From: Arthrobacter sp. Marseille-P9274 | Lineage (GTDB): Bacteria > Actinomycetota > Actinomycetes > Actinomycetales > Micrococcaceae | DNA length: 64,000 nt | Direction of reading: 5' to 3' | NCBI RefSeq assembly: GCF_946892675.1 | Contig: NZ_CAMPOV010000003.1 | Location: forward strand, 558,001-622,000 | Part shown: positions 1 through 64,000 of the stretch, piece by piece | How the letters are laid out: the number at the start of each line of letters is the position of its first letter | Numbering within the stretch: the stretch's first letter is position 1 | Position numbers and translations under genes: made by a program | The notes under the pieces: model-generated | Database searches by the model: none | What the model was told of the DNA's origin: nothing | What the model saw: the letters and a program-made list of their open reading frames with translations, nothing else

Positions 1-961
1 TCCAGCCGGAGATCAGGGCCAGCGCGCCGTTGATGTCCGCGTAGGACTTGTACTCCTCGAACTTGGCCTGCGCAGTCTCGTTGTCCGGGCCGGTGACGAT
101 GGTCTGCATCGCGTAGATGCGGACGTCGTAGCGGCCGCGGCCGGCGGCCTCGGCGGCGTCGCGGATCTTCTTGACGGACGCGGCGAGCATTTCCTTAGTC
201 GGGCAGGTCACGAAGACGGCCTCGGCGTTCTCGGCGGCGAACTGGGTGCCGCGCTTGGAGGCGCCGGCCTGGAAGATCACCGGGGTGCGCTGCGGGCTCG
301 GCTCCGTGATGGCGATGCCGGGCACCTTGAAGTACTTGCCCTCGTGGCCGATCTCGTGGACCTTGGACGGGTCCGTGAAGATGCCGCGTTCCCGGTCCTT
401 GACGACGGCGTCGTCCTCCCAGGATCCTTCCAGCAGCTTGTAGATGACCTCGAGGTACTCGTCCGCGTGGTTGTACCGCTCGTCATGCTCCATCTGGTCT
501 TCCTGGCCCATGTTCCGCGCGGCGGAGGGCAGGTAGCCGGTGACGACGTTCCAGCCGACGCGGCCGTTGGTCAGGTGGTCCAGCGTGGCCAGGCGGCGGG
601 AGAACGGGTAGGGGTGCTCGTAGGCCGTGCCCGCGGTGACGCCGAAGCCCAGGTTCTCCGTGACCGCGGCCATCGCCGAGACCAGCAGGAACGGGTCGTT
701 GACCGGGACCTGCGTGCCCGCGCGCAGCGTGGTCTCGTTGGAGCCGCCGAACACGTCGTAGGTGCCCAGGACATCGGCGATGAAGAGGCCGTCGAAGAGG
801 CCCTTCTCCAGCACCTTGGCCAGGTGGGTCCAATAGCCGATGGTGTTGTAGTCGGCGGACTTGTCCTCCGGGTGCCGCCACAGGCCGGGCGACTGGTGGC
901 CGACGCAGTTCATGTCGAAGGCGTTGAAGCGGATGTGGCGCTGCGGGCTGTGCAATGTCAT
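1..961 (-). CDS. NtaA/SnaA/DszA-family FMN-dependent monooxygenase (3' end cut by window)
   Basis: About 320 N-terminal residues of a luciferase-like, reduced-flavin-dependent monooxygenase are present; family members are usually about 440-470 aa, so the C-terminus lies beyond base 1. Seen in the translation: an N-terminal FNAFDMN stretch, LFIADVLGTYD, GVTAGTAYEHPYPFSRRLATLDH, GRVGWNVVTGYL and the PSPQRTPVIFQAGAS block typical of this class. The ATG at 961-959 has a strong ribosome site (GGAAGGAG, 6 nt away). The family oxidises sulfur or nitrogen compounds such as sulfones and chelators with FMNH2 and O2. The substrate cannot be read from sequence, but a SAM riboswitch directly upstream points to sulfur acquisition. 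Confidence 0.85.
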   Translation of the reverse strand, partial: MTLHSPQRHIRFNAFDMNCVGHQSPGLWRHPEDKSADYNTIGYWTHLAKVLEKGLFDGLFIADVLGTYDVFGGSNETTLRAGTQVPVNDPFLLVSAMAAVTENLGFGVTAGTAYEHPYPFSRRLATLDHLTNGRVGWNVVTGYLPSAARNMGQEDQMEHDERYNHADEYLEVIYKLLEGSWEDDAVVKDRERGIFTDPSKVHEIGHEGKYFKVPGIAITEPSPQRTPVIFQAGASKRGTQFAAENAEAVFVTCPTKEMLAASVKKIRDAAEAAGRGRYDVRIYAMQTIVTGPDNETAQAKFEEYKSYADINGALALISGW

Positions 962-965
962 TTCA

Positions 966-989
966 GGCTCCTTCCCGAAGAGAAGAGCC
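966..989 (-). promoter_or_regulatory. Shine-Dalgarno-sequestering hairpin with UUCG loop
   Basis: On the minus strand a 10-by-10 stem closed by a UUCG tetraloop contains the GGAAGGAG ribosome site of the monooxygenase in its 3' arm (one C-A mismatch, two G-U pairs). Lying between the SAM aptamer and the start codon, it looks like the expression platform of a translational switch. The structure is read by eye. Confidence 0.5.
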
Positions 990-992
990 CGC

Positions 993-1030
993 GTTGGTCC
1001 GAGCGGGCGTCAGCGGCCCGCTGGACCAAC
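993..1030 (-). promoter_or_regulatory. Long leader stem-loop between SAM aptamer and SD hairpin
   Basis: GUUGGUCC pairs perfectly with GGACCAAC, and a further seven pairs (AGCGGGC with GCCCGCU) stack inside after a one-base bulge. There is no U-run, so a plain terminator is unlikely. It is probably part of the riboswitch expression platform. Confidence 0.4.
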
Positions 1031-1045
1031 GAGAGATCAGGCTTC

Positions 1046-1131
1046 TCCATCGGTCCCGGCGGTAGCACCTTCCTCTAGCGAGGGGGTTGCTGCGGCGTCA
1101 ACAAGCCGGGTCTCTCGGCCGCTCTGGATGG
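1046..1131 (-). ncRNA. SAM riboswitch (S-box, SAM-I type) A
   Basis: Read on the minus strand the order is CCATCC, GAGCGG, GAGAGAC, CGCCGCAGCAACC, a short P3, GGTGCTACCGCC, then ACCGATGGAG. The CCATC at the 5' end pairs with the GATGG at the 3' end as P1. This is the S-box core known to bind S-adenosylmethionine. It has a compact P3 arm (about 85 nt in total) and precedes the monooxygenase gene by about 85 nt. Confidence 0.88.
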
Positions 1132-1141
1132 TTACTGGTCT

Positions 1142-1171
1142 ATTCCAACCCAGACTGCCCCGCTTAGCCAA
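1142..1171 (-). promoter_or_regulatory. Sigma-70-like promoter of riboswitch A
   Basis: TTGGCT (1171-1166), an 18-nt spacer and TGGAAT (1147-1142) lie 11 nt upstream of the aptamer. The same TTG-N18 layout recurs before the riboswitches at 10039, 11485 and 18029. Confidence 0.5.
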
Positions 1172-1222
1172 CCGGCCTGTCACACCGGGTAACCCGCCCG
1201 ACCGCGCATGGTGGCCTTACGG

Positions 1223-2653
1223 TTACGGTGATTGACTGCCGTCGTGCGCGGGAACCCGTTCCGTGGCAGCAGCCGAGTGAGCTTCGAATGCCCCGCGGAA
1301 ACGGGCTGCCGGATGTGTGGATTCCAGGCGGGGTCCGCGGCCGAAAACCTTCTCCCGCAGCGTTCCCGGACGGTACTCGGCCTGCGCCAGCCCACGCTTG
1401 CGCAGCTCGGGCAGCACGCCATCAATGAAGTCCGCGTAGGAACCGGGCAGGATCTGGTTCATGACGTTGACGCCGTCGATGCCCGCGTCCTGCCAGCGTT
1501 CCAACTCGTCCACAATCTGCTCCGGTGTGCCGGCGATCTGCTGCGCCTTAGCGCGGTAACGGGCCAGGTCACCGACGGTCGGCTTGCCGCCCGGCACCGA
1601 TGCAATCGCGGCCTCAAGCACCCCGCGGGCACCTTCCGTGGAGAGCTCTCCGAGCGGCGTGTCCAGCGGTAGGCCGCCGAGGTCCACCCCGATTCCACCG
1701 CCGATGTGGGCGATGATCGCGTGCAGGTCCAGGTACTCGTCGTACTCGGCTTCCTTGCGCTTCACCTCGGCCTCGGTGCTGCCGACGACGAAAGACAGTC
1801 CGGCGAAGATCTTCACGTCCCCCGGCGCCCGGCCGGACTCCGCTTCGAGGGCACGGATGGAGGCGGCCTGTTTGCGCACGTACTCGGTGTGCGGGGCGAA
1901 CAAGAACGTGGCCTCTGCGTGGGCCGCGGCAAAGCTCCTGCCGCGCGCAGAGCTGCCGGCCTGGAACAGGAACGGGGTCCGCTGAGGACTGGGCGTGGCC
2001 AGATGCGGCCCTTCGATCGAGTAGCGGGCACCTCGGTGGTGGATCTTGCTGACCTTGGCGGGGTCTGCGTAGATGCCGCGCTCTTTGTCGGCGAGCACCG
2101 CGTCATCCGCCCAGGAGCCTTCCCAGAGCTTGTAGGCTGCTTCGACGTATTCGTCGGCCCAGTCGTAGCGGTCATCGTGGGCAGTCAGCCCATCCGCGCC
2201 GAAATTGCGGTGCGAATTCTCCAGCACGCTCGTGACGATGTTCCATGCCACCCTGCCGTCCGTGAGGTGGTCCAGGGTGGAGAGCTGGCGGGCCAGCTGG
2301 AACGGGTCGGACTGGATGACTGAGCTGGTCATGGCAAGGCCGATGTCCCGGGTCGAGGCCGCCAGCGCCGAGCAGAGCACCAGCGGGTCGTGGGCCGGGA
2401 TCTGCATGCCCTTGCGCACCATGGAGGCCCATCCGCCCTCATGGTCTCCGTAGAGTCCGACGACGTCGGCGAAGAACATGGCGTCAAACTTGGCGTCCTC
2501 CAGCTGGCGGGCCAAGTCGGTCCAGAGCGACAGCTCGTGGAAACGGTGCTGCTGCGCCTCCGGATGGCGCCACTGTCCTCCCAGGATGTGGCTGGACGTG
2601 TTCATCAAGAAGGCGCTGAGCAGCAGCCTTGGGCGTTCTGCGGAATTGGTCAT
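1223..2653 (-). CDS. NtaA/SnaA/DszA-family FMN-dependent monooxygenase
   Basis: A 476-aa, full-length luciferase-fold monooxygenase. Family blocks seen: N-terminal LLLSAFLMNTSSHILGGQWRHP, FFADVVGLYGDH, TSSVIQSDPFQLARQLSTLDH, GRVAWNIVTS, and PSPQRTPFLFQAGSS. Enzymes of this class (DszA, SnaA, NtaA) take FMNH2 from a partner reductase and cleave or oxidise C-S or C-N compounds; no flavin reductase gene is seen in the window. The start ATG shares one base with the stop of the upstream SfnB/DszC-like gene (TGATG), so the two are translationally coupled. It is the last gene of the riboswitch-led operon beginning at 9350. It is similar in type to the gene at 1-961 but clearly a diverged paralogue. 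Confidence 0.88.
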   Translation of the reverse strand: MTNSAERPRLLLSAFLMNTSSHILGGQWRHPEAQQHRFHELSLWTDLARQLEDAKFDAMFFADVVGLYGDHEGGWASMVRKGMQIPAHDPLVLCSALAASTRDIGLAMTSSVIQSDPFQLARQLSTLDHLTDGRVAWNIVTSVLENSHRNFGADGLTAHDDRYDWADEYVEAAYKLWEGSWADDAVLADKERGIYADPAKVSKIHHRGARYSIEGPHLATPSPQRTPFLFQAGSSARGRSFAAAHAEATFLFAPHTEYVRKQAASIRALEAESGRAPGDVKIFAGLSFVVGSTEAEVKRKEAEYDEYLDLHAIIAHIGGGIGVDLGGLPLDTPLGELSTEGARGVLEAAIASVPGGKPTVGDLARYRAKAQQIAGTPEQIVDELERWQDAGIDGVNVMNQILPGSYADFIDGVLPELRKRGLAQAEYRPGTLREKVFGRGPRLESTHPAARFRGAFEAHSAAATERVPAHDGSQSP

Positions 2654-3903
2654 CAGGCTGCCCCGCCGTCGCGCCGGTCGCCCGCGGGTGCATCGCCGAT
2701 GCTGTTCAGGCCGGTGGGGATGGTGCCGTTGACGTGGTAGTCACCGACGGAGCGTGCCTTGAACGCCACCGGGTTGTGGGTGGCCACAGTGCGGGCGTTA
2801 CGCCAATGCCGGTCCAGCGACTTGCCGCGGCTGGTCGCGGAGGCGCCGGTGACGTCGAAGAGCTCCCCGGTGGCAGCGAGCACCAGGCCCGGCACCGTCA
2901 CGTGCGCCTTCTGCACGGCGAGCTCGGCGCGAAGGTAGGCCGCCTCAGTATCCAGGCCGAGCTGCGGGTCGACCGCCGCGTCGAGGTCCCGCGCCGCGGA
3001 ACTGACCACGGCTTCGGCCGCGTAGACCTTGGCCGCGAGGAGTCCCACATGCTCCTGGATCAAGGGATCTTCCCGGAAGAGCTGGCCTTGGCCGGTGTTG
3101 AAGGTACGGGTGCGGTTCCGAACCAACTCAGAGGCGTCACGCAGGGCCGCCCGGCCGATGCCGACCAGCACGGCCAGCAGGCAGAGCTGGAAGAACGCCG
3201 ATTCCAGCGTGCTGGAGACCTTGCGGGCGATGATGTCCTCGGCGGCCACCTCGACGTCGTCGAACACGGCCGTGCCGGTGCCGGTCAGCGGCTGGCCGAA
3301 GCCGTCCCAGTCATCGAGGACCTGCACGCCTGCGGCATCAGTCCTAACCAGCGCGTACTGGCGGCCCTCGACGCCCTCGGTGCTGGCCATGACCACCACC
3401 CAGTCGGCGAAGATGGAGCCGGTGGTGTAGTACTTCTCCCCCTTGAGCAGCCAGCGGCCGTCCTCCTCGCGGAGCTTCGTTGCAGTGGTGCCCAAGGCGT
3501 TGCCGCCGCGCTCGGTTGCCGCGTTGCCGAAGATCTCCCCGGCGGCCACCCGGGGGAACCAGCGTTCCTGGAACGCGCGAGGCTGCAGGGCGATGGTCTC
3601 CACGAAGGAAAAGTGCGAGCGCAGCAGGTGGCTGACATTGGAGTCGGCCTCGGAAAGCTCGATGAGCAGCCGAAACAGGTGCTCGTGGCTGACCGGGTCG
3701 CCGCCGAATTCGGCCGGCAGCCGCAGGATCGTGAAGCCGGCCTCCTTCAGCCAGGTGACCTGTTCGAAGGGCAGGATGCGCTGCTGTTCGCGCTCGAGGG
3801 TTCCGGCGGCGATGCGGTCAAAGACGGGTCGGAAGCGCTCGGCCAGGGCGGCGTAGCGGGCCTCCCCTGTTGCGGTGCTCGGTTCTGTGGCGGTGATGCT
3901 CAT
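2653..3903 (-). CDS. SfnB/DszC-like acyl-CoA dehydrogenase-fold flavin oxidoreductase
   Basis: A 416-aa protein of the acyl-CoA dehydrogenase superfamily. Seen: helical N-terminal domain, LRLPAEFGGDPVSHE, the beta-domain with FGNAATERGG and WLLKGEKYYTTGS, and a C-terminal four-helix domain with RNARTVATHNPVAFKARSVG. The DRHWRNARTVATHNP ending is the pattern of the DszC/SfnB monooxygenase branch rather than of true fatty acyl-CoA dehydrogenases. DszC-type enzymes use FMNH2 to make sulfoxides and sulfones; SfnB acts in sulfur-limited growth. The ATG at 3903 is preferred because AAGGA lies about 7 nt upstream; a TTG codon at 3906 precedes it. It sits between the transporter ATPase and the DszA-like enzyme in one SAM-controlled operon. 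Confidence 0.82.
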   Translation of the reverse strand: MSITATEPSTATGEARYAALAERFRPVFDRIAAGTLEREQQRILPFEQVTWLKEAGFTILRLPAEFGGDPVSHEHLFRLLIELSEADSNVSHLLRSHFSFVETIALQPRAFQERWFPRVAAGEIFGNAATERGGNALGTTATKLREEDGRWLLKGEKYYTTGSIFADWVVVMASTEGVEGRQYALVRTDAAGVQVLDDWDGFGQPLTGTGTAVFDDVEVAAEDIIARKVSSTLESAFFQLCLLAVLVGIGRAALRDASELVRNRTRTFNTGQGQLFREDPLIQEHVGLLAAKVYAAEAVVSSAARDLDAAVDPQLGLDTEAAYLRAELAVQKAHVTVPGLVLAATGELFDVTGASATSRGKSLDRHWRNARTVATHNPVAFKARSVGDYHVNGTIPTGLNSIGDAPAGDRRDGGAA

Positions 3904-3911
3904 CAAGGTCC

Positions 3912-5573
3912 TTAATTCGTTGAGGCGGCGAGGGTCCGCAGCCGGTGGCCGGGGTTCGAGTCGAGCAGCAGGCGGGTGTACTCGTGCTGCGGGTCGCCGA
4001 AGATGCGGGCTGTTGGTCCGGTTTCCACGAGACGGCCGCGGCGCATGACTCCGACTTCGTGCGAGATCCGTTCCACGACGTGCAGGTCATGCGAGATGAA
4101 GAGGTAGGTCAGCCCGAGTTCACGCTGCAGCTCCTCGAGCAGGGCCAGGATCTGCGCCTGGGTCAGCACGTCCAGGGCGGACAAGGCTTCGTCGAGCACC
4201 AGCGTCCTGGCTCCGGCGGCCAGGGCACGGGCGATCGCGACGCGCTGGCGCTGCCCGCCGGAGAGCTCCATCGGCCGGGCGGAGGCCGCCCGCACAGGGA
4301 GGTTGACCTGTTCCAGCAGTTCGGCGACCCGCGCCCGCTGGTCCGTCCTGCTGCCGAGGTCGAAGTTCACCATGGGCTCGCTGATGATGTCGCGGATGCG
4401 CAGCCTCGGATCCAGGGCAGAGTCGGGATTCTGGTAGACCAACTGCAGCGTCCGCCACAGCTCGCGCTTGCCACGCCCGTCCAGACCGGTCATGTCCCGA
4501 CCATGCACCAGGACCGAACCTTCTGTCGGATCGAGCAACCGCATGAGCATGCGGGCGGTGGTCGACTTCCCGGAGCCGGACTCACCCACCAGCGAGAACG
4601 TAGTGCCCGGACGAACGCCGAAGGAGACAGCGTCCACAGCCCGATGGGCGCCGCCGCGTTCGAAGACTTTGACCAGCCCTCGCGCCTCCAAAGCGAAGGG
4701 ACCGCCAACGGATTCTGTGGCAGCGGCTGCCGGGGATGCGGCCCGTCCCGGGGCAGCCTCCTCGAGCAGCCTGACGGTGTACTCGTCCTCCGGCCGGTTC
4801 AGGATCCGCTCCACGCCCCGGTCTTCACGGACGGTCCCGGCCCGCATCACGACGATACGGTCCGCGTGGTCGGTGGCCACGGCCAGATCGTGGGTGACGA
4901 AGATGACCGCGGTGCCATATTCCTTGGCCAGGCGGTCGAAGACTTCAAGCACGGTGCGCTGGACTGTGACGTCCAACGCGGAGGTGGGCTCGTCGGCGAT
5001 CAGCACCTGGGGTTGCAGGCTGAAGGCGATGGCGATAAGCACGCGCTGCTTGAGTCCGCCGGAAAGTTCATGCGGGTACTGCCGCAGCCTTTCCTCCGGC
5101 CGGTCGATGCCGACCAAGGTGAGCAGGCGGATCACCTCGGCGCGGAGTTCGCTGCGGCTGCGGCGCCGCCCGTCGCGGTGCAACCGGAACACCTCGGCCA
5201 CCTGCGAGCCTATGGTCCTGACCGGGTCCAGGGAAGTGCCTGGATCCTGCGGGACCAGGCCGATGCGCCGCCCGCGGATCCGCCGGAACTCCTTCTCGGA
5301 CAGGGACGCCAAGTCGGTGCCGTCGAAGTCGATGCTCCCTCTGATCCGGGCCGTCGCCGGCAGCAGGCCGAGGACAGAGCGGGCCAGAGTGGTCTTGCCG
5401 GAGCCGGATTCACCGACCAGCGCAACGATTTCCCCTGCCCGCAGGGCAAGGTCCACTCCGTCGACGGCGGCGGTCCCCGACTGGTATTCGACCTTCAGCC
5501 CGCTGATGGCCAGCAAGGGGGCGGTCTGCGGCTGGGCCGGCGGCGCGGCGGGGTCGGCATTGATTACGCTCAC
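3912..5573 (-). CDS. Fused double-ATPase subunit of a peptide/nickel-type ABC importer
   Basis: A 553-aa protein with two ABC domains, like a DppD-DppF fusion. Domain 1 has Walker A GESGSGKTT, signature LSGGLKQR and Walker B VLIADEPTSALD. Domain 2 has GESGSGKST, LSGGQRQRVAIARAL and TLVLDEALSALD, where the usual DEP proline is Ala. The GTG at 5573 is chosen because GGAGGA overlaps the stop of the upstream permease at a proper distance, whereas the longer upstream reading runs into that gene. It powers the import of the ligand bound by the lipoprotein encoded at 7441-9096. The SAM riboswitch suggests a sulfur-containing ligand, which is inference. Confidence 0.9.
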   Translation of the reverse strand: MSVINADPAAPPAQPQTAPLLAISGLKVEYQSGTAAVDGVDLALRAGEIVALVGESGSGKTTLARSVLGLLPATARIRGSIDFDGTDLASLSEKEFRRIRGRRIGLVPQDPGTSLDPVRTIGSQVAEVFRLHRDGRRRSRSELRAEVIRLLTLVGIDRPEERLRQYPHELSGGLKQRVLIAIAFSLQPQVLIADEPTSALDVTVQRTVLEVFDRLAKEYGTAVIFVTHDLAVATDHADRIVVMRAGTVREDRGVERILNRPEDEYTVRLLEEAAPGRAASPAAAATESVGGPFALEARGLVKVFERGGAHRAVDAVSFGVRPGTTFSLVGESGSGKSTTARMLMRLLDPTEGSVLVHGRDMTGLDGRGKRELWRTLQLVYQNPDSALDPRLRIRDIISEPMVNFDLGSRTDQRARVAELLEQVNLPVRAASARPMELSGGQRQRVAIARALAAGARTLVLDEALSALDVLTQAQILALLEELQRELGLTYLFISHDLHVVERISHEVGVMRRGRLVETGPTARIFGDPQHEYTRLLLDSNPGHRLRTLAASTN

Positions 5574-5581
5574 GGGTCCTC

Positions 5582-6457
5582 CTAGAACCTGAAGATCTTC
5601 AGCAGTTGGCGGCCGAACCCGGCCAGCAGCACGACAGCGGCAACGATGACCAGGCCGGGCAGGCTGGTCATCCACCATGCACTGCCCAGGTACTGGCGGC
5701 CTTCGGAAATCAGCAGACCCCACTCAGGTGTCGGCGGCGGGGCCCCGAAGCCGAGAAAGCCGAGCCCGGAGATCGCCAGGATGGCGGCGCCCAGGTCCAC
5801 GGCCAGCAGCGACAGGACCGGCCCGGTGGCGTTGGGCAGGATGTGACGCAGGACCACGGACCGGTAGGTGCCGCCGCTGAGGAAGGCGGCCTCGACGAAG
5901 TCCAGGTTGCGCACCCGCAGCACTTCGGAGCGGACTACCCGGGCGAAAGAGGCGATGGAGGCAATCCCCACGCCGACCCCCAGCGAGACCGGGCCCGGTT
6001 CGAATGCCGTGACGATGATCAGCGAAATCAGGAAGCCCGGGACGGCCAGCAAGACGTCGACAAGGCGCATGGTCGCCGCGTCGGCGGCACGCCCGGCGGT
6101 CGCGGCGACGAGGCCGATGACCGTTCCGGCGACCAGTCCGATCAGCACGGCGAGTCCGGCTGTGAGCAGGGTCTGCGAAGTCCCGTGGACGACCCGGGCG
6201 TAGATATCCCGCCCGAGGTGGTCCGTGCCGAACCAATGCTGTGCGCTGGGCGCCAGGAACTTCTCCGCGCCCACTCCGGCGATCGGGTCGGCCGTAGTGA
6301 ACAGGCCGGGAAACAGTGCCCAGCCGAGCACCAGGATCAGCGGCAGGGCGGTCAGCCACAGCCCGGTCCGGGCCGAGGGACGACGGCGGGCGGGCGCCGG
6401 CGCAGTCGTGATCTGTGCGGAGGATGCCCCAGCAGGGTTTTCAAGGTGCAGAGTCAT
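5582..6457 (-). CDS. ABC transporter permease, DppC/OppC type
   Basis: A 291-aa inner-membrane protein with about six hydrophobic segments. The N-terminus (residues 1-30) is a cytoplasmic Pro/Ala/Arg-rich tail followed by LWLTALPLILVLGWALFPGLF. The periplasmic GTDHLGRDIYARVVHGTSQTL motif is the hallmark of the DppC/NikC permease branch. The coupling-helix region RVRNLDFVEAAFLSGG...RHILPN is intact. It pairs with the DppB-type permease upstream (17 bp apart) and the fused ATPase downstream (8 bp apart). No strong ribosome site was seen, so translation may depend on coupling to the upstream gene. Confidence 0.9.
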   Translation of the reverse strand: MTLHLENPAGASSAQITTAPAPARRRPSARTGLWLTALPLILVLGWALFPGLFTTADPIAGVGAEKFLAPSAQHWFGTDHLGRDIYARVVHGTSQTLLTAGLAVLIGLVAGTVIGLVAATAGRAADAATMRLVDVLLAVPGFLISLIIVTAFEPGPVSLGVGVGIASIASFARVVRSEVLRVRNLDFVEAAFLSGGTYRSVVLRHILPNATGPVLSLLAVDLGAAILAISGLGFLGFGAPPPTPEWGLLISEGRQYLGSAWWMTSLPGLVIVAAVVLLAGFGRQLLKIFRF

Positions 6458-6474
6458 GACGGGCTCGCTTCGGG

Positions 6475-7434
6475 TCAGACGGCCAGGGCCCGCGGAGAGC
6501 CCTGGCCGTTGGACTTGAGGATGCGCGGATCAAGCAGCGGGTAGAGCAGGTCCACAACGAGGTTGACGGCGACAAACACGGTGGCCGTCAACAGCACCAG
6601 TCCCTGCACCAGCGGCACATCCTGGGTAGTAACCGCCTGCAGCACCACGGCGCCGAGGCCGGAGCGCGCGAACACCGTCTCGGTGATGACGGAGCCGGCC
6701 AGCAGGGTGCCGACAGTGATGCCAGTGATGGTCATCGCCGGCCCGCCCGCATTCTTCAGCGAGTGGCGGAAGAAGATCCAGGAAGCCGAGGCCCCCTTGG
6801 CCCGCAGCACGTCGATAAACGGCTGGTTGTAGACGGTATCGATGCTCTTGAGCAGCACCTGGGCGATCGGGGCCGAGACATGTACCCCGAGCACGAACAC
6901 CGGCACAGCCAGGGACAGGAAGGACCCGTCCGGGAACAGGGACATTACGCCCCAGCGGATGGACAGCAGCTCCAGCAGCACGAGCCCGAGCCAGAACACG
7001 GGCACGGCGGCGAAGAGCGGCGGCAGGTTCAGCACGATCTTCCGCAGCAGTGCCGAACGGGTCAGAGTGGCAACTGTCACGACCGCCAAGGCAAGCACCA
7101 CGGCGGTGGCGAAGGCGGACACGGCCAGCGCGATGGTGGAACCGACGACCCCGCCAATGCGCAGGGCCACCGGCTCCCCCGATGCCAGGGAGTAGCCGAC
7201 GTCGCCGGTCAGCAGGCCGCCCAGCTGGGCGAAGTATTGCACCAGCAGCGGCTGGTCATAGCCGTACTGGCGCTTCATGTTGTCGATGGTGGCCTGTTCC
7301 ACGGCAGAGTCCGTGCTCAGGAAGATCGTCACCGGGTCGCTGGGCAGCAGTTGCACGGCGAGGAAGATGACGGTGTAGGCCAGCCAGATGACAAGCAGCG
7401 CCTGCCCGATCCGTTGCGCGACGTAGCGTCCCAT
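6475..7434 (-). CDS. ABC transporter permease, DppB/OppB type
   Basis: A 319-aa permease with the N-terminal YVAQRIGQALLVIWLAYTVIFLAVQLLPSDP segment typical of DppB proteins. Further membrane spans follow, and the EAA loop (INxPF-like QPFIDVLRAKGASASWIFFRHSLKNA) contacts the ATPase. It begins 6 bp after the substrate-binding protein stop. Together with the DppC-type subunit it forms the membrane channel. Family-level assignment is firm; the ligand is unknown. Confidence 0.9.
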   Translation of the reverse strand: MGRYVAQRIGQALLVIWLAYTVIFLAVQLLPSDPVTIFLSTDSAVEQATIDNMKRQYGYDQPLLVQYFAQLGGLLTGDVGYSLASGEPVALRIGGVVGSTIALAVSAFATAVVLALAVVTVATLTRSALLRKIVLNLPPLFAAVPVFWLGLVLLELLSIRWGVMSLFPDGSFLSLAVPVFVLGVHVSAPIAQVLLKSIDTVYNQPFIDVLRAKGASASWIFFRHSLKNAGGPAMTITGITVGTLLAGSVITETVFARSGLGAVVLQAVTTQDVPLVQGLVLLTATVFVAVNLVVDLLYPLLDPRILKSNGQGSPRALAV

Positions 7435-7440
7435 GGCTCG

Positions 7441-9096
7441 TTATCCCGCGGTCTTCCAAGCGCCCTGGAAGACGGGCGCGGTACCGGAGGTGAACTCGAC
7501 CTGCGTGCCGGAGTGGGCGCCGTACACCTGGACTTCGTCCCAGAGAACCAGGGCCAGGGCCTTGTCCAGGACCAGGGCGCGCTGTTCCTCGGCGACGAGT
7601 TCCCCATGCTCAGCCTCGTCGGCGGCGGCGCGCTCGGCGGCGAACAGCTCGTTGAGGTCCTTGTCCGCGTTCAGCGTCTGGGTATTGGTCTCGGGGCCGA
7701 AGACCGGGCCGAGGCCGCCGTAGGCGAACTGGCGGGTACCGAAGAACTCCACCTTGGGATCCTGCAGCGCGGTGGCCAGGAAGGTGTTGTCGGCAGCCCG
7801 GTTGACGAGCTTGACGCCGATCTCGCGCCACTGCTGTTCGATCAACTCGAAGGCCGGCTTGATCACGACGGAGTTGTTCGAGGACGTGACCGTGACCTCC
7901 AGCTTCTTGCCGTCCTTTTCGCGGATCCCGTCGGAACCGGCAACCCACCCGGCCTCATCCAGAAGCGACTTGGCCTTCTCGGGGTCATAGGCCAGATCCG
8001 CCGAGAGGTCCACGAACCCCGGGGCCCGGTGGTTGAGGATGGAGCCGGCGATCTCGTAGCTGTCCGACAGGACCGTGTCCTTCAGCGCCTGCCGGTCGAT
8101 GCCGACCTGCAGCGCCTGCCGGACCTTCTCATCGGCCAGCTTGCCGCTGCCGATGCGCACGGCCGCCATGTTCGCGGTCAGGTCAATGCCTCTGGCAGGC
8201 AGCACCTGGTTGCCGCCGGCCGTCACGGCAGCCTCATCCGCAGGTTGCAGGCCGCGGACCAGGTCCACCTGCCCGCTCTGCACTGCGCCCGCGCGGTGCG
8301 CAACCTCGGGCAGGTACTTCACCACGACCTTGTCCAGATAGGCAGCACCCTGGTTCTTTGCGGTCTCCGGCGCCCAGGCATAGTCGGCGCGCTTGGCCAG
8401 CACGATCTCCTCGTCAGGCTTCTCCGACTCGAAGACGAACGGGCCGGAGCCGGAAATCTTGGCGATGTCCGATTGGCCGGCGTTGTCCAGTTCCAAGGTC
8501 TTGGGCGAGACCAGTCCCGCGGCTACGGATGAGGTCGCGCGCAGGAAGTTCGCGTCCGCGCTCTTCAGCTCCACCTTCACGGTGTCTTCATCCACGACTT
8601 CCGTGGACTCGTAGGCGGAAAAGTCCACGTTCGGCTGGATCTGGGCCTTCTCCAGCCCCTTGCCTAGTACGTCAAGGTTGGCCTTGACGGCCTCGGCGTC
8701 CAGCGGAGTGCCGTCGCTGAAAGTCACGTCCGGGCGGATGTCGAAGGTGAACTCCGTGTTGTCCGCGTTGCCGCTGAACTTGGAGGCGATCCAAGGCACG
8801 AGCTTGCCCGATTCGGCGTCGAAATACGTCAGCCTGTCGAGCACGCTGTTGAGCACGTTGGCTTTCTCGTAGAAGCGCGCCGACTGCGTCTGGAAGTTAT
8901 TGATGGGGGTGACTTCGGCGAAGACCAAGGTCCCGCCCTGGACCGGCTCGCTGCTGTTGGCGGCAGGCTCCGCGCCGCCGCCGGAGTTGCCGCCGCATGC
9001 AGTCAGCAACAGGGCAGAGGCGGTCAGTAGGGCGGCAGCCCGGGCCCGGCGGAAGCGGCGGGGCGAGCGCGGCTCGTTCTTGTCTTTGGTGGCCAT
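7441..9096 (-). CDS. ABC transporter substrate-binding lipoprotein, family 5 (peptide/nickel type)
   Basis: A 551-aa secreted lipoprotein. A basic N-terminus and hydrophobic stretch end in the lipobox LLTACGG (Cys near residue 34). The mature part shows family-5 features: GGTLVFAEVTPINNF, LNSVLDRLTYFDAESGKLVPWIASKF, FDIRPDVTFSDGTPLDAEAVKANLDVL and VRQALQVGIDRQAL. It captures the ligand outside the membrane and delivers it to the DppB/DppC pair. First gene of the operon 9096 to 1223, under SAM riboswitch B. Family-5 proteins also carry glutathione and other thiols, so an organosulfur ligand is plausible; no residue shows it directly. Confidence 0.9.
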   Translation of the reverse strand: MATKDKNEPRSPRRFRRARAAALLTASALLLTACGGNSGGGAEPAANSSEPVQGGTLVFAEVTPINNFQTQSARFYEKANVLNSVLDRLTYFDAESGKLVPWIASKFSGNADNTEFTFDIRPDVTFSDGTPLDAEAVKANLDVLGKGLEKAQIQPNVDFSAYESTEVVDEDTVKVELKSADANFLRATSSVAAGLVSPKTLELDNAGQSDIAKISGSGPFVFESEKPDEEIVLAKRADYAWAPETAKNQGAAYLDKVVVKYLPEVAHRAGAVQSGQVDLVRGLQPADEAAVTAGGNQVLPARGIDLTANMAAVRIGSGKLADEKVRQALQVGIDRQALKDTVLSDSYEIAGSILNHRAPGFVDLSADLAYDPEKAKSLLDEAGWVAGSDGIREKDGKKLEVTVTSSNNSVVIKPAFELIEQQWREIGVKLVNRAADNTFLATALQDPKVEFFGTRQFAYGGLGPVFGPETNTQTLNADKDLNELFAAERAAADEAEHGELVAEEQRALVLDKALALVLWDEVQVYGAHSGTQVEFTSGTAPVFQGAWKTAG

Positions 9097-9101
9097 GAAG
9101 G

Positions 9102-9125
9102 CTCCTCTCGGTCAGTACCGAGGAA
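9102..9125 (-). promoter_or_regulatory. SD-sequestering hairpin before the transporter operon
   Basis: On the minus strand UUCCUC pairs with the GAGGAG ribosome site and an inner GGU pairs with ACC around a four-base loop. An alternative CUCGGU/ACCGAG stem occupies 9107-9122. Both place the ribosome site in or beside a stem, as in the leader at 966-989. Confidence 0.4.
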
Positions 9126-9189
9126 CGCCATTGCCCAAGGACCTGACCGCGCGGCAGCGAGGCAGGGACCAACGGGAAGATGCGGCTAA

Positions 9190-9350
9190 CTCCATCGGTC
9201 CTGGCAGGAGCACCCTACGGAGCATGTCCTACCGCGCGGTGCGCGGCCCTCGAACATGTCCCTTGTTATCGACGCGGATCCAGGGTGATCCGGCGTGACC
9301 AGGGTTGCTGCAGCGTCATAGAGCCAGGTCTCTCAGCTGCTCGGGATGGT
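9190..9350 (-). ncRNA. SAM riboswitch (S-box) B with extended P3 arm
   Basis: Minus-strand order: ACCATCC, GAGCAGCTGAGAGAC, CGCTGCAGCAACC, a P3 arm of about 75-80 nt, GGGTGCTCCTGCC, ACCGATGGAG. P1 is CCATC with GATGG. All S-box core blocks are present, but the P3 region is far longer than in riboswitches A and E. It leads the ABC transporter/SfnB/DszA operon. Confidence 0.86.
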
Positions 9351-9358
9351 TACGCAAC

Positions 9359-9385
9359 CAGTGTGAGGGGCCACGGGTCACACTG
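9359..9385. promoter_or_regulatory. 27-bp perfect palindrome upstream of riboswitch B
   Basis: CAGTGTGA and TCACACTG are perfect inverted repeats separated by 11 bp. The palindrome covers the position where the promoter of the minus-strand operon should lie, so it looks like a dimeric transcription-factor site. No cognate regulator gene is recognisable nearby. Confidence 0.4.
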
Positions 9386-9478
9386 AAAATAGCCTGCGTC
9401 ACAACTCGTCATGAAGGGAAATCTTCTTGCGTGCCGCCCGCGTGCCTGCGGATGGCAGCGAACCGCAGCCGCAAGCCG

Positions 9479-9895
9479 CTAGAGCCCGAGGGCCGGGGCT
9501 TCGATTATGGGACAGGTGTCCATGACGACGTCGAGGCCGGCGGCTTTGGCGCGTTCCGCGGCGGCCTCGTCGATGACGCCGAGCTGCAGCCAGACGGCCT
9601 TGGCGCCGGCTTCGATGGCTTGGTCCACGACGGGACCGACCTTCTGGGAGTTGACGAAGCAGTTGACCACGTCGATGCCGCCGGGGATGTCGGCGAGCTT
9701 CCGGTACCCCTGCCGCCCGTGCACGTCTTCGCCCTTGAGGTTGACGGGGATGATGTCCATGCCGCGCTGGTCCAGCATGTACCGGGAGACGCCCAGTGCC
9801 ACCCGGCGCGGGTTGTTGGAAAGGCCGACGACGGCCCACCGGGCGGGCGTGGTGAGCAGCCGCTTGATGACTTCCGGATCGTTGACGTGGCCCAT
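9479..9895 (-). CDS. CoA-binding domain protein (YccU-like), short form
   Basis: A 138-aa Rossmann-fold protein of the CoA-binding family related to succinyl-CoA synthetase alpha N-terminal domains. Seen: WAVVGLSNNPRRVALGVSRYML (nucleotide loop), IIPVNL, VDVVNCFVN-like strand, AVWLQLGVIDEAAAERAKAAGLDVVMDTCPIIE. The WLQLG and VVMDxC blocks match the longer paralogue at 20899. Function is unknown beyond CoA binding. It is divergent from the SAM-controlled metE-like gene, and its presence at both ends of the sulfur island is notable. No riboswitch precedes it. Confidence 0.8.
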   Translation of the reverse strand: MGHVNDPEVIKRLLTTPARWAVVGLSNNPRRVALGVSRYMLDQRGMDIIPVNLKGEDVHGRQGYRKLADIPGGIDVVNCFVNSQKVGPVVDQAIEAGAKAVWLQLGVIDEAAAERAKAAGLDVVMDTCPIIEAPALGL

Positions 9896-9999
9896 ACGGT
9901 CAGCCTATCGCCGGGCCGGGCCGCCGGACAGGGCCCGCGCCAACCCCGCGGCCGCCGCGCGCGCGGCGGGAAGCCGCCCTGCCGCCGTCGTTCATGGAT

Positions 10000-10029
10000 T
10001 TGCCAGGACGGGCCGCCATGCCGTTGAGT
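10000..10029 (+). promoter_or_regulatory. Promoter of riboswitch C
   Basis: TTGCCA (10000-10005), an 18-nt spacer and TTGAGT (10024-10029) lie 10 nt before the aptamer, the same geometry as the other island promoters. Confidence 0.45.
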
Positions 10030-10038
10030 AAGGGCATC

Positions 10039-10145
10039 CCATCCCGAGCGGCCGAGAGACCTGGATCGATGAAGCCGCAGCAACCGACCCGATGAGCGCC
10101 TCACAGGCCCTGCCACGGAACGGTGCTACTGCCAGGACCGATGGA
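10039..10145 (+). ncRNA. SAM riboswitch (S-box) C, abutting the ribosome site of the metE-like gene
   Basis: CCATCCCGAGCGG, GAGAGACCTGG, GCCGCAGCAACC, a medium P3, CGGTGCTACTGCCAGGACC, GATGG. P1 pairs CCATC with GATGG (10140-10144). Only 15 nt separate the aptamer from the ATG at 10160, so there is no room for a separate terminator. The candidate ribosome site GGAAAGG (10143-10149) begins inside the P1 3' strand. Confidence 0.87.
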
Positions 10146-10159
10146 AAGGCAGCTCAGCT

Positions 10160-11371
10160 ATGTCCCTGAACACCGACCACATCCGCGTCACCCATGCCGG
10201 TTCCCTGCCCAGAACGCCGGAACTGATCGCGGCCAACGAGGCGAAGGAAGCCGGCGGCATCACCGAGGAATTCCGCCGCCTGCTCGCCGACTCGGTGGCC
10301 GACGTCGTCGAACGCCAGAAGAACCTCGGGATCGATATCCCTAACGACGGCGAGTACGGGCACACGATGTCCTCGTCCGTCGATTACGGGGCCTGGTGGA
10401 ACTACTCGTTCGCCCGGCTCGGCGGCCTCGAGGCCACCGACGTGGACCGCTGGGCGGACACCCAGGTCCACCGCTCGTCGCCCGGCAACATCGTGCTGAC
10501 CACGTTCACGGACCGGCGCGACCGGGTGAAGTTCAACGACGCCTACACCGACCCGTCCGCCGGGATCCTGGCGCACCGGAAGTCCGTCAAGCAGCCAAAG
10601 ATCGCGGGGCCGCTAACGTACACCGGACAGGATCTCGTGGCCTCGGACGTGGAGAACCTGAAGAAGGGGCTGGCCGCGGCAGGGCTTGAAGAGGGGTTCG
10701 TGGCGGCGCTCTCCCCCGGCTCGTGCGCGCGGATCGCGAACGACTATTACAAGACGGACGAGGAGCTGGTCTACGCCTGCGCCGACGCGATGCGCGAGGA
10801 GTACAAGGCGATCATCGACGCCGGCCTGACCGTCCAGCTCGACGACCCCTCGCTCGCCGAGAGCTGGGACCAGATCAACCCGGAGCCGGCACTGGAGGAC
10901 TACCTGAAGTTCATCCAGTGCCGGGTCGAGGCCACCAACTGGGCGCTGCGGGACCTGCCGGCGGAGCAGATCCGGCTGCACGTGTGCTGGGGCTCCTGGC
11001 ACGGCCCGCACACCACGGACATCCCGTTCGCGGACATCATCGGCTCCGTCCTGCAGATCAACGCCGGCGCCTACTCCTTCGAGGCGGCCAACGTCCGGCA
11101 CGAGCATGAGTGGCGGGTCTGGGAAGACACCAAGCTGCCCGAGGGCAAGTCGATCATTCCGGGCGTGGTCTCGCATGCGACGAACGTGGTGGAGCATCCG
11201 GAGCTGGTGGCGGACCGGATCGAGCGCTTCGCCAGGCTGGTGGGGCGCGAGTCCGTCATCGCGTCGACCGACTGCGGGCTGGGCGGGCGGGTGCACCCGC
11301 AGATCGCCGTCGCCAAGCTCGAAGCGCTCGGTGAAGGCGCGCGGATCGCCACCCGCCGGCTCTGGGGCTGA
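10160..11371 (+). CDS. Core-type cobalamin-independent methionine synthase-like protein (MetE C-terminal domain family)
   Basis: A 403-aa protein matching only the catalytic C-terminal half of MetE; full MetE is about 750 aa. Seen: RVTHAGSLPRTPEL near the N-terminus, GDGE-like IPNDGEYG, LQLDDPSLAE-like QLDDPSLAES, LHVCWGSWHGPH and IASTDCGLGGRVHPQIAVAKL. The HxC and distal Cys are the expected zinc ligands for the thiol substrate. Family knowledge: core-MetE proteins transfer methyl groups to a thiol such as homocysteine, with a methyl donor that need not be methyl-folate. Control by a SAM riboswitch supports a methionine or methyl-sulfur role. True substrate and donor are not shown by sequence. 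Confidence 0.85.
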   Translation: MSLNTDHIRVTHAGSLPRTPELIAANEAKEAGGITEEFRRLLADSVADVVERQKNLGIDIPNDGEYGHTMSSSVDYGAWWNYSFARLGGLEATDVDRWADTQVHRSSPGNIVLTTFTDRRDRVKFNDAYTDPSAGILAHRKSVKQPKIAGPLTYTGQDLVASDVENLKKGLAAAGLEEGFVAALSPGSCARIANDYYKTDEELVYACADAMREEYKAIIDAGLTVQLDDPSLAESWDQINPEPALEDYLKFIQCRVEATNWALRDLPAEQIRLHVCWGSWHGPHTTDIPFADIIGSVLQINAGAYSFEAANVRHEHEWRVWEDTKLPEGKSIIPGVVSHATNVVEHPELVADRIERFARLVGRESVIASTDCGLGGRVHPQIAVAKLEALGEGARIATRRLWG

Positions 11372-11446
11372 ACCGGCAGCGCCTCATCCGGCGGGCCAGC
11401 CGGCGGCCGGCCGAGCGGCCTTTGTTACGGCGGATGAGGTGCGGGT

Positions 11447-11476
11447 TTGCCGGAAGCCGCCCGGTGGCGGTTCAAT
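11447..11476 (+). promoter_or_regulatory. Promoter of riboswitch D
   Basis: TTGCCG (11447-11452), 18 nt, TTCAAT (11471-11476), ending 9 nt before the aptamer. Confidence 0.45.
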
Positions 11477-11484
11477 AGGCCTTG

Positions 11485-11647
11485 ACCATCCCGAGCGGCT
11501 GAGAGACCTGGCTCTACGACGCCGCAGCAACCCTGGTCGCCGGAGTTCTGCCGTGAACGCCGACGATATCGAGGTTCACCGCCGCGGGCCGGTGCATCTG
11601 CACCGAAGGCGTGATCCGTAGGGTGCTACTGCCAGGATCGATGGAGT
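11485..11647 (+). ncRNA. SAM riboswitch (S-box) D with extended P3 and ribosome site inside P1
   Basis: ACCATCCCGAGCGG, GAGAGACCTGG, CGCCGCAGCAACC, a P3 arm of about 75-80 nt, GGGTGCTACTGCCAGGATC, GATGGAG. P1 pairs CCATC (11486-11490) with GATGG (11640-11644). The best ribosome site for the next gene is GGAG at 11643-11646, 7 nt before the ATG at 11654. Two of its bases are therefore in P1, and a SAM-stabilised P1 should hide it. Confidence 0.88.
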
Positions 11648-11653
11648 GATCCC

Positions 11654-12496
11654 ATGACTGCTTTGGCATCTTCTGCCCGCCCCTCGGCCGCCGCATCCTC
11701 GCAGGCACGCCGCCCCGACCTGTCCTCCGCCCTGCCGGTCTCCTTCCGCAGGCTGCGCCGCACCTTCGGCACCGGTGGATCGGCGCACACCGTCCTGCGC
11801 GACATCGATTTCGAGGTGGAGCGCGGCGAGGTCCTGGCCATCCTCGGCCCGAGCGGCTGCGGCAAGTCCACCCTGCTGCGCGCCACCGCGGGTCTGGACG
11901 CCCCGAGTGCCGGCACCGTCAACATAGGTACGACGCCGGTCCGAGGCATCGATCCGCGCTGCGCCTTTGCGTTCCAGGAGCCGAGGCTGCTCCCCTGGCA
12001 CACACTGCAGGCCAACGTGGCCATCGGCCTGCCGAAGTCCGCGAGCGCCAAGGACGGCAGGGCCAAGGTCGGGCGGCTGCTGGAGCTGGTGGGCCTGGAC
12101 AAGTTCGCCAAGCACCGGCCGCGGGAGGTCTCCGGCGGCATGGCCCAGCGCGCCTCGCTGGCCCGGGCGCTGGCCCGCAACCCCGGCGTGCTGCTGCTGG
12201 ATGAGCCGTTCGGCGCGCTGGACGCCCTGACGCGGATCAAGATGCAGGACCTGCTGCTCGATATCCACGCCGCCGAACCGACCACGGTCCTGCTGGTGAC
12301 GCATGATGTCGACGAGGCGCTCCAGCTGGCAGACCGGATCGTCGTCCTCGGCAAGGAAACCGGACGCGAAGGCGACGGCGCCACGATCGTGCGCACCGTC
12401 GTCGTACCCGGCGAACGCCCGCGCGACCGCGGCTCCGCCGAGCTGGCGCGAATGCGCAGCTCCCTGCTGGAAAGCCTAGGCGTCGAGGGCCATTAG
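11654..12496 (+). CDS. ssuB: Aliphatic sulfonate ABC transporter ATP-binding protein, SsuB-like
   Basis: A 280-aa ABC ATPase of the nitrate/sulfonate/taurine branch. Walker A GPSGCGKST, Q-loop in CAFAFQEPRLLPWHTL, signature VSGGMAQRASLARAL, Walker B VLLLDEPFGALD and the switch His in LLVTHDVDEAL are all present. The FQEPRLLPW motif is characteristic of SsuB/TauB/NrtD proteins. First gene of a four-gene run (ATPase, binding protein, permease, acetyl-CoA synthetase homologue) under riboswitch D. It energises uptake of a sulfonate-type ligand. The symbol is by family resemblance; taurine or sulfate-ester ligands are equally possible. Confidence 0.87.
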   Translation: MTALASSARPSAAASSQARRPDLSSALPVSFRRLRRTFGTGGSAHTVLRDIDFEVERGEVLAILGPSGCGKSTLLRATAGLDAPSAGTVNIGTTPVRGIDPRCAFAFQEPRLLPWHTLQANVAIGLPKSASAKDGRAKVGRLLELVGLDKFAKHRPREVSGGMAQRASLARALARNPGVLLLDEPFGALDALTRIKMQDLLLDIHAAEPTTVLLVTHDVDEALQLADRIVVLGKETGREGDGATIVRTVVVPGERPRDRGSAELARMRSSLLESLGVEGH

Positions 12497-12606
12497 CCCC
12501 CGCCCGGGCCCTCACCGGCGGACCCAGAGCACAACCGAACCTCTTGAAACTCTTGCTGAACCTGCAGCGCCCTCTCCTGCGCTGCGCCTGATCCGAAGGA
12601 CCTGAC

Positions 12607-13656
12607 ATGCCGATCTCCCGCCGATTCACCCGCCGTTCCCTGCTCGGTGCGGCCGCCGTTGCCGCCTCCGCCTCCCTAGCCCTGACCGGCTGCGTCGCAG
12701 GCGAGGACTCCGAGGCCAGCGCCGGGGGCTCGGCCGCCGCCAGCGACGGCGTGCTGAACATCGACTTCGCCACCTACAACCCGCTGAGCCTGGTCATCAA
12801 GGAAAAGGGCTGGCTGGAGTCCAGCCTCGCCGACCAGGGCGTCGAGGTGAACTGGGTGCAGTCGGCCGGCTCCAACAAGGCCAACGAGGCGCTGCGCTCC
12901 GGCGCCATCGACGTCGGCTCCACCGCCGGCTCCGCGGCGCTGCTGGCCCGCGCCAACGGCTCGCCGATCCAGGCCATCAGCCTGTACTCGCAGCCGGAAT
13001 GGGCCGCCCTGGTCACGCTGCCGGACTCGGGCATCGACTCGGTGGAGGACCTGAAGGGCAAGTCCGTGGCCGCGACCAAGGGCACCGACCCCTACTTCTT
13101 CCTGCTGCAGTCGCTGGAGGAGGCCGGGCTGTCGCAGGACGACGTGACCGTGCAGAACCTGCAGCACGCGGACGGCCTCACCGCCCTGAACAACGGCTCC
13201 GTTGACGCCTGGTCCGGGCTGGATCCGATCATGGCCGGCGCGGAGCAGGATGGGGCCGAGCTGTTCTACCGGAACCTGGACTTCAACACCTACGGCTTCC
13301 TGAACGCGACCGAGAGCTTCCTCAAGGAGGATCCGGAGGTCGCGCAGACCGTCGTGAACGCCTACGAGAAGGCCCGCGCGTGGGCGGCCGAGAACCCCGA
13401 GGAGACCGCACAGATCCTCGCCGACGTGGCCGGGCTGGACCTTGAGGTTGCGACGACGGTGATCACCGAGCGCAGCAACCTGGACGTGGATCCGGTGCCG
13501 GGCGAGACGCAGCGGGCGGTACTGGAGAAGATCGGTCCGGCCTTCGTGGAGACCGGCGACGTGGCCAACCAGAAGCAGATCGACGACGCGCTCGGTTCCC
13601 TCCTCAATGACTCGCTGGTGAAGGCGGCCGATCCGGCCGCGATCAAGGAATCCTGA
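12607..13656 (+). CDS. ssuA: Sulfonate/nitrate-type ABC substrate-binding lipoprotein, SsuA-like
   Basis: A 349-aa exported protein. The N-terminus carries a twin-arginine-like RRFTRRSLLG followed by a hydrophobic stretch and a lipobox ending LTGC (Cys near residue 29), so Tat or Sec export and lipid anchoring are both indicated. The mature domain shows the NMT1/SsuA pattern: LNIDFATYNPLSLVIKEKGWLE, VNWVQSAGSNKANEALRSGAIDVGSTAGSAALLARANG and DLKGKSVAATKGTDPYFFLLQSL. It binds the ligand outside the membrane. It lies 110 bp after the ATPase with its own ribosome site (GAAGGA) and overlaps the permease start by one base. Confidence 0.88.
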   Translation: MPISRRFTRRSLLGAAAVAASASLALTGCVAGEDSEASAGGSAAASDGVLNIDFATYNPLSLVIKEKGWLESSLADQGVEVNWVQSAGSNKANEALRSGAIDVGSTAGSAALLARANGSPIQAISLYSQPEWAALVTLPDSGIDSVEDLKGKSVAATKGTDPYFFLLQSLEEAGLSQDDVTVQNLQHADGLTALNNGSVDAWSGLDPIMAGAEQDGAELFYRNLDFNTYGFLNATESFLKEDPEVAQTVVNAYEKARAWAAENPEETAQILADVAGLDLEVATTVITERSNLDVDPVPGETQRAVLEKIGPAFVETGDVANQKQIDDALGSLLNDSLVKAADPAAIKES

Positions 13657-14579
13657 TGACGCATCTCGGGAATCCGGCTTCCACCGGCAACAGTGTTACC
13701 GCCACCAGCAAGGAAGGCCTCGAGGCTGCTGGTATCGCGGTAACCACCGCAGGCGCCGCCCAGCCTCCCGCCCCTGATCAGGGCGGCCGCACCCCGGCAA
13801 ACGGATGGTCCCCGGCCGGGGTGCTGGAAAAGGGCTGGGCGCGCCTGCTGCTTGGACTGCTCCTGCCCGCGGCGCTGATCGGCGCCTGGCAGTGGAGCAC
13901 GTCGGCAGGACTTTTCAGTGTAGTGCAGCTGCCGCCGCCGGCCATGGTGTTCGAGGCGGCCGTGGACCTGATCCAGCGCGGCGAACTGGGCAAGCACGTG
14001 GCGATCTCGACGCAGCGCGTGCTCATCGGTTTCGGCCTCGGGGCCGGGCTTGGCCTGGCGTTCGGCGCCCTGGTGGGCCTGTCCCGCGTGGCGGACGTGC
14101 TGCTGGCGCCGACCATCGGCGCCCTGCGGGCCGTGCCGTCGCTGGCCTGGGTCCCGCTGCTGATCCTCTGGATGAAGATCGGCGAGGACTCGAAGGTCAC
14201 GCTGATCATGATCGGCGCGTTCTTCCCCGTCTTCACCACCGTGTCGCTGGCCCTGCGCCATGTGGACCGCAACCTGGTGGAGGCCGGCAGGGCCTTCGGA
14301 CTCAAGGGACTGAAGCTGCTGACCACGGTCCAGCTCCCCGCCGTCGTTCCTTCCGTCTTTTCCGGACTTCGGCTGGCGCTGGCGCAGGCCTGGCTGTTCC
14401 TGGTGGCCGCGGAACTCATCGCGTCGTCGATGGGGCTGGGCTTCCTGCTGACGGATTCACAGAACAACGGCCGGACGGACCGGCTGCTGCTGGCAATCGT
14501 GCTGCTGGCAGTCATCGGCAAGATTACTGACGCCCTCCTGGGCGTCGCGGAGAAATGGGCAGTAAAACGATGGGCATAA
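13656..14579 (+). CDS. ssuC: Sulfonate-type ABC transporter permease, SsuC-like
   Basis: A 307-aa permease. A long hydrophilic N-terminal tail (about 60 residues) precedes the first membrane span LLLGLLLPAALIGAWQW. The family signature VPSLAWVPLLILWMKIGEDSKV and the EAA-like loop VEAGRAFGLKGLKLLTTVQLPAVVPSVFSGLRLALAQAWLFLVAAELIASSMGLGFLL are intact. It forms the channel for the SsuA/SsuB-like partners. The start overlaps the ssuA-like stop (TGATG), and the end overlaps the downstream acetyl-CoA synthetase homologue. The extra N-terminal tail is longer than in most SsuC proteins. Confidence 0.88.
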   Translation: MTHLGNPASTGNSVTATSKEGLEAAGIAVTTAGAAQPPAPDQGGRTPANGWSPAGVLEKGWARLLLGLLLPAALIGAWQWSTSAGLFSVVQLPPPAMVFEAAVDLIQRGELGKHVAISTQRVLIGFGLGAGLGLAFGALVGLSRVADVLLAPTIGALRAVPSLAWVPLLILWMKIGEDSKVTLIMIGAFFPVFTTVSLALRHVDRNLVEAGRAFGLKGLKLLTTVQLPAVVPSVFSGLRLALAQAWLFLVAAELIASSMGLGFLLTDSQNNGRTDRLLLAIVLLAVIGKITDALLGVAEKWAVKRWA

Positions 14580-16561
14580 GCATCACTGAAGAAACCTCGG
14601 TCATCGCCTGGCCGGAGCCGCAGACCGAAGAAGAGCGGATCGCGTTCTGGGAGGACGCCGCGCGGCGCCTGGAATGGGCCGAGCCGTGGCACACCGCCCA
14701 CTCGGCCACCCCGGTGGATGTCGAGGCGCGCCGGGGTCCGGAGCTGCGCTGGTTCGAGGGCGGCAAGCTCAACGCCGCGGTCAACTGCGCGGACCGGCAC
14801 GTGGCGGCCGGCCGGGGCGACAAGGTGGCGCTGCACTTCGAGGGCGAGCCGGGCGACCGCCGCACGGTGACCTACCGCGAGCTGCAGGAGCTGGTCTCCC
14901 AGGCCGCGAACGCGCTGCAGGGCCTGGGCATCGGCAAGGGCGACCGCGTGGTCGTCTACCTGCCGGTGCTGGTGGAAACCGTGGTCATCACGCTGGCCTG
15001 CGCCCGGATCGGCGCGGTGCACTCGCTGGTCTTCGGCGGGTTCTCGGCGGAGGCGCTGCGCTTCCGCGTCGAGGACACGGGCGCCAAGCTGCTGGTCACC
15101 ACGGACGGCCAGTTCCGCCGCGGGACCGCCGTGCCGGTGAAGGACAACGCGGACGCCGCGGTCTCCGGCGAGAACGCGATCGAGCACGTCCTGGTGCTGC
15201 GCCGCACGGGCAGCGACATCGCCTGGACCGAGGGCCGCGACGTGTGGTGGCACGACGTCGTCGACACCCAGCCGCGCGTCCACGAGGCCGAGGCCTTCGA
15301 CGCCGAGACGCCGCTGTTCATCATGTACACCTCGGGCACCACCGGCCAGCCGAAGGGCCTGGTCCACACCACCGGCGGCTACCTGACGCAAGCCTCGTTC
15401 AGCCACGAGTACCTCTTCTCCAACCCGGACCCGGCGCAGCGCGACGCCGACGTCCACTGGTGCACGGCCGACCTGGCCTGGGTCACCGCGCACACCTACG
15501 AGATCTACGGGCCGCTCTCCAACGGCGTCACGCAGGTCATCTACGAGGGTGTGCCCAACGCGCCGCACCCCGGCCGCCACTTCGAGATCATCCAGCGCTA
15601 CGGCGTCACCAGCTACTACACGGCGCCCACGCTGGTCCGCTCGCTTATGGGCTGGTTCCCCGAGGGCATCCCGGCCGAGTACGACCTCAGCTCCGTCCGC
15701 CTCTGCGGCACGGTGGGCGAGGCCGTGAACCCTGAGGCGTGGCGCTGGCTGCGCACGCAGGTCGGGCGCGATTCGCTGGTACCCGGCCAGCCGTCGTCGG
15801 GCGTTCCCATGGTGGACACCTGGTGGCAGTCCGAAACCGGCGCCACCATCCTTTCGCCGCGCCAGACGGATGCCTCGTTCAAGGCCGGCTGCGCCACCCG
15901 CGCGCTGCCGGGCGTGGCCACGGACATTGTCGACGACGGCGGCGTCCGGGTGGGTGCCAACGTGCAGGGCAACATCGTGGTCACCAGGACCGGCCCCTCG
16001 ATGGCCCGGACCGTGTGGGGCAACCCGGAGCGCTACTTCACCAGCTACTGGGAGAAGTACGCCGCCCAGGGCTGGTTCCTCGCGGGCGACGGCGCGCGCT
16101 TCGATGAGGACGGCGACACTTGGATCCTCGGCCGCACGGACGACGTCATCAACATCTCCGGGCACCGGCTATCCACCATCGAGATCGAGTCCGCCCTGGT
16201 CTCCCACCCCGCCGTGGTGGAGGCCGGCGTGTGCCCGACCTACGACGCGAAGACCGGCCACGCCGCCACCGCCTTCGTGGTGCCGCTCGACAAGTCGCTG
16301 ATCGCCGCCTCGGTCGCCGCGGACCCGACGCCGGAACAGGCGGCGGCGATCGCGGCGCTGCGGGCCCACGTTTCGACCCAGATCGGGCCGATCGCCAAGC
16401 CCCGCGACGTCGTGTTCGTCCCCGACGTGCCGAAGACCCGCAGCGGCAAGATCATGCGCCGGCTGCTTACCCAGCTGTTTGAGGGCACCGCCCTGGGCGA
16501 CACCACCAGCCTGCAGAACGAGCCCTGCATCGCGGACATCAAGCAGATCTGCACCCGCTAG
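14555..16561 (+). CDS. Acetyl-CoA synthetase homologue (AMP-forming acyl-CoA ligase)
   Basis: A protein of up to 668 aa, the normal size for Acs. Seen: VHSLVFGGFSAEALRFRVED, the P-loop-like YTSGTTGQPKGLVH, WCTADLAWVTAHTYEIYGPL, GTVGEAVNPEAW, VDTWWQSETGA, WFLAGDGARFDEDGDTWILGRTDDVINISGHRLST and the C-terminal KTRSGKIMRRLL with the lysine that is acetylated in Acs. The tryptophan of WWQSETG fits an acetate-size pocket. WVTAHTY replaces the usual WVTGHSY, so substrate or CoA handling may differ. The start is uncertain: ATG 14555 overlaps the permease by 25 bp, and ATG 14570 is an alternative. Location in a sulfonate operon suggests activation of the acid left after desulfonation (inference). Confidence 0.85.
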   Translation: MGSKTMGISITEETSVIAWPEPQTEEERIAFWEDAARRLEWAEPWHTAHSATPVDVEARRGPELRWFEGGKLNAAVNCADRHVAAGRGDKVALHFEGEPGDRRTVTYRELQELVSQAANALQGLGIGKGDRVVVYLPVLVETVVITLACARIGAVHSLVFGGFSAEALRFRVEDTGAKLLVTTDGQFRRGTAVPVKDNADAAVSGENAIEHVLVLRRTGSDIAWTEGRDVWWHDVVDTQPRVHEAEAFDAETPLFIMYTSGTTGQPKGLVHTTGGYLTQASFSHEYLFSNPDPAQRDADVHWCTADLAWVTAHTYEIYGPLSNGVTQVIYEGVPNAPHPGRHFEIIQRYGVTSYYTAPTLVRSLMGWFPEGIPAEYDLSSVRLCGTVGEAVNPEAWRWLRTQVGRDSLVPGQPSSGVPMVDTWWQSETGATILSPRQTDASFKAGCATRALPGVATDIVDDGGVRVGANVQGNIVVTRTGPSMARTVWGNPERYFTSYWEKYAAQGWFLAGDGARFDEDGDTWILGRTDDVINISGHRLSTIEIESALVSHPAVVEAGVCPTYDAKTGHAATAFVVPLDKSLIAASVAADPTPEQAAAIAALRAHVSTQIGPIAKPRDVVFVPDVPKTRSGKIMRRLLTQLFEGTALGDTTSLQNEPCIADIKQICTR

Positions 16562-16565
16562 GCCG

Positions 16566-16598
16566 CCGGGTCCGGGCCGCCCGCCCGCCCGGACCCGG
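16566..16598 (+). terminator. Probable terminator after the ssu-acs operon
   Basis: GGGTCCGGGC pairs perfectly with GCCCGGACCC around a 9-base loop, 4 bp after the stop codon. There is no U-tract, which is common for actinobacterial terminators. Confidence 0.5.
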
Positions 16599-16687
16599 CC
16601 CGCGCCCGGCACCTCCCCGCCCGGACCCGAGACCCCGGCACCTCCCCGCCCTCCCCGCCGTCCCGACACCCCTCACTGCCTGCCTCG

Positions 16688-16783
16688 AACTTCCCTCGCT
16701 TCCCATCGGTCCGCCGCAAAAGCGCAGGTCAGCTCAATGCTTGAAGCCTAAAGCAGGAAACGAACGCCAAATCGAGGGAAGTT
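16688..16783. repeat. 96-bp repeat, copy 1 (downstream of the DUF559 gene)
   Basis: Bounded by an 11-bp perfect inverted repeat, AACTTCCCTCG and CGAGGGAAGTT. It aligns end to end with the copy at 17713-17808 in the same orientation. Shared internal blocks include GCAGGTCAG, TGCTTGAAG, CTAAAG and GGAAACGAA. It lies 14 bp beyond the stop codon of the minus-strand gene. Confidence 0.8.
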
Positions 16784-16797
16784 TGTGCCTCTCGTGC

Positions 16798-17700
16798 TCA
16801 GGCTCCGCGGCGGAGCACCGACATGACCTGCGCCAGAACAGCTTGTGGGCGAAACACCACGTCCTCATAGACGTACCGGAGGGTCGGCAGTCCGCTAAGG
16901 ACCCCTTCGTTGTTCCGCCGTCGGTCTTTGCGGAATGCGTCCCGCGTCCAGTGGAAGTCCATGCCGTCAAGCTCCACAATGAGCCGCCCTTCGATGAGCA
17001 GATCCACTCGGCCAAGGCCGCGGATCTCGACCTGTGTCTCCACGCGCAGGCCGGCTGCCCGGAACAGCTCGCGCGCTATGACCTCCAGTGGGGAGTCCGC
17101 ATCCTTCCCTATTCGTTGCACGACGGCTCGGCGTGCCCCGTTTCGTGGACCAGGCAAATGACGTACGAGTTCCGCCTGGCCAACAGCCCCGCGGCGGACA
17201 GCAGACTCGGCAAGGACAAGCGCCTCCAACGGAGGACGGCATCGTAGGGTGTGCAGCACAGCGTCGATGACTGGCACATAGGCACCCGGCAGGCGATCTC
17301 CGACCAAGGCGCTGCGGTGTGTAGTGACCGATTTCGGCAGGCCCCCATGGTCTGACCAGAGATGGAGGCACTCCGGATCCTTGATGGTCCAAAGCCGCAA
17401 CTCCTTTGCCGCTGAGATGCAGGTGATCAGACCGTTGACCTTCAATGCCGTCCGGATTTCCGGTTCCCCGTCGGGGACGCCCGCCAGCCCCCGACGCACT
17501 AGCTGGACTGCCCCCGCTCGGACAGCAGCTTGGATCCTTGAACGGCTGTGGCCCGCCCGCATAAGGTCTGCGTAACGGGCGGTGCCCCCCAGCCGGACGA
17601 CGTCTGCCGCTAGACGTTGGTGGTCTTCCATGGCAGGAGCCTGCCGGAAGCGCTCGGCTGAATCCACCGTCGGCGGCAGTGCTGTGGACAACGCACGCAT
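16798..17700 (-). CDS. DUF559 (Vsr-like PD-(D/E)xK) nuclease-type protein with AbiEi-like N-terminus
   Basis: A 300-aa protein. Residues 27-75 (ADVVRLGGTARYADLMRAG...IQAAVRAGAVQLVRRG) look like the winged-helix N-terminus of type IV antitoxins (AbiEi). The C-terminal 100 residues match the DUF559 family: SPLEVIARELFRAAGL, VDLLIEGRLIVELDG, H250, D254 and DRRRNN, consistent with a Vsr/PD-(D/E)xK active site using D233, E243 and D245. No toxin partner is adjacent. The gene is visibly less GC-rich than its neighbours and is framed at 12 and 14 bp by two 96-bp direct repeats, as in a transferred cassette. Function unknown; nuclease activity is inferred. Met-24 is an alternative start. Confidence 0.75.
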   Translation of the reverse strand: MRALSTALPPTVDSAERFRQAPAMEDHQRLAADVVRLGGTARYADLMRAGHSRSRIQAAVRAGAVQLVRRGLAGVPDGEPEIRTALKVNGLITCISAAKELRLWTIKDPECLHLWSDHGGLPKSVTTHRSALVGDRLPGAYVPVIDAVLHTLRCRPPLEALVLAESAVRRGAVGQAELVRHLPGPRNGARRAVVQRIGKDADSPLEVIARELFRAAGLRVETQVEIRGLGRVDLLIEGRLIVELDGMDFHWTRDAFRKDRRRNNEGVLSGLPTLRYVYEDVVFRPQAVLAQVMSVLRRGA

Positions 17701-17712
17701 CGTGCATCCGCC

Positions 17713-17808
17713 AACCTCCCTCGCTTCCCGACCGTCTCCACTAAACGTGCAGGTCAGAGCGTTGCTTGAAGTCTAAAGATGGAAACGAATGCTTAACCGA
17801 GGGAGGTT
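17713..17808. repeat. 96-bp repeat, copy 2 (upstream of the DUF559 gene)
   Basis: Bounded by an 11-bp perfect inverted repeat, AACCTCCCTCG and CGAGGGAGGTT. Compared with copy 1, one arm base changes T to C and the partner base changes A to G, so pairing is kept. Same length and orientation as copy 1. It lies 12 bp before the start codon of the nuclease gene and may carry its promoter. Confidence 0.8.
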
Positions 17809-17992
17809 CGCCGCACCGCGTTCCTTTGGGCGGCCCTCCAGGCCGGGTGGCCCTTCCGAGGCTGCGGGGAAAGACGCGGGCCGACGGCGGGAGGCCACGA
17901 CGGCCACGGCCGCCCGGCAGCTGTGGAAAACCAGCGGGGACGGCGGCGGCGTTCGGGGAATTCCCGGCGGGACGCAATGCGGCTCAACATTC

Positions 17993-18022
17993 TTGGAGCC
18001 GCGCCGGACAGGCTGGCAGAAT
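17993..18022 (+). promoter_or_regulatory. Promoter of riboswitch E
   Basis: TTGGAG (17993-17998), 18 nt, CAGAAT (18017-18022), ending 6 nt before the first aptamer bases. Confidence 0.5.
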
Positions 18023-18028
18023 AGCAAG

Positions 18029-18126
18029 GACCATCCCGAGCGGCTGAGAGATCTGGCTCTTTGACGCCGCAGCAACCCTCCGGACCTCCCCGTCCCGGAA
18101 AGGTGCTACCGCCAGAAGCGATGGAG
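18029..18126 (+). ncRNA. SAM riboswitch (S-box) E
   Basis: GACCATCCCGAGCGG, GAGAGATCTGG, TTGACGCCGCAGCAACCC, a short P3, AAGGTGCTACCGCCAG, GCGATGGAG. P1 pairs CCATC with GATGG (18120-18124). It precedes the SfnG-like gene with about 118 nt of leader between aptamer and start codon. Confidence 0.88.
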
Positions 18127-18244
18127 AGAGCGCAAGCAATCTTTGATCCGGATGGCGTCGGCCGTTCGGCAGGCGCCTGATGGACCGTCATTACCCGGGA
18201 TTCCCGTTCACGCGCTTTAAGCGCCGACCATCAAGGAATTCGCC
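18127..18244 (+). promoter_or_regulatory. Expression platform of riboswitch E
   Basis: The segment just before the ribosome site (AAGGAA, 18233-18238) contains GCCGACCATC (18223-18232), which repeats the GACCATC of the P1 5' strand. It can pair with GATGGCGTCGGC at 18151-18162, with GATGG at 18179-18183, or with the P1 3' strand itself. Mutually exclusive helices are therefore available. No terminator with a U-run is seen. Confidence 0.4.
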
Positions 18245-19426
18245 ATGAGCACGACCGTCAACACCACCGTGGCCAACCTCGAAACCCCGCTGAAGTTCGC
18301 CTACTGGGTTCCCAACGTCTCCGGCGGCCTCGTCGTCTCCACGATCGAGCAGCGCACCAGCTGGGACTTCGACTACAACAAGAAGCTCGCCCGCATCGCG
18401 GAGAACTCCGGCTTCGAGTACGCCCTGACCCAGACCCGCTACGCCGCCAGCTACGGCGCGGACAAGCAGCATGAGGCCACCAGCTTCTCGCTCGCCCTGC
18501 TCGGCGCCACCGAGCGGCTCAACGTCATCTCCGCCGTCCACCCGGGCATGTGGCACCCCGGCGTCCTCGCCAAGTTCATCATCACCGCGGACCACATCTC
18601 CGGCGGCCGCGCCGCAGTGAACATCGTGTCCGGGTGGCTGAAAGACGAGTTCGTCAACTTCGGCCTCGAATGGCTCGAGCATGACGAGCGCTACGTCCGT
18701 ACCGAAGAGTTCATCAACGTGCTCCGCGGCCTGTGGACCCAGCAGAACTACAGCCAGTCCGGCAAGTACTACAACATCAAGGACTTCACTCTGAACCCGG
18801 CTCCGGTGGACGTCCCGGGCCGCGCCCATCCGGAGATCTTCTTCGGCGGCAATTCCACCGCCGCCCAGGCCGCCGCCGGCCGCACCGCGGACTGGTACTT
18901 CTCCAACGGCAAGGACCTCGAGGGCTTCAAGGACAACATCGCCGGAGTCCGCGCCGCCGCTGCCACCGTCAACCGCACCCCGAAATTCGGCCTCAACGGC
19001 TTCGTCATCGCCCGCGGCACCGAGGCGGAAGCCAGGGACACCCTCCGCGAGATCGTCGAGAAGGCGCACCGCCCCGCCGTCGAAGGTTTTGCCGCCGCGG
19101 TCAAGGAAGCCGGCCAGTCCACCCGGGACGGCAAGGGCATGTGGGCGGATTCTACGTTCGAGGACCTCATCCAGTACAACGACGGCTTCAAGACCGGACT
19201 CATTGGTACACCCGAGCAGATCGCCGAACGTATTGTTGAGTTCAAGAAGATCGGCGTGAACCTCATGCTGACCGCCTACCTGCACTTCCAGGAGGAAGTC
19301 GAGGCGTTCGGCCGCGACGTACTGCCGATCGTCCGCGAACTCGAGGCGGATCTCGCACGCGCCAACGGCACCGAGCTCAACACGGCGCTGCTGCCCGCCA
19401 CCAACTTCGAAGGAGCTGCCCTCTAA
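18245..19426 (+). CDS. sfnG: SfnG-like dimethylsulfone monooxygenase (FMNH2-dependent)
   Basis: A 393-aa luciferase-fold monooxygenase. The N-terminal FAYWVPNVSGGLVVSTIEQRT, YALTQTRY, HPGMWHPGVLAKFIITAD, GRAAVNIVSGWLKDEF and PEIFFGGNSTAAQ blocks match SfnG and close alkanesulfonate monooxygenases (SsuD). SfnG converts dimethylsulfone to methanesulfinate, feeding sulfite production. The ATG is supported by AAGGAA 6 nt upstream. It is immediately followed, with no gap, by metY; this and the shared SAM riboswitch tie C-S cleavage to homocysteine synthesis. An SsuD-type activity on other sulfonates cannot be excluded. Confidence 0.85.
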   Translation: MSTTVNTTVANLETPLKFAYWVPNVSGGLVVSTIEQRTSWDFDYNKKLARIAENSGFEYALTQTRYAASYGADKQHEATSFSLALLGATERLNVISAVHPGMWHPGVLAKFIITADHISGGRAAVNIVSGWLKDEFVNFGLEWLEHDERYVRTEEFINVLRGLWTQQNYSQSGKYYNIKDFTLNPAPVDVPGRAHPEIFFGGNSTAAQAAAGRTADWYFSNGKDLEGFKDNIAGVRAAAATVNRTPKFGLNGFVIARGTEAEARDTLREIVEKAHRPAVEGFAAAVKEAGQSTRDGKGMWADSTFEDLIQYNDGFKTGLIGTPEQIAERIVEFKKIGVNLMLTAYLHFQEEVEAFGRDVLPIVRELEADLARANGTELNTALLPATNFEGAAL

Positions 19427-20902
19427 ATGGCTGAACGCACATTCGGCTTCCGCACCCGGGCCCTGCACGCCGGCGGAACCCCCGACGCCGAGCACGGCGC
19501 CCGGGCGGTGCCCATCTACCAGTCCACGTCCTTCGTCTTCAAGGACACGGACGACGCCGCCAACCTCTTTGCGCTGCAAAAGTACGGCAACATCTACTCC
19601 CGTATCGGCAACCCCACGGTCGCCGCGTTCGAGGAGCGGATCGCCTCGCTCGAGGGCGGGATCGGCGCGGTCGCCACGTCGTCGGGCATGGCCGCGGAGT
19701 TCATCACCTTCGCCGCGCTGGCCGGCGCCGGGGACCACATCGTCGCCTCCTCGAAGCTATACGGCGGCACCATCACCCAGCTGGACGTGACCCTGCGCCG
19801 CTTCGGCGTCGAGACCACGTTCATCGACAGCACGGACCCGGCGGACTTCGCCGCGGCCATCGGCGAGAACACCAAGGCCGTCTACACGGAGATCGTGGCG
19901 AACCCGTCCGGCGACATCGCGGACCTTGAGGGCCTGGCCAAGGTAGCACACGACGCCGGTATTCCGCTGGTCGTGGACGCCACCTTGAGCACGCCGTACC
20001 TGATCCGCCCGATCGAGCACGGCGCCGACATCGTCATCCACTCCGCCACCAAGTTCCTCGGCGGCCACGGCACCACCCTCGGCGGCGTCGTCGTCGAATC
20101 CGGCCGGTTCAACTGGGGCAACGGCAATTTCCCGCAGATGACCGAGCCGGTGCCGAGCTACGGCAACGTCTCCTGGTGGGGCAACTTCGGCGAGTACGGC
20201 TTCCTGACGAAGCTGCGCTCGGAGCAGCTGCGCGACATCGGCCCATCGCTCTCCGCGCAGTCGGCCTTCCAGCTGCTGCAGGGCGTGGAGACGCTGCCGC
20301 AGCGGATGGACGAGCACCTGGCCAATGCCCGCCGGGTGGCCGAGTGGCTCGAGGCGGACGAGCGAGTGTCCTGGGTCAATTACGCCGGGCTCCCCTCGCA
20401 CCCGCACCACGAGCGCGGGCGGAAGTACCTGCCGCAGGGCGTCGGCTCCGTCTTCTCCTTCGGCGTGAAGGGCGGCCGCGTGGCCGGCCAGAAGTTCATC
20501 GAATCGCTGCAGCTGGCCTCCCACCTGGCCAACATCGGGGACGCCCGCACCCTGGTCCTGCACCCGGGTTCCACGACCCACCAGCAGCTGACCGCCGACC
20601 AAATGGTCGCCGCCGGCGTGCCCGAGGACCTGATCCGCATCTCGGTCGGCCTCGAGGACGTCGAGGACATCCTATGGGACCTGGACCAGGCCCTGGCCGA
20701 GTCCCAGCGGGCCGGCGCCGAGCACGGCCCCAGCCGCGACCACGAGGACGACGCCTTCGACACCTCCGAGTTCGCCTCGCCGACCTACGCCGGCGAGTCC
20801 TGCACCGTCCCGGCGGCCCGCGCCGCCCGCACGGAACCCGGGACCCGCGTGGTCGAGTCCGTCGAGGAACTCGTCGAAGCCGAAGAAGGAGCTGCAAAGT
20901 GA
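19427..20902 (+). CDS. metY: O-acetylhomoserine sulfhydrylase (PLP enzyme)
   Basis: A 491-aa member of the Cys/Met-metabolism PLP family. Seen: TRALHAGGTPDAEHGARAVPIYQSTSFVF, YSRIGNPTVAAFEERIASLEGG, SSGMAAEF, and the PLP lysine in HSATKFLGGHGTTLGG. It makes homocysteine from O-acetylhomoserine and sulfide in the cytosol. It is longer than the usual 430-450 aa because of a C-terminal acidic and Ala-rich extension after residue 425. It starts directly after sfnG and ends in a GTGA overlap with the CoA-binding protein gene, so all three share riboswitch E. Confidence 0.9.
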   Translation: MAERTFGFRTRALHAGGTPDAEHGARAVPIYQSTSFVFKDTDDAANLFALQKYGNIYSRIGNPTVAAFEERIASLEGGIGAVATSSGMAAEFITFAALAGAGDHIVASSKLYGGTITQLDVTLRRFGVETTFIDSTDPADFAAAIGENTKAVYTEIVANPSGDIADLEGLAKVAHDAGIPLVVDATLSTPYLIRPIEHGADIVIHSATKFLGGHGTTLGGVVVESGRFNWGNGNFPQMTEPVPSYGNVSWWGNFGEYGFLTKLRSEQLRDIGPSLSAQSAFQLLQGVETLPQRMDEHLANARRVAEWLEADERVSWVNYAGLPSHPHHERGRKYLPQGVGSVFSFGVKGGRVAGQKFIESLQLASHLANIGDARTLVLHPGSTTHQQLTADQMVAAGVPEDLIRISVGLEDVEDILWDLDQALAESQRAGAEHGPSRDHEDDAFDTSEFASPTYAGESCTVPAARAARTEPGTRVVESVEELVEAEEGAAK

Positions 20903-21399
20903 GCGTTTCCGCACCCGCGCGCACCTGGGTCGGGCCGTCCGCCCCGGAGCGCCTGAACATCCTGCGCAACACCACGTCCATCGCGATCGTGGGCGCGTCG
21001 GACAAGCCCAGCCGGGCGAGCTACTTCGTGGCCACCTACCTGCTCTCGTCGAGCAAGTACAAGGTCTACTTCGTGAACCCGGTGGCCAAGGAGATCCTCG
21101 GCCAGCCGGTGTACAAGTCGCTGGCCGACCTGCCTGAGGTACCCGATCTGGTGGATGTCTTCCGCAAGCACGACGACCTGCCCGGCGTGCTGGAGGAGAC
21201 CCTCGCCGTGGGAGCCAAGACCATCTGGCTGCAGCTCGGCTCCTGGCACGAAGATGTCGCCGCCAAGGCCGAGGCGGCCGGGCTCAACGTGGTGATGGAC
21301 CGCTGCGTCAAGATCGAGCACGCCCGCTTCCACGGCGGACTGCACCTGGCCGGATTCGACACCGGAGTGATCTCGTCCAAGCGCCAGCTCACGGCATAG
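20899..21399 (+). CDS. CoA-binding domain protein (YccU-like), long form
   Basis: A 166-aa Rossmann-fold CoA-binding protein. Seen: SIAIVGASDKPSRASYFVATYLL, YKVYFVNPVAKEILG, PDLVDVFRKHDDLPGVLEE, TIWLQLGSWHEDVAAKAEAAGLNVVMDRCVKIEH. GTG 20899 is the start because it overlaps the metY stop as GTGA, with GAAGGAG 8 nt upstream. Translational coupling to metY suggests a partnership in sulfur or CoA-thiol chemistry, but no activity is established for the family. A shorter paralogue is at 9479-9895. Confidence 0.83.
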   Translation: MSVSAPARTWVGPSAPERLNILRNTTSIAIVGASDKPSRASYFVATYLLSSSKYKVYFVNPVAKEILGQPVYKSLADLPEVPDLVDVFRKHDDLPGVLEETLAVGAKTIWLQLGSWHEDVAAKAEAAGLNVVMDRCVKIEHARFHGGLHLAGFDTGVISSKRQLTA

Positions 21400-21418
21400 T
21401 ACCTACTGAACCGGCGGC

Positions 21419-21460
21419 GAGGGCCGGCATCCCCAACGAGGGGGTGCCGGCCCTCCCCCA
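21419..21460 (+). terminator. Intrinsic terminator after the sfnG-metY operon
   Basis: GAGGGCCGGCATCCCC pairs with GGGGGTGCCGGCCCTC (16 pairs, one G-U) around a four-base loop, 20 bp after the stop, followed by CCCCATTTC. Confidence 0.75.
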
Positions 21461-21571
21461 TTTCAAGGTTTTTACCAAGGTGTCCCGTAGACGATGGTCT
21501 CCGGCCAGAGCAATGAACGATTCAATCCCGGTCGCGTGCTTCGGCTCCCAATTGAGGCCAAGGGGTCTTCG

Positions 21572-24500
21572 ATGTTCACTCACCGCACAAAGGGGAAGCG
21601 GGCGGATGCGCGGGGGCGCAGAGTATCCGACCGTGACAGCAGCAGGCCGGACACCGGCCGGAAAAACAGCAGGGCAGGCAGCCGCGGCGTCGCAAGTGCG
21701 CTTGCCCTGGTCCTGACCACGTCGCTCGGGCTCCCGGCCCTTGCCGGCCCGGCCCACGCCGTCGTTGGCCAGGGCTTCACCGTCACGCCAGCTGATCTGG
21801 CGTTCATTCTCAAGCAGATCAAGATCTCCGAAGCCCATGTGGCCAATACGACGTCGGCCACCGGACCTTGCGGCGCCCTGCTCGGCAATGGTGCCAACCA
21901 AGTGCCCGGGGCGCTCGTTTCCTACGGCTTGCGCACGGTTGACGGGACCTGCAACAACCTGCAGCAGGACCGCCAGGACTACGGCGCGGCCAACAAGGCC
22001 TTCCCGCGGCTGACCGAGCCGCAGTTCCGGACGGCCGAGGACTCGCAGTCACCGCGCGTGCAGGCCAGCGCCGATCCCGGCTACGCCGCCAAGACGGATG
22101 TCTGGGACTCGCAGCCTCGCGTGATCAGCAACCTGATCGTGGACCAGACGTCCACCAACCCGGCCGCCGTGGACGCGGCGGCCTTCCCGGTCCGCAGCCA
22201 GGGCGGCGAAAGCATCGTTCCCTGCACCACCCAGCCCACCGAAACCGAACCGGGCGCGCCGGAAGGCTGCGTGCCCGCCGGCGAGACGCTGTTCATCCCG
22301 AACATCACCACCGACGTCGGACTCTCCCCGCCGTACAACGGGCTCTTCACGCTGTTCGGCCAGTTCTTCGACCACGGCCTCGACCTCGTGAGCAAGTCCG
22401 GCGGCACGGTGTACGTCCCGCTGAAGGACGACGATCCGCTGATTCCGGGCCGCGACGGCCAGCTGGGCACCGCCGACGACCTGCCGCCGCAGCTGCGGTT
22501 CATGGCCGTCACCCGCGCGACCAACCAGCCCGGACCCGATGGCCAGATGGGCACCGCGGACGACATCCAGGAAGCGACCAACCGCACCAACCCGTACGTT
22601 GACCAGTCGCAGACCTACGCCTCCCACCCGGCGCACCAGGTGTTCCTGCGGACCTACACGGCCAACACCGAGGGCAAGCCGGTCTCCACCGGCGAGCTGC
22701 TCACCTCCGCCGACGGCGGCATGGGCACCTGGGAACTGCTGAAGAAGCAGGCGGCGGAGCGGCTCGGCCTGCGCCTCGTGGATGCCGACGTCCTGGGCAT
22801 CCCGATGATCCTGACGGACCCGTACGGCAAGTTCGTGCCGGGTCCCGAGCGCGGCCTGCCGCAGTACGTCACGCCAACCGGCCTGGTCGAGGGCAACCTC
22901 GCCGATCCGGTTCCGGCCCCGGCCAACGTGGAACGGGTGAGCGAGGCATTCCTGGACGACATCGCCCATAACGCGGCGCCCAACCCCGGCCTGGCTCCGG
23001 ATCCGGACACGACCTTCACGCCCGCGACCGCCCGCCAGGCGGCGGGGACGTACGACGACGAAATGCTGAACCGCCACTTCGTCGCCGGCGACGGCCGCGT
23101 GAACGAGAACATCGGCCTGAGCATGATCCACCAGATCTTCCACTCCGAACACAACCGGCTCGTCGATGACATCCAGCGCGTCCTGACCGAGGATGCAGCG
23201 GCCTCTTCCCGCGGCGCCGCGGCCCTGGAGGAATGGAAGCTCGCCGCCGGAGCCGAGGGCTGGAACGGCGAGCGCCTGTTCCAGGCCGCCCGCTTCGTCA
23301 CGGAGATGGAGTACCAGCATCTGGCCTTCGAGGAGTTCGCGCGTAAGGTGCAGCCGCTCGTCGAGCCCTTCTCCGGCTACCACGACGACGTGGACCCGGC
23401 GATCACGGCCGAGTTCGCGCACGCGGTGTACCGCTTCGGGCACTCGATGCTCACCGACACCATCTCGCGCACCAACGCGGACGGCTCCGCCAACGACATT
23501 TCGCTGCTGGACGGCTTCCTCAACCCGCTCGCCTACGACGACGGCGGCACGGCCGGCGACCTGGATTCGCACCAAGCGGCCGGCGCCATCGCCATGGGCA
23601 TGTCGAACCAGGTCGGTAACGAGCTGGATGAGTTCGTCACCGACACGCTGCGCAGCAACCTGCTGGGCTTGCCCCTCGACCTGGCCGCGATCAACCTGGC
23701 CCGGGCCCGGGAGACCGGCGTTCCCTCGCTGAACAACCTGCGCAAGCAGCTGCACGGGTCAACCAATGACAGCCAGCTGGCTCCCTACAAGAACTGGACC
23801 GACTTCGGCCTGAACATCAAGCACCCGGAGTCGCTGGTCAACTTCGTCGCCGCCTACGGCACGCACGAGACCATCACCTCGAAGACCGCGCTGGCCGACA
23901 AGCGGGCCGCGGCCCAGCTGCTGGTCGACCCGCCGATCGGCACCCCGGCGGAGTCCATCCCGGCCGACGCCGAGGACTTCATGACCGCCTCCGGCACGTG
24001 GGCCGCCAAGGCTACCGGGCTGGACGAGGTGGACCTCTGGATCGGCGGCCTGGCCGAGCGCACCAACCTGTTCGGCGGCCTGCTCGGCTCCACGTTCAAC
24101 TACGTCTTTGAGAAGCAGATGACGGATCTGCAGAACGGCGACCGCTTCTACTACCTGGTCCGCACTCCAGGCATGAACCTGTTCTCCCAGCTTGAGGGCA
24201 ATTCCTTCGCCGAGATGATCATGCGCAACACCACCGCGCACTCGATGACCGCCGATGCGTTCTCCACCGCAGACTGCAAGTTCCAGCTGGGCAACCTCGC
24301 CGGAACCGGCAGCAGCGTCGCCGACGATGCGGGCTCGGAGTGCAACGAGACAGAGCTGCTGATCCGCATGCCGGACGGCACCATCCGCTACCGCACCACC
24401 AACTCCGTCGATCCGGCCGGCATCAACGGCCAGAGCGTCTTCAACGGCACCGATGCCACTGACCGGTCCTGGGGCGGCGTGGACAACGACACGTTCTGGG

Positions 24501-27427
24501 GCGGCCCCGGCAACGACCGCATCGAGGGCAACGACGGCGCCGACACCGCACTGGGTGGCGTGGGCAACGACATCATCACCGACATGGCCGGCGACGACGT
24601 CCACAAGGGCGGCCCGGGCAACGACGCCATCGACTCCGGTCCCGGCCTCGACATCGTGCTCGGCGGCGACGGCCACGACCTGCAGAACGGCGGCCTCAAC
24701 ACCAACGAGCACTTCGCCGGCAACGGGGATGATCTCATCATCGCAGGCAGCGGCGCGGACACCGTCTTCGCCGACTCCGGTGACGACTGGATCGAAGGCG
24801 GTGACGGGGCCGACCTGCTGCAAGGCGATTCCGGCGCACCCTTCTTCGATGATCCCAACAAGCCCGGCCATGACGTGATCAGCGGCCAGAACGGCGACGA
24901 CGACTACGACGCCGAGGGCGGCGACGACATCATGCTCGCCGGCCCCGGCATCGAACGCAACGCCGGTGCGGCAGGCTTCGACTGGACCAGTTACCAACTG
25001 GATCCCATCGCGGCCGACTCTGACCTGGACCTGAGGCTGCTGGGCGTTCCGCTTCCCGTGGACGTCCTCCGCGACCGCCACGGAGAGGTTGAAGCCTCCT
25101 CGGGCGGCGCCAAGAACGACATCCTCCGCGGAGACAGCATCGTTCCGCGCCTGGCTGTCGCAGAAGGAGCCTCCGGCAGCAACTGGCTGGATGAAGCCGG
25201 CGTGAACCGCATCGCCGGCCTGCGCCAGCTGCTCCCGGCCGGCGCCGCCACCGGCGACTCCGTCTGGGGTGAAGGCAACATCATCCTCGGCGGTGCCGGA
25301 AGCGACACCCTCGAGGGCCGCGGCGCGGACGATATCCTGGACGGCGACAAGTACCTGAACGTGCGGCTGAGCGTGCGCACGGACCGGAATGATGCCGCCA
25401 CCGAGATCGGTTCCGCCACCTCGCTGTCCAAGCCGTACCTGGCCGGCAGCACGGAAACGCTGCAGCAGGCGGTCTTCGCCGGCAAGGTGGATCCGGGCAA
25501 TATCGTCGTCGACCGGGAGATTCTCGACGGCGGCGCCTCAGGGGGCACGGACGTCGCGGTGTTCTCCGACATCCAGGCGAACTACACCGTCACCACCACG
25601 CCCGCAGGTGCCGCCCTCGGCGCTCCCGGCAGCGTCACCACTGTGACCCATAACGACGGCGGCGACGCCGGCGACGATGGCGCGGTCACCGGCGACGGAA
25701 CGGACACCCTGCGCAACGTCGAGAAGCTCATCTTCGCGGACACCCAGGCGCCGGCCGCCCCGACGGCTGTCACCGCCACGGGCGCCAACGCCTCGGCGAT
25801 CGTGACGTGGTCTGCTCCGGCCGGCTCCTCGATCACGGGATTCGACGTCCTGGTCGCAGACGCGCAGGGCAACCAGGTCGGCCTGCTCCGGCCCGCCGAT
25901 GCAGCCGCAACCTCGCTGCTCGTGGACGGCCTGGCCAACGGAACGGCCTACCGCTTCCAGGTACGCGCGGTGAACGAGGTCGGGCCCGGTCCGTACTCCG
26001 CCCTCAGCGCGGCCGTCACCCCGGCTCCGGTTGCACCCGGCGCCCCGGCCATCGCGTCGGTTACCGGTGGCGACCTGCAGGCAACCGTGAACTGGACCGC
26101 GCCTGCGGACAACGGCGGCTCGGCCCTGACCGGCTTCGCGGTCCGGGTGATCGACGCGGCCAACAACCAGGTCGGCGACCTGCGCACGGCAGCCGCCGGC
26201 GCAACCAGCCTGGTGGTCACCGACCTGCCGGCCGGCAGCCCGGTCCGTTTCCAGGTCGCCGCGGTCAATGGGATCGGCCAGGGAACCTTCTCGGCCGCAT
26301 CGGACGCCGTGACTCCGGTGGAGACCGTCGCCCCGAGCATCTCGGACCGGACACCTGCGGCGGCAGCCACGGGCGTCCGCCGGGACTCCAACATCGCGGT
26401 GACCTTCAACGAACCGGTCAGCGGCATCAGCGGAACCACGCTAGTGCTGCGCAACGCGGTCACCGAGGAGATCGTCGAGGCCACGGTCAGCTATGACCAG
26501 ACGACCATGACGGCGCTGCTGGATCCCGCCGCCGACCTGCGCGGCGGCACCCAGTACCGGGTGACAGTGAGCGGAGGCGCCGCGGCAGTCCGCGACACCT
26601 TCGACAACGCCCTGGGCTCCGACAGCTGGACCTTCACCACGGAGAACGGGCTGGCCAAGACGGTCGACTTCACCGGTGACGGCGATGCGGACGTGGTAGC
26701 CCGGGACGGCCAGGGCCGGCTCTGGCTCTACCCCGGCAACGGCACCGGCGGACTGGACGCGCGGACACTGATGGGCCGCAGCGGCTGGAACGCGATGTCC
26801 GCCATCACCAGCACCGGTGACTTCGACGGCGACGGCACTGCCGACGTCATCGCCAAGGACCGGGTGGGCACCGGACAGCTCTGGCTCTACCCGGGCAACG
26901 GCACCGGCGGACTCGAACCCCGGGTCCTGCTCGGCCGAAGCGGCTGGAACGCCATGAACACCCTGTTCAGCGGCGGCGACATGAACGGCGACGGCGACAC
27001 GGACCTCATGGCCCGTGACGGCAACGGCCGGCTGTGGACCTACCCGGGCACTGGCGCGGGCCGGCTCCAGGCTCGGATCCTCACCGGTTCCAGCGGCTGG
27101 AATTCCATCACCAGCCTGCTGAGCGCCGGGGATTCCGACGGCGACGGCACCACCGATGTCCTGGCCCGGACCAGCGACGGACGGCTCTGGCTCTACCCAG
27201 GCGCTGGCAATGCCCGGCTCGGTAGCCGCAGCCAGATGGGCACCGGCTGGAATACCATGCGGGCCATCTTCAGCCCGGGCGACCTCAGCGGCAACGGCAC
27301 TTCCGACGTCGTCGCGAGCCACTCGGACGGGCGCCTGCTGCTCTACCCGGGCAACGGGACCGGCGGCCTGCAGGCCGCCCGGGTCATCGGCACCAGCGGC
27401 TGGACGGCGATGAGCATCCTGTTCTAG
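21572..27427 (+). CDS. Giant secreted haem peroxidase with RTX, FN3, Ig-like and FG-GAP repeats
   Basis: A 1951-aa secreted protein. Order: signal peptide (residues about 30-65, ending AGPAHA); animal-type haem peroxidase domain (about 150-900) with distal His 268 in FGQFFDHGLDL, an EHNRLVDD motif near 530 and proximal His 624 in YRFGHSML; RTX-like GGxGNDxI calcium-binding repeats (about 955-1130); two fibronectin type III domains (about 1393-1480, 1488-1575); a Big_5/SbsA-type Ig-like domain (about 1585-1690); and five FG-GAP-like repeats of the DGDGxxDVxAxxxxGxLWLYPG pattern to the end. ATG 21572 is chosen for AAGGGG 7 nt upstream. Bacterial relatives oxidise halides or phenolics; the substrate here is unknown. 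It is a single-gene unit between two terminators. Confidence 0.9.
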   Translation: MFTHRTKGKRADARGRRVSDRDSSRPDTGRKNSRAGSRGVASALALVLTTSLGLPALAGPAHAVVGQGFTVTPADLAFILKQIKISEAHVANTTSATGPCGALLGNGANQVPGALVSYGLRTVDGTCNNLQQDRQDYGAANKAFPRLTEPQFRTAEDSQSPRVQASADPGYAAKTDVWDSQPRVISNLIVDQTSTNPAAVDAAAFPVRSQGGESIVPCTTQPTETEPGAPEGCVPAGETLFIPNITTDVGLSPPYNGLFTLFGQFFDHGLDLVSKSGGTVYVPLKDDDPLIPGRDGQLGTADDLPPQLRFMAVTRATNQPGPDGQMGTADDIQEATNRTNPYVDQSQTYASHPAHQVFLRTYTANTEGKPVSTGELLTSADGGMGTWELLKKQAAERLGLRLVDADVLGIPMILTDPYGKFVPGPERGLPQYVTPTGLVEGNLADPVPAPANVERVSEAFLDDIAHNAAPNPGLAPDPDTTFTPATARQAAGTYDDEMLNRHFVAGDGRVNENIGLSMIHQIFHSEHNRLVDDIQRVLTEDAAASSRGAAALEEWKLAAGAEGWNGERLFQAARFVTEMEYQHLAFEEFARKVQPLVEPFSGYHDDVDPAITAEFAHAVYRFGHSMLTDTISRTNADGSANDISLLDGFLNPLAYDDGGTAGDLDSHQAAGAIAMGMSNQVGNELDEFVTDTLRSNLLGLPLDLAAINLARARETGVPSLNNLRKQLHGSTNDSQLAPYKNWTDFGLNIKHPESLVNFVAAYGTHETITSKTALADKRAAAQLLVDPPIGTPAESIPADAEDFMTASGTWAAKATGLDEVDLWIGGLAERTNLFGGLLGSTFNYVFEKQMTDLQNGDRFYYLVRTPGMNLFSQLEGNSFAEMIMRNTTAHSMTADAFSTADCKFQLGNLAGTGSSVADDAGSECNETELLIRMPDGTIRYRTTNSVDPAGINGQSVFNGTDATDRSWGGVDNDTFWGGPGNDRIEGNDGADTALGGVGNDIITDMAGDDVHKGGPGNDAIDSGPGLDIVLGGDGHDLQNGGLNTNEHFAGNGDDLIIAGSGADTVFADSGDDWIEGGDGADLLQGDSGAPFFDDPNKPGHDVISGQNGDDDYDAEGGDDIMLAGPGIERNAGAAGFDWTSYQLDPIAADSDLDLRLLGVPLPVDVLRDRHGEVEASSGGAKNDILRGDSIVPRLAVAEGASGSNWLDEAGVNRIAGLRQLLPAGAATGDSVWGEGNIILGGAGSDTLEGRGADDILDGDKYLNVRLSVRTDRNDAATEIGSATSLSKPYLAGSTETLQQAVFAGKVDPGNIVVDREILDGGASGGTDVAVFSDIQANYTVTTTPAGAALGAPGSVTTVTHNDGGDAGDDGAVTGDGTDTLRNVEKLIFADTQAPAAPTAVTATGANASAIVTWSAPAGSSITGFDVLVADAQGNQVGLLRPADAAATSLLVDGLANGTAYRFQVRAVNEVGPGPYSALSAAVTPAPVAPGAPAIASVTGGDLQATVNWTAPADNGGSALTGFAVRVIDAANNQVGDLRTAAAGATSLVVTDLPAGSPVRFQVAAVNGIGQGTFSAASDAVTPVETVAPSISDRTPAAAATGVRRDSNIAVTFNEPVSGISGTTLVLRNAVTEEIVEATVSYDQTTMTALLDPAADLRGGTQYRVTVSGGAAAVRDTFDNALGSDSWTFTTENGLAKTVDFTGDGDADVVARDGQGRLWLYPGNGTGGLDARTLMGRSGWNAMSAITSTGDFDGDGTADVIAKDRVGTGQLWLYPGNGTGGLEPRVLLGRSGWNAMNTLFSGGDMNGDGDTDLMARDGNGRLWTYPGTGAGRLQARILTGSSGWNSITSLLSAGDSDGDGTTDVLARTSDGRLWLYPGAGNARLGSRSQMGTGWNTMRAIFSPGDLSGNGTSDVVASHSDGRLLLYPGNGTGGLQAARVIGTSGWTAMSILF

Positions 27428-27441
27428 CGGCCGCTACCTAG

Positions 27442-27478
27442 AGAGGCCAGGCTCCGGATTCCGGGGCCTGGCCTCTTG
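27442..27478 (+). terminator. Terminator after the peroxidase gene
   Basis: AGAGGCCAGG pairs with CCTGGCCTCT, with an inner CCGG/CCGG stem, 14 bp after the stop, then TTGCC. Confidence 0.7.
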
Positions 27479-27479
27479 C

Positions 27480-27657
27480 CTGCAAGGCCGCGGCACTGTA
27501 CAGCATCGACCCCTCCTGTACTCCTTTAGCCTTCAATCATCGCGCTGACCTGGGCGTTTAAAAAGCTTGAAGAAAGCTGTGCAGAATGGCGGGCTCCGGC
27601 CCCTCCGCTAGCCCGCGGCCCCCTCCTAGCACTGGCCGGTCGGCGCGGGCTGCCTCT
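27480..27657. other. Intergenic stretch without recognised gene
   Basis: No convincing coding sequence, RNA gene or repeat is seen. An AT-richer patch (TTTAAAAAGCTTGAAG) near 27558 stands out from the local composition, without a clear promoter layout. Confidence 0.4.
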
Positions 27658-27686
27658 GGCCCGGAGGCTCCTCTTGGAGCCGGGCC
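27658..27686 (-). terminator. Probable terminator of the sigma factor operon
   Basis: GGCTCC and GGAGCC pair around a TCTT loop, extended by GGCCC/GGGCC after a three-base bulge, 53 bp beyond the minus-strand stop at 27739. No U-run. Confidence 0.45.
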
Positions 27687-27738
27687 GGGACTCCGGACCT
27701 GCCGCTGGCCGGCGGTCAGCCCTGGCTCTCGCTTGGGC

Positions 27739-28668
27739 CTAGTCCGTCGGCTTCCCGGCGGTCTCCTTCAGCTGCCCGGGAGCATGCTCGGCCTTTTCCT
27801 TGAGCTGTCCCGGGGCCTGCTTGGCCTTCTTCAGCTGTCCCGGGGCCTGGGCGGCTTTCCCGGGCGGGTTGACGCTGATTCGCTGCGGGGCGCGCTCGGC
27901 CGGGCGTTCGGCGCCGTCGGCCTGGCCCACCGGCTTCTCCAGGACTTCGTTCTTCTTGGCCTGTCCCGGAACCAGTTGGCCGTTGCCCGGCGCGATACCC
28001 GTGCGGGAGGCGGAATCATCGGACCGTCCAGCGCCCTCGGCAGCCTCCCCGGGGACACCCTTGGCGTCCTCGGCGGCCTTCTTTGCCTGGGCAGCTTCCT
28101 CGGCTGCGGCCGCCTTCTTCACCGCGGCGGCCTTCTTTGCCTCGGCCGCCTTCTTCACCGCGGCGGCCTTCTTGGCCTCGGCCGCCTCCTTCGCCTCGGC
28201 CTTGGCCGCATCCGCCCGGTCGGCTGCCGGGTCGTCCTTCGCGTCGGCTGCCGGCGTCGTCGCCGGCGCGGCCGGGCCGCCGGCGTCCCGCGTGGCCTCC
28301 GGAACGGGCGCACCCGCGGAATTGCCGCCGTCGTTCTGTTCCTTCGCCTGCACGCCGGGCTGCACCAGGACCACGGCACCGTCCACGGCATCCTGCAGGC
28401 TGTGCCGGAAGTCCGGGCTCACGGCAGCGACGGTGCCGACGCCCAGTCCCATGGACGCGGCGACGACCACACTGAGCAGCGCGCCACGCCGCCTGCGCCG
28501 GCGCAGCGGCACGACGTTGGAGCCAAAGAGCGCGGACAGCTCGGCGGAGGGAGCCGGCGCGGGGCCGGTTCCCAGGTCGCGCAGCGAAGCCAGGGCGCGG
28601 GAAAGTCCGGGGTTGTCCCCGCCTCCGGACAACAAAGCGTCCAGTTCGTCCTCGGGCTGCCTGCTCAT
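27739..28668 (-). CDS. Putative membrane anti-sigma-like protein with Ala/Lys-rich repeats
   Basis: A 309-aa protein of unknown family. Seen: an N-terminal cytoplasmic region (1-55) with acidic start DELDALLSGG and a LFGSNVVPLRRRRRR basic block; one membrane span (about 62-82, GALLSVVVAASMGLGVGTVAAV); then an extracytoplasmic tail. The tail holds a long Ala/Lys/Glu-rich stretch of AEAKKAAAVKKA units (likely helical) and a C-terminal set of three APGQLK repeats spaced about 11 residues. It overlaps the sigma factor stop (ATGA), so it is translationally coupled to it, the usual arrangement of a sigma and its membrane anti-sigma factor. No zinc-binding anti-sigma motif is present. Role inferred from context. 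Confidence 0.6.
   Translation of the reverse strand: MSRQPEDELDALLSGGGDNPGLSRALASLRDLGTGPAPAPSAELSALFGSNVVPLRRRRRRGALLSVVVAASMGLGVGTVAAVSPDFRHSLQDAVDGAVVLVQPGVQAKEQNDGGNSAGAPVPEATRDAGGPAAPATTPAADAKDDPAADRADAAKAEAKEAAEAKKAAAVKKAAEAKKAAAVKKAAAAEEAAQAKKAAEDAKGVPGEAAEGAGRSDDSASRTGIAPGNGQLVPGQAKKNEVLEKPVGQADGAERPAERAPQRISVNPPGKAAQAPGQLKKAKQAPGQLKEKAEHAPGQLKETAGKPTD
28112..28183 (-). repeat. Two tandem 36-bp repeats within the anti-sigma-like gene
   Basis: Two adjacent 36-bp units differing by one base encode two copies of a 12-residue Ala/Lys unit. A likely slippage or recombination hotspot that could change tail length between strains. Confidence 0.7.
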
Positions 28669-29219
28669 CGTGCTTCTCCTACATGGCTGTCCATGACCAG
28701 TTCCTTCAATTTAGCCAGCGCCCTGCGCTGCAACTGCTTTACGGATCCCTCGGTCCGGCCCATGATGCGGGCGACCTGTTCGATCGGCAGGCCCGCAATG
28801 ATCCGCAGCGACAGGACCTCCCGCTGATCCGGGTTCAGCGCGCCGAGCAGCCATTCGGTGTCCCCGCCAAGGCCGGCGAGCGCCAGCTGTTCGGCGGACT
28901 CGGTGGTCCGCAGGTCCAAGTCCGGGTCGTATTCGGCCAGGTGCGGCTGGCGGGCCCGCTTGCGCGAGGCGTCGACCGCCCTGGCGTGGGCCACAGAGAA
29001 TGTGAAGGTCCGCAAGCCCTCAACGCCCCCGGTCACGCTCTCCAGCTTCCGGAAGACCGTCAGGAAGACGTCCTGGGCGGTGCCCTCCGGGTCCTCGAGC
29101 CCCTTGGTCTTCAGGTAGCCAAGGACTTGAGGCGCCAGGCTGCGGTAGATCTTCTCCGCCGCCCGGCCGCTTCCGGCAACGGCTGTTGACAGGTCGTCGT
29201 CTGTCAACATGGCGTCCAC
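28665..29219 (-). CDS. RNA polymerase sigma factor, ECF-like (sigma-70 family)
   Basis: A 184-aa sigma factor with region 2 (IYRSLAPQVLGYLKTKGLEDPEGTAQDVFLTVFRKL... FTFSVAHARAVDASRKR) and region 4 helix-turn-helix (LNPDQREVLSLRIIAGLPIEQVARIMGRTEGSVKQLQRRALAKLKEL). Regions 1.1 and 3 are absent, as in ECF sigmas. The GTG at 29219 is preferred over ATG 29210 because AAGGA lies 7 nt before it. The ATGA overlap with the membrane protein gene downstream suggests a sigma/anti-sigma pair. Target promoters are unknown. Confidence 0.85.
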   Translation of the reverse strand: MDAMLTDDDLSTAVAGSGRAAEKIYRSLAPQVLGYLKTKGLEDPEGTAQDVFLTVFRKLESVTGGVEGLRTFTFSVAHARAVDASRKRARQPHLAEYDPDLDLRTTESAEQLALAGLGGDTEWLLGALNPDQREVLSLRIIAGLPIEQVARIMGRTEGSVKQLQRRALAKLKELVMDSHVGEAR

Positions 29220-29518
29220 GGGCGGTCCTTCGCGTCACAATCGGTGCGGCGACCCTAATCATAGCTGCGCTCTTTCCAACGAACGCACCGGCTGATTGCT
29301 ACCCGGCACTGCTGACCATGCGGATAAGTGAGGCCGCGCCCGAGCTCGTTGGGGGGGAAGCTCCGGCGCGGCCTCTACATATACGTAATCGACCGGGGTG
29401 GCGGGAAGGTTACGGTCCGGACAAAAGTTTTCCGAGAAGTTTTTGGGACGGTCCTGAGAACGATCCCGGCCAGGTCCGGAGCCGGCGGCGGGGCGGGCGA
29501 ATGCCCCGGGACAAGGCG
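29220..29518. other. Intergenic region with a long hairpin
   Basis: 299 bp between the nitrilase-family gene and the sigma gene. It contains a 29330-29375 hairpin: GAGGCCGCGCC pairs perfectly with GGCGCGGCCTC, with an inner GAGCT/AGCTC. On the minus strand it could end transcription of the nitrilase-family gene. A TATGAT hexamer on the minus strand near 29264 is a possible -10 for the sigma gene, but no good -35 was found. Confidence 0.45.
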
Positions 29519-30325
29519 TCAGTGGGCCTCGACGACCTCGACCTTGCTGGCCAGCCGCCGGTTGTGCAGGACCGGCAGGAACTCGCGGACCTCGTCGATG
29601 CGCCGCCGCGTCACATCCACCGTCACGATGCCGCGCGGCTCCTCGTTGAGGTAGTCCTGCACCACGCCCATCGGATCCAGGATCGCGGAGTGGCCCACCG
29701 TATGGCTGCTGGAAGTGCCGGCCGCGGCGACCCAGCAGGTGTTCTCGATGGCCCGCGCCTTCAAAAGGGTTTCCCAGTGGTCGATCTTGTGGTCACCCTT
29801 GAACCAGGCCGCCGCCACGCAGATCAGGTCCGCGCCCTGGTCCGCGAGGCCCCGTGCCAGCTCGGGGAAACGGAGATCGTAGCAGGTCATGATCCCGATG
29901 CGAAGTCCGCCGATCTCCGCCAGCTTGAGTCCGCCGTCGCCCGGTTTGATCCGCTTCGACTCCTGGTAGGAGAACGCATCATAGAGGTGCAGCTTGCGGT
30001 AGGTCTCCACGATCCGGCCGCTACCGTCCACGACCACCAGCGTGTTGTACGGGCGCTCCTCGCCGCTGGATTCGTAGCCGCCTGCGATCAACGCGATGCC
30101 GGTCTCCGCCGCGATGAACGAAAGCTGCTGGACGAACTTGCTCCAGTGCCGGTCGACGGCGGCGGCAAGGTCGCCTTCGACCTTGCCGATGGTGAACATG
30201 GACTCTTCCGGGAACAGGATCAGCTCGGCGCCGGCGGCCACAGCCTCCTGGGCGAGGCTGCGCATCACCGCGAGGTTTTCGGTGACGTCCCCGGACGGAC
30301 CGAACTGTCCGACACTGACCTTCAT
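29519..30325 (-). CDS. Carbon-nitrogen hydrolase (nitrilase superfamily)
   Basis: A 268-aa nitrilase-fold amidohydrolase. The catalytic Glu-Lys-Cys triad is visible as LFPEES (E), YRKLHLYD (K) and IGIMTCYDLRFPELAR (C). The domain is of normal length (about 260-280 aa) with no fused partner. The ATG at 30325 has GGGAGC 8 nt upstream; reading further upstream gives only low-quality sequence. It hydrolyses a C-N bond in an amide or carbamoyl compound; closest by motif to the Nit/omega-amidase branch (YDLRFPE), so deaminated glutathione or alpha-ketoglutaramate repair is possible. Single-gene unit. Confidence 0.87.
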   Translation of the reverse strand: MKVSVGQFGPSGDVTENLAVMRSLAQEAVAAGAELILFPEESMFTIGKVEGDLAAAVDRHWSKFVQQLSFIAAETGIALIAGGYESSGEERPYNTLVVVDGSGRIVETYRKLHLYDAFSYQESKRIKPGDGGLKLAEIGGLRIGIMTCYDLRFPELARGLADQGADLICVAAAWFKGDHKIDHWETLLKARAIENTCWVAAAGTSSSHTVGHSAILDPMGVVQDYLNEEPRGIVTVDVTRRRIDEVREFLPVLHNRRLASKVEVVEAH

Positions 30326-30485
30326 TGGTGCGCTCCCGTCTGCTGGCGGTGGATGTTTAACCAGACTACAGACATTGCCCTTCGACGGCTCTCCGGCAGG
30401 AGCACGACGGCGGCGCCCGGCCATGCGGGCACGGCACCTACGTTGCGGCGCAGGCGAGGATCGCCTCCACGGAGCGGGGCCGTCC

Positions 30486-30529
30486 GGCGCAGGACCTCGC
30501 CGTCGTCGTTCGTGGCGAAGTCCTGCGCC
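30486..30529 (-). terminator. Terminator after purA
   Basis: On the minus strand GGCGCAGGACUUCGCC pairs with GGCGAGGUCCUGCGCC, 16 pairs with one G-U, starting 7 bp after the purA stop codon. Confidence 0.65.
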
Positions 30530-30535
30530 CGGTGG

Positions 30536-31825
30536 TTACTCCGCGATAAGGTCCCGCACCACGATGGTCTGGTCCCGGTCCGGGCCGACGCCGATCGCGG
30601 AGAACCGGGTGCCGGACATCTTCTCCAGTGCCAGCACATAGTTCCGCGCATTGTCGGGCAGGTCCTCGAGGGTCCGGGCGCCGGTGATGTCCTCGGTCCA
30701 GCCGTCGAAGTACTCGAAGATCGGCTTGGCGTGGTGGAACTCGGTCTGGGTCATCGGCATCTCGTCGTGCCGGACGCCGTCCACGTCGTAGGCCACGCAG
30801 ACCGGGATGCGCTCGATGCCGGTGAGGACGTCCAGCTTGGTGACGAAGTAGTCCGTGAAGCCGTTGACGCGCGAGGCGTGGCGGGCCAGCACGGCGTCAT
30901 ACCAGCCGCAGCGGCGCGGACGGCCGGTATTCACGCCGAACTCGCCGCCGGTCTTCTGCAGGTACTCGCCCATCTCGTCGAAAAGTTCCGTGGGGAACGG
31001 CCCGGCGCCGACGCGGGTGGTGTAGGCCTTGATGATGCCGACGCTCCGCGTGATCCGGGTGGGGCCGATGCCCGAGCCGACCGAGGCGCCGCCTGCGGTC
31101 GGGTTGGAGGAGGTCACGAACGGGTAGGTGCCGTGGTCCACGTCGAGGAACGTCGCCTGGCCGCCCTCCATCAGCACGACCTTGCCCTCGTCCAGCGCCT
31201 TGTTCAGCACGTAGGTCGAGTCGACCACCAGCGGGCGCAGCCGGTCCGCGAAGGACAGGAAGTACTGCACGATCTCGTCGACCTCTACACTGCGCCGGTT
31301 GTAGACCTTGACCAGCAGCTCGTTCTTCTGGCGCAGCGAGCCCTCGACCTTCTGGCGCAGGATGGACTCGTCGAAGACGTCCTGGACGCGGATGCCCAGC
31401 CGGGCGACCTTGTCCATGTAGGCCGGGCCGATGCCGCGGCCGGTGGTGCCGATGGCCCGCTTGCCCAGGAACCGCTCGGTCACCTTGTCCATGGTCTGGT
31501 GGAACGGCGCCACCAGGTGGGCGTTGGCGGAGACGCGCAGGCGGGAGGTGTCCGCGCCGCGGGCCTCGAGTCCGTCGATCTCCTCGAAGAGGGCCTCGAG
31601 GTTGACCACGCAGCCGTTGCCGATGATCGGGGTGGCGTTCGCGCTGAGGATGCCGGCGGGAAGGAGCTTCAGCTCGTACTTCTCTCCGCCGACGACGACG
31701 GTGTGTCCGGCGTTGTTGCCGCCGTTGGGCTTCACGACGTAGTCCACTCGCCCGCCGAGCAGGTCCGTGGCCTTGCCCTTACCTTCGTCGCCCCACTGGG
31801 CCCCGACGATCACAATTGCTGGCAT
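30536..31825 (-). CDS. purA: Adenylosuccinate synthetase
   Basis: A 429-aa enzyme of normal length that joins IMP and aspartate using GTP, the first committed step to AMP. Seen: [20 protein letters not shown] with the phosphate loop and catalytic Asp, [12 protein letters not shown] with the catalytic His, [40 protein letters not shown] and [17 protein letters not shown] 31825 has GGAGGAT 7 nt upstream. A small stem (CTCCGC/GCGGGG, about 31896-31914) sits in the leader on the minus strand; whether it regulates is unknown. Confidence 0.96.
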
Positions 31826-32001
31826 GGGATCCTCCCCCATCGATGCAGCGGGAACCTGAAGGAGGATTCGGCCTGCCGGCAGCCCCGCCACGCATGAGAA
31901 CGCCCCGCACTCGCGCGGAGTTTTGGGGCTCTTACCAGCCAAGTTTAGCCGATGTGCCGCCGCCAGCCGGAATCGGGGGACATTGGGGGTACGTTCGGTT
32001 T

Positions 32002-32856
32002 ATGGCGGCAGCAGGGCCGGTCGCACGGATCGGCATTTCCGGATGGCGTTACGCGCCGTGGCGCGGCACGTTCTATCCCAAGGGGCTGCCGCAGCGGCGG
32101 GAGCTCGAATACGCGGCCGGGCACCTGGACTCCCTCGAGCTCAACGGCTCCTTCTACTCGCTGCAGCGGCCCTCCAGCTGGCAGCAGTGGCGCGACGCCA
32201 CACCGCCCGGGTTCGTCTTCGCGGTCAAGGGCGGCCGCTACGTCACGCACATGCAGCGGCTGCGCAACACCCGCCAGGCACTGGCCAACTTCTTCGCCTC
32301 CGGGATGCTCGCGCTCGGCGGCAAGCTCGGCCCGTTCCTCTGGCAGACCCCGGAGACCCTGCGCTATGACCCCGCCGTCGTCGAGGAATTCCTGGCGCTG
32401 CTGCCAAGGACAACGACGGCGGCTGCGCGCCTTGCGTCCGAGCACACCGACAAGGTGAAGGACCGGTCCTGGTTCGAGGTGGCCGAGGAGCGGCCGCTGC
32501 GGCACGCGATGGAGGTGCGCAGCCCCACCTTCATCGACGAGCGGTTCTACGAGCAGCTGCGGCAGACCAACACGGCCCTGGTCATGGCGGACAGCGCCGG
32601 GACGTGGCCGATGCTGCACGAGGTCACGGCGGACTTCGTCTACGTGCGGCTGCACGGAAAGGACGAGCTCTACGTCAGCGGGTACAGCGATGAGGACCTG
32701 GACCGCTGGGCCGGAACCGTGCACGGCTGGCTGGACGGTACGGGCTGCCCGGACGGCACGGGCCGGGACGTCTATGTGTACTTCGACAACGACGTGAAGG
32801 TCCACGCGCCCTACAACGCCATGGGACTGGCCGAGCGGGTCGGCCGGCGGCCCTAG
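32002..32856 (+). CDS. DUF72 family protein (YecE-like)
   Basis: A 284-aa TIM-barrel-like DUF72 protein. Seen: RIGISGWRYAPWRGTFYPKGLPQRRELEYAA, LELNGSFYSLQRPSSWQQWRDATPPGFVFAVKG, GPFLWQTPE, HAMEVRSPTF, DSAGTWP, DFVYVRLHGKDELYVSGYSDEDLDRWA and YVYFDNDVKVHAPYNA, all expected family blocks. Biochemical role unknown. Divergent from purA, convergent with the thymidine kinase gene. Start ATG 32002 lacks a strong ribosome site; transcription may begin close to it. Confidence 0.88.
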   Translation: MAAAGPVARIGISGWRYAPWRGTFYPKGLPQRRELEYAAGHLDSLELNGSFYSLQRPSSWQQWRDATPPGFVFAVKGGRYVTHMQRLRNTRQALANFFASGMLALGGKLGPFLWQTPETLRYDPAVVEEFLALLPRTTTAAARLASEHTDKVKDRSWFEVAEERPLRHAMEVRSPTFIDERFYEQLRQTNTALVMADSAGTWPMLHEVTADFVYVRLHGKDELYVSGYSDEDLDRWAGTVHGWLDGTGCPDGTGRDVYVYFDNDVKVHAPYNAMGLAERVGRRP

Positions 32857-32868
32857 GTTCCCGCCCGC

Positions 32869-33498
32869 TCAGGAACCGAGCCGGCTGCCCGATGCCTCGA
32901 GGTAGCAGGTGCCGCAGAGCGACTCGTAGGACACGTCCTGCCCGTCGATGGCCACCTGGTCGCCGTCGAACACGATTTCGTCGCCCACCCGGCGGGTGTT
33001 GAAGACGGCCTTGCGCCCGCAGCGGCAGATAGTCTTCAGCTCCTCGAGCGTGTGGGCGATTTCCAGCAGGCGGCCCGCACCCGGGAACGCCTCGGTGCGG
33101 AAATCCGTGCGGATGCCGTAGGCCAGGACCGGCACGTTGTCCAGCACGGCGATGCGGAACAGGTCATCAACCTGCCCCGGTTCGAGGAACTGCGCCTCGT
33201 CCACCAGCAGGCAGGCCACCGGCTGGATGTCGACATGCTCGAGCAGCGCGTCCGGGTCCTCGCCGGAGGCCATCTGCGCGAAGCGCTCCCGTACCGACTC
33301 GCCCGGCCGGATCAGGAAGTCCGCCTCGCGCTTGACGCCGAGGCGGGACACGATGGCGGTGTCGCCCTTCGTGTCCACGTGCGGCTTGGCCAGCACCACC
33401 CGCTGCCCGCGCTCCTCGTAGTTGAACGCGACCTGCAGCAGCCCGGTGGATTTCCCGGAGTTCATGGCGCCGTAGCGGAAATAGAGCTTGGCCAACAT
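32869..33498 (-). CDS. tdk: Thymidine kinase
   Basis: A 209-aa type II thymidine kinase that phosphorylates thymidine for salvage. Seen: Walker A RYGAMNSGKST, the LLVDEAQFL Walker B, the lasso region ICRCGRKAVFNTRRV and the CxxC pair LCGTCYLEA, which together with CRC bind structural zinc. AAAGGA precedes the ATG by 5 nt. Convergent with the DUF72 gene, 12 bp between stops; no operon partner on this strand. Confidence 0.95.
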   Translation of the reverse strand: MLAKLYFRYGAMNSGKSTGLLQVAFNYEERGQRVVLAKPHVDTKGDTAIVSRLGVKREADFLIRPGESVRERFAQMASGEDPDALLEHVDIQPVACLLVDEAQFLEPGQVDDLFRIAVLDNVPVLAYGIRTDFRTEAFPGAGRLLEIAHTLEELKTICRCGRKAVFNTRRVGDEIVFDGDQVAIDGQDVSYESLCGTCYLEASGSRLGS

Positions 33499-33555
33499 CG
33501 TCCTTTCAAACGGTCCGGCGTCGATTCTAATGGGCGAAGGACGGCCCGGGAGACA

Positions 33556-33592
33556 GGAAACGGGAGCGTGCCCGCAGGCAGCTCCCGTTTCC
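33556..33592 (-). terminator. Terminator of the aldolase-DUF3151 unit
   Basis: GGAAACGGGAGC pairs perfectly with GCTCCCGTTTCC, with an inner TGCC/GGCA stem, 20 bp past the stop of the DUF3151 gene. Very stable; no U-run. Confidence 0.65.
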
Positions 33593-33612
33593 GTTGTGGT
33601 TCCGCTCGGTGC

Positions 33613-34032
33613 TCAGGCGCCTTCGATCGCGGCCCTCGCCGACGGGTCGGACTCGTCCAGGAACTTGTTGATCCGGTCGACTTCCTCGCTCTCGCCGATG
33701 GCGGCGGCGGCGCGGCCCAGCGCGTAGAGGGCGCGCAGGAAACCGCGGTTCGGCTCGTGCTCCCACGGGATGGGTCCGGCACCGCGCCAGCCCGCGCGGC
33801 GCAGCGCGTCCAGGCCCCGGTGGTAGCCGACGCGGGCGAAGGCGTAGGACTCGATGGTCCGGCCTTCGGCGAAGGCTTCGTCCGCCAGGATGGCCCAGAC
33901 CAACGACGACGTCGGGTGCTTGGCTGCGAGGTCAAGGGCCTCGTCTCCGGCGTAGAGCCGGGCCAGCACGTCGGTTTCCTCCGGCAGCTCGGTGGCGTCC
34001 GGGCCGAGCAGGTTCTTGCGGAATTCGGCCAC
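33613..34032 (-). CDS. DUF3151 domain protein
   Basis: A 139-aa actinobacterial protein of unknown function. Seen: FRKNLLGPDATELPEET, HPTSSLVWAILADEAF, ESYAFARVGYHRGLDALRRAGWRG and GPIPWEHEPNRGFLRALYALGRAA, the DUF3151 signature. The GTG at 34032 begins 2 bp after the aldolase stop, so it is co-translated with fba, a conserved arrangement in Actinobacteria. The tetratricopeptide-like helical pattern and the link to aldolase are the only hints. Ribosome site weak. Confidence 0.8.
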   Translation of the reverse strand: MAEFRKNLLGPDATELPEETDVLARLYAGDEALDLAAKHPTSSLVWAILADEAFAEGRTIESYAFARVGYHRGLDALRRAGWRGAGPIPWEHEPNRGFLRALYALGRAAAAIGESEEVDRINKFLDESDPSARAAIEGA

Positions 34033-34034
34033 GT

Positions 34035-35057
34035 CTACTTGACCGACTTTCCGGCGGAGCCGAGCTGCTGGGCAGCCTCGACAACGCGGGCGGCCATGTT
34101 CTTCTCCGCGGCGGCGCCCCACACGCGGGGGTCGTAGGTCTTCTTGTTGCCGACCTCGCCGTCGACCTTGAGCACGCCGTCGTAGTTGGCGAACATGTGG
34201 CCGGCGACCGGACGGGTGAAGGCGTACTGGGTGTCGGTGTCCACGTTCATCTTGATGACGCCGTAGGAGACCGCGTCGGCGATTTCCTGTGCCGAGGAGC
34301 CGGAGCCGCCGTGGAACACCAGGTCGAACGGCTTGTTCTTGCCGATCTTGCCGCCGACCTCGTCCTGGATCTGCTTGAGCAGTTCGGGGCGCAGCTTGAC
34401 GCCGCCCGGCTTGTAGACGCCGTGGACGTTGCCGAAGGTCAGCGCCGTGATGTAGCGGCCCTTCTCCCCGGCGCCGAGGGCCTCGATGGTCTTCAGGCCG
34501 TCGTCGACCGTGGTGTAGAGCTTCTCGTTGATCTCGTTCTCGACGCCGTCTTCCTCGCCGCCGACGGTGCCGATCTCCACCTCGAGGATGATCTTGGCGG
34601 CCGCGGTGCGGGCCAGCAGGTCTTCGGCGATGCGCAGGTTTTCTTCCAGGGTCTCGGCGGAGCCGTCCCACATGTGCGACTGGAAGATAGGGTCCTCGCC
34701 GCGCTTCACGGCGGCCTCGGACTCGGCGAGCAGCGGCAGCACGAAGGCGTCCAGCTTGTCCTTCGGGCAGTGGTCCGTGTGCAGGGCGACATTGACCGGG
34801 TACTTCTTGGCGACCTCGCGGGCGAACGCGGCGAAGCCCAGCGACCCGGCGACCATGTCCTTGACGCCGGCGCCGGACCAGTAGGCGGCGCCGCCGGTCG
34901 AGACCTGGATAATGCCGTCGGAACCGGCGTCGGCGAAGCCCTGCAGCGCGGCGTTGAGCGTCTGCGACGACGTCACGTTGATGGCAGGGTAGGCGAAGCC
35001 GCTGCTCTTGGCGCGGTCGATCATCTCGGCATAGATCTCAGGGGTTGCAACAGGCAT
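34035..35057 (-). CDS. fba: Class II fructose-bisphosphate aldolase
   Basis: A 340-aa zinc aldolase of glycolysis and gluconeogenesis. Seen: YPAINVTSSQTLNAALQGFADAGSDGIIQVSTGGA, VNVALHTDHCPKD with catalytic Asp and zinc His, SHMWDGSAETLEENL, EVEIGTVGGEEDGVE, FGNVHGVY, LVFHGGSGSS and KMNVDTDTQYAF. The ATG at 35057 is chosen over a start 24 bp upstream because AAGGAG lies 7 nt before it. Followed by the DUF3151 gene and a terminator. Confidence 0.96.
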   Translation of the reverse strand: MPVATPEIYAEMIDRAKSSGFAYPAINVTSSQTLNAALQGFADAGSDGIIQVSTGGAAYWSGAGVKDMVAGSLGFAAFAREVAKKYPVNVALHTDHCPKDKLDAFVLPLLAESEAAVKRGEDPIFQSHMWDGSAETLEENLRIAEDLLARTAAAKIILEVEIGTVGGEEDGVENEINEKLYTTVDDGLKTIEALGAGEKGRYITALTFGNVHGVYKPGGVKLRPELLKQIQDEVGGKIGKNKPFDLVFHGGSGSSAQEIADAVSYGVIKMNVDTDTQYAFTRPVAGHMFANYDGVLKVDGEVGNKKTYDPRVWGAAAEKNMAARVVEAAQQLGSAGKSVK

Positions 35058-35165
35058 GCGGACTCCTTGATAGAGAGACAAGTTCTTGAGGACTTCACGC
35101 CTCCATGTCCCATCCTAGCCAGCGGCCCCGCACGCGCGGCATGGACAAAGAACTGTGAAGCGTCC

Positions 35166-35444
35166 TCAGCCCAGGACCACGAGCAGGACGATGAAGCCGA
35201 TGAGGGCGGCGGCGGTCAGCGCGAGACCCGCCGCGGCCAGGCCCCGCGGCGCGCTGCGGCGGCCGCCGATGGCGCTGCCGACCGAGACCGCGGCGCCCAC
35301 GGGCAACGCCAGAACGCCGGGGATCCGGATCCAGTTCGGCGGGTTCCAATCCGTCACGGAGAGCGCCCATGTCCAGCAGAAAACCGCTAGCGCCAGCGCC
35401 CCGAAGGCGAGGCAGACCATGCCATACCGCCGCCCGTCCGGCAC
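35166..35444 (-). CDS. Small hypothetical membrane protein
   Basis: A 92-aa protein with three predicted membrane spans: about residues 9-30, 42-60 and 68-92. Start is GTG 35444, or ATG 35420 if translation begins at the first span. No family recognised. Its stop lies about 110 bp upstream of the aldolase start, on the same strand. Coding is supported by hydrophobic periodicity rather than homology. Confidence 0.5.
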   Translation of the reverse strand: MPDGRRYGMVCLAFGALALAVFCWTWALSVTDWNPPNWIRIPGVLALPVGAAVSVGSAIGGRRSAPRGLAAAGLALTAAALIGFIVLLVVLG

Positions 35445-35649
35445 CCCGGAAGCCGGCGCCGCGCGCCCCGGGCCCGTTCATAACTTCCTCGTCCTGCTGG
35501 CATCGCCCACCGTCCTTCCGGCTTCCATCATCGGCCGGAGCCGCCATGGGCGCCAGAGCAGGAGTGCTCCGCCGGCTCTGGCTCGGAGAGGGCCGGCAAG
35601 CTGGCCCAAGCCCGCCCCGCCCGGGACGCTAATACCGAGGTTGAGGACG

Positions 35650-36291
35650 CTAGACCTTCTGGCCGAAGACGTGGCGCCGGATCCACGCGTGCATGGCGAT
35701 CGACGCCGCAGCGGAGGCGTTGATGGAACGGGTCGAGCCGAACTGGGCGATGGACAGAGTCGCGTCCGCGGCCTGGTGCACCTCCGGCGTCAGCCCCGGG
35801 CCTTCCTGTCCGAACACCAGCACGCAGTTTTCCGGCAGGTCGTAGGTCTCCAGCGGCACGGAATCCGGAAAGTTGTCGATCCCGATGATCCGCAGCCCCT
35901 CGCCCTGCGCCCAGGCGACAAACTCCTCCACGGTGGGATGGTGCCGGACGTGCTGGTAGCGGTCGGTGACCATCGCCCCGCGCCGGTTCCACCGCCGTCG
36001 TCCGATGATGTGGACTTCCTTGGCCATGAACGCGTTGGCGGTGCGCACCACCGAGCCGATGTTCAGGTCATGCTGCCAGTTCTCGATCGCGACGTGGAAG
36101 CTGTGCCGGCGGCAGTCCAGGTCCGCGACGATCGCCTCGTGCTTCCAGTAGCGGTACCCGTCCACCACGTTCCGGGTGTCCCCGTTGGCCAGCAGTTCGG
36201 GATCCCAGTGCTCGCCCTCGGGCAGCGGGCCTTCCCAAGGCCCCACGCCCACGCTCGGTGCGGCGGGGGCGGCGCTATCGTTCTCTTCCAC
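35650..36291 (-). CDS. TrmH/SpoU-family RNA 2'-O-methyltransferase
   Basis: A 213-aa SPOUT methyltransferase. The three family motifs are present: NIGSVVRTANAF (motif 1), CVLVFGQEGPGLT (motif 2) and LSIAQFGSTRSINASAAASIAMHAW (motif 3), which form the knotted SAM-binding site. It methylates ribose 2'-O in tRNA or rRNA; the exact site is not deducible. The likely GTG at 36291 has a poor ribosome site. A stand-alone gene downstream of hrpB on the same strand, 73 bp apart. Confidence 0.87.
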   Translation of the reverse strand: MEENDSAAPAAPSVGVGPWEGPLPEGEHWDPELLANGDTRNVVDGYRYWKHEAIVADLDCRRHSFHVAIENWQHDLNIGSVVRTANAFMAKEVHIIGRRRWNRRGAMVTDRYQHVRHHPTVEEFVAWAQGEGLRIIGIDNFPDSVPLETYDLPENCVLVFGQEGPGLTPEVHQAADATLSIAQFGSTRSINASAAASIAMHAWIRRHVFGQKV

Positions 36292-36364
36292 CTTTCAAGG
36301 GTAGGCGACCCCGGGGACTTGGATAACGACGGCGGAGCGGGACTGTCTCGGCCGCCGCCCACGC

Positions 36365-39040
36365 CTACATCCGCCGCTTGGTCTTCGCCGTGGCCGGAGC
36401 CGTCCACGGATCTTCGGGCCAGGGGTGCTTCGGATAGCGGCCGCGCATCTCGGCCCGGACCTGGGCGTATGGGCCCGACCAGAAGGAGGCCAGGTCGTCC
36501 GTCACCGCGAGCGGCCGCCCGGCCGGGGAGAGCAGGTGGAACAGCACCGGCACCCGCCCGTCCACCAGCCGGGGCGTCTCCGCCCAGCCGAAACACTCCT
36601 GCAGCTTGACCGCCACCACGGGCCGGCCGCCGTCGTTCCCCACGTCGGGATAATCGATCCGCACCCGCGAACCGCTGGCCACCTCGAGCCGCTCCGGCGC
36701 CAACTCGTCCAGCCGGCCGGCTTCCGGCCAGGGAAGCAGCCGGCGCAGCGGGTCCGCCAGGCTGATCCGCCCGGCCGGGGTTCCGCCGGCGAGCGCGTCG
36801 ATCTCCGGCGCCAGCCACTCCTCCAGCCGCGACAGCAGCGCCCGCTCGGCCATGTCCGGCCACGGCTCTCCCAGTTCGTGGTGCAGCAAGGCGAGCCGGC
36901 GCCGGAGCGCGTCCGCGGCATCGGACCAGCCGATCACGCCCAGCCCCTCGGCCGCGAGCGCCCGGGTCACGGCGGCGTGCCCCTCCCGCGCCGACGGCTT
37001 CACCGGCGTGGAGGCCAGCACAATCGCCCCGAGCCGCCGCTCGCGCCGCGCGGCGACCTTCCCGCCGTCGAACCTCGCCTGCACATCGTCGCTGAGCAGA
37101 TGTCCGACGGCGGCTTCCGCGGTGTCCGCTCCCAGCGGCGCGGCGGCGCGGATCACGGCGCCCGTGCCGGCGGCGTCGCGGCCCTGCGCCCGGGAAACCT
37201 CGGCGACCGCCAGCCATTCCTGGCCGGCCAGCGAGCTTCCGGCGGGAAGCCCGGCGCGGGTCCCGGAGGCCAGCAGGTAGCTCTCCTGCCCTCCGGCCTG
37301 CCCCGGCATCCGCCGCGCCACTCGCTCCGGGAAGGCCAGCGCGACGACGAGCCCGACGGCTTCCCCGTCCGCCACGGGTGCATCCAGCACGGCGTCTGGA
37401 ACGATGCCGTGGGCTTCCTCCCGGGCAATGGTGCCCATGCGCCGGGCTTCTTCCCGCCACCGGCCCGCGGCGGGATTCCTGCCGGAACGCAGCTCCGGCA
37501 GGAGCCGAGTGAGGTCCGCCCCGGAGGCCCTGGCCTCGCCCTCGACCATGGCGACCACCTCGGCCGCGCGCCCGGCGCCGGCTTTACCGCCAAGCAGCCG
37601 GGCGCCGACCAGCAGCGCCCGGGCCAGCCGCGGGTCCGCGGGAATCCGTGCGAGCGTCCGGCCCAGCTCGGTGGCGAGTCCGTCCGGTGCCGCAGCGCCG
37701 AGGCCGCGCAGCACCCGCATGGCCTCCTCCATGGCTCCCGCCGGCGGCTCGTCCGGCAGTGCCAGCCCCTTGCCGCCGGGCGCGCCCCAGCACGCCAGGA
37801 CCAGCGCGGCACCGGTCAGGTCCGCGGCGGCGATCTCCGGCGTGGGATGGGCCGGCGCGGCGGCGAAGGTTCTCTGGTCGTAGCAGCGGACCACGGTGCC
37901 CGGTCCCTGCCGGGCGGCGCGGCCTGCCCGCTGTTCGGCGGATGCCCGGGAGGCGGAAACCGTCACCAGGCCGGACATTCCGCGGTTGGAATCGCGGCGC
38001 GGCTCGCGGGCAAGTCCGGAGTCGACCACCAGCCTCACGCCCGGCACCGTCAGCGAGGATTCGGCCAGCGCCGTCGAGACGATAATGCGGGGACGGCCGC
38101 CGGGTTCGCGGCCTGAGACGGCGCGATCCTGTTCGGCGGAACTGACCTGGCCGTGCAGCTCCAGCACCTCGGTCCCCGCGGCCCTGGCGCCGAGCCGCGC
38201 GGCAACGTGGGAGACCTCGCGGGCGCCCGGAACGAAGACCAGCGCATCGACACCGGGATCGCGGGCCACGGCGCGCCGGTGTGTTCCGGCCGCCGTGTCA
38301 GCCACGTGGTCCAGGAAGGCGCGGGACACGCCGCGCTCGTCCAGGCGCGGGCCCGGCGCCGGGACCCAGTCCACCTCCAGCGGATGCAGCGCCGAAGGAC
38401 AGTCGACCACGGGCGCCGGCCCACCGCCGTCGTACTTCCCGATGAGGGATGCGAAGCGCGGGGCGTCCAGGGTGGCCGACATTGCCACCAGCGCCAGGTC
38501 ATCGCGCAACTGCCGGACCTCGCCGAGCATGCCCACCAGCAGGTCCGTCTCCAGCCCGCGCTCGTGCACCTCGTCCAGGACCACCGCCGCTGTCCCCTCG
38601 AGCCCGGGATCCGCGAGCAGGCGGCGCAGCAGGATTCCGGGCGTGACGAATTCGATCAGCGTGCCGGGGCTGGTCCTGCGCTCCCCGCGCACCGTGTAGC
38701 CGACGCGGTCACCCAGACGGCCGCCATCGAGAAAGGCCAGGCGGCGCGCCGCGGCGCGGGCGGCGACCCGGCGCGGCTGCGTGACCACCACGCGGTGCGG
38801 GGAACGCTGCCCCGCGGAGGCCGGGCGGGCGACGAGGTTGGCCACCAGCGGCGGGACCAGCGTGGTCTTGCCGGTGCCCGGCGGGGCCTGCACCACCGCG
38901 GTCCCCGCCGGCGCGCCCTCGCTCAGCGCCGCTGCCAGCTCGCCCAGTGACCGCGCAAAAACCAGACCGGCGCCGATTGCGGCAAGGTCGAATACATCAG
39001 GGGCATCGGGAACGCGGGGCGAAGCTGTCACGGTTCCCAT
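36365..39040 (-). CDS. hrpB: ATP-dependent helicase HrpB
   Basis: An 891-aa DEAH-box helicase. Seen: VVQAPPGTGKTTLVPPLVA (motif I), VVTQPRRVAARAAARRLA (Ia), VVLDEVHERGLETDLLVGML (II, DEVH), ALVAMSATLD (III), ALVFVPGAREV (IV), IIVSTALAESSLTVPGVRLVVDSGLAREPRRD (V), RAGRAARQGPGTVVRCYD (VI) and the HrpB C-terminal domain ending in RYPKHPWPEDPWTAPATAKTKRR. The RYPKHPWPEDP ending is diagnostic of HrpB. RNA substrate and role are poorly known across the family. Single gene. Confidence 0.94.
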   Translation of the reverse strand: MGTVTASPRVPDAPDVFDLAAIGAGLVFARSLGELAAALSEGAPAGTAVVQAPPGTGKTTLVPPLVANLVARPASAGQRSPHRVVVTQPRRVAARAAARRLAFLDGGRLGDRVGYTVRGERRTSPGTLIEFVTPGILLRRLLADPGLEGTAAVVLDEVHERGLETDLLVGMLGEVRQLRDDLALVAMSATLDAPRFASLIGKYDGGGPAPVVDCPSALHPLEVDWVPAPGPRLDERGVSRAFLDHVADTAAGTHRRAVARDPGVDALVFVPGAREVSHVAARLGARAAGTEVLELHGQVSSAEQDRAVSGREPGGRPRIIVSTALAESSLTVPGVRLVVDSGLAREPRRDSNRGMSGLVTVSASRASAEQRAGRAARQGPGTVVRCYDQRTFAAAPAHPTPEIAAADLTGAALVLACWGAPGGKGLALPDEPPAGAMEEAMRVLRGLGAAAPDGLATELGRTLARIPADPRLARALLVGARLLGGKAGAGRAAEVVAMVEGEARASGADLTRLLPELRSGRNPAAGRWREEARRMGTIAREEAHGIVPDAVLDAPVADGEAVGLVVALAFPERVARRMPGQAGGQESYLLASGTRAGLPAGSSLAGQEWLAVAEVSRAQGRDAAGTGAVIRAAAPLGADTAEAAVGHLLSDDVQARFDGGKVAARRERRLGAIVLASTPVKPSAREGHAAVTRALAAEGLGVIGWSDAADALRRRLALLHHELGEPWPDMAERALLSRLEEWLAPEIDALAGGTPAGRISLADPLRRLLPWPEAGRLDELAPERLEVASGSRVRIDYPDVGNDGGRPVVAVKLQECFGWAETPRLVDGRVPVLFHLLSPAGRPLAVTDDLASFWSGPYAQVRAEMRGRYPKHPWPEDPWTAPATAKTKRRM

Positions 39041-39110
39041 TCTCCCCTCCAGCGGAAGCCCAAAGCTCCGGCCGTCCCTCTCTGTGTGGACGCCGCGGGC
39101 TTGTGGAGGG

Positions 39111-40121
39111 CTAGTACACCGACACGCTCTTACCGCCGCCGGGCATGGGGAAGAACTCGTCCTCGACCCCCTCGATCAGCGGCTGGTAAATGCCCGGGTT
39201 CCACTGCGGCGACGCGTGCGCCGGCAGCGCTCCATGGGTGACGAGGTCGGCCGTGAGCAGGTTCGCCTTGAAGTTCACGCTCCAGCTGCGACGCGCCGTT
39301 CGATAGTCCACCGTGCCGTCGTCGGGATTGCCCATCCAGGCAATCTTGGTGTCCCCGATGCTGTGCTGGAAGCGCTTGGCATCGAAGTGGTAGATGTACG
39401 AGGACTGCGACTGGATCAACGTGCTGGAAACGGCCAGCGGGGACAACTGCTCCAGGGTCTGCTCCAAAACCTGGCGCCAGCTGCGCTCGTGCTTGTTGAC
39501 GATCCGTTCGCCGAGCTCGTAGCCACCGCGCAAATAGCTGGGCACGCGGTAGCCGGCCTCATAAAAGAAGACGACGCTTTCGAACATCGCCTGGTCCAGC
39601 ACGTCGAATCGGCTGTACGGGCTCGAGTCCATCATGATCAGCCGCACGTCGACCCCTTTGGCCAGCATGCGAGCGGTCATCTCCACCGCGACCATGCCGC
39701 CGAAGCTGTGCCCGTAGAAGTACAGATGCCGCAGCTGCCGCTCGTTGACGTACCGGTCCAGCACCTCCGCGAGATGCTGGAGATCCATGCCTTGGTTGGA
39801 ATACCCCGCGACCGCCATCTGTCCGCGCTGTGTGAGTGCAGGCCGGAGGGAGTGCAGGATGAACAGGCCCTCTTCCCAGCTGGTCTTGTATCCGGGAAAG
39901 AGGATCCAGCTGGTGCTCGGGAAATTCTCTTCGGCGTATGTATCCGGCAGGTTCAGGATCTGCGGAAGCTGGCGCTGTTCCTGGACGGTCTTGGTGGTCA
40001 CGAGGTCGGCCGCGGTGGCCAGCCCGAAGGCGGACCCGATCAGGAAGGAGCGCCGCGAGACACGGTGCATCCCTGCGGCCAGCCTCAGCCGGCGGGCGTG
40101 CTCGTCATCCCGTGAAGCCAT
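39111..40121 (-). CDS. Exported alpha/beta hydrolase with twin-arginine signal
   Basis: A 336-aa protein. The N-terminus has HRVSRRSFLIGSAFGLATA, a good twin-arginine export signal. The body has an alpha/beta-hydrolase core: SWILFPGYKTSWEEGLF (oxyanion region), YFYGHSFGGMVAVEMTARML with the nucleophile elbow GHSFGG, MMDSSPYSRFDVLD as the likely acid loop, and THGALPAHASP near the C-terminus with a candidate catalytic His. Substrate unknown; esterase, lipase or a secondary-metabolite thioesterase-like activity are all possible. It is followed on the same strand by hrpB (70 bp). Confidence 0.7.
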   Translation of the reverse strand: MASRDDEHARRLRLAAGMHRVSRRSFLIGSAFGLATAADLVTTKTVQEQRQLPQILNLPDTYAEENFPSTSWILFPGYKTSWEEGLFILHSLRPALTQRGQMAVAGYSNQGMDLQHLAEVLDRYVNERQLRHLYFYGHSFGGMVAVEMTARMLAKGVDVRLIMMDSSPYSRFDVLDQAMFESVVFFYEAGYRVPSYLRGGYELGERIVNKHERSWRQVLEQTLEQLSPLAVSSTLIQSQSSYIYHFDAKRFQHSIGDTKIAWMGNPDDGTVDYRTARRSWSVNFKANLLTADLVTHGALPAHASPQWNPGIYQPLIEGVEDEFFPMPGGGKSVSVY

Positions 40122-40146
40122 CTTGCTGCCGGCCGCCGCCGGCGTC

Positions 40147-40713
40147 CTAGTCGAGGCCCAGCTCGTCCTTGCCGAACGCGAACAGATAGGGCACGCCGGC
40201 TTCCTTCTCGATCCGCTCCTTCGCGCCGGTGTCGCGGTCCACGATCACCGCCACGGCCCTGACGTCGCCGCCGGCGTTCCGGACGCCCTCCACCGCTGTC
40301 AGCGCGGAGCCACCGGTCGTCGAGGTGTCTTCCAGTACGACGACGGGGCGGCCCTTCACGTCCGGACCCTCCACCTGGCGGCCCATGCCGTAGGACTTCT
40401 GGGCCTTGCGCACCACGAACGCGTCGATCTCCCGGCCGGCGTCCGTCGCGGCATGCATCACGGCCGTACCGACCGGATCCGCACCCATTGTCAGGCCGCC
40501 CGCCGTCGCGAAATCGATGCCCGCGTCGTCCAGCATCTGCAGCATGACCCGGCCCACCAGCCGCGATGCCTCGTGGTGCAGCGTGACCCGGCGCAGGTCG
40601 ATGTAGTAATCCGCTTCGGCACCGCTGGACAGCGTGACCTTTCCACGGACCACCGCCAATTCCTTGATCAATTCGAGCAGGCGGGCGCGGTCCACGGAAG
40701 AAGTCTGGGTCAT
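40147..40713 (-). CDS. pyrE: Orotate phosphoribosyltransferase
   Basis: A 188-aa type I phosphoribosyltransferase that makes OMP from orotate and PRPP in pyrimidine synthesis. Seen: LIKELAVVRGKVTLSSGAEADYYIDLRRVTLH, GGLTMGADPVGTAV, VRKAQKSYGMGRQVEGP and the PRPP loop VVVLEDTSTTGGSALTAVEGVRNAG. Normal length. It ends 25 bp before the hydrolase gene start. ATG 40713; the ribosome site is weak. Confidence 0.95.
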   Translation of the reverse strand: MTQTSSVDRARLLELIKELAVVRGKVTLSSGAEADYYIDLRRVTLHHEASRLVGRVMLQMLDDAGIDFATAGGLTMGADPVGTAVMHAATDAGREIDAFVVRKAQKSYGMGRQVEGPDVKGRPVVVLEDTSTTGGSALTAVEGVRNAGGDVRAVAVIVDRDTGAKERIEKEAGVPYLFAFGKDELGLD

Positions 40714-40841
40714 GCCACCAGTCTAATAGTCGTGCGCGTACCCCCGCCCGGCCCCGGTCCGATTGCCCCCGGCTGGGGCTTCCACTCATCCGCTCCGCGC
40801 TGAATACTGGGACCCGTACGTCTCAACGAGGAGGACCAGAT

Positions 40842-41261
40842 ATGACCACGCGTCTCAATCCGTACCTGAGTTTCCGCGACAACGCCCGGGAAGCCATGGC
40901 CTTTTACCACTCGGTCTTCGGCGGTGACCTGAACACCAGCACCTTCGGCGAGTACGGCGCCAGCGATGATCCGGGCGAAAAGGACAAGGTCATGCACTCG
41001 ATGCTGGAGGCACCGAACGGCCTGGTCCTGATGGGTGCGGACACTCCGAGCAGCATGGACTACAACCCTGGGGACAACATCTCGATCTCGCTCAGCGGCG
41101 AGGACGAGGCGGAGCTGCGCGGCTACTGGGACAAGCTGGCGGAGGGCGCCAACGTCGCCGAGCAGCTTGCGAAGGCGCCGTGGGGAGACACTTTCGGCAT
41201 GCTGACGGACAGGTTTGGCATCAACTGGCTGGTCAACATTGCCGGCCAGCCGCAGCCTTAG
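40842..41261 (+). CDS. VOC superfamily protein (PhnB-like glyoxalase fold)
   Basis: A 139-aa VOC-fold protein: NPYLSFRDNAREAMAFYHSVFGGDLNTSTFGEYG, MHSMLEAPNGLVLMGADTP, ISISLSGEDEAELRGYWDKLAEGANVAEQLAKAPWGDTFGMLTDRFGINWLVNI, matching the PhnB/YjdN subgroup. These proteins usually bind a small ligand and sometimes a metal; function here unknown. The ribosome site GAGGAGGA is strong. Convergent with the ROK regulator, stops 3 bp apart. Confidence 0.88.
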   Translation: MTTRLNPYLSFRDNAREAMAFYHSVFGGDLNTSTFGEYGASDDPGEKDKVMHSMLEAPNGLVLMGADTPSSMDYNPGDNISISLSGEDEAELRGYWDKLAEGANVAEQLAKAPWGDTFGMLTDRFGINWLVNIAGQPQP

Positions 41262-41264
41262 CGG

Positions 41265-42461
41265 CTAGCGCGTGGCGGCCTCGATGGCTTCGGGCGAGAG
41301 CACGTGGCTAATGGCGAGCGAGGCCGCCCCCAGCACGCCGGCGCGCCGCCCGGCCACCGACGGCGCGATGCGCAGATGCTCGGTGGCCAGCGGCAGCGAG
41401 CGCCGGTAGACCACCTCGCGGATCCCGGCCAGCAGGTGCTCGCCCGCCTGAGCCAAGCTGCCGCCGATCACTATCACCGAGGGATTGACCAGATTCACAC
41501 AGGTCGCCAGGACGTCGCCGATATCCCGCCCGGCCTGGCGGACCACGTGGATCGCTTGCAGGTCGCCCGCCCGCACCAGGTCAATGACGTCCTGGCTGGT
41601 CTCGGCCACCCGCCCTTCGCCGGCCAGGACGGCGGCCAGCGCGGGTCCGCCCGCGAGCGCCTCCAGGCAGCCGGTGTTGCCGCAGCGGCACAGCACGTCG
41701 CCGCCGCGTGGAACCCGGACGTGTCCGAGGTCTCCGGCGGTGCCCTGGGCGCCGCGCTGAAGCTGGCCGGACGAAATGATCCCGGCTCCGATCCCGGTGG
41801 CGACCTTAATGAACATCAGGTCCCGGATTTCCGGCCATGCGGTGGCCTGCTCGCCCAGGGCCATGATGTTGACATCGTTGTCCACCAGCACGGGAACGTT
41901 GAAGTGCTGCTGCACCATCGCCGGAACGTCAGCGCGGTCCCACCCCGGCATGATCGGCGGGTTGATGGGCCGACCCGTTTCGTGCTCCACCGGCCCGGGC
42001 AGCCCGATGCCGATGGCCCCGAGATCCTCGGAGGGCCGGCCCGCCTGCTCCAGCAGCCGGCCGACCGCCGAACCGAGCCAGTCCAGCACTTTTTCCGGCC
42101 CGTCGGCGATGTTCAGGGCCTCCCGCTCTTCGGCCAGCACTTCGCCGGCGAGGTCGGACAGGCTGACCAAGGCGTGCGTGGCGCCGAGGTCCGCGCCAGC
42201 GACCACTCGGGCGGAGGGATTCAGCGCGAACAACGACGGCGGCCTGCCGCCTGTGGAGGCGGCCCCTCCGAAGGGAGCGATGTAGCCGAGCTTCCGCAAC
42301 GCTTCCACCCGGGAGGCGACGGTGGAGCGGGCGAGGCCGGTCAACTGCGCCAACTCCGAGCGCGTGCGCGGCCGGCCGTCACGAAGCAACTGGAAAATGT
42401 CGCTCGCACCGGGCATTGCCGGGAAGGCATTCCCTGCCGGCGGGACAGTGGGCTTCAACAC
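41265..42461 (-). CDS. ROK-family transcriptional regulator
   Basis: About 398 aa. N-terminal winged helix (LLRDGRPRTRSELAQLTGLARSTVASRVEALRKLGYI), then a sugar-kinase-like ROK domain with VVAGADLGATHALVSL (phosphate 1), GIGLPGPVEHETGRPINPPIMPGW, VLVDNDVNIMALGE, ATGIGAGIISSG and the zinc motif GHVRVPRGGDVLCRCGNTGCLEALAGG. It probably senses the sugar or derivative handled by the divergent operon at 42577. The start is uncertain: GTG 42461 or ATG 42416; the reading upstream of 42527 would run through the operator and into the divergent gene. Confidence 0.88.
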   Translation of the reverse strand: MLKPTVPPAGNAFPAMPGASDIFQLLRDGRPRTRSELAQLTGLARSTVASRVEALRKLGYIAPFGGAASTGGRPPSLFALNPSARVVAGADLGATHALVSLSDLAGEVLAEEREALNIADGPEKVLDWLGSAVGRLLEQAGRPSEDLGAIGIGLPGPVEHETGRPINPPIMPGWDRADVPAMVQQHFNVPVLVDNDVNIMALGEQATAWPEIRDLMFIKVATGIGAGIISSGQLQRGAQGTAGDLGHVRVPRGGDVLCRCGNTGCLEALAGGPALAAVLAGEGRVAETSQDVIDLVRAGDLQAIHVVRQAGRDIGDVLATCVNLVNPSVIVIGGSLAQAGEHLLAGIREVVYRRSLPLATEHLRIAPSVAGRRAGVLGAASLAISHVLSPEAIEAATR

Positions 42462-42525
42462 ACTTTCAGTAAAACATGCTGCGCTTTGGTTCGTCTGCCT
42501 CCGACTAAGTTCTCCTGGCACAAGC

Positions 42526-42551
42526 ACTTTTGTTTGACCCTCGACAAAAGT
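42526..42551. promoter_or_regulatory. 26-bp palindrome in the ROK/ABC divergent promoter
   Basis: ACTTTTGT and ACAAAAGT are perfect inverted repeats separated by 10 bp, 25 bp before the ABC operon start codon. The likeliest binding site for the adjacent ROK regulator. TATGTG at 42551 could be a -10 for the plus-strand operon. Confidence 0.55.
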
Positions 42552-42576
42552 ATGTGACCCGTGCCACAGTTGGAGC

Positions 42577-44229
42577 GTGGGTGAGGTCATCAGCGAAAAC
42601 GCCGCCCCTGAGCCCTCGATAGGGACAGGCGAGGTACCGGCAGGGCGTCCGGAACGTGTGCCGGTGCTCGAGGTCCGCGGGCTGGGCAAGAGCTTCTTCG
42701 GCATTCCCGTGCTCCAGGACGCCGGGCTGAGCCTGCATGCCGGAGAGGTCCACGGCCTTGTCGGCGAGAACGGCGCGGGAAAATCCACCTTGATGAAGGT
42801 CCTCGCCGGCGTCTACCAGCGGGACCAGGGCACCGTCCTGATCGACGGCAGGGAAGTACACTTCAGCCATCCCACCCAGGCACACGAGGCCGGGCTGTCC
42901 ACCGTGTTCCAGGAGTTCAACCTCCTGCCGGACCGGACCGTTGCGGAGAACATTTACCTCGGCCGGGAACCGCGCAAGGGCCTGTTCGTGAACCGCGCAC
43001 TCATGAACCGGACGACTGCGGAACTGCTCGACTCCCTGGGCATCACCAGCATCCGGCCGACGGCGCAGGTCAGATCGCTCTCGGTGGCCGAGCAGCAGAT
43101 CGTCGAAATCGCCAAGGCCATCAGCTACGACGCGCGGATCATTTCGATGGATGAACCAACGGCAGCGCTGGCCGGCCCGGAGGTGGACCTCCTCTATGCC
43201 ATCATCGACAGGCTGCGCGAGCGCGGAACGGCCATCCTCTACGTCTCCCACCGGCTGCGCGAAATCTTCGACCTGTGCGACACGATCACTGTCCTGAAAG
43301 ACGGCCGCATCGTCGACACCCGACCGGCTGCCGAGCTGGACGATTCCGCCTTGGTCCGGATGATGGTCGGCAGGCCGATGTCCGCTTATTTTCCGGACAA
43401 GCTGCCGGAGGACGAGATGGCTGAACCGCCGTCCACCACTCCGTTGCTGGAACTTTCCGATGCGGGCAATGACCAGATCGACGGCATCAACCTCACCGTG
43501 GAGGCCGGCGAGATCGTGGGCGTTGCCGGGCTCCAGGGCTCCGGCCGCACCGAACTCGTGCAGGCCGTTTTCGGGGCGCAGCCCTTCACCCGTGGAACCA
43601 TGCGGGTTGACGGCATCGAACTGCTTCCACATTCGGCCCGGCAAGCCATCCGCGGGCGCATCGCGTTGATCACCGAGGACCGCAAGGCGGAGGGGCTCAG
43701 CCTGAACCTGTCCCTGCTGGACAACGCGCTCGGCGTTATCCGCTCCGTCTTTCCCGGACAGACAAGTGCCGCGAAACGGGATGTCCCGGGCATGTTCTCC
43801 TCCTTGGAGGTAGTGGCCCGGGACCTTGACCAGGAAGTGCAATACCTCTCGGGCGGCAACCAGCAAAAGGTGGTCCTGGCTAAGTGGCTGGCGATCAATC
43901 CCCGAATCGTACTGCTGGACGAGCCCACCCGGGGCATAGACGTCGGCGCGAAGGTGGCCGTTTACCGCCTGATGCGCCAGCTCGCTTCCGAAGGCGCGGC
44001 CGTGCTGATGGTCTCCAGTGAACTGCCCGAAGTCATCGGGATGTCCGACCGGATCGTCGTGATGCGGGACGGGCGCCTGGCAGGCGATCTGCCGTCCGGT
44101 GCCACCGAGGAACACATCCTGCAGCTGGCCACGGGCGCCCGGAACGGCAGCGGAAACAACGACGGCGGCAGCGCACGTCCCGGCAGCTTCCCGCCGCCGG
44201 GCGCCGAAGGCGAGGGGGAACCGGCATGA
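42577..44229 (+). CDS. Sugar ABC transporter ATP-binding protein (MglA/RbsA type, two ABC domains)
   Basis: A 550-aa double ATPase of the carbohydrate-uptake-2 family. Domain 1: GENGAGKST, LSVAEQQIVEIAKAIS, IISMDEPTAAL. Domain 2: degenerate Walker A GLQGSGRTE, LSGGNQQKVVLAKWL, IVLLDEPTRGIDVGAK. The degenerate second site is normal for this family. Start: GTG 42577 is the first in-frame start, but its ribosome site (GGAG) is only 1 nt away, so a slightly later start is possible. First gene of a seven-gene catabolic run, overlapping the next start (ATGA). Confidence 0.92.
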   Translation: MGEVISENAAPEPSIGTGEVPAGRPERVPVLEVRGLGKSFFGIPVLQDAGLSLHAGEVHGLVGENGAGKSTLMKVLAGVYQRDQGTVLIDGREVHFSHPTQAHEAGLSTVFQEFNLLPDRTVAENIYLGREPRKGLFVNRALMNRTTAELLDSLGITSIRPTAQVRSLSVAEQQIVEIAKAISYDARIISMDEPTAALAGPEVDLLYAIIDRLRERGTAILYVSHRLREIFDLCDTITVLKDGRIVDTRPAAELDDSALVRMMVGRPMSAYFPDKLPEDEMAEPPSTTPLLELSDAGNDQIDGINLTVEAGEIVGVAGLQGSGRTELVQAVFGAQPFTRGTMRVDGIELLPHSARQAIRGRIALITEDRKAEGLSLNLSLLDNALGVIRSVFPGQTSAAKRDVPGMFSSLEVVARDLDQEVQYLSGGNQQKVVLAKWLAINPRIVLLDEPTRGIDVGAKVAVYRLMRQLASEGAAVLMVSSELPEVIGMSDRIVVMRDGRLAGDLPSGATEEHILQLATGARNGSGNNDGGSARPGSFPPPGAEGEGEPA

Positions 44230-45263
44230 ACAGCACACGGAAGGCCAGCGGTTTCTTCGCCCGCCTATCCTCAACCCAGATCGTCTACCTCGTCGCCCTC
44301 CTGACGCTCATCGTGGGAGCCATACTGGTCGCCACCACGGGCAGGAGCTTCTTCAGCCCGGGCAACATCTCCAGCATCCTCACCGGCACCAGCGTCCTCG
44401 GCTTCATCGCCATCGGCCAGACCCTGGTGATCCTGGTCGGCAGCCTCGACCTGTCGGTCCCGTATGTCACCAGCCTGGCCAGCCTCATTGCAGCGGGCGT
44501 TATGGCCAACAACAGCGCGAACATCCTGCCCGGCGTGCTGCTGGCCCTCGGCGCCGCCGCGGTGATCGGCCTGGCCAATGGCCTGATCGTCGCCGGCCTC
44601 AAAGTGCACGGCTTCATCGCCACCCTCGGCATGGGGCTGATCATCAGCGGCTATCTGGCCACGAATTTCAAGGGCAGCTTCGGCCAAACCCCGTTCGACT
44701 TCCGGCTGGTCGGCGCCACGGGCCTGGGGCCGGTGCCGATCTCGACCTTGATCATGCTCGCCTGCGCCGTCCTCGCGATGCTGCTGCTCCACCGCACGCG
44801 CACGGGCCACCACATCTACGCCGTCGGCGGCGACCTGAATGTGGCCCGGATGTCCGGCATCCGCGTCCAAATGCCGATCATCACGGCCCACGTCCTCTGC
44901 TCACTCCTGGCCGGCATGGCCGGGCTGCTGCTGGCCAGCCGCCTCGGCGTCGGCAGCCCGACGGTCGGCTCCCAAGGCGGCTACGACCTTCTCTCCATCG
45001 CAGCCGTCGTCCTCGGGGGCACAGTGCTCTCCGGCGGCAAGGGAACCATCACCGGAACCCTGGGCGGCGTCCTCATCTTTGCCATGCTGGACAACATCAT
45101 GTCGGTCATGCAGGTGAACCCGTTCCTGAAGGACGTGGTCCGCGGCGTCGTCATCGTGGTCGCGGTGGCCGTCTACGCCCGGCGCAGCATCGTCAAGCGC
45201 CCGCCCCGCTTCGGCCACGGGCAACCGGAGGAACCGGCCAGGAAGCAGGAGGTGGCGGCATGA
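44226..45263 (+). CDS. Sugar ABC transporter permease (RbsC type), first
   Basis: A 345-aa membrane protein with 8-10 hydrophobic segments. Seen: IVYLVALLTLIVGAILVATTG, GQTLVILVGSLDLSVPYVTSLASLIAAG (family motif DLSV), LIVAGLKVHGFIATLGMGLIISG, YAVGGDLNVARMSGIRV (EAA-like loop) and SIAAVVLGGTVLSGGKGTITGTLGG. It starts by ATGA overlap with the ATPase and ends the same way with the second permease. One of two different permeases, as in YtfT/YjfF-type galactofuranose transporters. Confidence 0.92.
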   Translation: MNSTRKASGFFARLSSTQIVYLVALLTLIVGAILVATTGRSFFSPGNISSILTGTSVLGFIAIGQTLVILVGSLDLSVPYVTSLASLIAAGVMANNSANILPGVLLALGAAAVIGLANGLIVAGLKVHGFIATLGMGLIISGYLATNFKGSFGQTPFDFRLVGATGLGPVPISTLIMLACAVLAMLLLHRTRTGHHIYAVGGDLNVARMSGIRVQMPIITAHVLCSLLAGMAGLLLASRLGVGSPTVGSQGGYDLLSIAAVVLGGTVLSGGKGTITGTLGGVLIFAMLDNIMSVMQVNPFLKDVVRGVVIVVAVAVYARRSIVKRPPRFGHGQPEEPARKQEVAA

Positions 45264-46375
45264 GCCGGACCCTGCAGCCCGAGGGCGCCGCCGTCCTGCG
45301 GCAGAACCGCGCCGGCGCCGGCGAACGCTTCCTGCGCGGCCTGGTCACCCCCGGGGGCGCCGTCTTCATCCTGCTGGTGGCGCTGCTGGCTGCGATCATC
45401 GTCGTCAATCCATCCTTCGGTGAACCCGAGTCCTTCATCCGCTTCATCGGCCGCACTGCGCCGATCGCGATCGCTGCCATAGGCCAGTACTTCGTGATCG
45501 TGGCCGGCGAGTTCGACCTCTCCATGGGTTCCGTCGTCACGATGCAGGTCATTGTGGCCGGGAACCTGATCGGGGACGACGACGCCAAAGTCGTTCCGGT
45601 GCTGCTGCTCATGCTGGTCCTCGGCGCCCTGATCGGCCTGATTAACGGCCTGGTGACCACGCTGCTGAAGGTGCCCAGCTTCATTGTCACGCTGGGCATG
45701 ATGCTCGCCCTGTTCGGGCTGGTCATGTACTGGACCGGCGGCGCCGCCCAGGGGAATCCGGCCGACACTTTCCGCCAGATCGGCCGCGGCGGGATCCAGG
45801 ACGTACCGGTCTTCGGCGTCATCCCGTACCCGGTCATTATCCTGGCCGTGGCAGCCGCACTGGGATTCTGGCTGATGCGCCGGCCCTACGGCCGGACACT
45901 CATCGCTGCAGGGGACAACTCCGCCGCGGCGGCGCTGACCGGCGCCCGGGTCTGGTGGGTCCGGACCAGGGCCTTCATGCTCTCCTCGCTGGCGGCGACG
46001 GTAAGCGGCATCCTGCTGGTCGGGTATGCCGGCGTGCACCCCTCGGTAGGCCGGGGATACGAATTCACGGCGATTACCGCCGTCGTACTTGGCGGAGTGG
46101 TGCTGGGCGGCGGCCGCGGCTGGCTGCTCTCGGCCGCCGCCGGCGCATTTGCGCTGGAGTCGCTCTTCACGCTGCTGAATTTCCTGGGTGTCCAGTCCAC
46201 CTGGCGGGACACCGTGCAGGGCGTCATTATCATCGTGGCCGTGGCCGCAGCGGCCAGGTCGTGGCAGCGCCGGCGCAGGGGCAGCGCCCTTCCGGCCCGC
46301 GCTGGGCAACACCGCATTACCGCACCGTCAGCAACGCCCGCCAAGGGCACCGAACAGGGAGGAAACGGATACTGA
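45260..46375 (+). CDS. Sugar ABC transporter permease (RbsC type), second
   Basis: A 371-aa permease distinct from its neighbour. Seen: GQYFVIVAGEFDLSMGSVVTMQVIVAGN (FDLSMG family motif), VTTLLKVPSFIVTLGMMLALFGLVMYWTGGAAQG, LIAAGDNSAAAALTGARVWWVRTRAFMLSS and FTAITAVVLGGVVLGGGRGWLLSAAAGAFAL. The C-terminus has a basic tail (RSWQRRRRG...) likely cytoplasmic. ATG 45260 overlaps the previous stop (ATGA); its own stop overlaps the binding-protein start (TGATG). It probably forms a heterodimeric channel with the first permease. Confidence 0.91.
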   Translation: MSRTLQPEGAAVLRQNRAGAGERFLRGLVTPGGAVFILLVALLAAIIVVNPSFGEPESFIRFIGRTAPIAIAAIGQYFVIVAGEFDLSMGSVVTMQVIVAGNLIGDDDAKVVPVLLLMLVLGALIGLINGLVTTLLKVPSFIVTLGMMLALFGLVMYWTGGAAQGNPADTFRQIGRGGIQDVPVFGVIPYPVIILAVAAALGFWLMRRPYGRTLIAAGDNSAAAALTGARVWWVRTRAFMLSSLAATVSGILLVGYAGVHPSVGRGYEFTAITAVVLGGVVLGGGRGWLLSAAAGAFALESLFTLLNFLGVQSTWRDTVQGVIIIVAVAAAARSWQRRRRGSALPARAGQHRITAPSATPAKGTEQGGNGY

Positions 46376-47598
46376 TGCGCACCAAGGGGATCCGGACAGC
46401 GGTCACGCTCGCAGCGGCATCATCGTTGCTGGCGCTGACCGCATGCACCACCGACTCATCCATTACCGAGGACACCGGCGCCGCTTCGGAAGGCGCCTCG
46501 CCCGGCGCGACCGAGCAGGCCGAGTGGTTCGACCAGGCGCTCTACGACGAGCAGAACGAACAGCTCACCGCCACTTTCGAAGGCAGCCCGGACGAGCCCT
46601 GGCTCCAGTACATCGCGGGCGACATGACGGACACCTCCGGCTTCGCCAGCGAGGGCGAACACAAGGTCTGCTTCGCCAACGCGTCCATCTCCAACCCCTG
46701 GCGGCAGACCGGCTGGATCACCATGAACCAGCAACTGAAGGTGCTGCAGGACGAGGGCGTGGTTTCGGAGATGGAAACCCGGGATGCCAAGGACAACGAC
46801 AACACCCAGATCGCGGACATCGACTACTTCATCAACGAAGGCAACTGCGACGCGTTCATCATCTCGCCCAACTCCACGGCGGCCCTGACGCCTGCGGTGG
46901 AACGTGCCTGCGAAACCGGCAAGCCCGTGGTGGTCTTCGACCGCGGCGTCGAGACGGACTGCGCGACCACGTTCATCCACCCCATTGGCGGCTTCGCCTG
47001 GGGCATCGATAGCGCGAACTTCCTGACCGAGCGGCTGCAGGAAGGCGACAAGGTTGTCGCGCTGCGCATCCTGCCCGGCGTGGACGTGCTGGAACAGCGC
47101 TGGGCGGCCGCGGAAAAGATCTTCACGGAGAAGGGCATCGAAGCCACTGACTACTTCACCGGTGCCGACCCCACCGAGATCAAGAAGATCATTTCTGACG
47201 AGCTGGCCACCGGTGACGTCCAGGGCATCTGGATGGACGCCGGCGACGGGGCCGTGGCGGCCATCGAGGCCTTCGAGGATGCCGGCAAGGACCTGCCGGT
47301 GATGACCGGCGAAGACGAGCTGAGCTTCCTGCGCAAGTGGAAGGACACCGGGATGGACGCCCTCGCCCCGGTCTACTCCAACTTCCAGTGGCGCACCCCG
47401 CTGCTGGCTGTCCAAAAGATCTTCGCCGGCGAAGAAGTCCCCGCCGAGTGGGTGCTGCCGCAGGAGCCGATCCCCGCTGAGGAACTCGACGACTGGCTGG
47501 AGCGCAACGAAGGCATGCCGGACGGGCACTACGCCAAATTCGGCGGCGAGGACCTGCCCGGCTACCCGGAAGTCTGGCAGCAGCGGCAGATGCCCTGA
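46375..47598 (+). CDS. Sugar ABC transporter substrate-binding lipoprotein
   Basis: A 407-aa periplasmic-binding-protein-4 family lipoprotein. Signal peptide with lipobox LTACTT (Cys near residue 24). The body shows HKVCFANASISNPWRQTGWITMNQQL, DNTQIADIDYFINEGNCDAFIISPNSTAAL, KPVVVFDRGVETDC and GIWMDAGDGAVAAIEAFEDAGKDLPVMTGED, the sugar-binding fold. Several extra cysteines (in CFAN, NCDAF, ACET, DCATT) may form disulfides outside. A GGAGGAAA ribosome site precedes the ATG. The ligand is probably a monosaccharide or polyol. Confidence 0.9.
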   Translation: MRTKGIRTAVTLAAASSLLALTACTTDSSITEDTGAASEGASPGATEQAEWFDQALYDEQNEQLTATFEGSPDEPWLQYIAGDMTDTSGFASEGEHKVCFANASISNPWRQTGWITMNQQLKVLQDEGVVSEMETRDAKDNDNTQIADIDYFINEGNCDAFIISPNSTAALTPAVERACETGKPVVVFDRGVETDCATTFIHPIGGFAWGIDSANFLTERLQEGDKVVALRILPGVDVLEQRWAAAEKIFTEKGIEATDYFTGADPTEIKKIISDELATGDVQGIWMDAGDGAVAAIEAFEDAGKDLPVMTGEDELSFLRKWKDTGMDALAPVYSNFQWRTPLLAVQKIFAGEEVPAEWVLPQEPIPAEELDDWLERNEGMPDGHYAKFGGEDLPGYPEVWQQRQMP

Positions 47599-47649
47599 CG
47601 CCGGGCCAACACAAACCGGCACCATCCAAGCAGCGAAGGGAGGCAGGCC

Positions 47650-48498
47650 GTGCAGCGGCTGATCGGGATCAACACCTGGGTGTGGGCATCACCGTTGACC
47701 GATGCCGGCCTGCCCTCTTTGCTGGAGCACATCGCGGCCCTGGGCTTCGACGCGGTGGAACTGCCGCTGGAGAACGCCGGGGACTTCAGTGCCGCCACCG
47801 TCCGGGGGGCGCTGGAGCGCACCGGTCTCAGACCGTTCATCGTCGGCGCGATGGCGCCGGGCCGGGAGCTGCTGCTGGCGGACGGGCCGACCATCGCCGC
47901 CACGCAGGAGTACCTGCGGGCGTGCATCCGGATGGCGTACGACGTCGGCGCTCCGGCCGTGTGCGGGCCGTTCTACTCCCACACCGGGCGGGTATGGCGG
48001 ATGGACGCTGCCGAACGGGCCGAGGCGTACCGGCAGCTGCGCGGAAACCTGGCGCCGCTGGCCGCCGAAGCCGCGGAGGCCGGCGTCGTGCTCGGCATAG
48101 AGCCGCTGAACCGCTACGAAACCTCCCTGCTCAACACCACCGAACAGGCGCTGGAAGCGCTGGATCCGCTGCTGGGAAACGGCGTCGGCCTGGCCCTGGA
48201 CACCTACCACCTGAACATTGAGGAGCGCTCCAGCGCCGCCGCCATCCGCGCCGCCGGCGGGCACCTGGTGCATCTGCAGGTCTGCGGCAATGACCGCGGT
48301 GCTCCCGGCGAGGACCAGACGGACTGGGCCGGCATCATCAAGGCGCTGGACGACGTCGGCTACGCCGGGCCGATCAATATCGAAAGTTTCACGGCGGACA
48401 ACGCCTCGATCGCCACCGCGGCATCGATCTGGCGGCCCCTTGCACCCACCCAGGACCGGCTGGCCGCGGACGGGCTCGCATTCCTGCGCAGTCTCTGA
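47650..48498 (+). CDS. Sugar phosphate isomerase/epimerase, ketose 3-epimerase-like
   Basis: A 282-aa AP-endonuclease-2-type TIM barrel. Seen: IGINTWVWASPLTDAGLPSLLEHIAALGFDAVELPLEN, LGIEPLNRYETSLLNTTEQAL (metal Glu), GLALDTYHLNIEE (Asp, His), HLVHLQVCGNDRGAPGEDQTDW (His, Arg) and INIESFTADN (Glu), the metal and substrate ligands of D-tagatose/D-psicose 3-epimerases. GTG 47650 follows GGAGGC. It probably interconverts a ketose after import through the upstream transporter. Exact sugar unknown. Confidence 0.85.
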   Translation: MQRLIGINTWVWASPLTDAGLPSLLEHIAALGFDAVELPLENAGDFSAATVRGALERTGLRPFIVGAMAPGRELLLADGPTIAATQEYLRACIRMAYDVGAPAVCGPFYSHTGRVWRMDAAERAEAYRQLRGNLAPLAAEAAEAGVVLGIEPLNRYETSLLNTTEQALEALDPLLGNGVGLALDTYHLNIEERSSAAAIRAAGGHLVHLQVCGNDRGAPGEDQTDWAGIIKALDDVGYAGPINIESFTADNASIATAASIWRPLAPTQDRLAADGLAFLRSL

Positions 48499-48535
48499 CC
48501 GGCATCCCGCCGCAGCCCCAGGAGAGAGGAACACG

Positions 48536-49756
48536 ATGACCGCAACCGCGTCCGGCCAGGCCGGCCCGGCCGCCATCACGGCCCCGTTGGGGGTGGCCGT
48601 GGTGGGGCATTCGTTCATGGGTAAGGCCCATTCGAATGCGTGGCGGAACGTCAACGCATTCTACGGCTCACCCGCCGTCGCCCAGCGGATCATCGTGGGG
48701 CGGGATCCCGGCCGGGTCGCAGCCGCAGCGGACCGGTACGGCTGGGCCGAAAGCGCCACCGACTGGCGGCGCGTGCTTGAGCGGGAGGACGTCCATATTG
48801 TCGACATCTGCACGCCGGGCCAGCTGCACGCCGAACTGGCCGTCGCCGCGCTGGATGCCGGCAAGCACGTGCTGGTCGAGAAGCCGCTGGCCAACAGCGT
48901 GGCGGAGGCCGAGCTGATGGCCGCCGCCGCGGAACGGGCCGCGGCCCGCGGGACGATGTCCATGGTCGGCTTCAACTACCGCAGGGTCCCGGCCCTCGCG
49001 CAGGCCCGCGCCATGATCGCAGGAGGCCGGCTGGGCGAGCTCCGGCAGCTGCGGATCGCCTACCTGCAGGACTGGCTCGCCGACCCGGCCGCGCCGATGA
49101 CGTGGCGGCTGCGGCGGGAAACCGCGGGCTCCGGGGCGCTGGGTGATCTCGCGTCGCACGCGGTGGACCAGGTGTACTTCCTGACCGGAGCGCGCGTCAC
49201 CGGCGTTTCCGCCCGGCTGGCAACGTTCGTCCCGGAACGCGAAGGCCCCTCCGGGGCGGAGTCGGTGACGGTGGACGATGCGGTCTGGGCGACGCTGCAA
49301 CTGGATTCGGGAGCCGTGGTCTCGCTCGAGGCCTCTCGGTGCGCCACCGGCCGGAAGAATGCGCTGCAGATCGAGGCCTATGGTTCCCTGGGCAGCGTGC
49401 GCTTCGACCTGGAGCGGATCAACGAACTCCACTATTACGACGCCGGAGCCCCGGACGCGCTGCAGGGTGCGGCCAGGATCCTGGTCACCGAACCTGCCCA
49501 CCCCTACCTCGAGGCCTGGTGGCCGCCGGGTCATGTGCTGGGCTGGGACCACACGTTCACCAGCCAGGCCGCCGACTTCCTCGCGGCCATTGCCGGCGGA
49601 CGCCCGCCGGAGCCGTCCTTCGCGGACGGGCTGGCCGTGCAGCGGGTGCTCGCCGCGATCGAAAGCAGCGCTGCCCGGGACGGAGCCGCCGTCGAACTCC
49701 CCCTCTCCGGAACCCGGCCCTCGAGCGGCACCGAAGCCGCCGTGGAACCCCACTGA
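48536..49756 (+). CDS. Gfo/Idh/MocA-family NAD(P)-dependent oxidoreductase
   Basis: A 406-aa dehydrogenase. N-terminal Rossmann domain: LGVAVVGHSFMGKAHSNAWRNV (the usual GxGxxG is modified to GHSFMG), DVHIVDICTPGQLHAELAVAALDAGKHVLVEKPLANS with the EKP lysine. Then MVGFNYRRVPALAQARAMI and GALGDLASHAVDQVYFLTG with the family His, plus a substrate-binding C-terminus. It likely oxidises or reduces a polyol or inositol-type substrate between the two isomerases. ATG 48536 with GGAGAGAGG upstream. Confidence 0.9.
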   Translation: MTATASGQAGPAAITAPLGVAVVGHSFMGKAHSNAWRNVNAFYGSPAVAQRIIVGRDPGRVAAAADRYGWAESATDWRRVLEREDVHIVDICTPGQLHAELAVAALDAGKHVLVEKPLANSVAEAELMAAAAERAAARGTMSMVGFNYRRVPALAQARAMIAGGRLGELRQLRIAYLQDWLADPAAPMTWRLRRETAGSGALGDLASHAVDQVYFLTGARVTGVSARLATFVPEREGPSGAESVTVDDAVWATLQLDSGAVVSLEASRCATGRKNALQIEAYGSLGSVRFDLERINELHYYDAGAPDALQGAARILVTEPAHPYLEAWWPPGHVLGWDHTFTSQAADFLAAIAGGRPPEPSFADGLAVQRVLAAIESSAARDGAAVELPLSGTRPSSGTEAAVEPH

Positions 49757-49792
49757 TCCGTCGAGCCCTACGCAAAGGAGCACCCTGCAGCC

Positions 49793-50788
49793 ATGCCACG
49801 CAACTACACGCTCTTCACCGGCCAGTGGGCCGATCTGCCGTTCGAGAAGGTCGCCGAGCTCGCCGGCCGGTGGGGCTATGACGGCTTGGAGATCGCTGTA
49901 TCCGGGGACCACCTGGACGCCTGGCGGTGGGACGACGACGCCTACATCCAGGACCGGCTGGACATCCTGGAGCGCCACGGGCTGAAGGTCTGGGCGATCT
50001 CCAACCATCTGAAGGGCCAGGCGGTCTGCGACGATCCGATCGACTTCCGGCACCGCAACATTGTCGGGGCGAAGGTCTGGGGCGACGGCGATCCGGACGG
50101 CGTCCGGGCGCGGGCCGCCGAGGAGATGAAGCTGACGGCGCGGCTGGCGCAGCGGCTCGGCGTGAAGACCGTGGTCGGCTTCACGGGTTCCTCGATCTGG
50201 CAGTACGTGGTGATGTTCCCGCCGGTGCCGCAGGATGTGATCGACGCCGGCTACCGCGACTTTGCGGACCGCTGGAACCCGATCCTGGATGTTTTCGACG
50301 AGTGCGGCGTGCGGTTCGCCCACGAGATCCATCCCTCCGAGATCGCCTACGACTACTGGTCGACGGTCCGGACGCTGGAGGCCATCGGCCATCGCGAGGC
50401 GTTCGGGCTGAACTGGGATCCCAGCCACATGATGTGGCAGGACATCGATCCGGTCTCGCTGATCTGGGACTTCAAGGACCGGATCTACCATGTGGATTGC
50501 AAGGACACCAAGCTGCGCATAACCGGGCGGAACACCCGGCTCGGTTCGCACCTGCCGTGGGGAGATCCGCGGCGCGGCTGGGACTTCGTCTCGGCCGGAC
50601 GCGGCGACGTCCCGTGGGAGGCAAGCTTCCGCGCGCTGGCCGCCATCGGCTATCACGGGCCGATCAGCGTCGAATGGGAGGACGCCGGGATGGACAGGAT
50701 GCAAGGCGCGCCCGAGGCCCTGGCCTTCCTGAAGGGGTTCGATTTGGAGCCGCCCGCCGGATCCTTCGACGCCGCGTTCACGCAATAG
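49793..50788 (+). CDS. Sugar phosphate isomerase/epimerase (TIM barrel), second
   Basis: A 331-aa xylose-isomerase-like TIM barrel, different from the one at 47650. Seen: [75 protein letters not shown] (metal Glu and His), [17 protein letters not shown] (Asp, His), [12 protein letters not shown] and [13 protein letters not shown] (Glu). It is longer than IolE/IolI proteins but of that type. Last gene of the run that begins at 42577, 36 bp after the dehydrogenase. Substrate not identified. Confidence 0.87.
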
Positions 50789-50875
50789 CGGTCACCGACA
50801 CCTGCGGCGCAGCTTCGGTCGTGCCATTTCGCCGTCGAAACTTCCCTGAAACAGCCAGCCGAGTACGCTGGGCAC

Positions 50876-51700
50876 ATGCGTGAACTCCAAGCCACCATCA
50901 TCGAAGAAATGGGCGTCCTGCCCTCCATCGAACCCGCCGATGAAGTCCGCAAGCGGGTCACGTTCCTCAAGGAGTACTTGAAGGCCACGGGCATGAAGGG
51001 CTTCGTGCTCGGCATCAGCGGCGGCCTGGATTCCACCTTGGCCGGCAGGCTAGCCCAGCTGGCCGTCGAAGAGCTGTCGGCTGAAGGCATGGACGCCCAG
51101 TTCGTCGCGGTCCGGCTGCCGCACAACGTGCAGCATGACGAGGAGGATGCCCAGGCCGCGCTCCGGTTCATCGCGCCCAAGACGTCCCTGACTTTCAACA
51201 TCGGCCCGGCGGTCGAGGGTTTCTCGGACGAGTTCCAGAAGGGCACCGGCGAGGGAATCAGCGACTTCGACCGGGGCAACATCAAGGCGCGGGTGCGCAT
51301 GACCGCGCAGTACGCCCTGGCCGGCCACCACGACCTGCTGGTCCTCGGCACGGACCACGGCGCTGAATCCGTGACCGGGTTCTTCACGAAGTACGGCGAC
51401 GGCGGCGCCGACGTCCTGCCGCTGTTCGGCCTGAACAAGCGCCAGAACCGCCAGCTGCTGCAACATCTGGGCGCCGAGGAGCGGCTGTACCGGAAGGCAC
51501 CGACGGCCGACCTGCTGGACGACCAGCCGGGCCGGACCGACGAGGACGAGCTGGGCCTGACCTACGACCAGATCGACGACTACCTCGAGGGCCGCGAGGT
51601 GCCCGAGGCAGTCGCGAAGAGCATTGAGCACCGCTACCTGCGGACCCGGCACAAGCGCACCGTGCCCGTGAGCATCTTCGACAAGTGGTGGAAGAGCTGA
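50876..51700 (+). CDS. nadE: Ammonia-dependent NAD+ synthetase
   Basis: A 274-aa enzyme that converts deamido-NAD to NAD with ATP and ammonia. Seen: [26 protein letters not shown] (PP-loop SGGxDS), [88 protein letters not shown] and [24 protein letters not shown]. Standard length for the NH3-dependent form, with no glutaminase domain. Single gene; a promoter in the 87 bp before it is likely but not clear. Confidence 0.96.
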
Positions 51701-51763
51701 CCCTTCCGCCACAGGCCGGCCGCGGCGCGCTCTATGTCCGGCCGGTTGGGTAACGTAGCAGTT

Positions 51764-52567
51764 GTGAAGATTGCTACCTGGAATGTGAACTCCATCCGTG
51801 CCCGTGCCGACCGCTTGGAACAATGGCTGCTGCGCTCCGACGTCGACGTCGTTGCCATCCAGGAGACCAAGGCCACGGACGAGAACTTCCCGTGGGATCT
51901 CTTCGAAAAGAACGGCTACGAGGTGGCCCATTTCGGGCTGAACCAGTGGAACGGCGTCGCCATTGCCTCCCGCGTCGGGCTGGAGGACGTCGAGCGCACG
52001 TTCCTGGACCAGCCGCACTTCGGCAAAACCGAGGACGCGGTCCATGCCGAGGCCCGGGCCATAGCGGCCACCTGCGGCGGCGTCCGGGTCTGGAGCCTCT
52101 ACGTGCCCAACGGCCGCGCCATCGGTGATCCGCACATGCCGTACAAGCTGAAGTGGCTGGATGTGCTCCGCAACAACGCCGCCACCTGGCTGCAGGCGGA
52201 CCCGGAGGCCCAGATCGTCCTGGCCGGCGACTGGAACATCGCGCCGCGGGACGAGGACGTCTGGGACATCGATCTGTTCCGGCGGGAAGGCTTCACCCAC
52301 GTCACCGAGCCGGAGCGGGCCGCCTTCCACGCCTTCGAAGAGGCCGGGTTCGTCGACGTCGTCCGCCCCTTCCACCCGGGCCCGGGCGTCTACACGTACT
52401 GGGACTACACCCAGCTGCGCTTCCCGAAGAAGCAGGGCATGCGCATCGACTTCCTGCTGGCCTCCCCCGCCCTGGCCAACCGCGTCTCCGGCGCCCTGAT
52501 CGATCGGGAGGAACGCAAGGGCAAGGGCGCCTCGGACCATGCGCCGGTGATCGTGGAGCTGGACTAG
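51764..52567 (+). CDS. xth: Exodeoxyribonuclease III
   Basis: A 267-aa AP endonuclease/3'-5' exonuclease for base-excision repair. Seen: KIATWNVNSIRARADRLEQWL, DVVAIQETKATDENFP (metal Glu), WSLYVPNGRAIGDPHMPYKLKWL, IVLAGDWNIAPRDEDVWD (Asp, Asn), YTYWDYTQLRFPKKQGMRIDFLLAS and KGASDHAPVIVEL (catalytic Asp-His). GTG 51764 begins the conserved VKIATWNVNS; an ATG 30 bp upstream is less likely. The next gene follows after 2 bp, so they are co-transcribed. Confidence 0.95.
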   Translation: MKIATWNVNSIRARADRLEQWLLRSDVDVVAIQETKATDENFPWDLFEKNGYEVAHFGLNQWNGVAIASRVGLEDVERTFLDQPHFGKTEDAVHAEARAIAATCGGVRVWSLYVPNGRAIGDPHMPYKLKWLDVLRNNAATWLQADPEAQIVLAGDWNIAPRDEDVWDIDLFRREGFTHVTEPERAAFHAFEEAGFVDVVRPFHPGPGVYTYWDYTQLRFPKKQGMRIDFLLASPALANRVSGALIDREERKGKGASDHAPVIVELD

Positions 52568-52569
52568 CG

Positions 52570-53397
52570 ATGGCCAGCTTCCCGTACGTCTCCTACCTGC
52601 GCGTTTTCGAGCCTCTCGACGCGTTCGCCGATGAGCAGCAGGTGCTCATCATGGACCAGCGCAACCGGGACCGCAATGACACGGAGGAGCTGGACCGAGG
52701 GCTGTCGCTGGGCCGGATCACCCGGACGGTGTCCGATCCGTTCCCGCACAGCAGCGACGACCTGGTCAGGGTGCTGCACTACCCCTCGCCCGAAGGCCTG
52801 ACCACCCCCTACTACTGCCCGAACCAGCTCGCCGTCCGCAGCACGCTTGCCGCCGAATCCATCTCGCACAGCCTGCACAATCCGCTGCTCGGCCTGCTGC
52901 TGCCCGAGGCGGCTCGGGACGCGCAGCAGCAGCGGCTGGACCCGGACAGCTTCGCCGACTCGCTGGCCAAGCTGCACACCCGCAGCAGCACCTGGGGCAT
53001 CCCCTTTGGCTGGTTCGTGCTCTTTCGAGAGGATGACCACACCGAAGTCGTGGAGGGCAAGCACGGCATCGAGACGGTCCGCATCAGCGCGCCGCTGAGC
53101 CAGTGCATCGACCGTGCCCGCCACGCCGCGGCGTCGCTGGCCGTCGCCGCGCCCGGGCTGGACCTGCTCGACGAGCTGACCGAGATCACCGAGTGGATGC
53201 AGACCTTCACCCTGACGGGCATGCTCGAACTCGATTACGGCCGGGTCGCGGACCTGGTCTATCCGGACGAGTCGCCCGGAGATGTCCAGGCCGGCATCGA
53301 ATCGCTGGCCGAAGGCGACATGACGGCCGCCGCCGCGGCCTACCGCCGGCTGGCCACCCGCTGGATCAAGATCCGGCAGCTCGCCCGCGCATCCTGA
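52570..53397 (+). CDS. Conserved actinobacterial protein of unknown function, xth-linked
   Basis: A 275-aa soluble protein with no signal or membrane span. Seen: FPYVSYLRVFEPLDAF at the N-terminus, HYPSPEGLTTPYYCPNQLAVRSTLAAESI, SSTWGIPFGWFVLFRED and a C-terminal helical region. No domain recognised. The ATG at 52570 is 2 bp after the xth stop. Close linkage to xth suggests either shared expression or a role around DNA repair; neither is shown by sequence. Confidence 0.75.
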   Translation: MASFPYVSYLRVFEPLDAFADEQQVLIMDQRNRDRNDTEELDRGLSLGRITRTVSDPFPHSSDDLVRVLHYPSPEGLTTPYYCPNQLAVRSTLAAESISHSLHNPLLGLLLPEAARDAQQQRLDPDSFADSLAKLHTRSSTWGIPFGWFVLFREDDHTEVVEGKHGIETVRISAPLSQCIDRARHAAASLAVAAPGLDLLDELTEITEWMQTFTLTGMLELDYGRVADLVYPDESPGDVQAGIESLAEGDMTAAAAAYRRLATRWIKIRQLARAS

Positions 53398-53438
53398 CCG
53401 GCGAACGACTCACCCTCCTTCCGCCGCGGGCGCCCCAA

Positions 53439-54707
53439 TTACGACGGCGGTGCTCCCCCGGGTGCCGCGCCAGCGGCTTTTCGTTCCAAGGTTTCCCGTG
53501 CGCGGTCGTTCCTCGCGAGCGCCGCCGCGACTGCGAACTCGGCGCGGGCTTCTTCCGTCCGCCCGAGCCGGGCCAGGAGTTCTCCCCGCACGCTGGGCAG
53601 CAGGTGGGACCCGCGCAGGACCCCTTCGGCGGTGAGCCGGTCCGCGATGGCCAGCCCCGCCGCCGGCCCGGCCGCCATCGACACCGCCACGGCCCGGTTG
53701 AGCTCCACGACCGGGCTCGGCGCCAGCCGCCCGAGCGCCTCGTACAGCAGCACGATGCGTGCCCAGTCCGTCTGATCGAAGCGCAGCGCCGTCGCATGGC
53801 ATGCGGCGATGGCCGCCTGGAGCGCGTAGTTGCCGCGGCCGCGCCCCAGCGAGTCGGCCCGCGCCAGGGCGGCCCGGCCCCGCCGGATCTGGGCATGGTC
53901 CCAGCGGCTGCGGTCCTGGTCCGCCAGCAGGACCGGCGCGCCTTCCGGCCCGAGGCGCGCGTCGAACCTCGAGGCCTGGAACTCCATCAGTGCCACCAGG
54001 GCGTGGGCCTCGGGTTCGCGCGGAACCAGCCCGGCGAGGACGCGGCCGATCCGCAGCGCCTCGTCGGCGAGGTCCGGACGGAACCACTTGTCCCCGGAGG
54101 TGGCGGCGTACCCCTCGGTGAACAGCAGGTACACCACGGCCAGGACCGCTTTGAGCCGCTCGCCCCATTCGTTCGGTTCCGGGGTTTCAAACGGCACGCG
54201 GGCCGCGGCGAGCGTCTTCTTGGCCCGCACGATCCGCTGCTGCACGGTGGGCACGGACACGAGGAAGAGCCGGGCGATGTCCTCCGTGGTCAGGCCGCCG
54301 ACGATGCGCAGGGTCAGGGCCAGCTGCGCCTCGCGCGACAGGACGGGGTGGCAGGCGATGAACACGAGCCGCAGCACGTCGTCGTCCACCGGCTGCCACG
54401 CCGTCTCCGTGGCTTCCGCCAGCCCGCGGCCCAATTCGCGGTAATGCTCGTCGAGCCGCTCGGCCCGGCGCCAGGCGTCGATGGCCTTGCGCTTGGCCAC
54501 CGCCGTGAGCCAGGCTCCCGGGTTGGCCGGCACACCTGATTCCGGCCACTGCGCCAACGCGTCGGCTACTGCCTCCTGGGCGAGGTCCTCGGCCAGCCCG
54601 ACGTCCCGGGTTGCGCGGGCCAGGCTGGCGACGATCCGGGCGCCCTCGATGCGCCAGAGCGCGTCGAGGCGGCGCCGGATCCCTTCGGCCGCTGATGATT
54701 CCGGCAT
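53439..54707 (-). CDS. ECF sigma factor, SigJ/ECF41-like long form with C-terminal TPR-like domain
   Basis: A 422-aa sigma factor. N-terminal region 2 (ALWRIEGARIVASLARATRDVGLAEDLAQEAVADALAQWP... AVAKRKAIDAWRR), region 4 HTH (REAQLALTLRIVGGLTTEDIARLFLVSVPTVQQRIVRAKKTL), then about 220 residues with YLLFTEGYAATSGDKWFRPDLADEALRIGRVL, ALVALMEFQASR and repeated helices (DUF6596-type). This long architecture typically sits next to YCII-domain genes, as here. The C-terminal domain probably gives partner-free control. ATG 54707 with GGAG 8 nt upstream. The YCII gene ends 25 bp upstream on the same strand. Confidence 0.9.
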   Translation of the reverse strand: MPESSAAEGIRRRLDALWRIEGARIVASLARATRDVGLAEDLAQEAVADALAQWPESGVPANPGAWLTAVAKRKAIDAWRRAERLDEHYRELGRGLAEATETAWQPVDDDVLRLVFIACHPVLSREAQLALTLRIVGGLTTEDIARLFLVSVPTVQQRIVRAKKTLAAARVPFETPEPNEWGERLKAVLAVVYLLFTEGYAATSGDKWFRPDLADEALRIGRVLAGLVPREPEAHALVALMEFQASRFDARLGPEGAPVLLADQDRSRWDHAQIRRGRAALARADSLGRGRGNYALQAAIAACHATALRFDQTDWARIVLLYEALGRLAPSPVVELNRAVAVSMAAGPAAGLAIADRLTAEGVLRGSHLLPSVRGELLARLGRTEEARAEFAVAAALARNDRARETLERKAAGAAPGGAPPS

Positions 54708-54732
54708 GGCAGTCTCCGCCGGCGGAACGGAC

Positions 54733-55176
54733 CTAGCCGTTCCGGGCGCGCAGCTGCTCTTCCTCCGCGCGCCAGCCTTCTTCCTTCTTGATGTATTCGT
54801 TGTCGGCGAAGTCCGCGAAGTCCGCGGCCTCGGTGACGCGCCGGACCTCCAGCTTGACCCCCGATCCCAGCGGGCAGCGGCTCGCCCACTCGATGGCCTC
54901 CTCCTTGGAGGAGACCTGGATGATCCAGAAGCCGTTGAACAGCTCGTGGGTTTCACCATAGGGCCCGTCGGAAATGACCGGCGGCTCCTCGGAGAAGTCG
55001 ACGACAAAGTTCGCGTCCTCGGACACGTCGGCCAGGCCTTCGCCGGCCAGCATGACGCCGGCCTTGATGAGCGACTCGTTGTAGGCACCCATCTTGTTGA
55101 TCATCTCCTCGAACGGCATGTCCTTGGAGGCGGCGATGGCTTCGTCGGTGCTGCGCATGATGAGCATGTATTTCAT
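54733..55176 (-). CDS. YCII-domain protein linked to the sigma factor
   Basis: A 147-aa DGPF/YCII-family protein: KYMLIMRSTDEAIAAS, MGAYNESLIKAGVMLAGEGLADVSEDANFVVDF, VISDGPYGETHELFNGFWIIQVSSKEEAIEWASRCP and EVRRVTEAADF. The ISDGPYGETHE block is the family hallmark. It may act as a small-molecule sensor or enzyme tied to the ECF sigma factor downstream; the pairing is common but the chemistry is unknown. Strong ribosome site AAGGAGAG 5 nt before the ATG. Confidence 0.9.
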   Translation of the reverse strand: MKYMLIMRSTDEAIAASKDMPFEEMINKMGAYNESLIKAGVMLAGEGLADVSEDANFVVDFSEEPPVISDGPYGETHELFNGFWIIQVSSKEEAIEWASRCPLGSGVKLEVRRVTEAADFADFADNEYIKKEEGWRAEEEQLRARNG

Positions 55177-55185
55177 GGTTCTCTC

Positions 55186-55221
55186 CTTGCTGTACGACTT
55201 GCTGTACGACTTGCTGGACGA
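55186..55221 (-). repeat. Three 12-bp tandem repeats before the YCII gene
   Basis: On the plus strand CTTGCTGTACGA occurs twice and CTTGCTGGACGA once, in tandem. On the minus strand each unit ends AGCAAG, and the last runs directly into the ribosome site of the YCII gene. It may tune expression by unit number. Confidence 0.75.
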
Positions 55222-55245
55222 GGGGCGCCGAAGTGCGTCCCTCTA

Positions 55246-56370
55246 CTATGGCGTCGAACGGATGGATCGGAAATCGACAGGACCGCCGAATAACTTTTGG
55301 GCCCTCGTTTCCTCGCCGCCGGGGAATGGAGCACCCGGCCGGCGCGAACGGACGTACCCGGCCGGCGGGCCGGTGGAGCGGCGGACAACCAGCCGATGCG
55401 GCTGCCAGGGGGGATTGGGCTGCGCGGGGCCGCCGCGCAGTTCGGCCAGCAGCAGTTCGGCCGCGCAGCTGCCCTGCTCCCGCGGATCCTGCCGCACCGT
55501 AGTCAGGCCGAGCGGCCCGGAGAAGTCATGGTCGTCGATCCCGATTACGGACAGTTCCTCCGGAACCCGCACGCCACATTCCTGCGCAGCCGCCAGCACA
55601 CCGAAGGCCATTTCGTCCGAGGAAGCGAACACCGCCGTCGGCCGTTCCCCCGGCACCCCCAGCAGCCGTTCCGCCGCCGCCTTCGCCGCGCCGAACCGGA
55701 AATCGCCGAAGACCATCCACTCCGGCCGGACCGGCAGCCCGTGGCGGGCAAGGCTCCGGCGGAAGGCCGCCTCCCGCCGCGCCGGCACGGAGAAATGCAC
55801 GCCGTGTCCGTCGCCGCCGGCGAGGTAGGCGATCTTCCGGTGCCCCAGCGACACCAGGTGGTCCACCGCATCCCCGGCCGCCGCGGCGTCATCGATGCTC
55901 ACGTTCCGCAGCCCCTCCACGTAGCCGCCCACCGTGAGGCTCGGGTAGTCCAGCTGCTGCAGCGCCGTCAGCTCCTCCGGCGTGAGCTCCATGCACATCA
56001 CCAGCAGTGCGTCGATGCGCTTGCGCAGCATTGAACGGTGGAAGACCCGTTCGCGGTTCCGGCCGCTGCCGCCGAGGCTGAACACCGCCAGGTCGTAGCC
56101 GGCCGCGCGCAGGGCCCGGTCCACTCCCTCCAGCGCCGCCGCGAAGTACCACTCGTCGATCCGCGGCAGCAGCACCCCCAGGGCCATCGTCCGGCCGGAG
56201 GCCAGGTGCGCCGCGGACGACGACGGCACGTACCCGAGTTCCTCGGCCGCGGCCAGCACGCGGTCCCGGGTGGCCGCGGAGACTCCCGGCAGGCCGCGGA
56301 GGGCACGGGAGACCGTAGCGGTGGAGACTCCGATGGCCCGGGCGACGCCGTCGATCCCGGTCCCTGTCAC
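55246..56370 (-). CDS. LacI-family transcriptional regulator
   Basis: A 374-aa LacI/GalR repressor. N-terminal HTH IDGVARAIGVSTATVSRALRGLPGVSAATRDRVLAAAEELGYVPSSSAAHLASGRT with the hinge helix, then a sugar-binding core (LGVLLPRIDEWYFAAALEGVDRAL, RKRIDALLVMCMELT, VSLGHRKIAYLAGG, RPTAVFASSDEMAFGVL, SVIGIDDHDFSGPLGLTTVRQDP). GTG 56370 overlaps the permease stop (GTGA), so the regulator is the last gene of the operon it probably controls. The likely operator is the palindrome at 59816. The tail after residue 340 is unusually long, Pro/Gly/Arg-rich. Confidence 0.9.
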   Translation of the reverse strand: MTGTGIDGVARAIGVSTATVSRALRGLPGVSAATRDRVLAAAEELGYVPSSSAAHLASGRTMALGVLLPRIDEWYFAAALEGVDRALRAAGYDLAVFSLGGSGRNRERVFHRSMLRKRIDALLVMCMELTPEELTALQQLDYPSLTVGGYVEGLRNVSIDDAAAAGDAVDHLVSLGHRKIAYLAGGDGHGVHFSVPARREAAFRRSLARHGLPVRPEWMVFGDFRFGAAKAAAERLLGVPGERPTAVFASSDEMAFGVLAAAQECGVRVPEELSVIGIDDHDFSGPLGLTTVRQDPREQGSCAAELLLAELRGGPAQPNPPWQPHRLVVRRSTGPPAGYVRSRRPGAPFPGGEETRAQKLFGGPVDFRSIRSTP

Positions 56371-57329
56371 CCCTTGAGGCCGCCCGCCATCAGGCCGCGG
56401 ACAAAGTAGCGCTGGAGCCCGAAGAACACGGCCAGCGGGATGATCATCGAGATGAAGGCGCCTGCCGTCAGCCGGTGCCACTCGTTGCCGCGGGTTCCGG
56501 TCAGCTCCGCCAGCCGCTGCGTGATCGGGGCGACGTCGGCCGTCCCGCCGGAGAACACCAGCGCCACCAGCAGGTCGTTCCAGACCCAGAGGAACTGGAA
56601 GATCCCGAAGGACGCGATGGCCGGCACGGACAGCGGCAGGATGATCCGCCAGAAGATCGTTGGATGCCCGGCCCCGTCCACCCGCGCGGCCTCGATGACT
56701 TCGTTGGGGATCTCGGAGATGAAGTTGTGCAGCAGGAAGATTGCCAGCGGCAGCGCGAAGATCGTGTGCGCGATCCAGAGCTGGGCGTAGCTGCCGGCCG
56801 GCAACAGCTGGAACTCGCCGATCTTGAGGTTGATGAAGAGCGAGAGCAGCGGGATCAGTGCCATCTGCAGCGGGACGATCTGGAGGGCAAAGACGAAGAT
56901 GAACAGCGTGTCCTTGCCGCGGAACCTGCCCCAGGCGAAGATGTAGGCCGCCATGGAGGCGATGACCAGCGGGAAGATGGTCGCCGGGATCACGATGGCC
57001 AGAGAGTTGATGAAGTACTGCCCGAGGTTGGGCGAGGAACTGCGTCCGGACGCGAGCACGTCGGCGTAGTTCTCCAAGGTGAACTGGAAATCGCCGAGGA
57101 AGGTCCACCAACCGCTGTCCTGGATCCTGTCCTCAGGCCGGAACGAGGAGATCAGGAGGCCGAAGGTGGGGACGGTCCAGAGCGTCGCGATGATGATCGC
57201 CGCCGCCGTCGCGCCGCGCGACGTCAGGCGCTGCTTGACCCTCCGGCTGAGCGGCGGACGCGGCGCCTCGATGGCCTCCTCAGTGATGGTCGCGGTGGCC
57301 GCGGCCGGGCCTGCTGGGATGGTGCTCAT
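56367..57329 (-). CDS. Alpha-glucoside-type ABC transporter permease (AglG/MalG type)
   Basis: A 320-aa permease. Seen: an N-terminal Pro-rich tail (1-40), membrane spans beginning AAIIIATLWTVPTFGLLISSFRPE, NSLAIVIPATIFPLVIASMAAYIFAWGRF, and the EAA loop FISEIPNEVIEAARVDGAGHPTIFWRIILPLSVPAI. The stretch DRIQDSGWW is typical of AglG-like proteins. It overlaps the upstream permease by ATGA and the LacI gene by GTGA. With the MalF-type subunit it forms the channel; no ATPase gene is in the operon. Confidence 0.9.
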   Translation of the reverse strand: MSTIPAGPAAATATITEEAIEAPRPPLSRRVKQRLTSRGATAAAIIIATLWTVPTFGLLISSFRPEDRIQDSGWWTFLGDFQFTLENYADVLASGRSSSPNLGQYFINSLAIVIPATIFPLVIASMAAYIFAWGRFRGKDTLFIFVFALQIVPLQMALIPLLSLFINLKIGEFQLLPAGSYAQLWIAHTIFALPLAIFLLHNFISEIPNEVIEAARVDGAGHPTIFWRIILPLSVPAIASFGIFQFLWVWNDLLVALVFSGGTADVAPITQRLAELTGTRGNEWHRLTAGAFISMIIPLAVFFGLQRYFVRGLMAGGLKG

Positions 57330-58291
57330 CGGATTTCCCTCTGCTTCTTCAGCTGCCGGGCGTTGTAGACCACCACGGGCAGCACCATCAGGAACAGCAC
57401 CAGCGCCAGGGCGGCGCCCCTGCCGGGCTCGTTGGCGCGGAAGGCCTGGGTGTACATCTCGTTGGCAATCACGGAGGTCTCGAAGTTGCCGGCCGTCATG
57501 GTCCGGACGATGTCGAAGACCTTCAGCGTGCCGATGGTGATGGTGGTGACGACGACGATCAGCGCCCCGCGGATCGACGGGATGGTGATGTTGCGGAACT
57601 GCTGCCACGGGCTCGCCCCGTCCAGCCGGGCGGCCTCCACGATCTCCATCGGAATGCCCTTGATCGCCGCGGACAGGATGACCATGGCGAAGCCCGTCTG
57701 GATCCAGATCATGACCGCGATCAGGAAGAACGTGTTTTCCGGAGCGTCGAGCAGGAACTGCTTGGGTTCGCCGCCGGCCCAGACCAGCAGTTGGTTCAGC
57801 AGGCCGATCTGGTCCTGCTCGCCGCCGCGGTAGGCGTACACGAACCGCCAGATCACGCCGGCACCGACCATCGAGATGGCCATCGGCATGAACACCAGCG
57901 CCTTGAGCGCCTTCTCTCCGCGCGCCCGGTCGATGAAAACCGCATACGCCAGCCCCACGGCCGTCGACAGCAGCGGCACCAGCACCACCCACAGCAGGGT
58001 GTTGCGCAGCGTAACCAGCGCCTCCGGCTGGGTGAACATCCAGACGAAGTTGTCCAGGCCGTTCGGTTCCCCGCTGCTGTTCGTGAACGCCAGGAACGTG
58101 GTCTGCACGGCCGGGCCCACCAGCCCGACGGCCAGCAGCACCGCCGCCGGGGCCAGGAACCCGATGATGGTCGCCTTGTCCCGGAAGGACTTCGGCGCGC
58201 GGTCCACGAGCAGCATGATCAGGCCGATGACGGCGGCAAAGACGGCCAGCGCGACGCCGACCTGGACGAATTTCTCGCCAAAGTCTTCCAT
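57326..58291 (-). CDS. Alpha-glucoside-type ABC transporter permease (AglF/MalF type)
   Basis: A 321-aa permease. An N-terminal span (VGVALAVFAAVIGLIMLLVD) precedes FRDKATIIGFLAPAAVLLAVGLVGPAVQTTFLAF; then NTLLWVVLVPLLSTAVGLAYAVFIDRARGEKALKALVFMPMAISMVGAGVIWRFVYAY, the EAA loop IKGIPMEIVEAARLDGASPWQQFRNITIPSIRGAL and a C-terminal span. These match AglF of alpha-glucoside importers. AAGGAGG 8 nt before ATG 58291 fixes the start. It follows the binding protein gene by 88 bp. Confidence 0.9.
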   Translation of the reverse strand: MEDFGEKFVQVGVALAVFAAVIGLIMLLVDRAPKSFRDKATIIGFLAPAAVLLAVGLVGPAVQTTFLAFTNSSGEPNGLDNFVWMFTQPEALVTLRNTLLWVVLVPLLSTAVGLAYAVFIDRARGEKALKALVFMPMAISMVGAGVIWRFVYAYRGGEQDQIGLLNQLLVWAGGEPKQFLLDAPENTFFLIAVMIWIQTGFAMVILSAAIKGIPMEIVEAARLDGASPWQQFRNITIPSIRGALIVVVTTITIGTLKVFDIVRTMTAGNFETSVIANEMYTQAFRANEPGRGAALALVLFLMVLPVVVYNARQLKKQREIR

Positions 58292-58379
58292 GGGGCAACC
58301 TCCTTGGTGCCGGCAGCTAACGACGACGGGGGCCGGCCCGGTCCCGCACGGGAACCGGACCGGCCGCACTCGTCAGCGG

Positions 58380-59735
58380 CTACTCTTTGGGCCAGCTGGA
58401 TTCGATCGAGTCCAGCACCTGTTCGGTGGAGGCACCGTTGATCCATTCGACGATGCCGCCCCAGAAGGAGTTGGCGCCGACGGCGCCGGGCATCAGGTCG
58501 GAGGCGTCGAACCTGAACACCGTGTTCTCGTCCTGCAGCAGCTCAATCGACTGCTTGTCCAGCGGGTTCTGCGCCAACGAGGCATCCAGGCCCTTGTTCG
58601 CGCTGATCGCCGCGCCCTGCCGGACCCGGTTGTTGGCGAAGTCGGCCGAGGCCATGTACTGCTGGAAGGCCTTCACCTCGTCGCGGTCAGCATAGGCTGC
58701 CACGAATTCGCCGCCGCCGGTGATCGCTCCGGCTCCTGCCTCCTGGCCCGGGGTAATGAACGCCCACACGTCGCCGTCCTCGGCCACGTTGGTGCCGTCC
58801 GGCCAGTTGGCGGCCTGGAAGGTCGCCTGGTGGTGCATGGCGCAGCTGCCGTCGAGGACGGGCTGGCCGCCCTCTTCCACGGTGGTGGACAGGATGGAGC
58901 GGGTGTCGCCGAAGCCGCCGTTGACATAGTCCTCGTTCTTCACGATGGAACCGACGGCGTCGAAGGCCTTCGCGATCTGCGGGTCATTGAACGGAATCTC
59001 GTGGTTGATCCACTGGTCGTAGACCTCCGGGCCGGCCTGCCGCAGCACCACGTCTTCGATCCAGTCGGTGCCCGCCCAGCCGGTGGCCTCACCGGCCTCG
59101 AATCCGGCGCACCAGGGCTTCATGCTGCCCTCGTCGGCGATGGTCTTGGTCAGGGCCATCATCTCGTCCCAGGTCTTCGGAACCTCCCAGCCCTTCTCCT
59201 TGAAGGTGGCCGGCACGTACCAGATGTAGCCCTTGACGCTGGCCAGCATCGGCGCAGCGTAGAAGGTGCCGTCCACGGTGCCGTAGCTCTTCCAGTCCTC
59301 CGACCAGTTCTCGTCGACGAGTGCTTCGACCTCGGCCGGCGCGGGCTTCAGGTAGCCGGCCTTGGCGTGCTGGGACAGCAGGCCCGGCTGCGGGATGATC
59401 GCGATGTCCGGCGGATTGCCGGCCTTGGCGCGCACGCCAATCTGCGTCTCGAATTCGTTGGACCCCTCGTAGACCACGTCGACGCCGGTGCACGCCTCGA
59501 AGTCCACCCAGGAATCCTCCAGCCGCTCGGCCTCCAGGTCGGTGATGGTCGAGTAGACGCTGACCTCCTTGGAGTCGAACGTCCCGTAGCTTTCGTAGGC
59601 GGCGCAGTCCGCGGCGGCCTCGCTGCCGCCTTGGCCTTCATTGGATCCGCTGCCGCCGCAGGCGGAGAGTGCCAGGGTCAGCGCGCTGACCGCGGCCAGC
59701 GGCAGGACCCCCCTCTTGGTGCGAGAAATTCCCAT
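58380..59735 (-). CDS. Alpha-glucoside-type ABC substrate-binding lipoprotein (AglE-like)
   Basis: A 451-aa family-1 solute-binding protein. Signal peptide with lipobox LALSACGG (Cys near residue 26). Mature region: VSVYSTITDLEAERLEDSWVDFEACTGVDVVYEGSNEFETQIGVRAKAGNPPDIAIIPQPGLLSQHAKAG, KGYIWYVPATFKEKGWEVPKTWDEM, FEAGEATGWAGTDWIEDVVLR and GGGEFVAAYAD, the AglE-like pattern. First gene of the operon, with AAGGGGGAA before the ATG. The promoter overlaps the LacI-type operator at 59816. It likely binds trehalose, maltose, sucrose or similar. Confidence 0.9.
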   Translation of the reverse strand: MGISRTKRGVLPLAAVSALTLALSACGGSGSNEGQGGSEAAADCAAYESYGTFDSKEVSVYSTITDLEAERLEDSWVDFEACTGVDVVYEGSNEFETQIGVRAKAGNPPDIAIIPQPGLLSQHAKAGYLKPAPAEVEALVDENWSEDWKSYGTVDGTFYAAPMLASVKGYIWYVPATFKEKGWEVPKTWDEMMALTKTIADEGSMKPWCAGFEAGEATGWAGTDWIEDVVLRQAGPEVYDQWINHEIPFNDPQIAKAFDAVGSIVKNEDYVNGGFGDTRSILSTTVEEGGQPVLDGSCAMHHQATFQAANWPDGTNVAEDGDVWAFITPGQEAGAGAITGGGEFVAAYADRDEVKAFQQYMASADFANNRVRQGAAISANKGLDASLAQNPLDKQSIELLQDENTVFRFDASDLMPGAVGANSFWGGIVEWINGASTEQVLDSIESSWPKE

Positions 59736-59814
59736 GGTGTTCCCCCTTGGTCAGGCGGCTCGGGCGTCCGCACAGGGCGGACCCGTGCCCCCGGTTAGGC
59801 ATCGAGTAGCGCCA

Positions 59815-59843
59815 ACGTAAACGTTTACGCTCGTCGCCGACAA
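59815..59843 (-). promoter_or_regulatory. Promoter of the alpha-glucoside operon
   Basis: TTGTCG (59843-59838), 17 nt, TTACGT (59820-59815) on the minus strand. The -10 is embedded in the LacI-type palindrome, so bound repressor would block it. Confidence 0.5.
59816..59829. promoter_or_regulatory. LacI-type operator palindrome
   Basis: CGTAAACGTTTACG is a perfect 14-bp palindrome with the central CG expected of LacI/GalR-family sites. It lies about 80 bp upstream of the binding-protein gene, whose operon ends with a LacI-family gene. Confidence 0.75.
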
Positions 59844-59943
59844 GGGGCTGGCCGCGCCCGAGGACCATCGATACACAATCGTGACCCGAATCACAAAAAC
59901 GATTCAGCAACCCGCGGCCGGATAAAGGTACGTGCGGCGGGAC

Positions 59944-60555
59944 TCAGTGCACGCGGTCGCCGCGGCCGAGCCGGGTGCGGGCGCTGGCGCCGATGCTGAC
60001 CACCACGGGAATTTGCCGGCCGAGCACCAGCTCCAGTGCCTCGATCTGGTCGGAGATCTGCTCGGCCAGGACCTGCGGCGCCACCCCCTTGCGCGGCAGC
60101 ACCTTGACCCGAAGGCCGGGCATGCCACGGTATTCGTAGGTCGCGACCGTCGCATGCACGATGTCCGTGCGCTCGGCCAGGGCACCCCTGAGCGCCTGCT
60201 CCGCCAGCGCGCCGCTCAGGGCCACCGAGCCGGGGCCCCCGTCGTCGACGTCGTCCGCGGCCAAGGTGCTGGCCCGGCCCCTGCCCTGCTGCGCAATCCA
60301 CACGATCATCCCGAGCAGCACCAGCAGCGTCGCCAGCGCGAGGACGATCCAGAGCCAGCTGTCGCGCTGGCCCGGCAGCGTGGTGGCGACCAGGAGACTC
60401 TCGACGGCGGCGCCGGCGCGTTCCGTGGTGAGTCGCCACCAGCCGGACAGCCCGGGCACGGCCGCGAGGGCCACGGCCAGGCCGCCTGCGAGCGCCAGCG
60501 CCAGGCCGATGATCGCCAGCAGGATCCGATTGAGCGTCCGCGGGGTTTGGTTCAC
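59944..60555 (-). CDS. amaP: AmaP-like alkaline-shock membrane anchor protein
   Basis: A 203-aa membrane protein. Two spans: about residues 10-32 (ILLAIIGLALALAGGLAVALAAV) and 66-88 (SWLWIVLALATLLVLLGMIVWIA). A C-terminal soluble domain contains ATVATYEYRGMPGLRVKVLPRKGVAP. Topology and gene neighbourhood match AmaP, which anchors Asp23 at the membrane. The start is GTG 60555, overlapping the upstream stop (GTGA). Last gene of the five-gene envelope-stress cluster. Symbol by analogy only. Confidence 0.7.
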   Translation of the reverse strand: MNQTPRTLNRILLAIIGLALALAGGLAVALAAVPGLSGWWRLTTERAGAAVESLLVATTLPGQRDSWLWIVLALATLLVLLGMIVWIAQQGRGRASTLAADDVDDGGPGSVALSGALAEQALRGALAERTDIVHATVATYEYRGMPGLRVKVLPRKGVAPQVLAEQISDQIEALELVLGRQIPVVVSIGASARTRLGRGDRVH

Positions 60556-61172
60556 TGGCCCACCACCCCCGAGCTGGAGACGTGGACCCGGACCTCGGGC
60601 ATCGGCTCGATCCGGGTCCGGAGCAGTTCGTCTTCGACCACGCCCTGCACCAGCGCTTCATCGACGGGCATTCCGGAGGTGGGGCGCAGCTGCACCTCCA
60701 CCAGGTTCCGGGAGACGGTGACCAGGACCTGTTCGCGCGAGACGTTGGCCGCGGTTCGGGCACGCCGGGCCAGGGAGGAGGCGATGACTTCACTGTCGGC
60801 CACCACGATGCCGCGTCGGCTGGGGATCCGGTGCCGGTGCAGCCGGCCCGGAAGCACCGCCTTGAGGAAAAAGACCAGCCCGACGAACAGGAGCAGGAGC
60901 CCGGACGTACCGAGGATGAGCGGCTGGACGTTCCCAGGCAGCTGGTGCACCCACGCCGCGGCATCCCGGGGATCCACCAGCCAGTACGGTTGCCCGACGG
61001 CCTTGAGCAGTGCCTCCAGGAGGACGACCAGGCAGAGGCCGCCCACCAGCACTGCGGCGACGATGGACGCGGCCGCCCGGGAGCTGTGCAGTTCGCGGGC
61101 GGTAAGCCGGTCCCGGAACCGCTCGGGTGCGGCCTGCTCCTGAGGCACCTCTTCGTAGTGGGCCTGCGTCAC
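60552..61172 (-). CDS. DUF6286-type membrane protein of the Asp23 cluster
   Basis: A 206-aa protein with two spans (about residues 33-58 and 84-108) and a soluble C-terminus (GIVVADSEVIASSLARRARTAANVSREQVLVTVSRNLVEVQLRPTSGMPVDEALVQGVVEDELLRTRIEP). The layout matches actinobacterial DUF6286 proteins beside Asp23 genes. The start is GTG 61172 overlapping the upstream stop. It likely works with the AmaP-like protein in the membrane; molecular role unknown. Confidence 0.7.
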   Translation of the reverse strand: MTQAHYEEVPQEQAAPERFRDRLTARELHSSRAAASIVAAVLVGGLCLVVLLEALLKAVGQPYWLVDPRDAAAWVHQLPGNVQPLILGTSGLLLLFVGLVFFLKAVLPGRLHRHRIPSRRGIVVADSEVIASSLARRARTAANVSREQVLVTVSRNLVEVQLRPTSGMPVDEALVQGVVEDELLRTRIEPMPEVRVHVSSSGVVGQ

Positions 61173-61546
61173 CGTACCCGTCCTCCGTCCTGGATCCGGG
61201 CTCCGGTCACGCGGATGTCCACGCGGCTCAGCGCCGAGCCGGTCAGCTCCGCTATCCGGGCCAGGATCTCGCCCCTGGCTGCATGCACGCGCTCCCAGAC
61301 CGAGCCCCCGAAGCGGTCGACCAGCAGCGGATCGTGCAGCACCCGGTCGAGCGAAGGAATGCCGATCGGCAGCGCCAGCGACAGGGCCAGCGCGCCGCGG
61401 TCATCGCGCCACACGGCCCGGACAAGGTCCGGGGCAACCCCCAGCACCTCGGACGCCACGCCCTGGGCGGTACTGGTGAGCGCCTGGGTGCTGACCCGGT
61501 TGTGGCCGGAGAACGTCGTCCTGCGGCCGGTGTCCGCGGCGGTCAT
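61169..61546 (-). CDS. Asp23-like small cytoplasmic protein
   Basis: A 125-aa soluble protein: GHNRVSTQALTSTAQGVASEVLGVAPDLVRAVWRDDRGALALSLALPIGIPSL followed by a helical end with ILARIAELTGSALSRVDIRVTGARI. The VSTQALTSTAQGVASEVLGV segment resembles the core of Asp23/Gls24 proteins, and the gene sits second to third in their cluster. ATG 61546 overlaps the DUF2273 stop (ATGA). Probably a diverged Asp23-like subunit. Confidence 0.65.
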   Translation of the reverse strand: MTAADTGRRTTFSGHNRVSTQALTSTAQGVASEVLGVAPDLVRAVWRDDRGALALSLALPIGIPSLDRVLHDPLLVDRFGGSVWERVHAARGEILARIAELTGSALSRVDIRVTGARIQDGGRVR

Positions 61547-61734
61547 GAAGAGGAACGGCGTCCGGTCAGCGCATCCCGCACGCTGCGCAGGTCCAGTTTG
61601 CCCTCGGCCACCCGGCCAAGCAGGCCGCCGATGAGCAGGAACACGGCCATCAGCAGGAAGCCCCAGAAACCGTAGACCAGCGCGGCCCAGGCCAGGGCCG
61701 CGCCCGCCGCCATTCCGATTGCGGTGTAGCTCAT
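61543..61734 (-). CDS. DUF2273-type small membrane protein
   Basis: A 63-aa protein, mostly one or two membrane spans (IGMAAGAALAWAALVYGFWGFLLMAVFLLIGGLLGRVAEG), followed by KLDLRSVRDALTGRR. The GLLGRxxEGKLDL motif is the DUF2273 hallmark, and DUF2273 genes are regularly next to asp23 and amaP. Linked by ATGA overlaps on both sides. Probably a membrane tether in the same complex. Confidence 0.85.
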   Translation of the reverse strand: MSYTAIGMAAGAALAWAALVYGFWGFLLMAVFLLIGGLLGRVAEGKLDLRSVRDALTGRRSSS

Positions 61735-62321
61735 GGCTGGCTTGCCTCCCGTGCGGGCCTGTCCGTCACCGACCGGGCGTCCCCCAGCCCGGGCACGTGC
61801 ACGTCGTTGATTTCGACATTGACCTCAATGACGTCCAGCCCGACGAACTCCTCCACGGCCGCATAGACCGCGGCGCGCACCTTGTTGGCCAGCTGCTGCA
61901 GCGGCACGCCGTACACCGCCACGAGGTTGATGTCCACGGCGACCTGGGTCTGGCCGACCTCGACGCGGACTCCCTGCCCGATGTCGCTGCCGCCGACCGC
62001 GTCCCGCAGCGCGCTGAGGGCACGCGCCGTGCCAGTGCCGAGCGCGTACACCCCCTGGACGTTGCGGGCGGCCACGGCGGCGACCTTCGCGACCGCGGTA
62101 TCGGAGATGGTGGTCCGGCCGGGCGCCGCCGGGGTGCCCGCATCGAGGGAAGTATCGACGGCGAGACCGGGCTCGGGGGCAACGGCCGCGGCGGCTGCCG
62201 TGCTGGCCGTCGCCCCGGTGCGTGCTGTAGCTGCCGGGGCCGTCGGGTCCGCTGGTACGGTACCGCCCACGGCCGGACGGTAAGCCGGCGGTCCTCCCGC
62301 CGGAAGCTTCCGGTCCTCCAT
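61731..62321 (-). CDS. Asp23/Gls24 family envelope stress protein
   Basis: A 196-aa protein. N-terminal 75 residues are a low-complexity Ala/Pro/Thr linker. The C-terminal domain has GRTTISDTAVAKVAAVAARNVQGVYALG, VEVGQTQVAVDINLVAVYGVPLQQLANKVRAAVYAAVEEFVGLDVIEVNVEINDVHVPG, the complete Asp23 pattern. ATG 62321 with GGAG 6 nt upstream. First gene of the operon running to 59944. The Asp23 family forms membrane-associated assemblies that respond to cell-wall stress. Confidence 0.9.
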   Translation of the reverse strand: MEDRKLPAGGPPAYRPAVGGTVPADPTAPAATARTGATASTAAAAAVAPEPGLAVDTSLDAGTPAAPGRTTISDTAVAKVAAVAARNVQGVYALGTGTARALSALRDAVGGSDIGQGVRVEVGQTQVAVDINLVAVYGVPLQQLANKVRAAVYAAVEEFVGLDVIEVNVEINDVHVPGLGDARSVTDRPAREASQP

Positions 62322-62412
62322 CTGGTCTCCACTTCGCCTGGCGGGGTACGAACCTCCCGCGACTGTCGTCTGCTGCAAGCCTAATGCCAATGTACGACGG
62401 CGGCGGGCGGCC

Positions 62413-62979
62413 TCAGAAGCTGCAGTGGGTATCCAGCCAGTCGTCCAGGGGTTCGAGCGCATCCTGGAACGCCTCGTAATCGAATTCTTCCAGCCCGTCG
62501 TGCTTGCCGATTTCGGCCCGCACCTCCCCCAGCGGCTCGCGCAGTTCCGCCGGCGCGTCCTTCGCCAGCTCGCGGACCTCGGCTTCCAGATCCTGCAGTT
62601 GCTCTTCATCCACGCCGGAGAACAGGTTCAGTGGTGCGAGGGTGATCACCGCGACGCCCCCCGCGAGTGCGGCACACGCCTCGGTAGCCGACGCGTAGGA
62701 ACCCCACTGCTCGCCGTCGTCTTTAGCCGGTATCTGGGTCGCAGAATTCGCCGTTCCACCCTCCGGCTGCAGGGTCTTCCCCTCCGGCAACACCGAAGGT
62801 ACGTCCGAGCCCGGAGTTCCGGCCGGCTGCGACGCCTGGCTTGCTACTTCGCCCGCGCTCGTATTCTCCGCTCCGGTGCATGCCGACAGGGCCAGCATCC
62901 CGGCTGCGGCCAGCGCTACCGCGGCAAACGAGAGGGGGCGGTTCAGGCGCGATCTCCCCGAATTTTCCCTTTCCACCAC
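62413..62979 (-). CDS. Putative lipoprotein of unknown function
   Basis: A 188-aa secreted protein. Signal peptide (PLSFAAVALAAAGMLALSAC, Cys near residue 34) with a clear lipobox. Then an acidic Ser/Gly/Pro-rich linker (about 35-85) and a helical C-terminus (YASATEACAALAGGVAVITLAPLNLF... LQDLEAEVRELAKDAPAELREPLGEVRAEI... DDWLDTHCSF). Two C-terminal-domain cysteines may pair. No family recognised. The start is a GTG at 62979, or the GTG next to it. Stands alone between the Asp23 cluster and the tRNAs. Confidence 0.7.
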   Translation of the reverse strand: MVERENSGRSRLNRPLSFAAVALAAAGMLALSACTGAENTSAGEVASQASQPAGTPGSDVPSVLPEGKTLQPEGGTANSATQIPAKDDGEQWGSYASATEACAALAGGVAVITLAPLNLFSGVDEEQLQDLEAEVRELAKDAPAELREPLGEVRAEIGKHDGLEEFDYEAFQDALEPLDDWLDTHCSF

Positions 62980-63073
62980 CCCAACAGGCTACTGCCGAAG
63001 GCTGGGAACTACATGGGAACGTTTCAGTGCGGATTGCCGGATAACAACCCCGGACTACAGGAAAAGGGCCGGC

Positions 63074-63110
63074 ACGAAAAAGGTCCCCGCCTCATAGAGG
63101 CGGGGACCTT
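63074..63110 (-). terminator. Intrinsic terminator of the tRNA operon
   Basis: AAGGTCCCCGCCTC pairs perfectly with GAGGCGGGGACCTT around a three-base loop, followed on the minus strand by TTTTTC. It lies 10 bp after the end of tRNA-Phe. Confidence 0.92.
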
Positions 63111-63119
63111 CTCAAAGTG

Positions 63120-63192
63120 TGGCTCCGACCGGCGTCGATCCGGTGACCTTTCGATTTTCAGTCGAACGCTCTACCAACTGAGCTACAGAGCC
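63120..63192 (-). tRNA. tRNA-Phe (GAA)
   Basis: Cloverleaf read on the minus strand: acceptor GGCTCTG/CGGAGCC, D-arm GCTCAGTTGGTAGAGC, anticodon arm CGACTGAAAATCG with anticodon GAA, T-arm with GATCGACGCC, discriminator A. CCA is not encoded. Confidence 0.95.
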
Positions 63193-63248
63193 TGGGAACA
63201 TCTGCCGATGATCACCGAGGCTTCCGAACCGCGTCCGGAAACCTTCAG

Positions 63249-63322
63249 CGACCCTGACGGGACTTGAACCCGCGACCTCCGCCGTGACAGGGCGGCGCGC
63301 TAACCAACTGCGCTACAGGGCC
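63249..63322 (-). tRNA. tRNA-Asp (GTC)
   Basis: Minus strand: acceptor GGCCCTG/CAGGGTC, D-arm GCGCAGTTGGTTAGCGC, anticodon loop CTGTCAC with anticodon GTC, T-loop GTTCAAGTC, discriminator G. CCA is not encoded. Confidence 0.95.
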
Positions 63323-63405
63323 TCGTTTTTACAAGCATCCATCCTATCAGGCTTTCGGAGCGGTTTTTACCACTTCCTCCTGCCGGAGCCGGATGGCTTC
63401 CTGCG

Positions 63406-63478
63406 TACCCCCAACGGGATTCGAACCCGTGCCGCCGCCGTGAAAGGGCGGTGTCCTAGGCCGCTAGACGATGGGGGC
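63406..63478 (-). tRNA. tRNA-Glu (TTC)
   Basis: Minus strand: acceptor GCCCCCA/TGGGGGT, D-arm CGTCTAGCGGCCTAGGACA, anticodon loop CTTTCAC with anticodon TTC, T-loop GTTCGAATC, discriminator A. First of three tRNAs transcribed toward the terminator at 63074. Confidence 0.95.
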
Positions 63479-63541
63479 TTCTAGGACCACATTGGCGTTT
63501 CCCGCTGTGGACTCTAAAACTATAGGGCCTACCGGAGCAAA

Positions 63542-63964
63542 ATGCCAAAACGGGCAAAAAACGGCGGCGGGGCGGCCGGTAGAGTCTTGAATGTGCCCAT
63601 CGACATGCCGCTGCCGGAATTCGAGGATGCAGTCAACGACGCGATTGACCGCATCCCGGAAGAGATCGCGCGCGAGATGACGAACGTGGGCATCTTCGTG
63701 CAAGAGGAGTACGAGCCGCAGGCTTGGGAGGACCCGGAGACGGAGCTCCTGGGCCTCTACGAGGGAACGCCACTGACCGAGCGGGACCACTGGTGGGAAG
63801 CCGGCTCGCTGCCGGACCGGATCACCGTCTTCCGCGGTCCGATCCTGCGGATGTGCGAGTCACGCGAGGAAGTCGTCCACGAGGTCCTGGTCACCGTAAT
63901 CCACGAGGTGGCCCACCACTTCGGCATCGCGGACGAGCGGCTGCACGAGCTGGGCTGGGGCTGA
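63542..63964 (+). CDS. Zincin-like metallopeptidase family protein
   Basis: A 140-aa protein of the actinobacterial zincin-like family (DUF1025 type). Seen: MPLPEFEDAVNDAIDRIPEEIAREMTNVGIFVQEEYEP, LLGLYEGTPLTERDHWWEAGSLPDRITVFRGPILRM and the zinc motif LVTVIHEVAHHFGIADERLHELGWG (HEVAH plus distal Glu). Start ATG 63542 has GGAG only 4 nt away; GTG 63593 or ATG 63605 may be the true start because conservation begins there. Protease activity is inferred from HExxH. Confidence 0.88.
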   Translation: MPKRAKNGGGAAGRVLNVPIDMPLPEFEDAVNDAIDRIPEEIAREMTNVGIFVQEEYEPQAWEDPETELLGLYEGTPLTERDHWWEAGSLPDRITVFRGPILRMCESREEVVHEVLVTVIHEVAHHFGIADERLHELGWG

Positions 63965-63966
63965 CC

Positions 63967-64000
63967 ATGGGACACGGACACAGCCACGGCATTCACGGGC
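63967..64000 (+). CDS. Start of a His-rich protein (cut by window end)
   Basis: Only the first 11 codons are visible: an ATG 2 bp after the metallopeptidase stop, giving a run MGHGHSHGIHG. Such a His-Gly start is typical of cation-diffusion-facilitator transporters or YibE/F-like membrane proteins, but too little is present to decide. Confidence 0.45.
   Translation, partial: MGHGHSHGIHG

Follow-up and report, generated by a model that had tools for sequence, protein, structure and literature searches.

The window (the whole 64,000-nucleotide stretch of Arthrobacter sp. Marseille-P9274 DNA that was analysed) contains a gene for a DUF559/MTES_1575-type nuclease lying between two repeats (Table 1). 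An earlier note on this DNA had claimed that two 96-bp repeats in the same orientation flank the gene, that each carries perfect 11-bp terminal inverted repeats, and that the single difference between the arms (T-A in one element, C-G in the other) is compensated; all of this was borne out. The two elements are 75% identical across a 101-bp alignment. The gaps that the note gave, 14 bp to the stop codon and 12 bp to the first ATG, were measured correctly, but the probable start codon is at 17631, which leaves 81 bp between the repeat and the start. This start is preferred because similarity to the closest relatives begins at M24 and because residues 1 to 20 are poorly predicted in the structural model.

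By eye, the neighbouring genes were named as an acetyl-CoA-synthetase-like gene (acs) and an LLM-type oxidoreductase gene behind a SAM riboswitch (18028-18127, + strand; 54.7 bits against a gathering threshold of 44.4). In an Rfam scan of 16500-18300 the SAM riboswitch alone passed, and neither repeat matched any family. The description of the cassette as splitting a sulfur regulon was loose: the LLM gene does have a SAM riboswitch, but the other neighbour is acetyl-CoA-synthetase-like. Likewise, the region is less GC-rich than the acs side (0.70-0.73), whereas the other flank is just as low (0.64-0.66).

Table 1. Features of the repeat-flanked nuclease gene and its elements in the window.
Feature	Position	Strand	Remarks
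Element 1, stop side of gene	16688..16783	+	96 bp; covariance match 16679-16790, 93.9 bits
Element 1 5' arm, inverted motif copy	16688..16701	+	alignment columns 13-26
Element 1 conserved core GCAGGTCAG	16724..16732	+	columns invariant or near-invariant in the 27-element alignment
Element 1 motif copy X1, direct	16749..16763	+	from motif-copy offset comparison
Element 1 motif copy X2, direct, 20 bp past X1	16769..16783	+	from motif-copy offset comparison
DUF559/MTES_1575-type nuclease gene	16798..17700	-	300 aa from first ATG; 277 aa from probable start 17631
Element 2, start side of gene	17713..17808	+	96 bp; covariance match 17704-17815, 91.3 bits
Element 2 motif copy X1	17774..17788	+	from motif-copy offset comparison
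Element 2 motif copy X2	17794..17808	+	from motif-copy offset comparison
Third, solo element in window	27487..27595	-	covariance match 81.9 bits; 60 bp beyond the 1977-aa ORF ending at 27427

The window protein matched the Pfam families MTES_1575 and DUF559 below the cut-off and AbiEi_4 weakly, also below it, and no other family; the Pfam search found no known transposase and no IS200/IS605-like HUH tyrosine transposase. PADLOC gave weak AbiEi-type matches only, and NCBIfam gave none. MTES_1575 is named as a Vsr-type REase-fold domain in a passage of PMC3710099, and EDxHD enzymes are described in part of PMC3943268. An AlphaFold model made with 39 sequences had a mean pLDDT of 88.3, with residues 1-20 poor. 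The best Foldseek match of the model was the AbiEi antitoxin 6y8q (E 2.7e-4), the sole match under 0.001, and the catalytic domain of I-Bth0305I (3r3p) matched with a TM score of 0.73 by target length, probability 1.00 and E 5.7e-3. Further matches were Rv2827c (1zel), Vsr (1cw0, probability 0.99) and TnsA (1t0f). The gene product is therefore predicted, from the model, to be an AbiEi-like winged-helix domain together with a Vsr/EDxHD-fold nuclease. D233, E243, D245, H250 and D259 are invariant both across 21 aligned sequences, hand-picked and with L046 excluded for its stop codons, and across 39, and these are candidate catalytic residues; H250 lies within a low-confidence stretch (residues 249-251, pLDDT < 50).

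BLASTN of the window repeat revealed additional copies in its own genome. As a DNA query the repeat picked up a small number of copies in relatives and had no match beyond the genus, and we therefore compared left flanks of the genes with right flanks, as described below. Within the genus, a covariance model was built from 27 copies of 112 bases, which came from seven genomes, gave a nearly gapless alignment and were picked by the central core, not by the arms. In the window's genome the covariance search returned 19 matches, which fall at 18 places, so that the family is dispersed, and the search found matches in all ten genus genomes. The relatives had 19 (G009), 12 (G008), 9 (G005), 7 (G006), 5 (G004), 4 (G007), 3 (G002), 3 (G003) and 2 (G001) matches, some of these being one place matched on both strands. 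In 49 other genomes the search gave three matches, all weak (G016, two; G036, one). Doublets or triplets with 100-200 bp spacing account for several of the copies in the window's genome; the pair that flanks the gene is ~1 kb apart. The repeat proved neither confined to the locus nor without a link to DUF559: copies are dispersed and the association with DUF559 genes is strong, although solo copies do adjoin unrelated genes. Five G009 contig ends (L303, L304, L305, L306 and L307) also fall within elements; we rejected recent identical copies there, as the element sequences differ, and the ends look as if palindromes had halted sequencing or assembly.

Pairing and periodicity were analysed in the 27-copy alignment. 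RNAalifold found almost no structure over the 27 copies, and pairing was therefore counted in named helices. In the outer stem (columns 13-26 with 95-108), 73.5% of the cells are in standard pairs compared with 29-44% when the arms are slid, and the covariation score is 0.362 compared with 0.045-0.150. Neither this score nor the 58 cells with both sides changed was reached in any of 500 shuffles. Two-sided change affects 11 of the 14 outer-stem pairs, a count no higher than chance, as 267 of the 500 shuffles reached it. The 5' arm also pairs with the nearer 3' site, X1 (59.2% vs 27-43% slid), with weaker support, since the covariation score was reached in 12 of 500 shuffles and the number of two-sided pairs in 477. 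X1 and X2 share an identity of 0.573 at offset 20, compared with 0.198-0.331 at 12 other offsets (14 to 26). When rows were shuffled, the offset-20 identity averaged 0.498 and peaked at 0.549 in 1000 trials; in the variable columns alone the observed identity was 0.457 vs 0.370 shuffled, a value reached in 2 of 2000. The three motif copies are mostly conserved and vary together in part. Each element of the genus thus appears, from the alignment, to be one ~14-bp motif present three times, once inverted and twice direct with 20 bp between the two. With a 20-bp period the two direct sites face almost the same side of the helix; we therefore suspect a protein that reads duplex DNA.

The earlier note had also proposed structured RNA flanks. 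On such a reading the protein would bind or cut elements that are transcribed as hairpins. The outer stem does co-vary; moreover, many elements of genus g45 have an inner hairpin, and of the 24 matches to CGTGTC-N3-12-GACACG found across 60 regions, 22 lie at most 500 bp from the gene. However, the 5' arm has two possible partners on the 3' side, the direct repeats are in 20-bp phase, the orientations of pair and gene vary among relatives, and no Rfam family matches. The structured-RNA proposal is thus not supported, and we consider it very improbable. Because either of two 3' sites can pair with the 5' arm and the direct repeats stand 20 bp apart, the rows of motifs suggest predicted DNA-binding sites rather than a single RNA fold.

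The same locus was then compared among nine genus relatives. The DUF559 gene adjoins acs in seven of the nine, and in six of those seven the LLM gene lies on its other side. At this locus G001 lacks both the gene and the repeat, with ~120 bp from the acs stop codon to the riboswitch. In G009 the locus is unassembled, broken on both sides inside partial repeats, and no protein of the family was found in this genome despite its 19 covariance matches. G008 and G005 carry a different repeat subtype on both sides, with the copies mutually inverted, and their DUF559 gene is on the acs strand, whereas the window gene is on the opposite strand. In G002, G003, G004 and G007 one of the two sides carries an element that matches weakly, and in G006 related sequence was discerned by eye only. 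Between the window genome and G008, the LLM and acs proteins are 98% and 99% identical but the DUF559 proteins only 56%, and the DUF559 proteins of G008 and G005 are 91% identical; the simplest reading of these identities is that the cassette may have been replaced at a fixed site.

Empty sites were also found. At one intergenic site the window genome has three elements, and the same site in G008 has none, with flanks 94-95% identical. Across ~315 kb aligned between the two genomes there are 25 inserted or replaced segments of at least 45 bp, of which only three, the DUF559 locus included, hold elements with the core pattern; one more holds a diverged element recognised by eye. A short glutaredoxin-like gene (named by eye) has an element on either side in G312 and on neither side in G318, where the gene is also present. 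The element downstream of it in G312 is flanked by 18-bp copies, one letter different from each other, of a sequence that occurs once in G318. At the equivalent place in G206, two elements bracket ~4 kb instead (L116 9455-13593, genus g45; methyltransferase-like, sensor-kinase-like and response-regulator-like ORFs by eye). From the G206 case, elements may delimit exchangeable segments. A palindrome, TTGAGTTGGCAGG...CCTGCCAACTCAA, at L126 11541-11648 is missing from L113 and stands between 16-bp direct copies; it is not linked to a DUF559 gene. These two insertions (16 bp and 18 bp) were the only ones with flanking duplications, none being clear in the other pairs of filled and empty sites that were viewed.

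Palindromic indels at L123, L110, L144 and L140 were rejected as elements, and by eye look like terminators or other sequence. A comparison of G008:C1 with G000:C1 (own 168104-168275 of the joined stretch) showed different long, perfect-looking palindromes in the same gap between convergent genes, which would be another family, perhaps terminators.

The gene could instead encode an AbiEi-like repressor that regulates itself, in which case the start-side element would be its operator, the other copies would be regulatory and the nuclease part would serve, e.g., in defence. The AbiEi antitoxin is the best fold match, and a passage of PMC7319586 describes AbiEi and Rv2827c as binding their own promoters at inverted repeats. 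Autoregulation leaves unexplained the stop-side copy, the solo copies, the empty sites and the cassette swap, and no toxin gene stands beside the DUF559 gene at the window locus; an AbiEii/DUF1814 toxin gene was absent beside the DUF559 gene in the window and in six relatives, where the neighbours are acs and LLM. We regard autoregulation as improbable.

We then examined the wider bacterial family. A profile of the protein matched 247 of 395 genomes at E <= 1e-15, many with several copies; six candidates were scored per genome, so that absence from this survey is no proof of absence. Named relatives with the gene include Arthrobacter, Pseudarthrobacter, Paenarthrobacter and Sinomonas. In the flank test, the best local score between the 450 bp on either side of the gene was compared with that of control intervals shifted within the same regions. 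The 60 regions, one per genome, were hand-picked from strong matches, so that weak members of the family are not represented among them. A score of at least 40 was reached in 36 of the 60 relatives compared with 8 of 476 control intervals, and a score of at least 60 in 24 of the 60 compared with one of the 476. When the proteins were clustered at 70% identity, the cluster median passed the flank test in 17 of 27 clusters. In an overlapping named set, which took 43 of 54 named loci, a flank pair was found in 17 of the 43 and in 3 of 250 controls.

A flank pair at score 40 was undetected in 24 of the 60 relatives, and 12 of the 60 had no 11-mer shared between the flanks. The second family member in the window genome (L017; 39% identical) has no flank pair, scoring 26. 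Of the six paralogues in G016, five are flanked by pairs with scores of at least 46, and every pair is different in sequence. The elements of many relatives are ~95-107 bp long with clade-specific outer arms, and the pairs aligned best in direct orientation in 29 of 36, with inverted pairs in G005 and G008.

Other arrangements were seen as well. Loci of genus g9 (L111, L123, L134, L137 and L139) have flanks with several GGACATGCCCA-like motifs, not one 100-bp palindrome, and at L123 these motifs form a tandem row with ~33-bp spacing. At L046 (G016), a DUF559 relative with stop codons lies between two identical 23-bp perfect palindromes, 57-80 bp to the left and 47-70 bp to the right of the match.

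The partnership of gene and repeat was analysed in 83 of 87 loci, an open frame and a short motif being required. Flank similarity had a median of 44 within a gene and of 25-26 between genes with less than 50% protein identity; above 70% protein identity, shared neighbours add to flank similarity. Between non-syntenic loci, higher protein identity goes with more similar arms (rho 0.215; maximum 0.172 in 1000 permutations; 870 non-independent pairs from 45 genes with a clear palindrome). By these comparisons enzyme and repeat co-evolve, if modestly. The repeat that flanks the G206 gene matched 13 times in G206; of 36 congeners, two had a single match, one of them being G269, whose protein is 78% identical. 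Three of the 11 solo copies in G206 lie less than 20 kb from the gene (binomial P 0.0002). The repeat beside the G361 gene matched six times at four places in G361, always on the contig that carries the gene, and once in a single one of 36 congeners. Both are near-identity searches that miss diverged copies; G312 scored zero in the search with the G206 repeat and holds two related-looking elements.

These data also bear on whether the gene is a passenger, i.e. whether a REP/BIME-like family is moved by other means and the DUF559 gene was caught between its copies by homologous recombination and then inherited. Elements do occur without the gene as solos, doublets and triplets, they bracket another gene in G312 and a 4-kb segment in G206, and G009 is rich in elements with the gene not found. 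A passenger would not be expected to be one and the same protein family bracketed by many unrelated-looking repeats, with repeats that track the protein clade at other loci and, in the two cases tested (G206 and G361), are multicopy in the gene-bearing genome. We consider the passenger explanation unlikely, though less so than autoregulation.

The best explanation, in which we have slightly better than even confidence, is a unit like REP/RAYT that is built on an unrelated nuclease. The AbiEi-type winged helix would bind the ~14-bp motif, three copies of which are present in each ~100-bp element, and the Vsr/EDxHD-fold part would nick or cut at the bound motif. Repair or recombination would then spread solo elements to intergenic sites, and whole [element-gene-element] cassettes would move, invert or replace one another. 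The earlier suggestion of a compact repeat-gene-repeat unit resembling REP/RAYT finds support in the dispersed copies, the repeat-free orthologous sites, the gene-specific repeats and the family-wide association. Comparison of genomes establishes the bracketing and its frequency, the dispersal, the empty sites, the joint variation of the motif copies and the cassette replacement; from these we infer that the nuclease may bind and cut the elements and drive their movement. Weighing most against it are the 24 relatives among the 60 in which no pair was detected, the case of G009, and the few target duplications.

More tentatively, and at somewhat less than an even chance, these may be undescribed one-gene mobile units, common in Arthrobacter and its relatives, in which the nuclease reads and co-evolves with its own element, spreads solo copies both locally and genome-wide and swaps cassettes at fixed intergenic sites, and which would be an independent invention of the REP/RAYT kind. 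No role has been assigned to the common DUF559/MTES_1575 proteins; if each reads its adjoining repeat, the family gains one. Such pairs of protein and site would also be a natural panel for how DNA-cutting specificity changes.

Several known systems resemble the unit in part. With AbiE type IV toxin-antitoxin systems (AbiEi, Rv2827c; part of PMC7319586) it shares the N-terminal fold, as seen in 6y8q and 1zel, and such proteins bind inverted repeats; unlike AbiE, a C-terminal nuclease replaces the antitoxicity domain, and no toxin gene adjoins at the window locus. The EDxHD homing endonuclease I-Bth0305I, as described in part of PMC3943268, has the same nuclease fold, and here too a version is replaced at a fixed site. 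Unlike I-Bth0305I, the window gene is bracketed by dispersed repeats, encodes an AbiEi-type domain and lies outside any intron. Homing into a gene-free allele is compatible, in either direction, with the gene-free site in G001 and the observed cassette replacement. REP/BIME palindromes dispersed in an Arthrobacter genome, like the window elements, are reported in a passage of PMC12306157 that names no enzyme partner; searches of that paper for 'nuclease' and 'RAYT' found no such partner. In the literature searched, mainly open-access, no description of an association between DUF559 genes and repeats was found.

The closest comparison is with REP/RAYT, described in a passage of PMC2817692 as a one-gene unit flanked by dispersed palindromes with which it co-varies. 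In both, a small nuclease gene lies between two palindromic repeats, the repeats are dispersed in the genomes that hold the gene (the exception here being G009, where repeats are dispersed and the gene was not found), and repeat and enzyme vary together. Unlike RAYT, which is an HUH tyrosine transposase, the enzyme would be an AbiEi winged helix with a Vsr-fold nuclease. The elements are ~95-112 bp long, with three motif copies in the genus of the window, whereas REP sequences are 20-40 bp (part of PMC3733652). The pair is direct in the window and best aligned as direct in most relatives with a pair, whereas RAYT genes always lie between inverted REPs, according to the same passage of PMC2817692. 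With another fold, longer elements and mostly direct pairs, the unit is not a member of REP/RAYT, although it works like one; if each nuclease reads its adjoining repeat, dispersed palindromes would arise in bacteria by two known routes instead of one.
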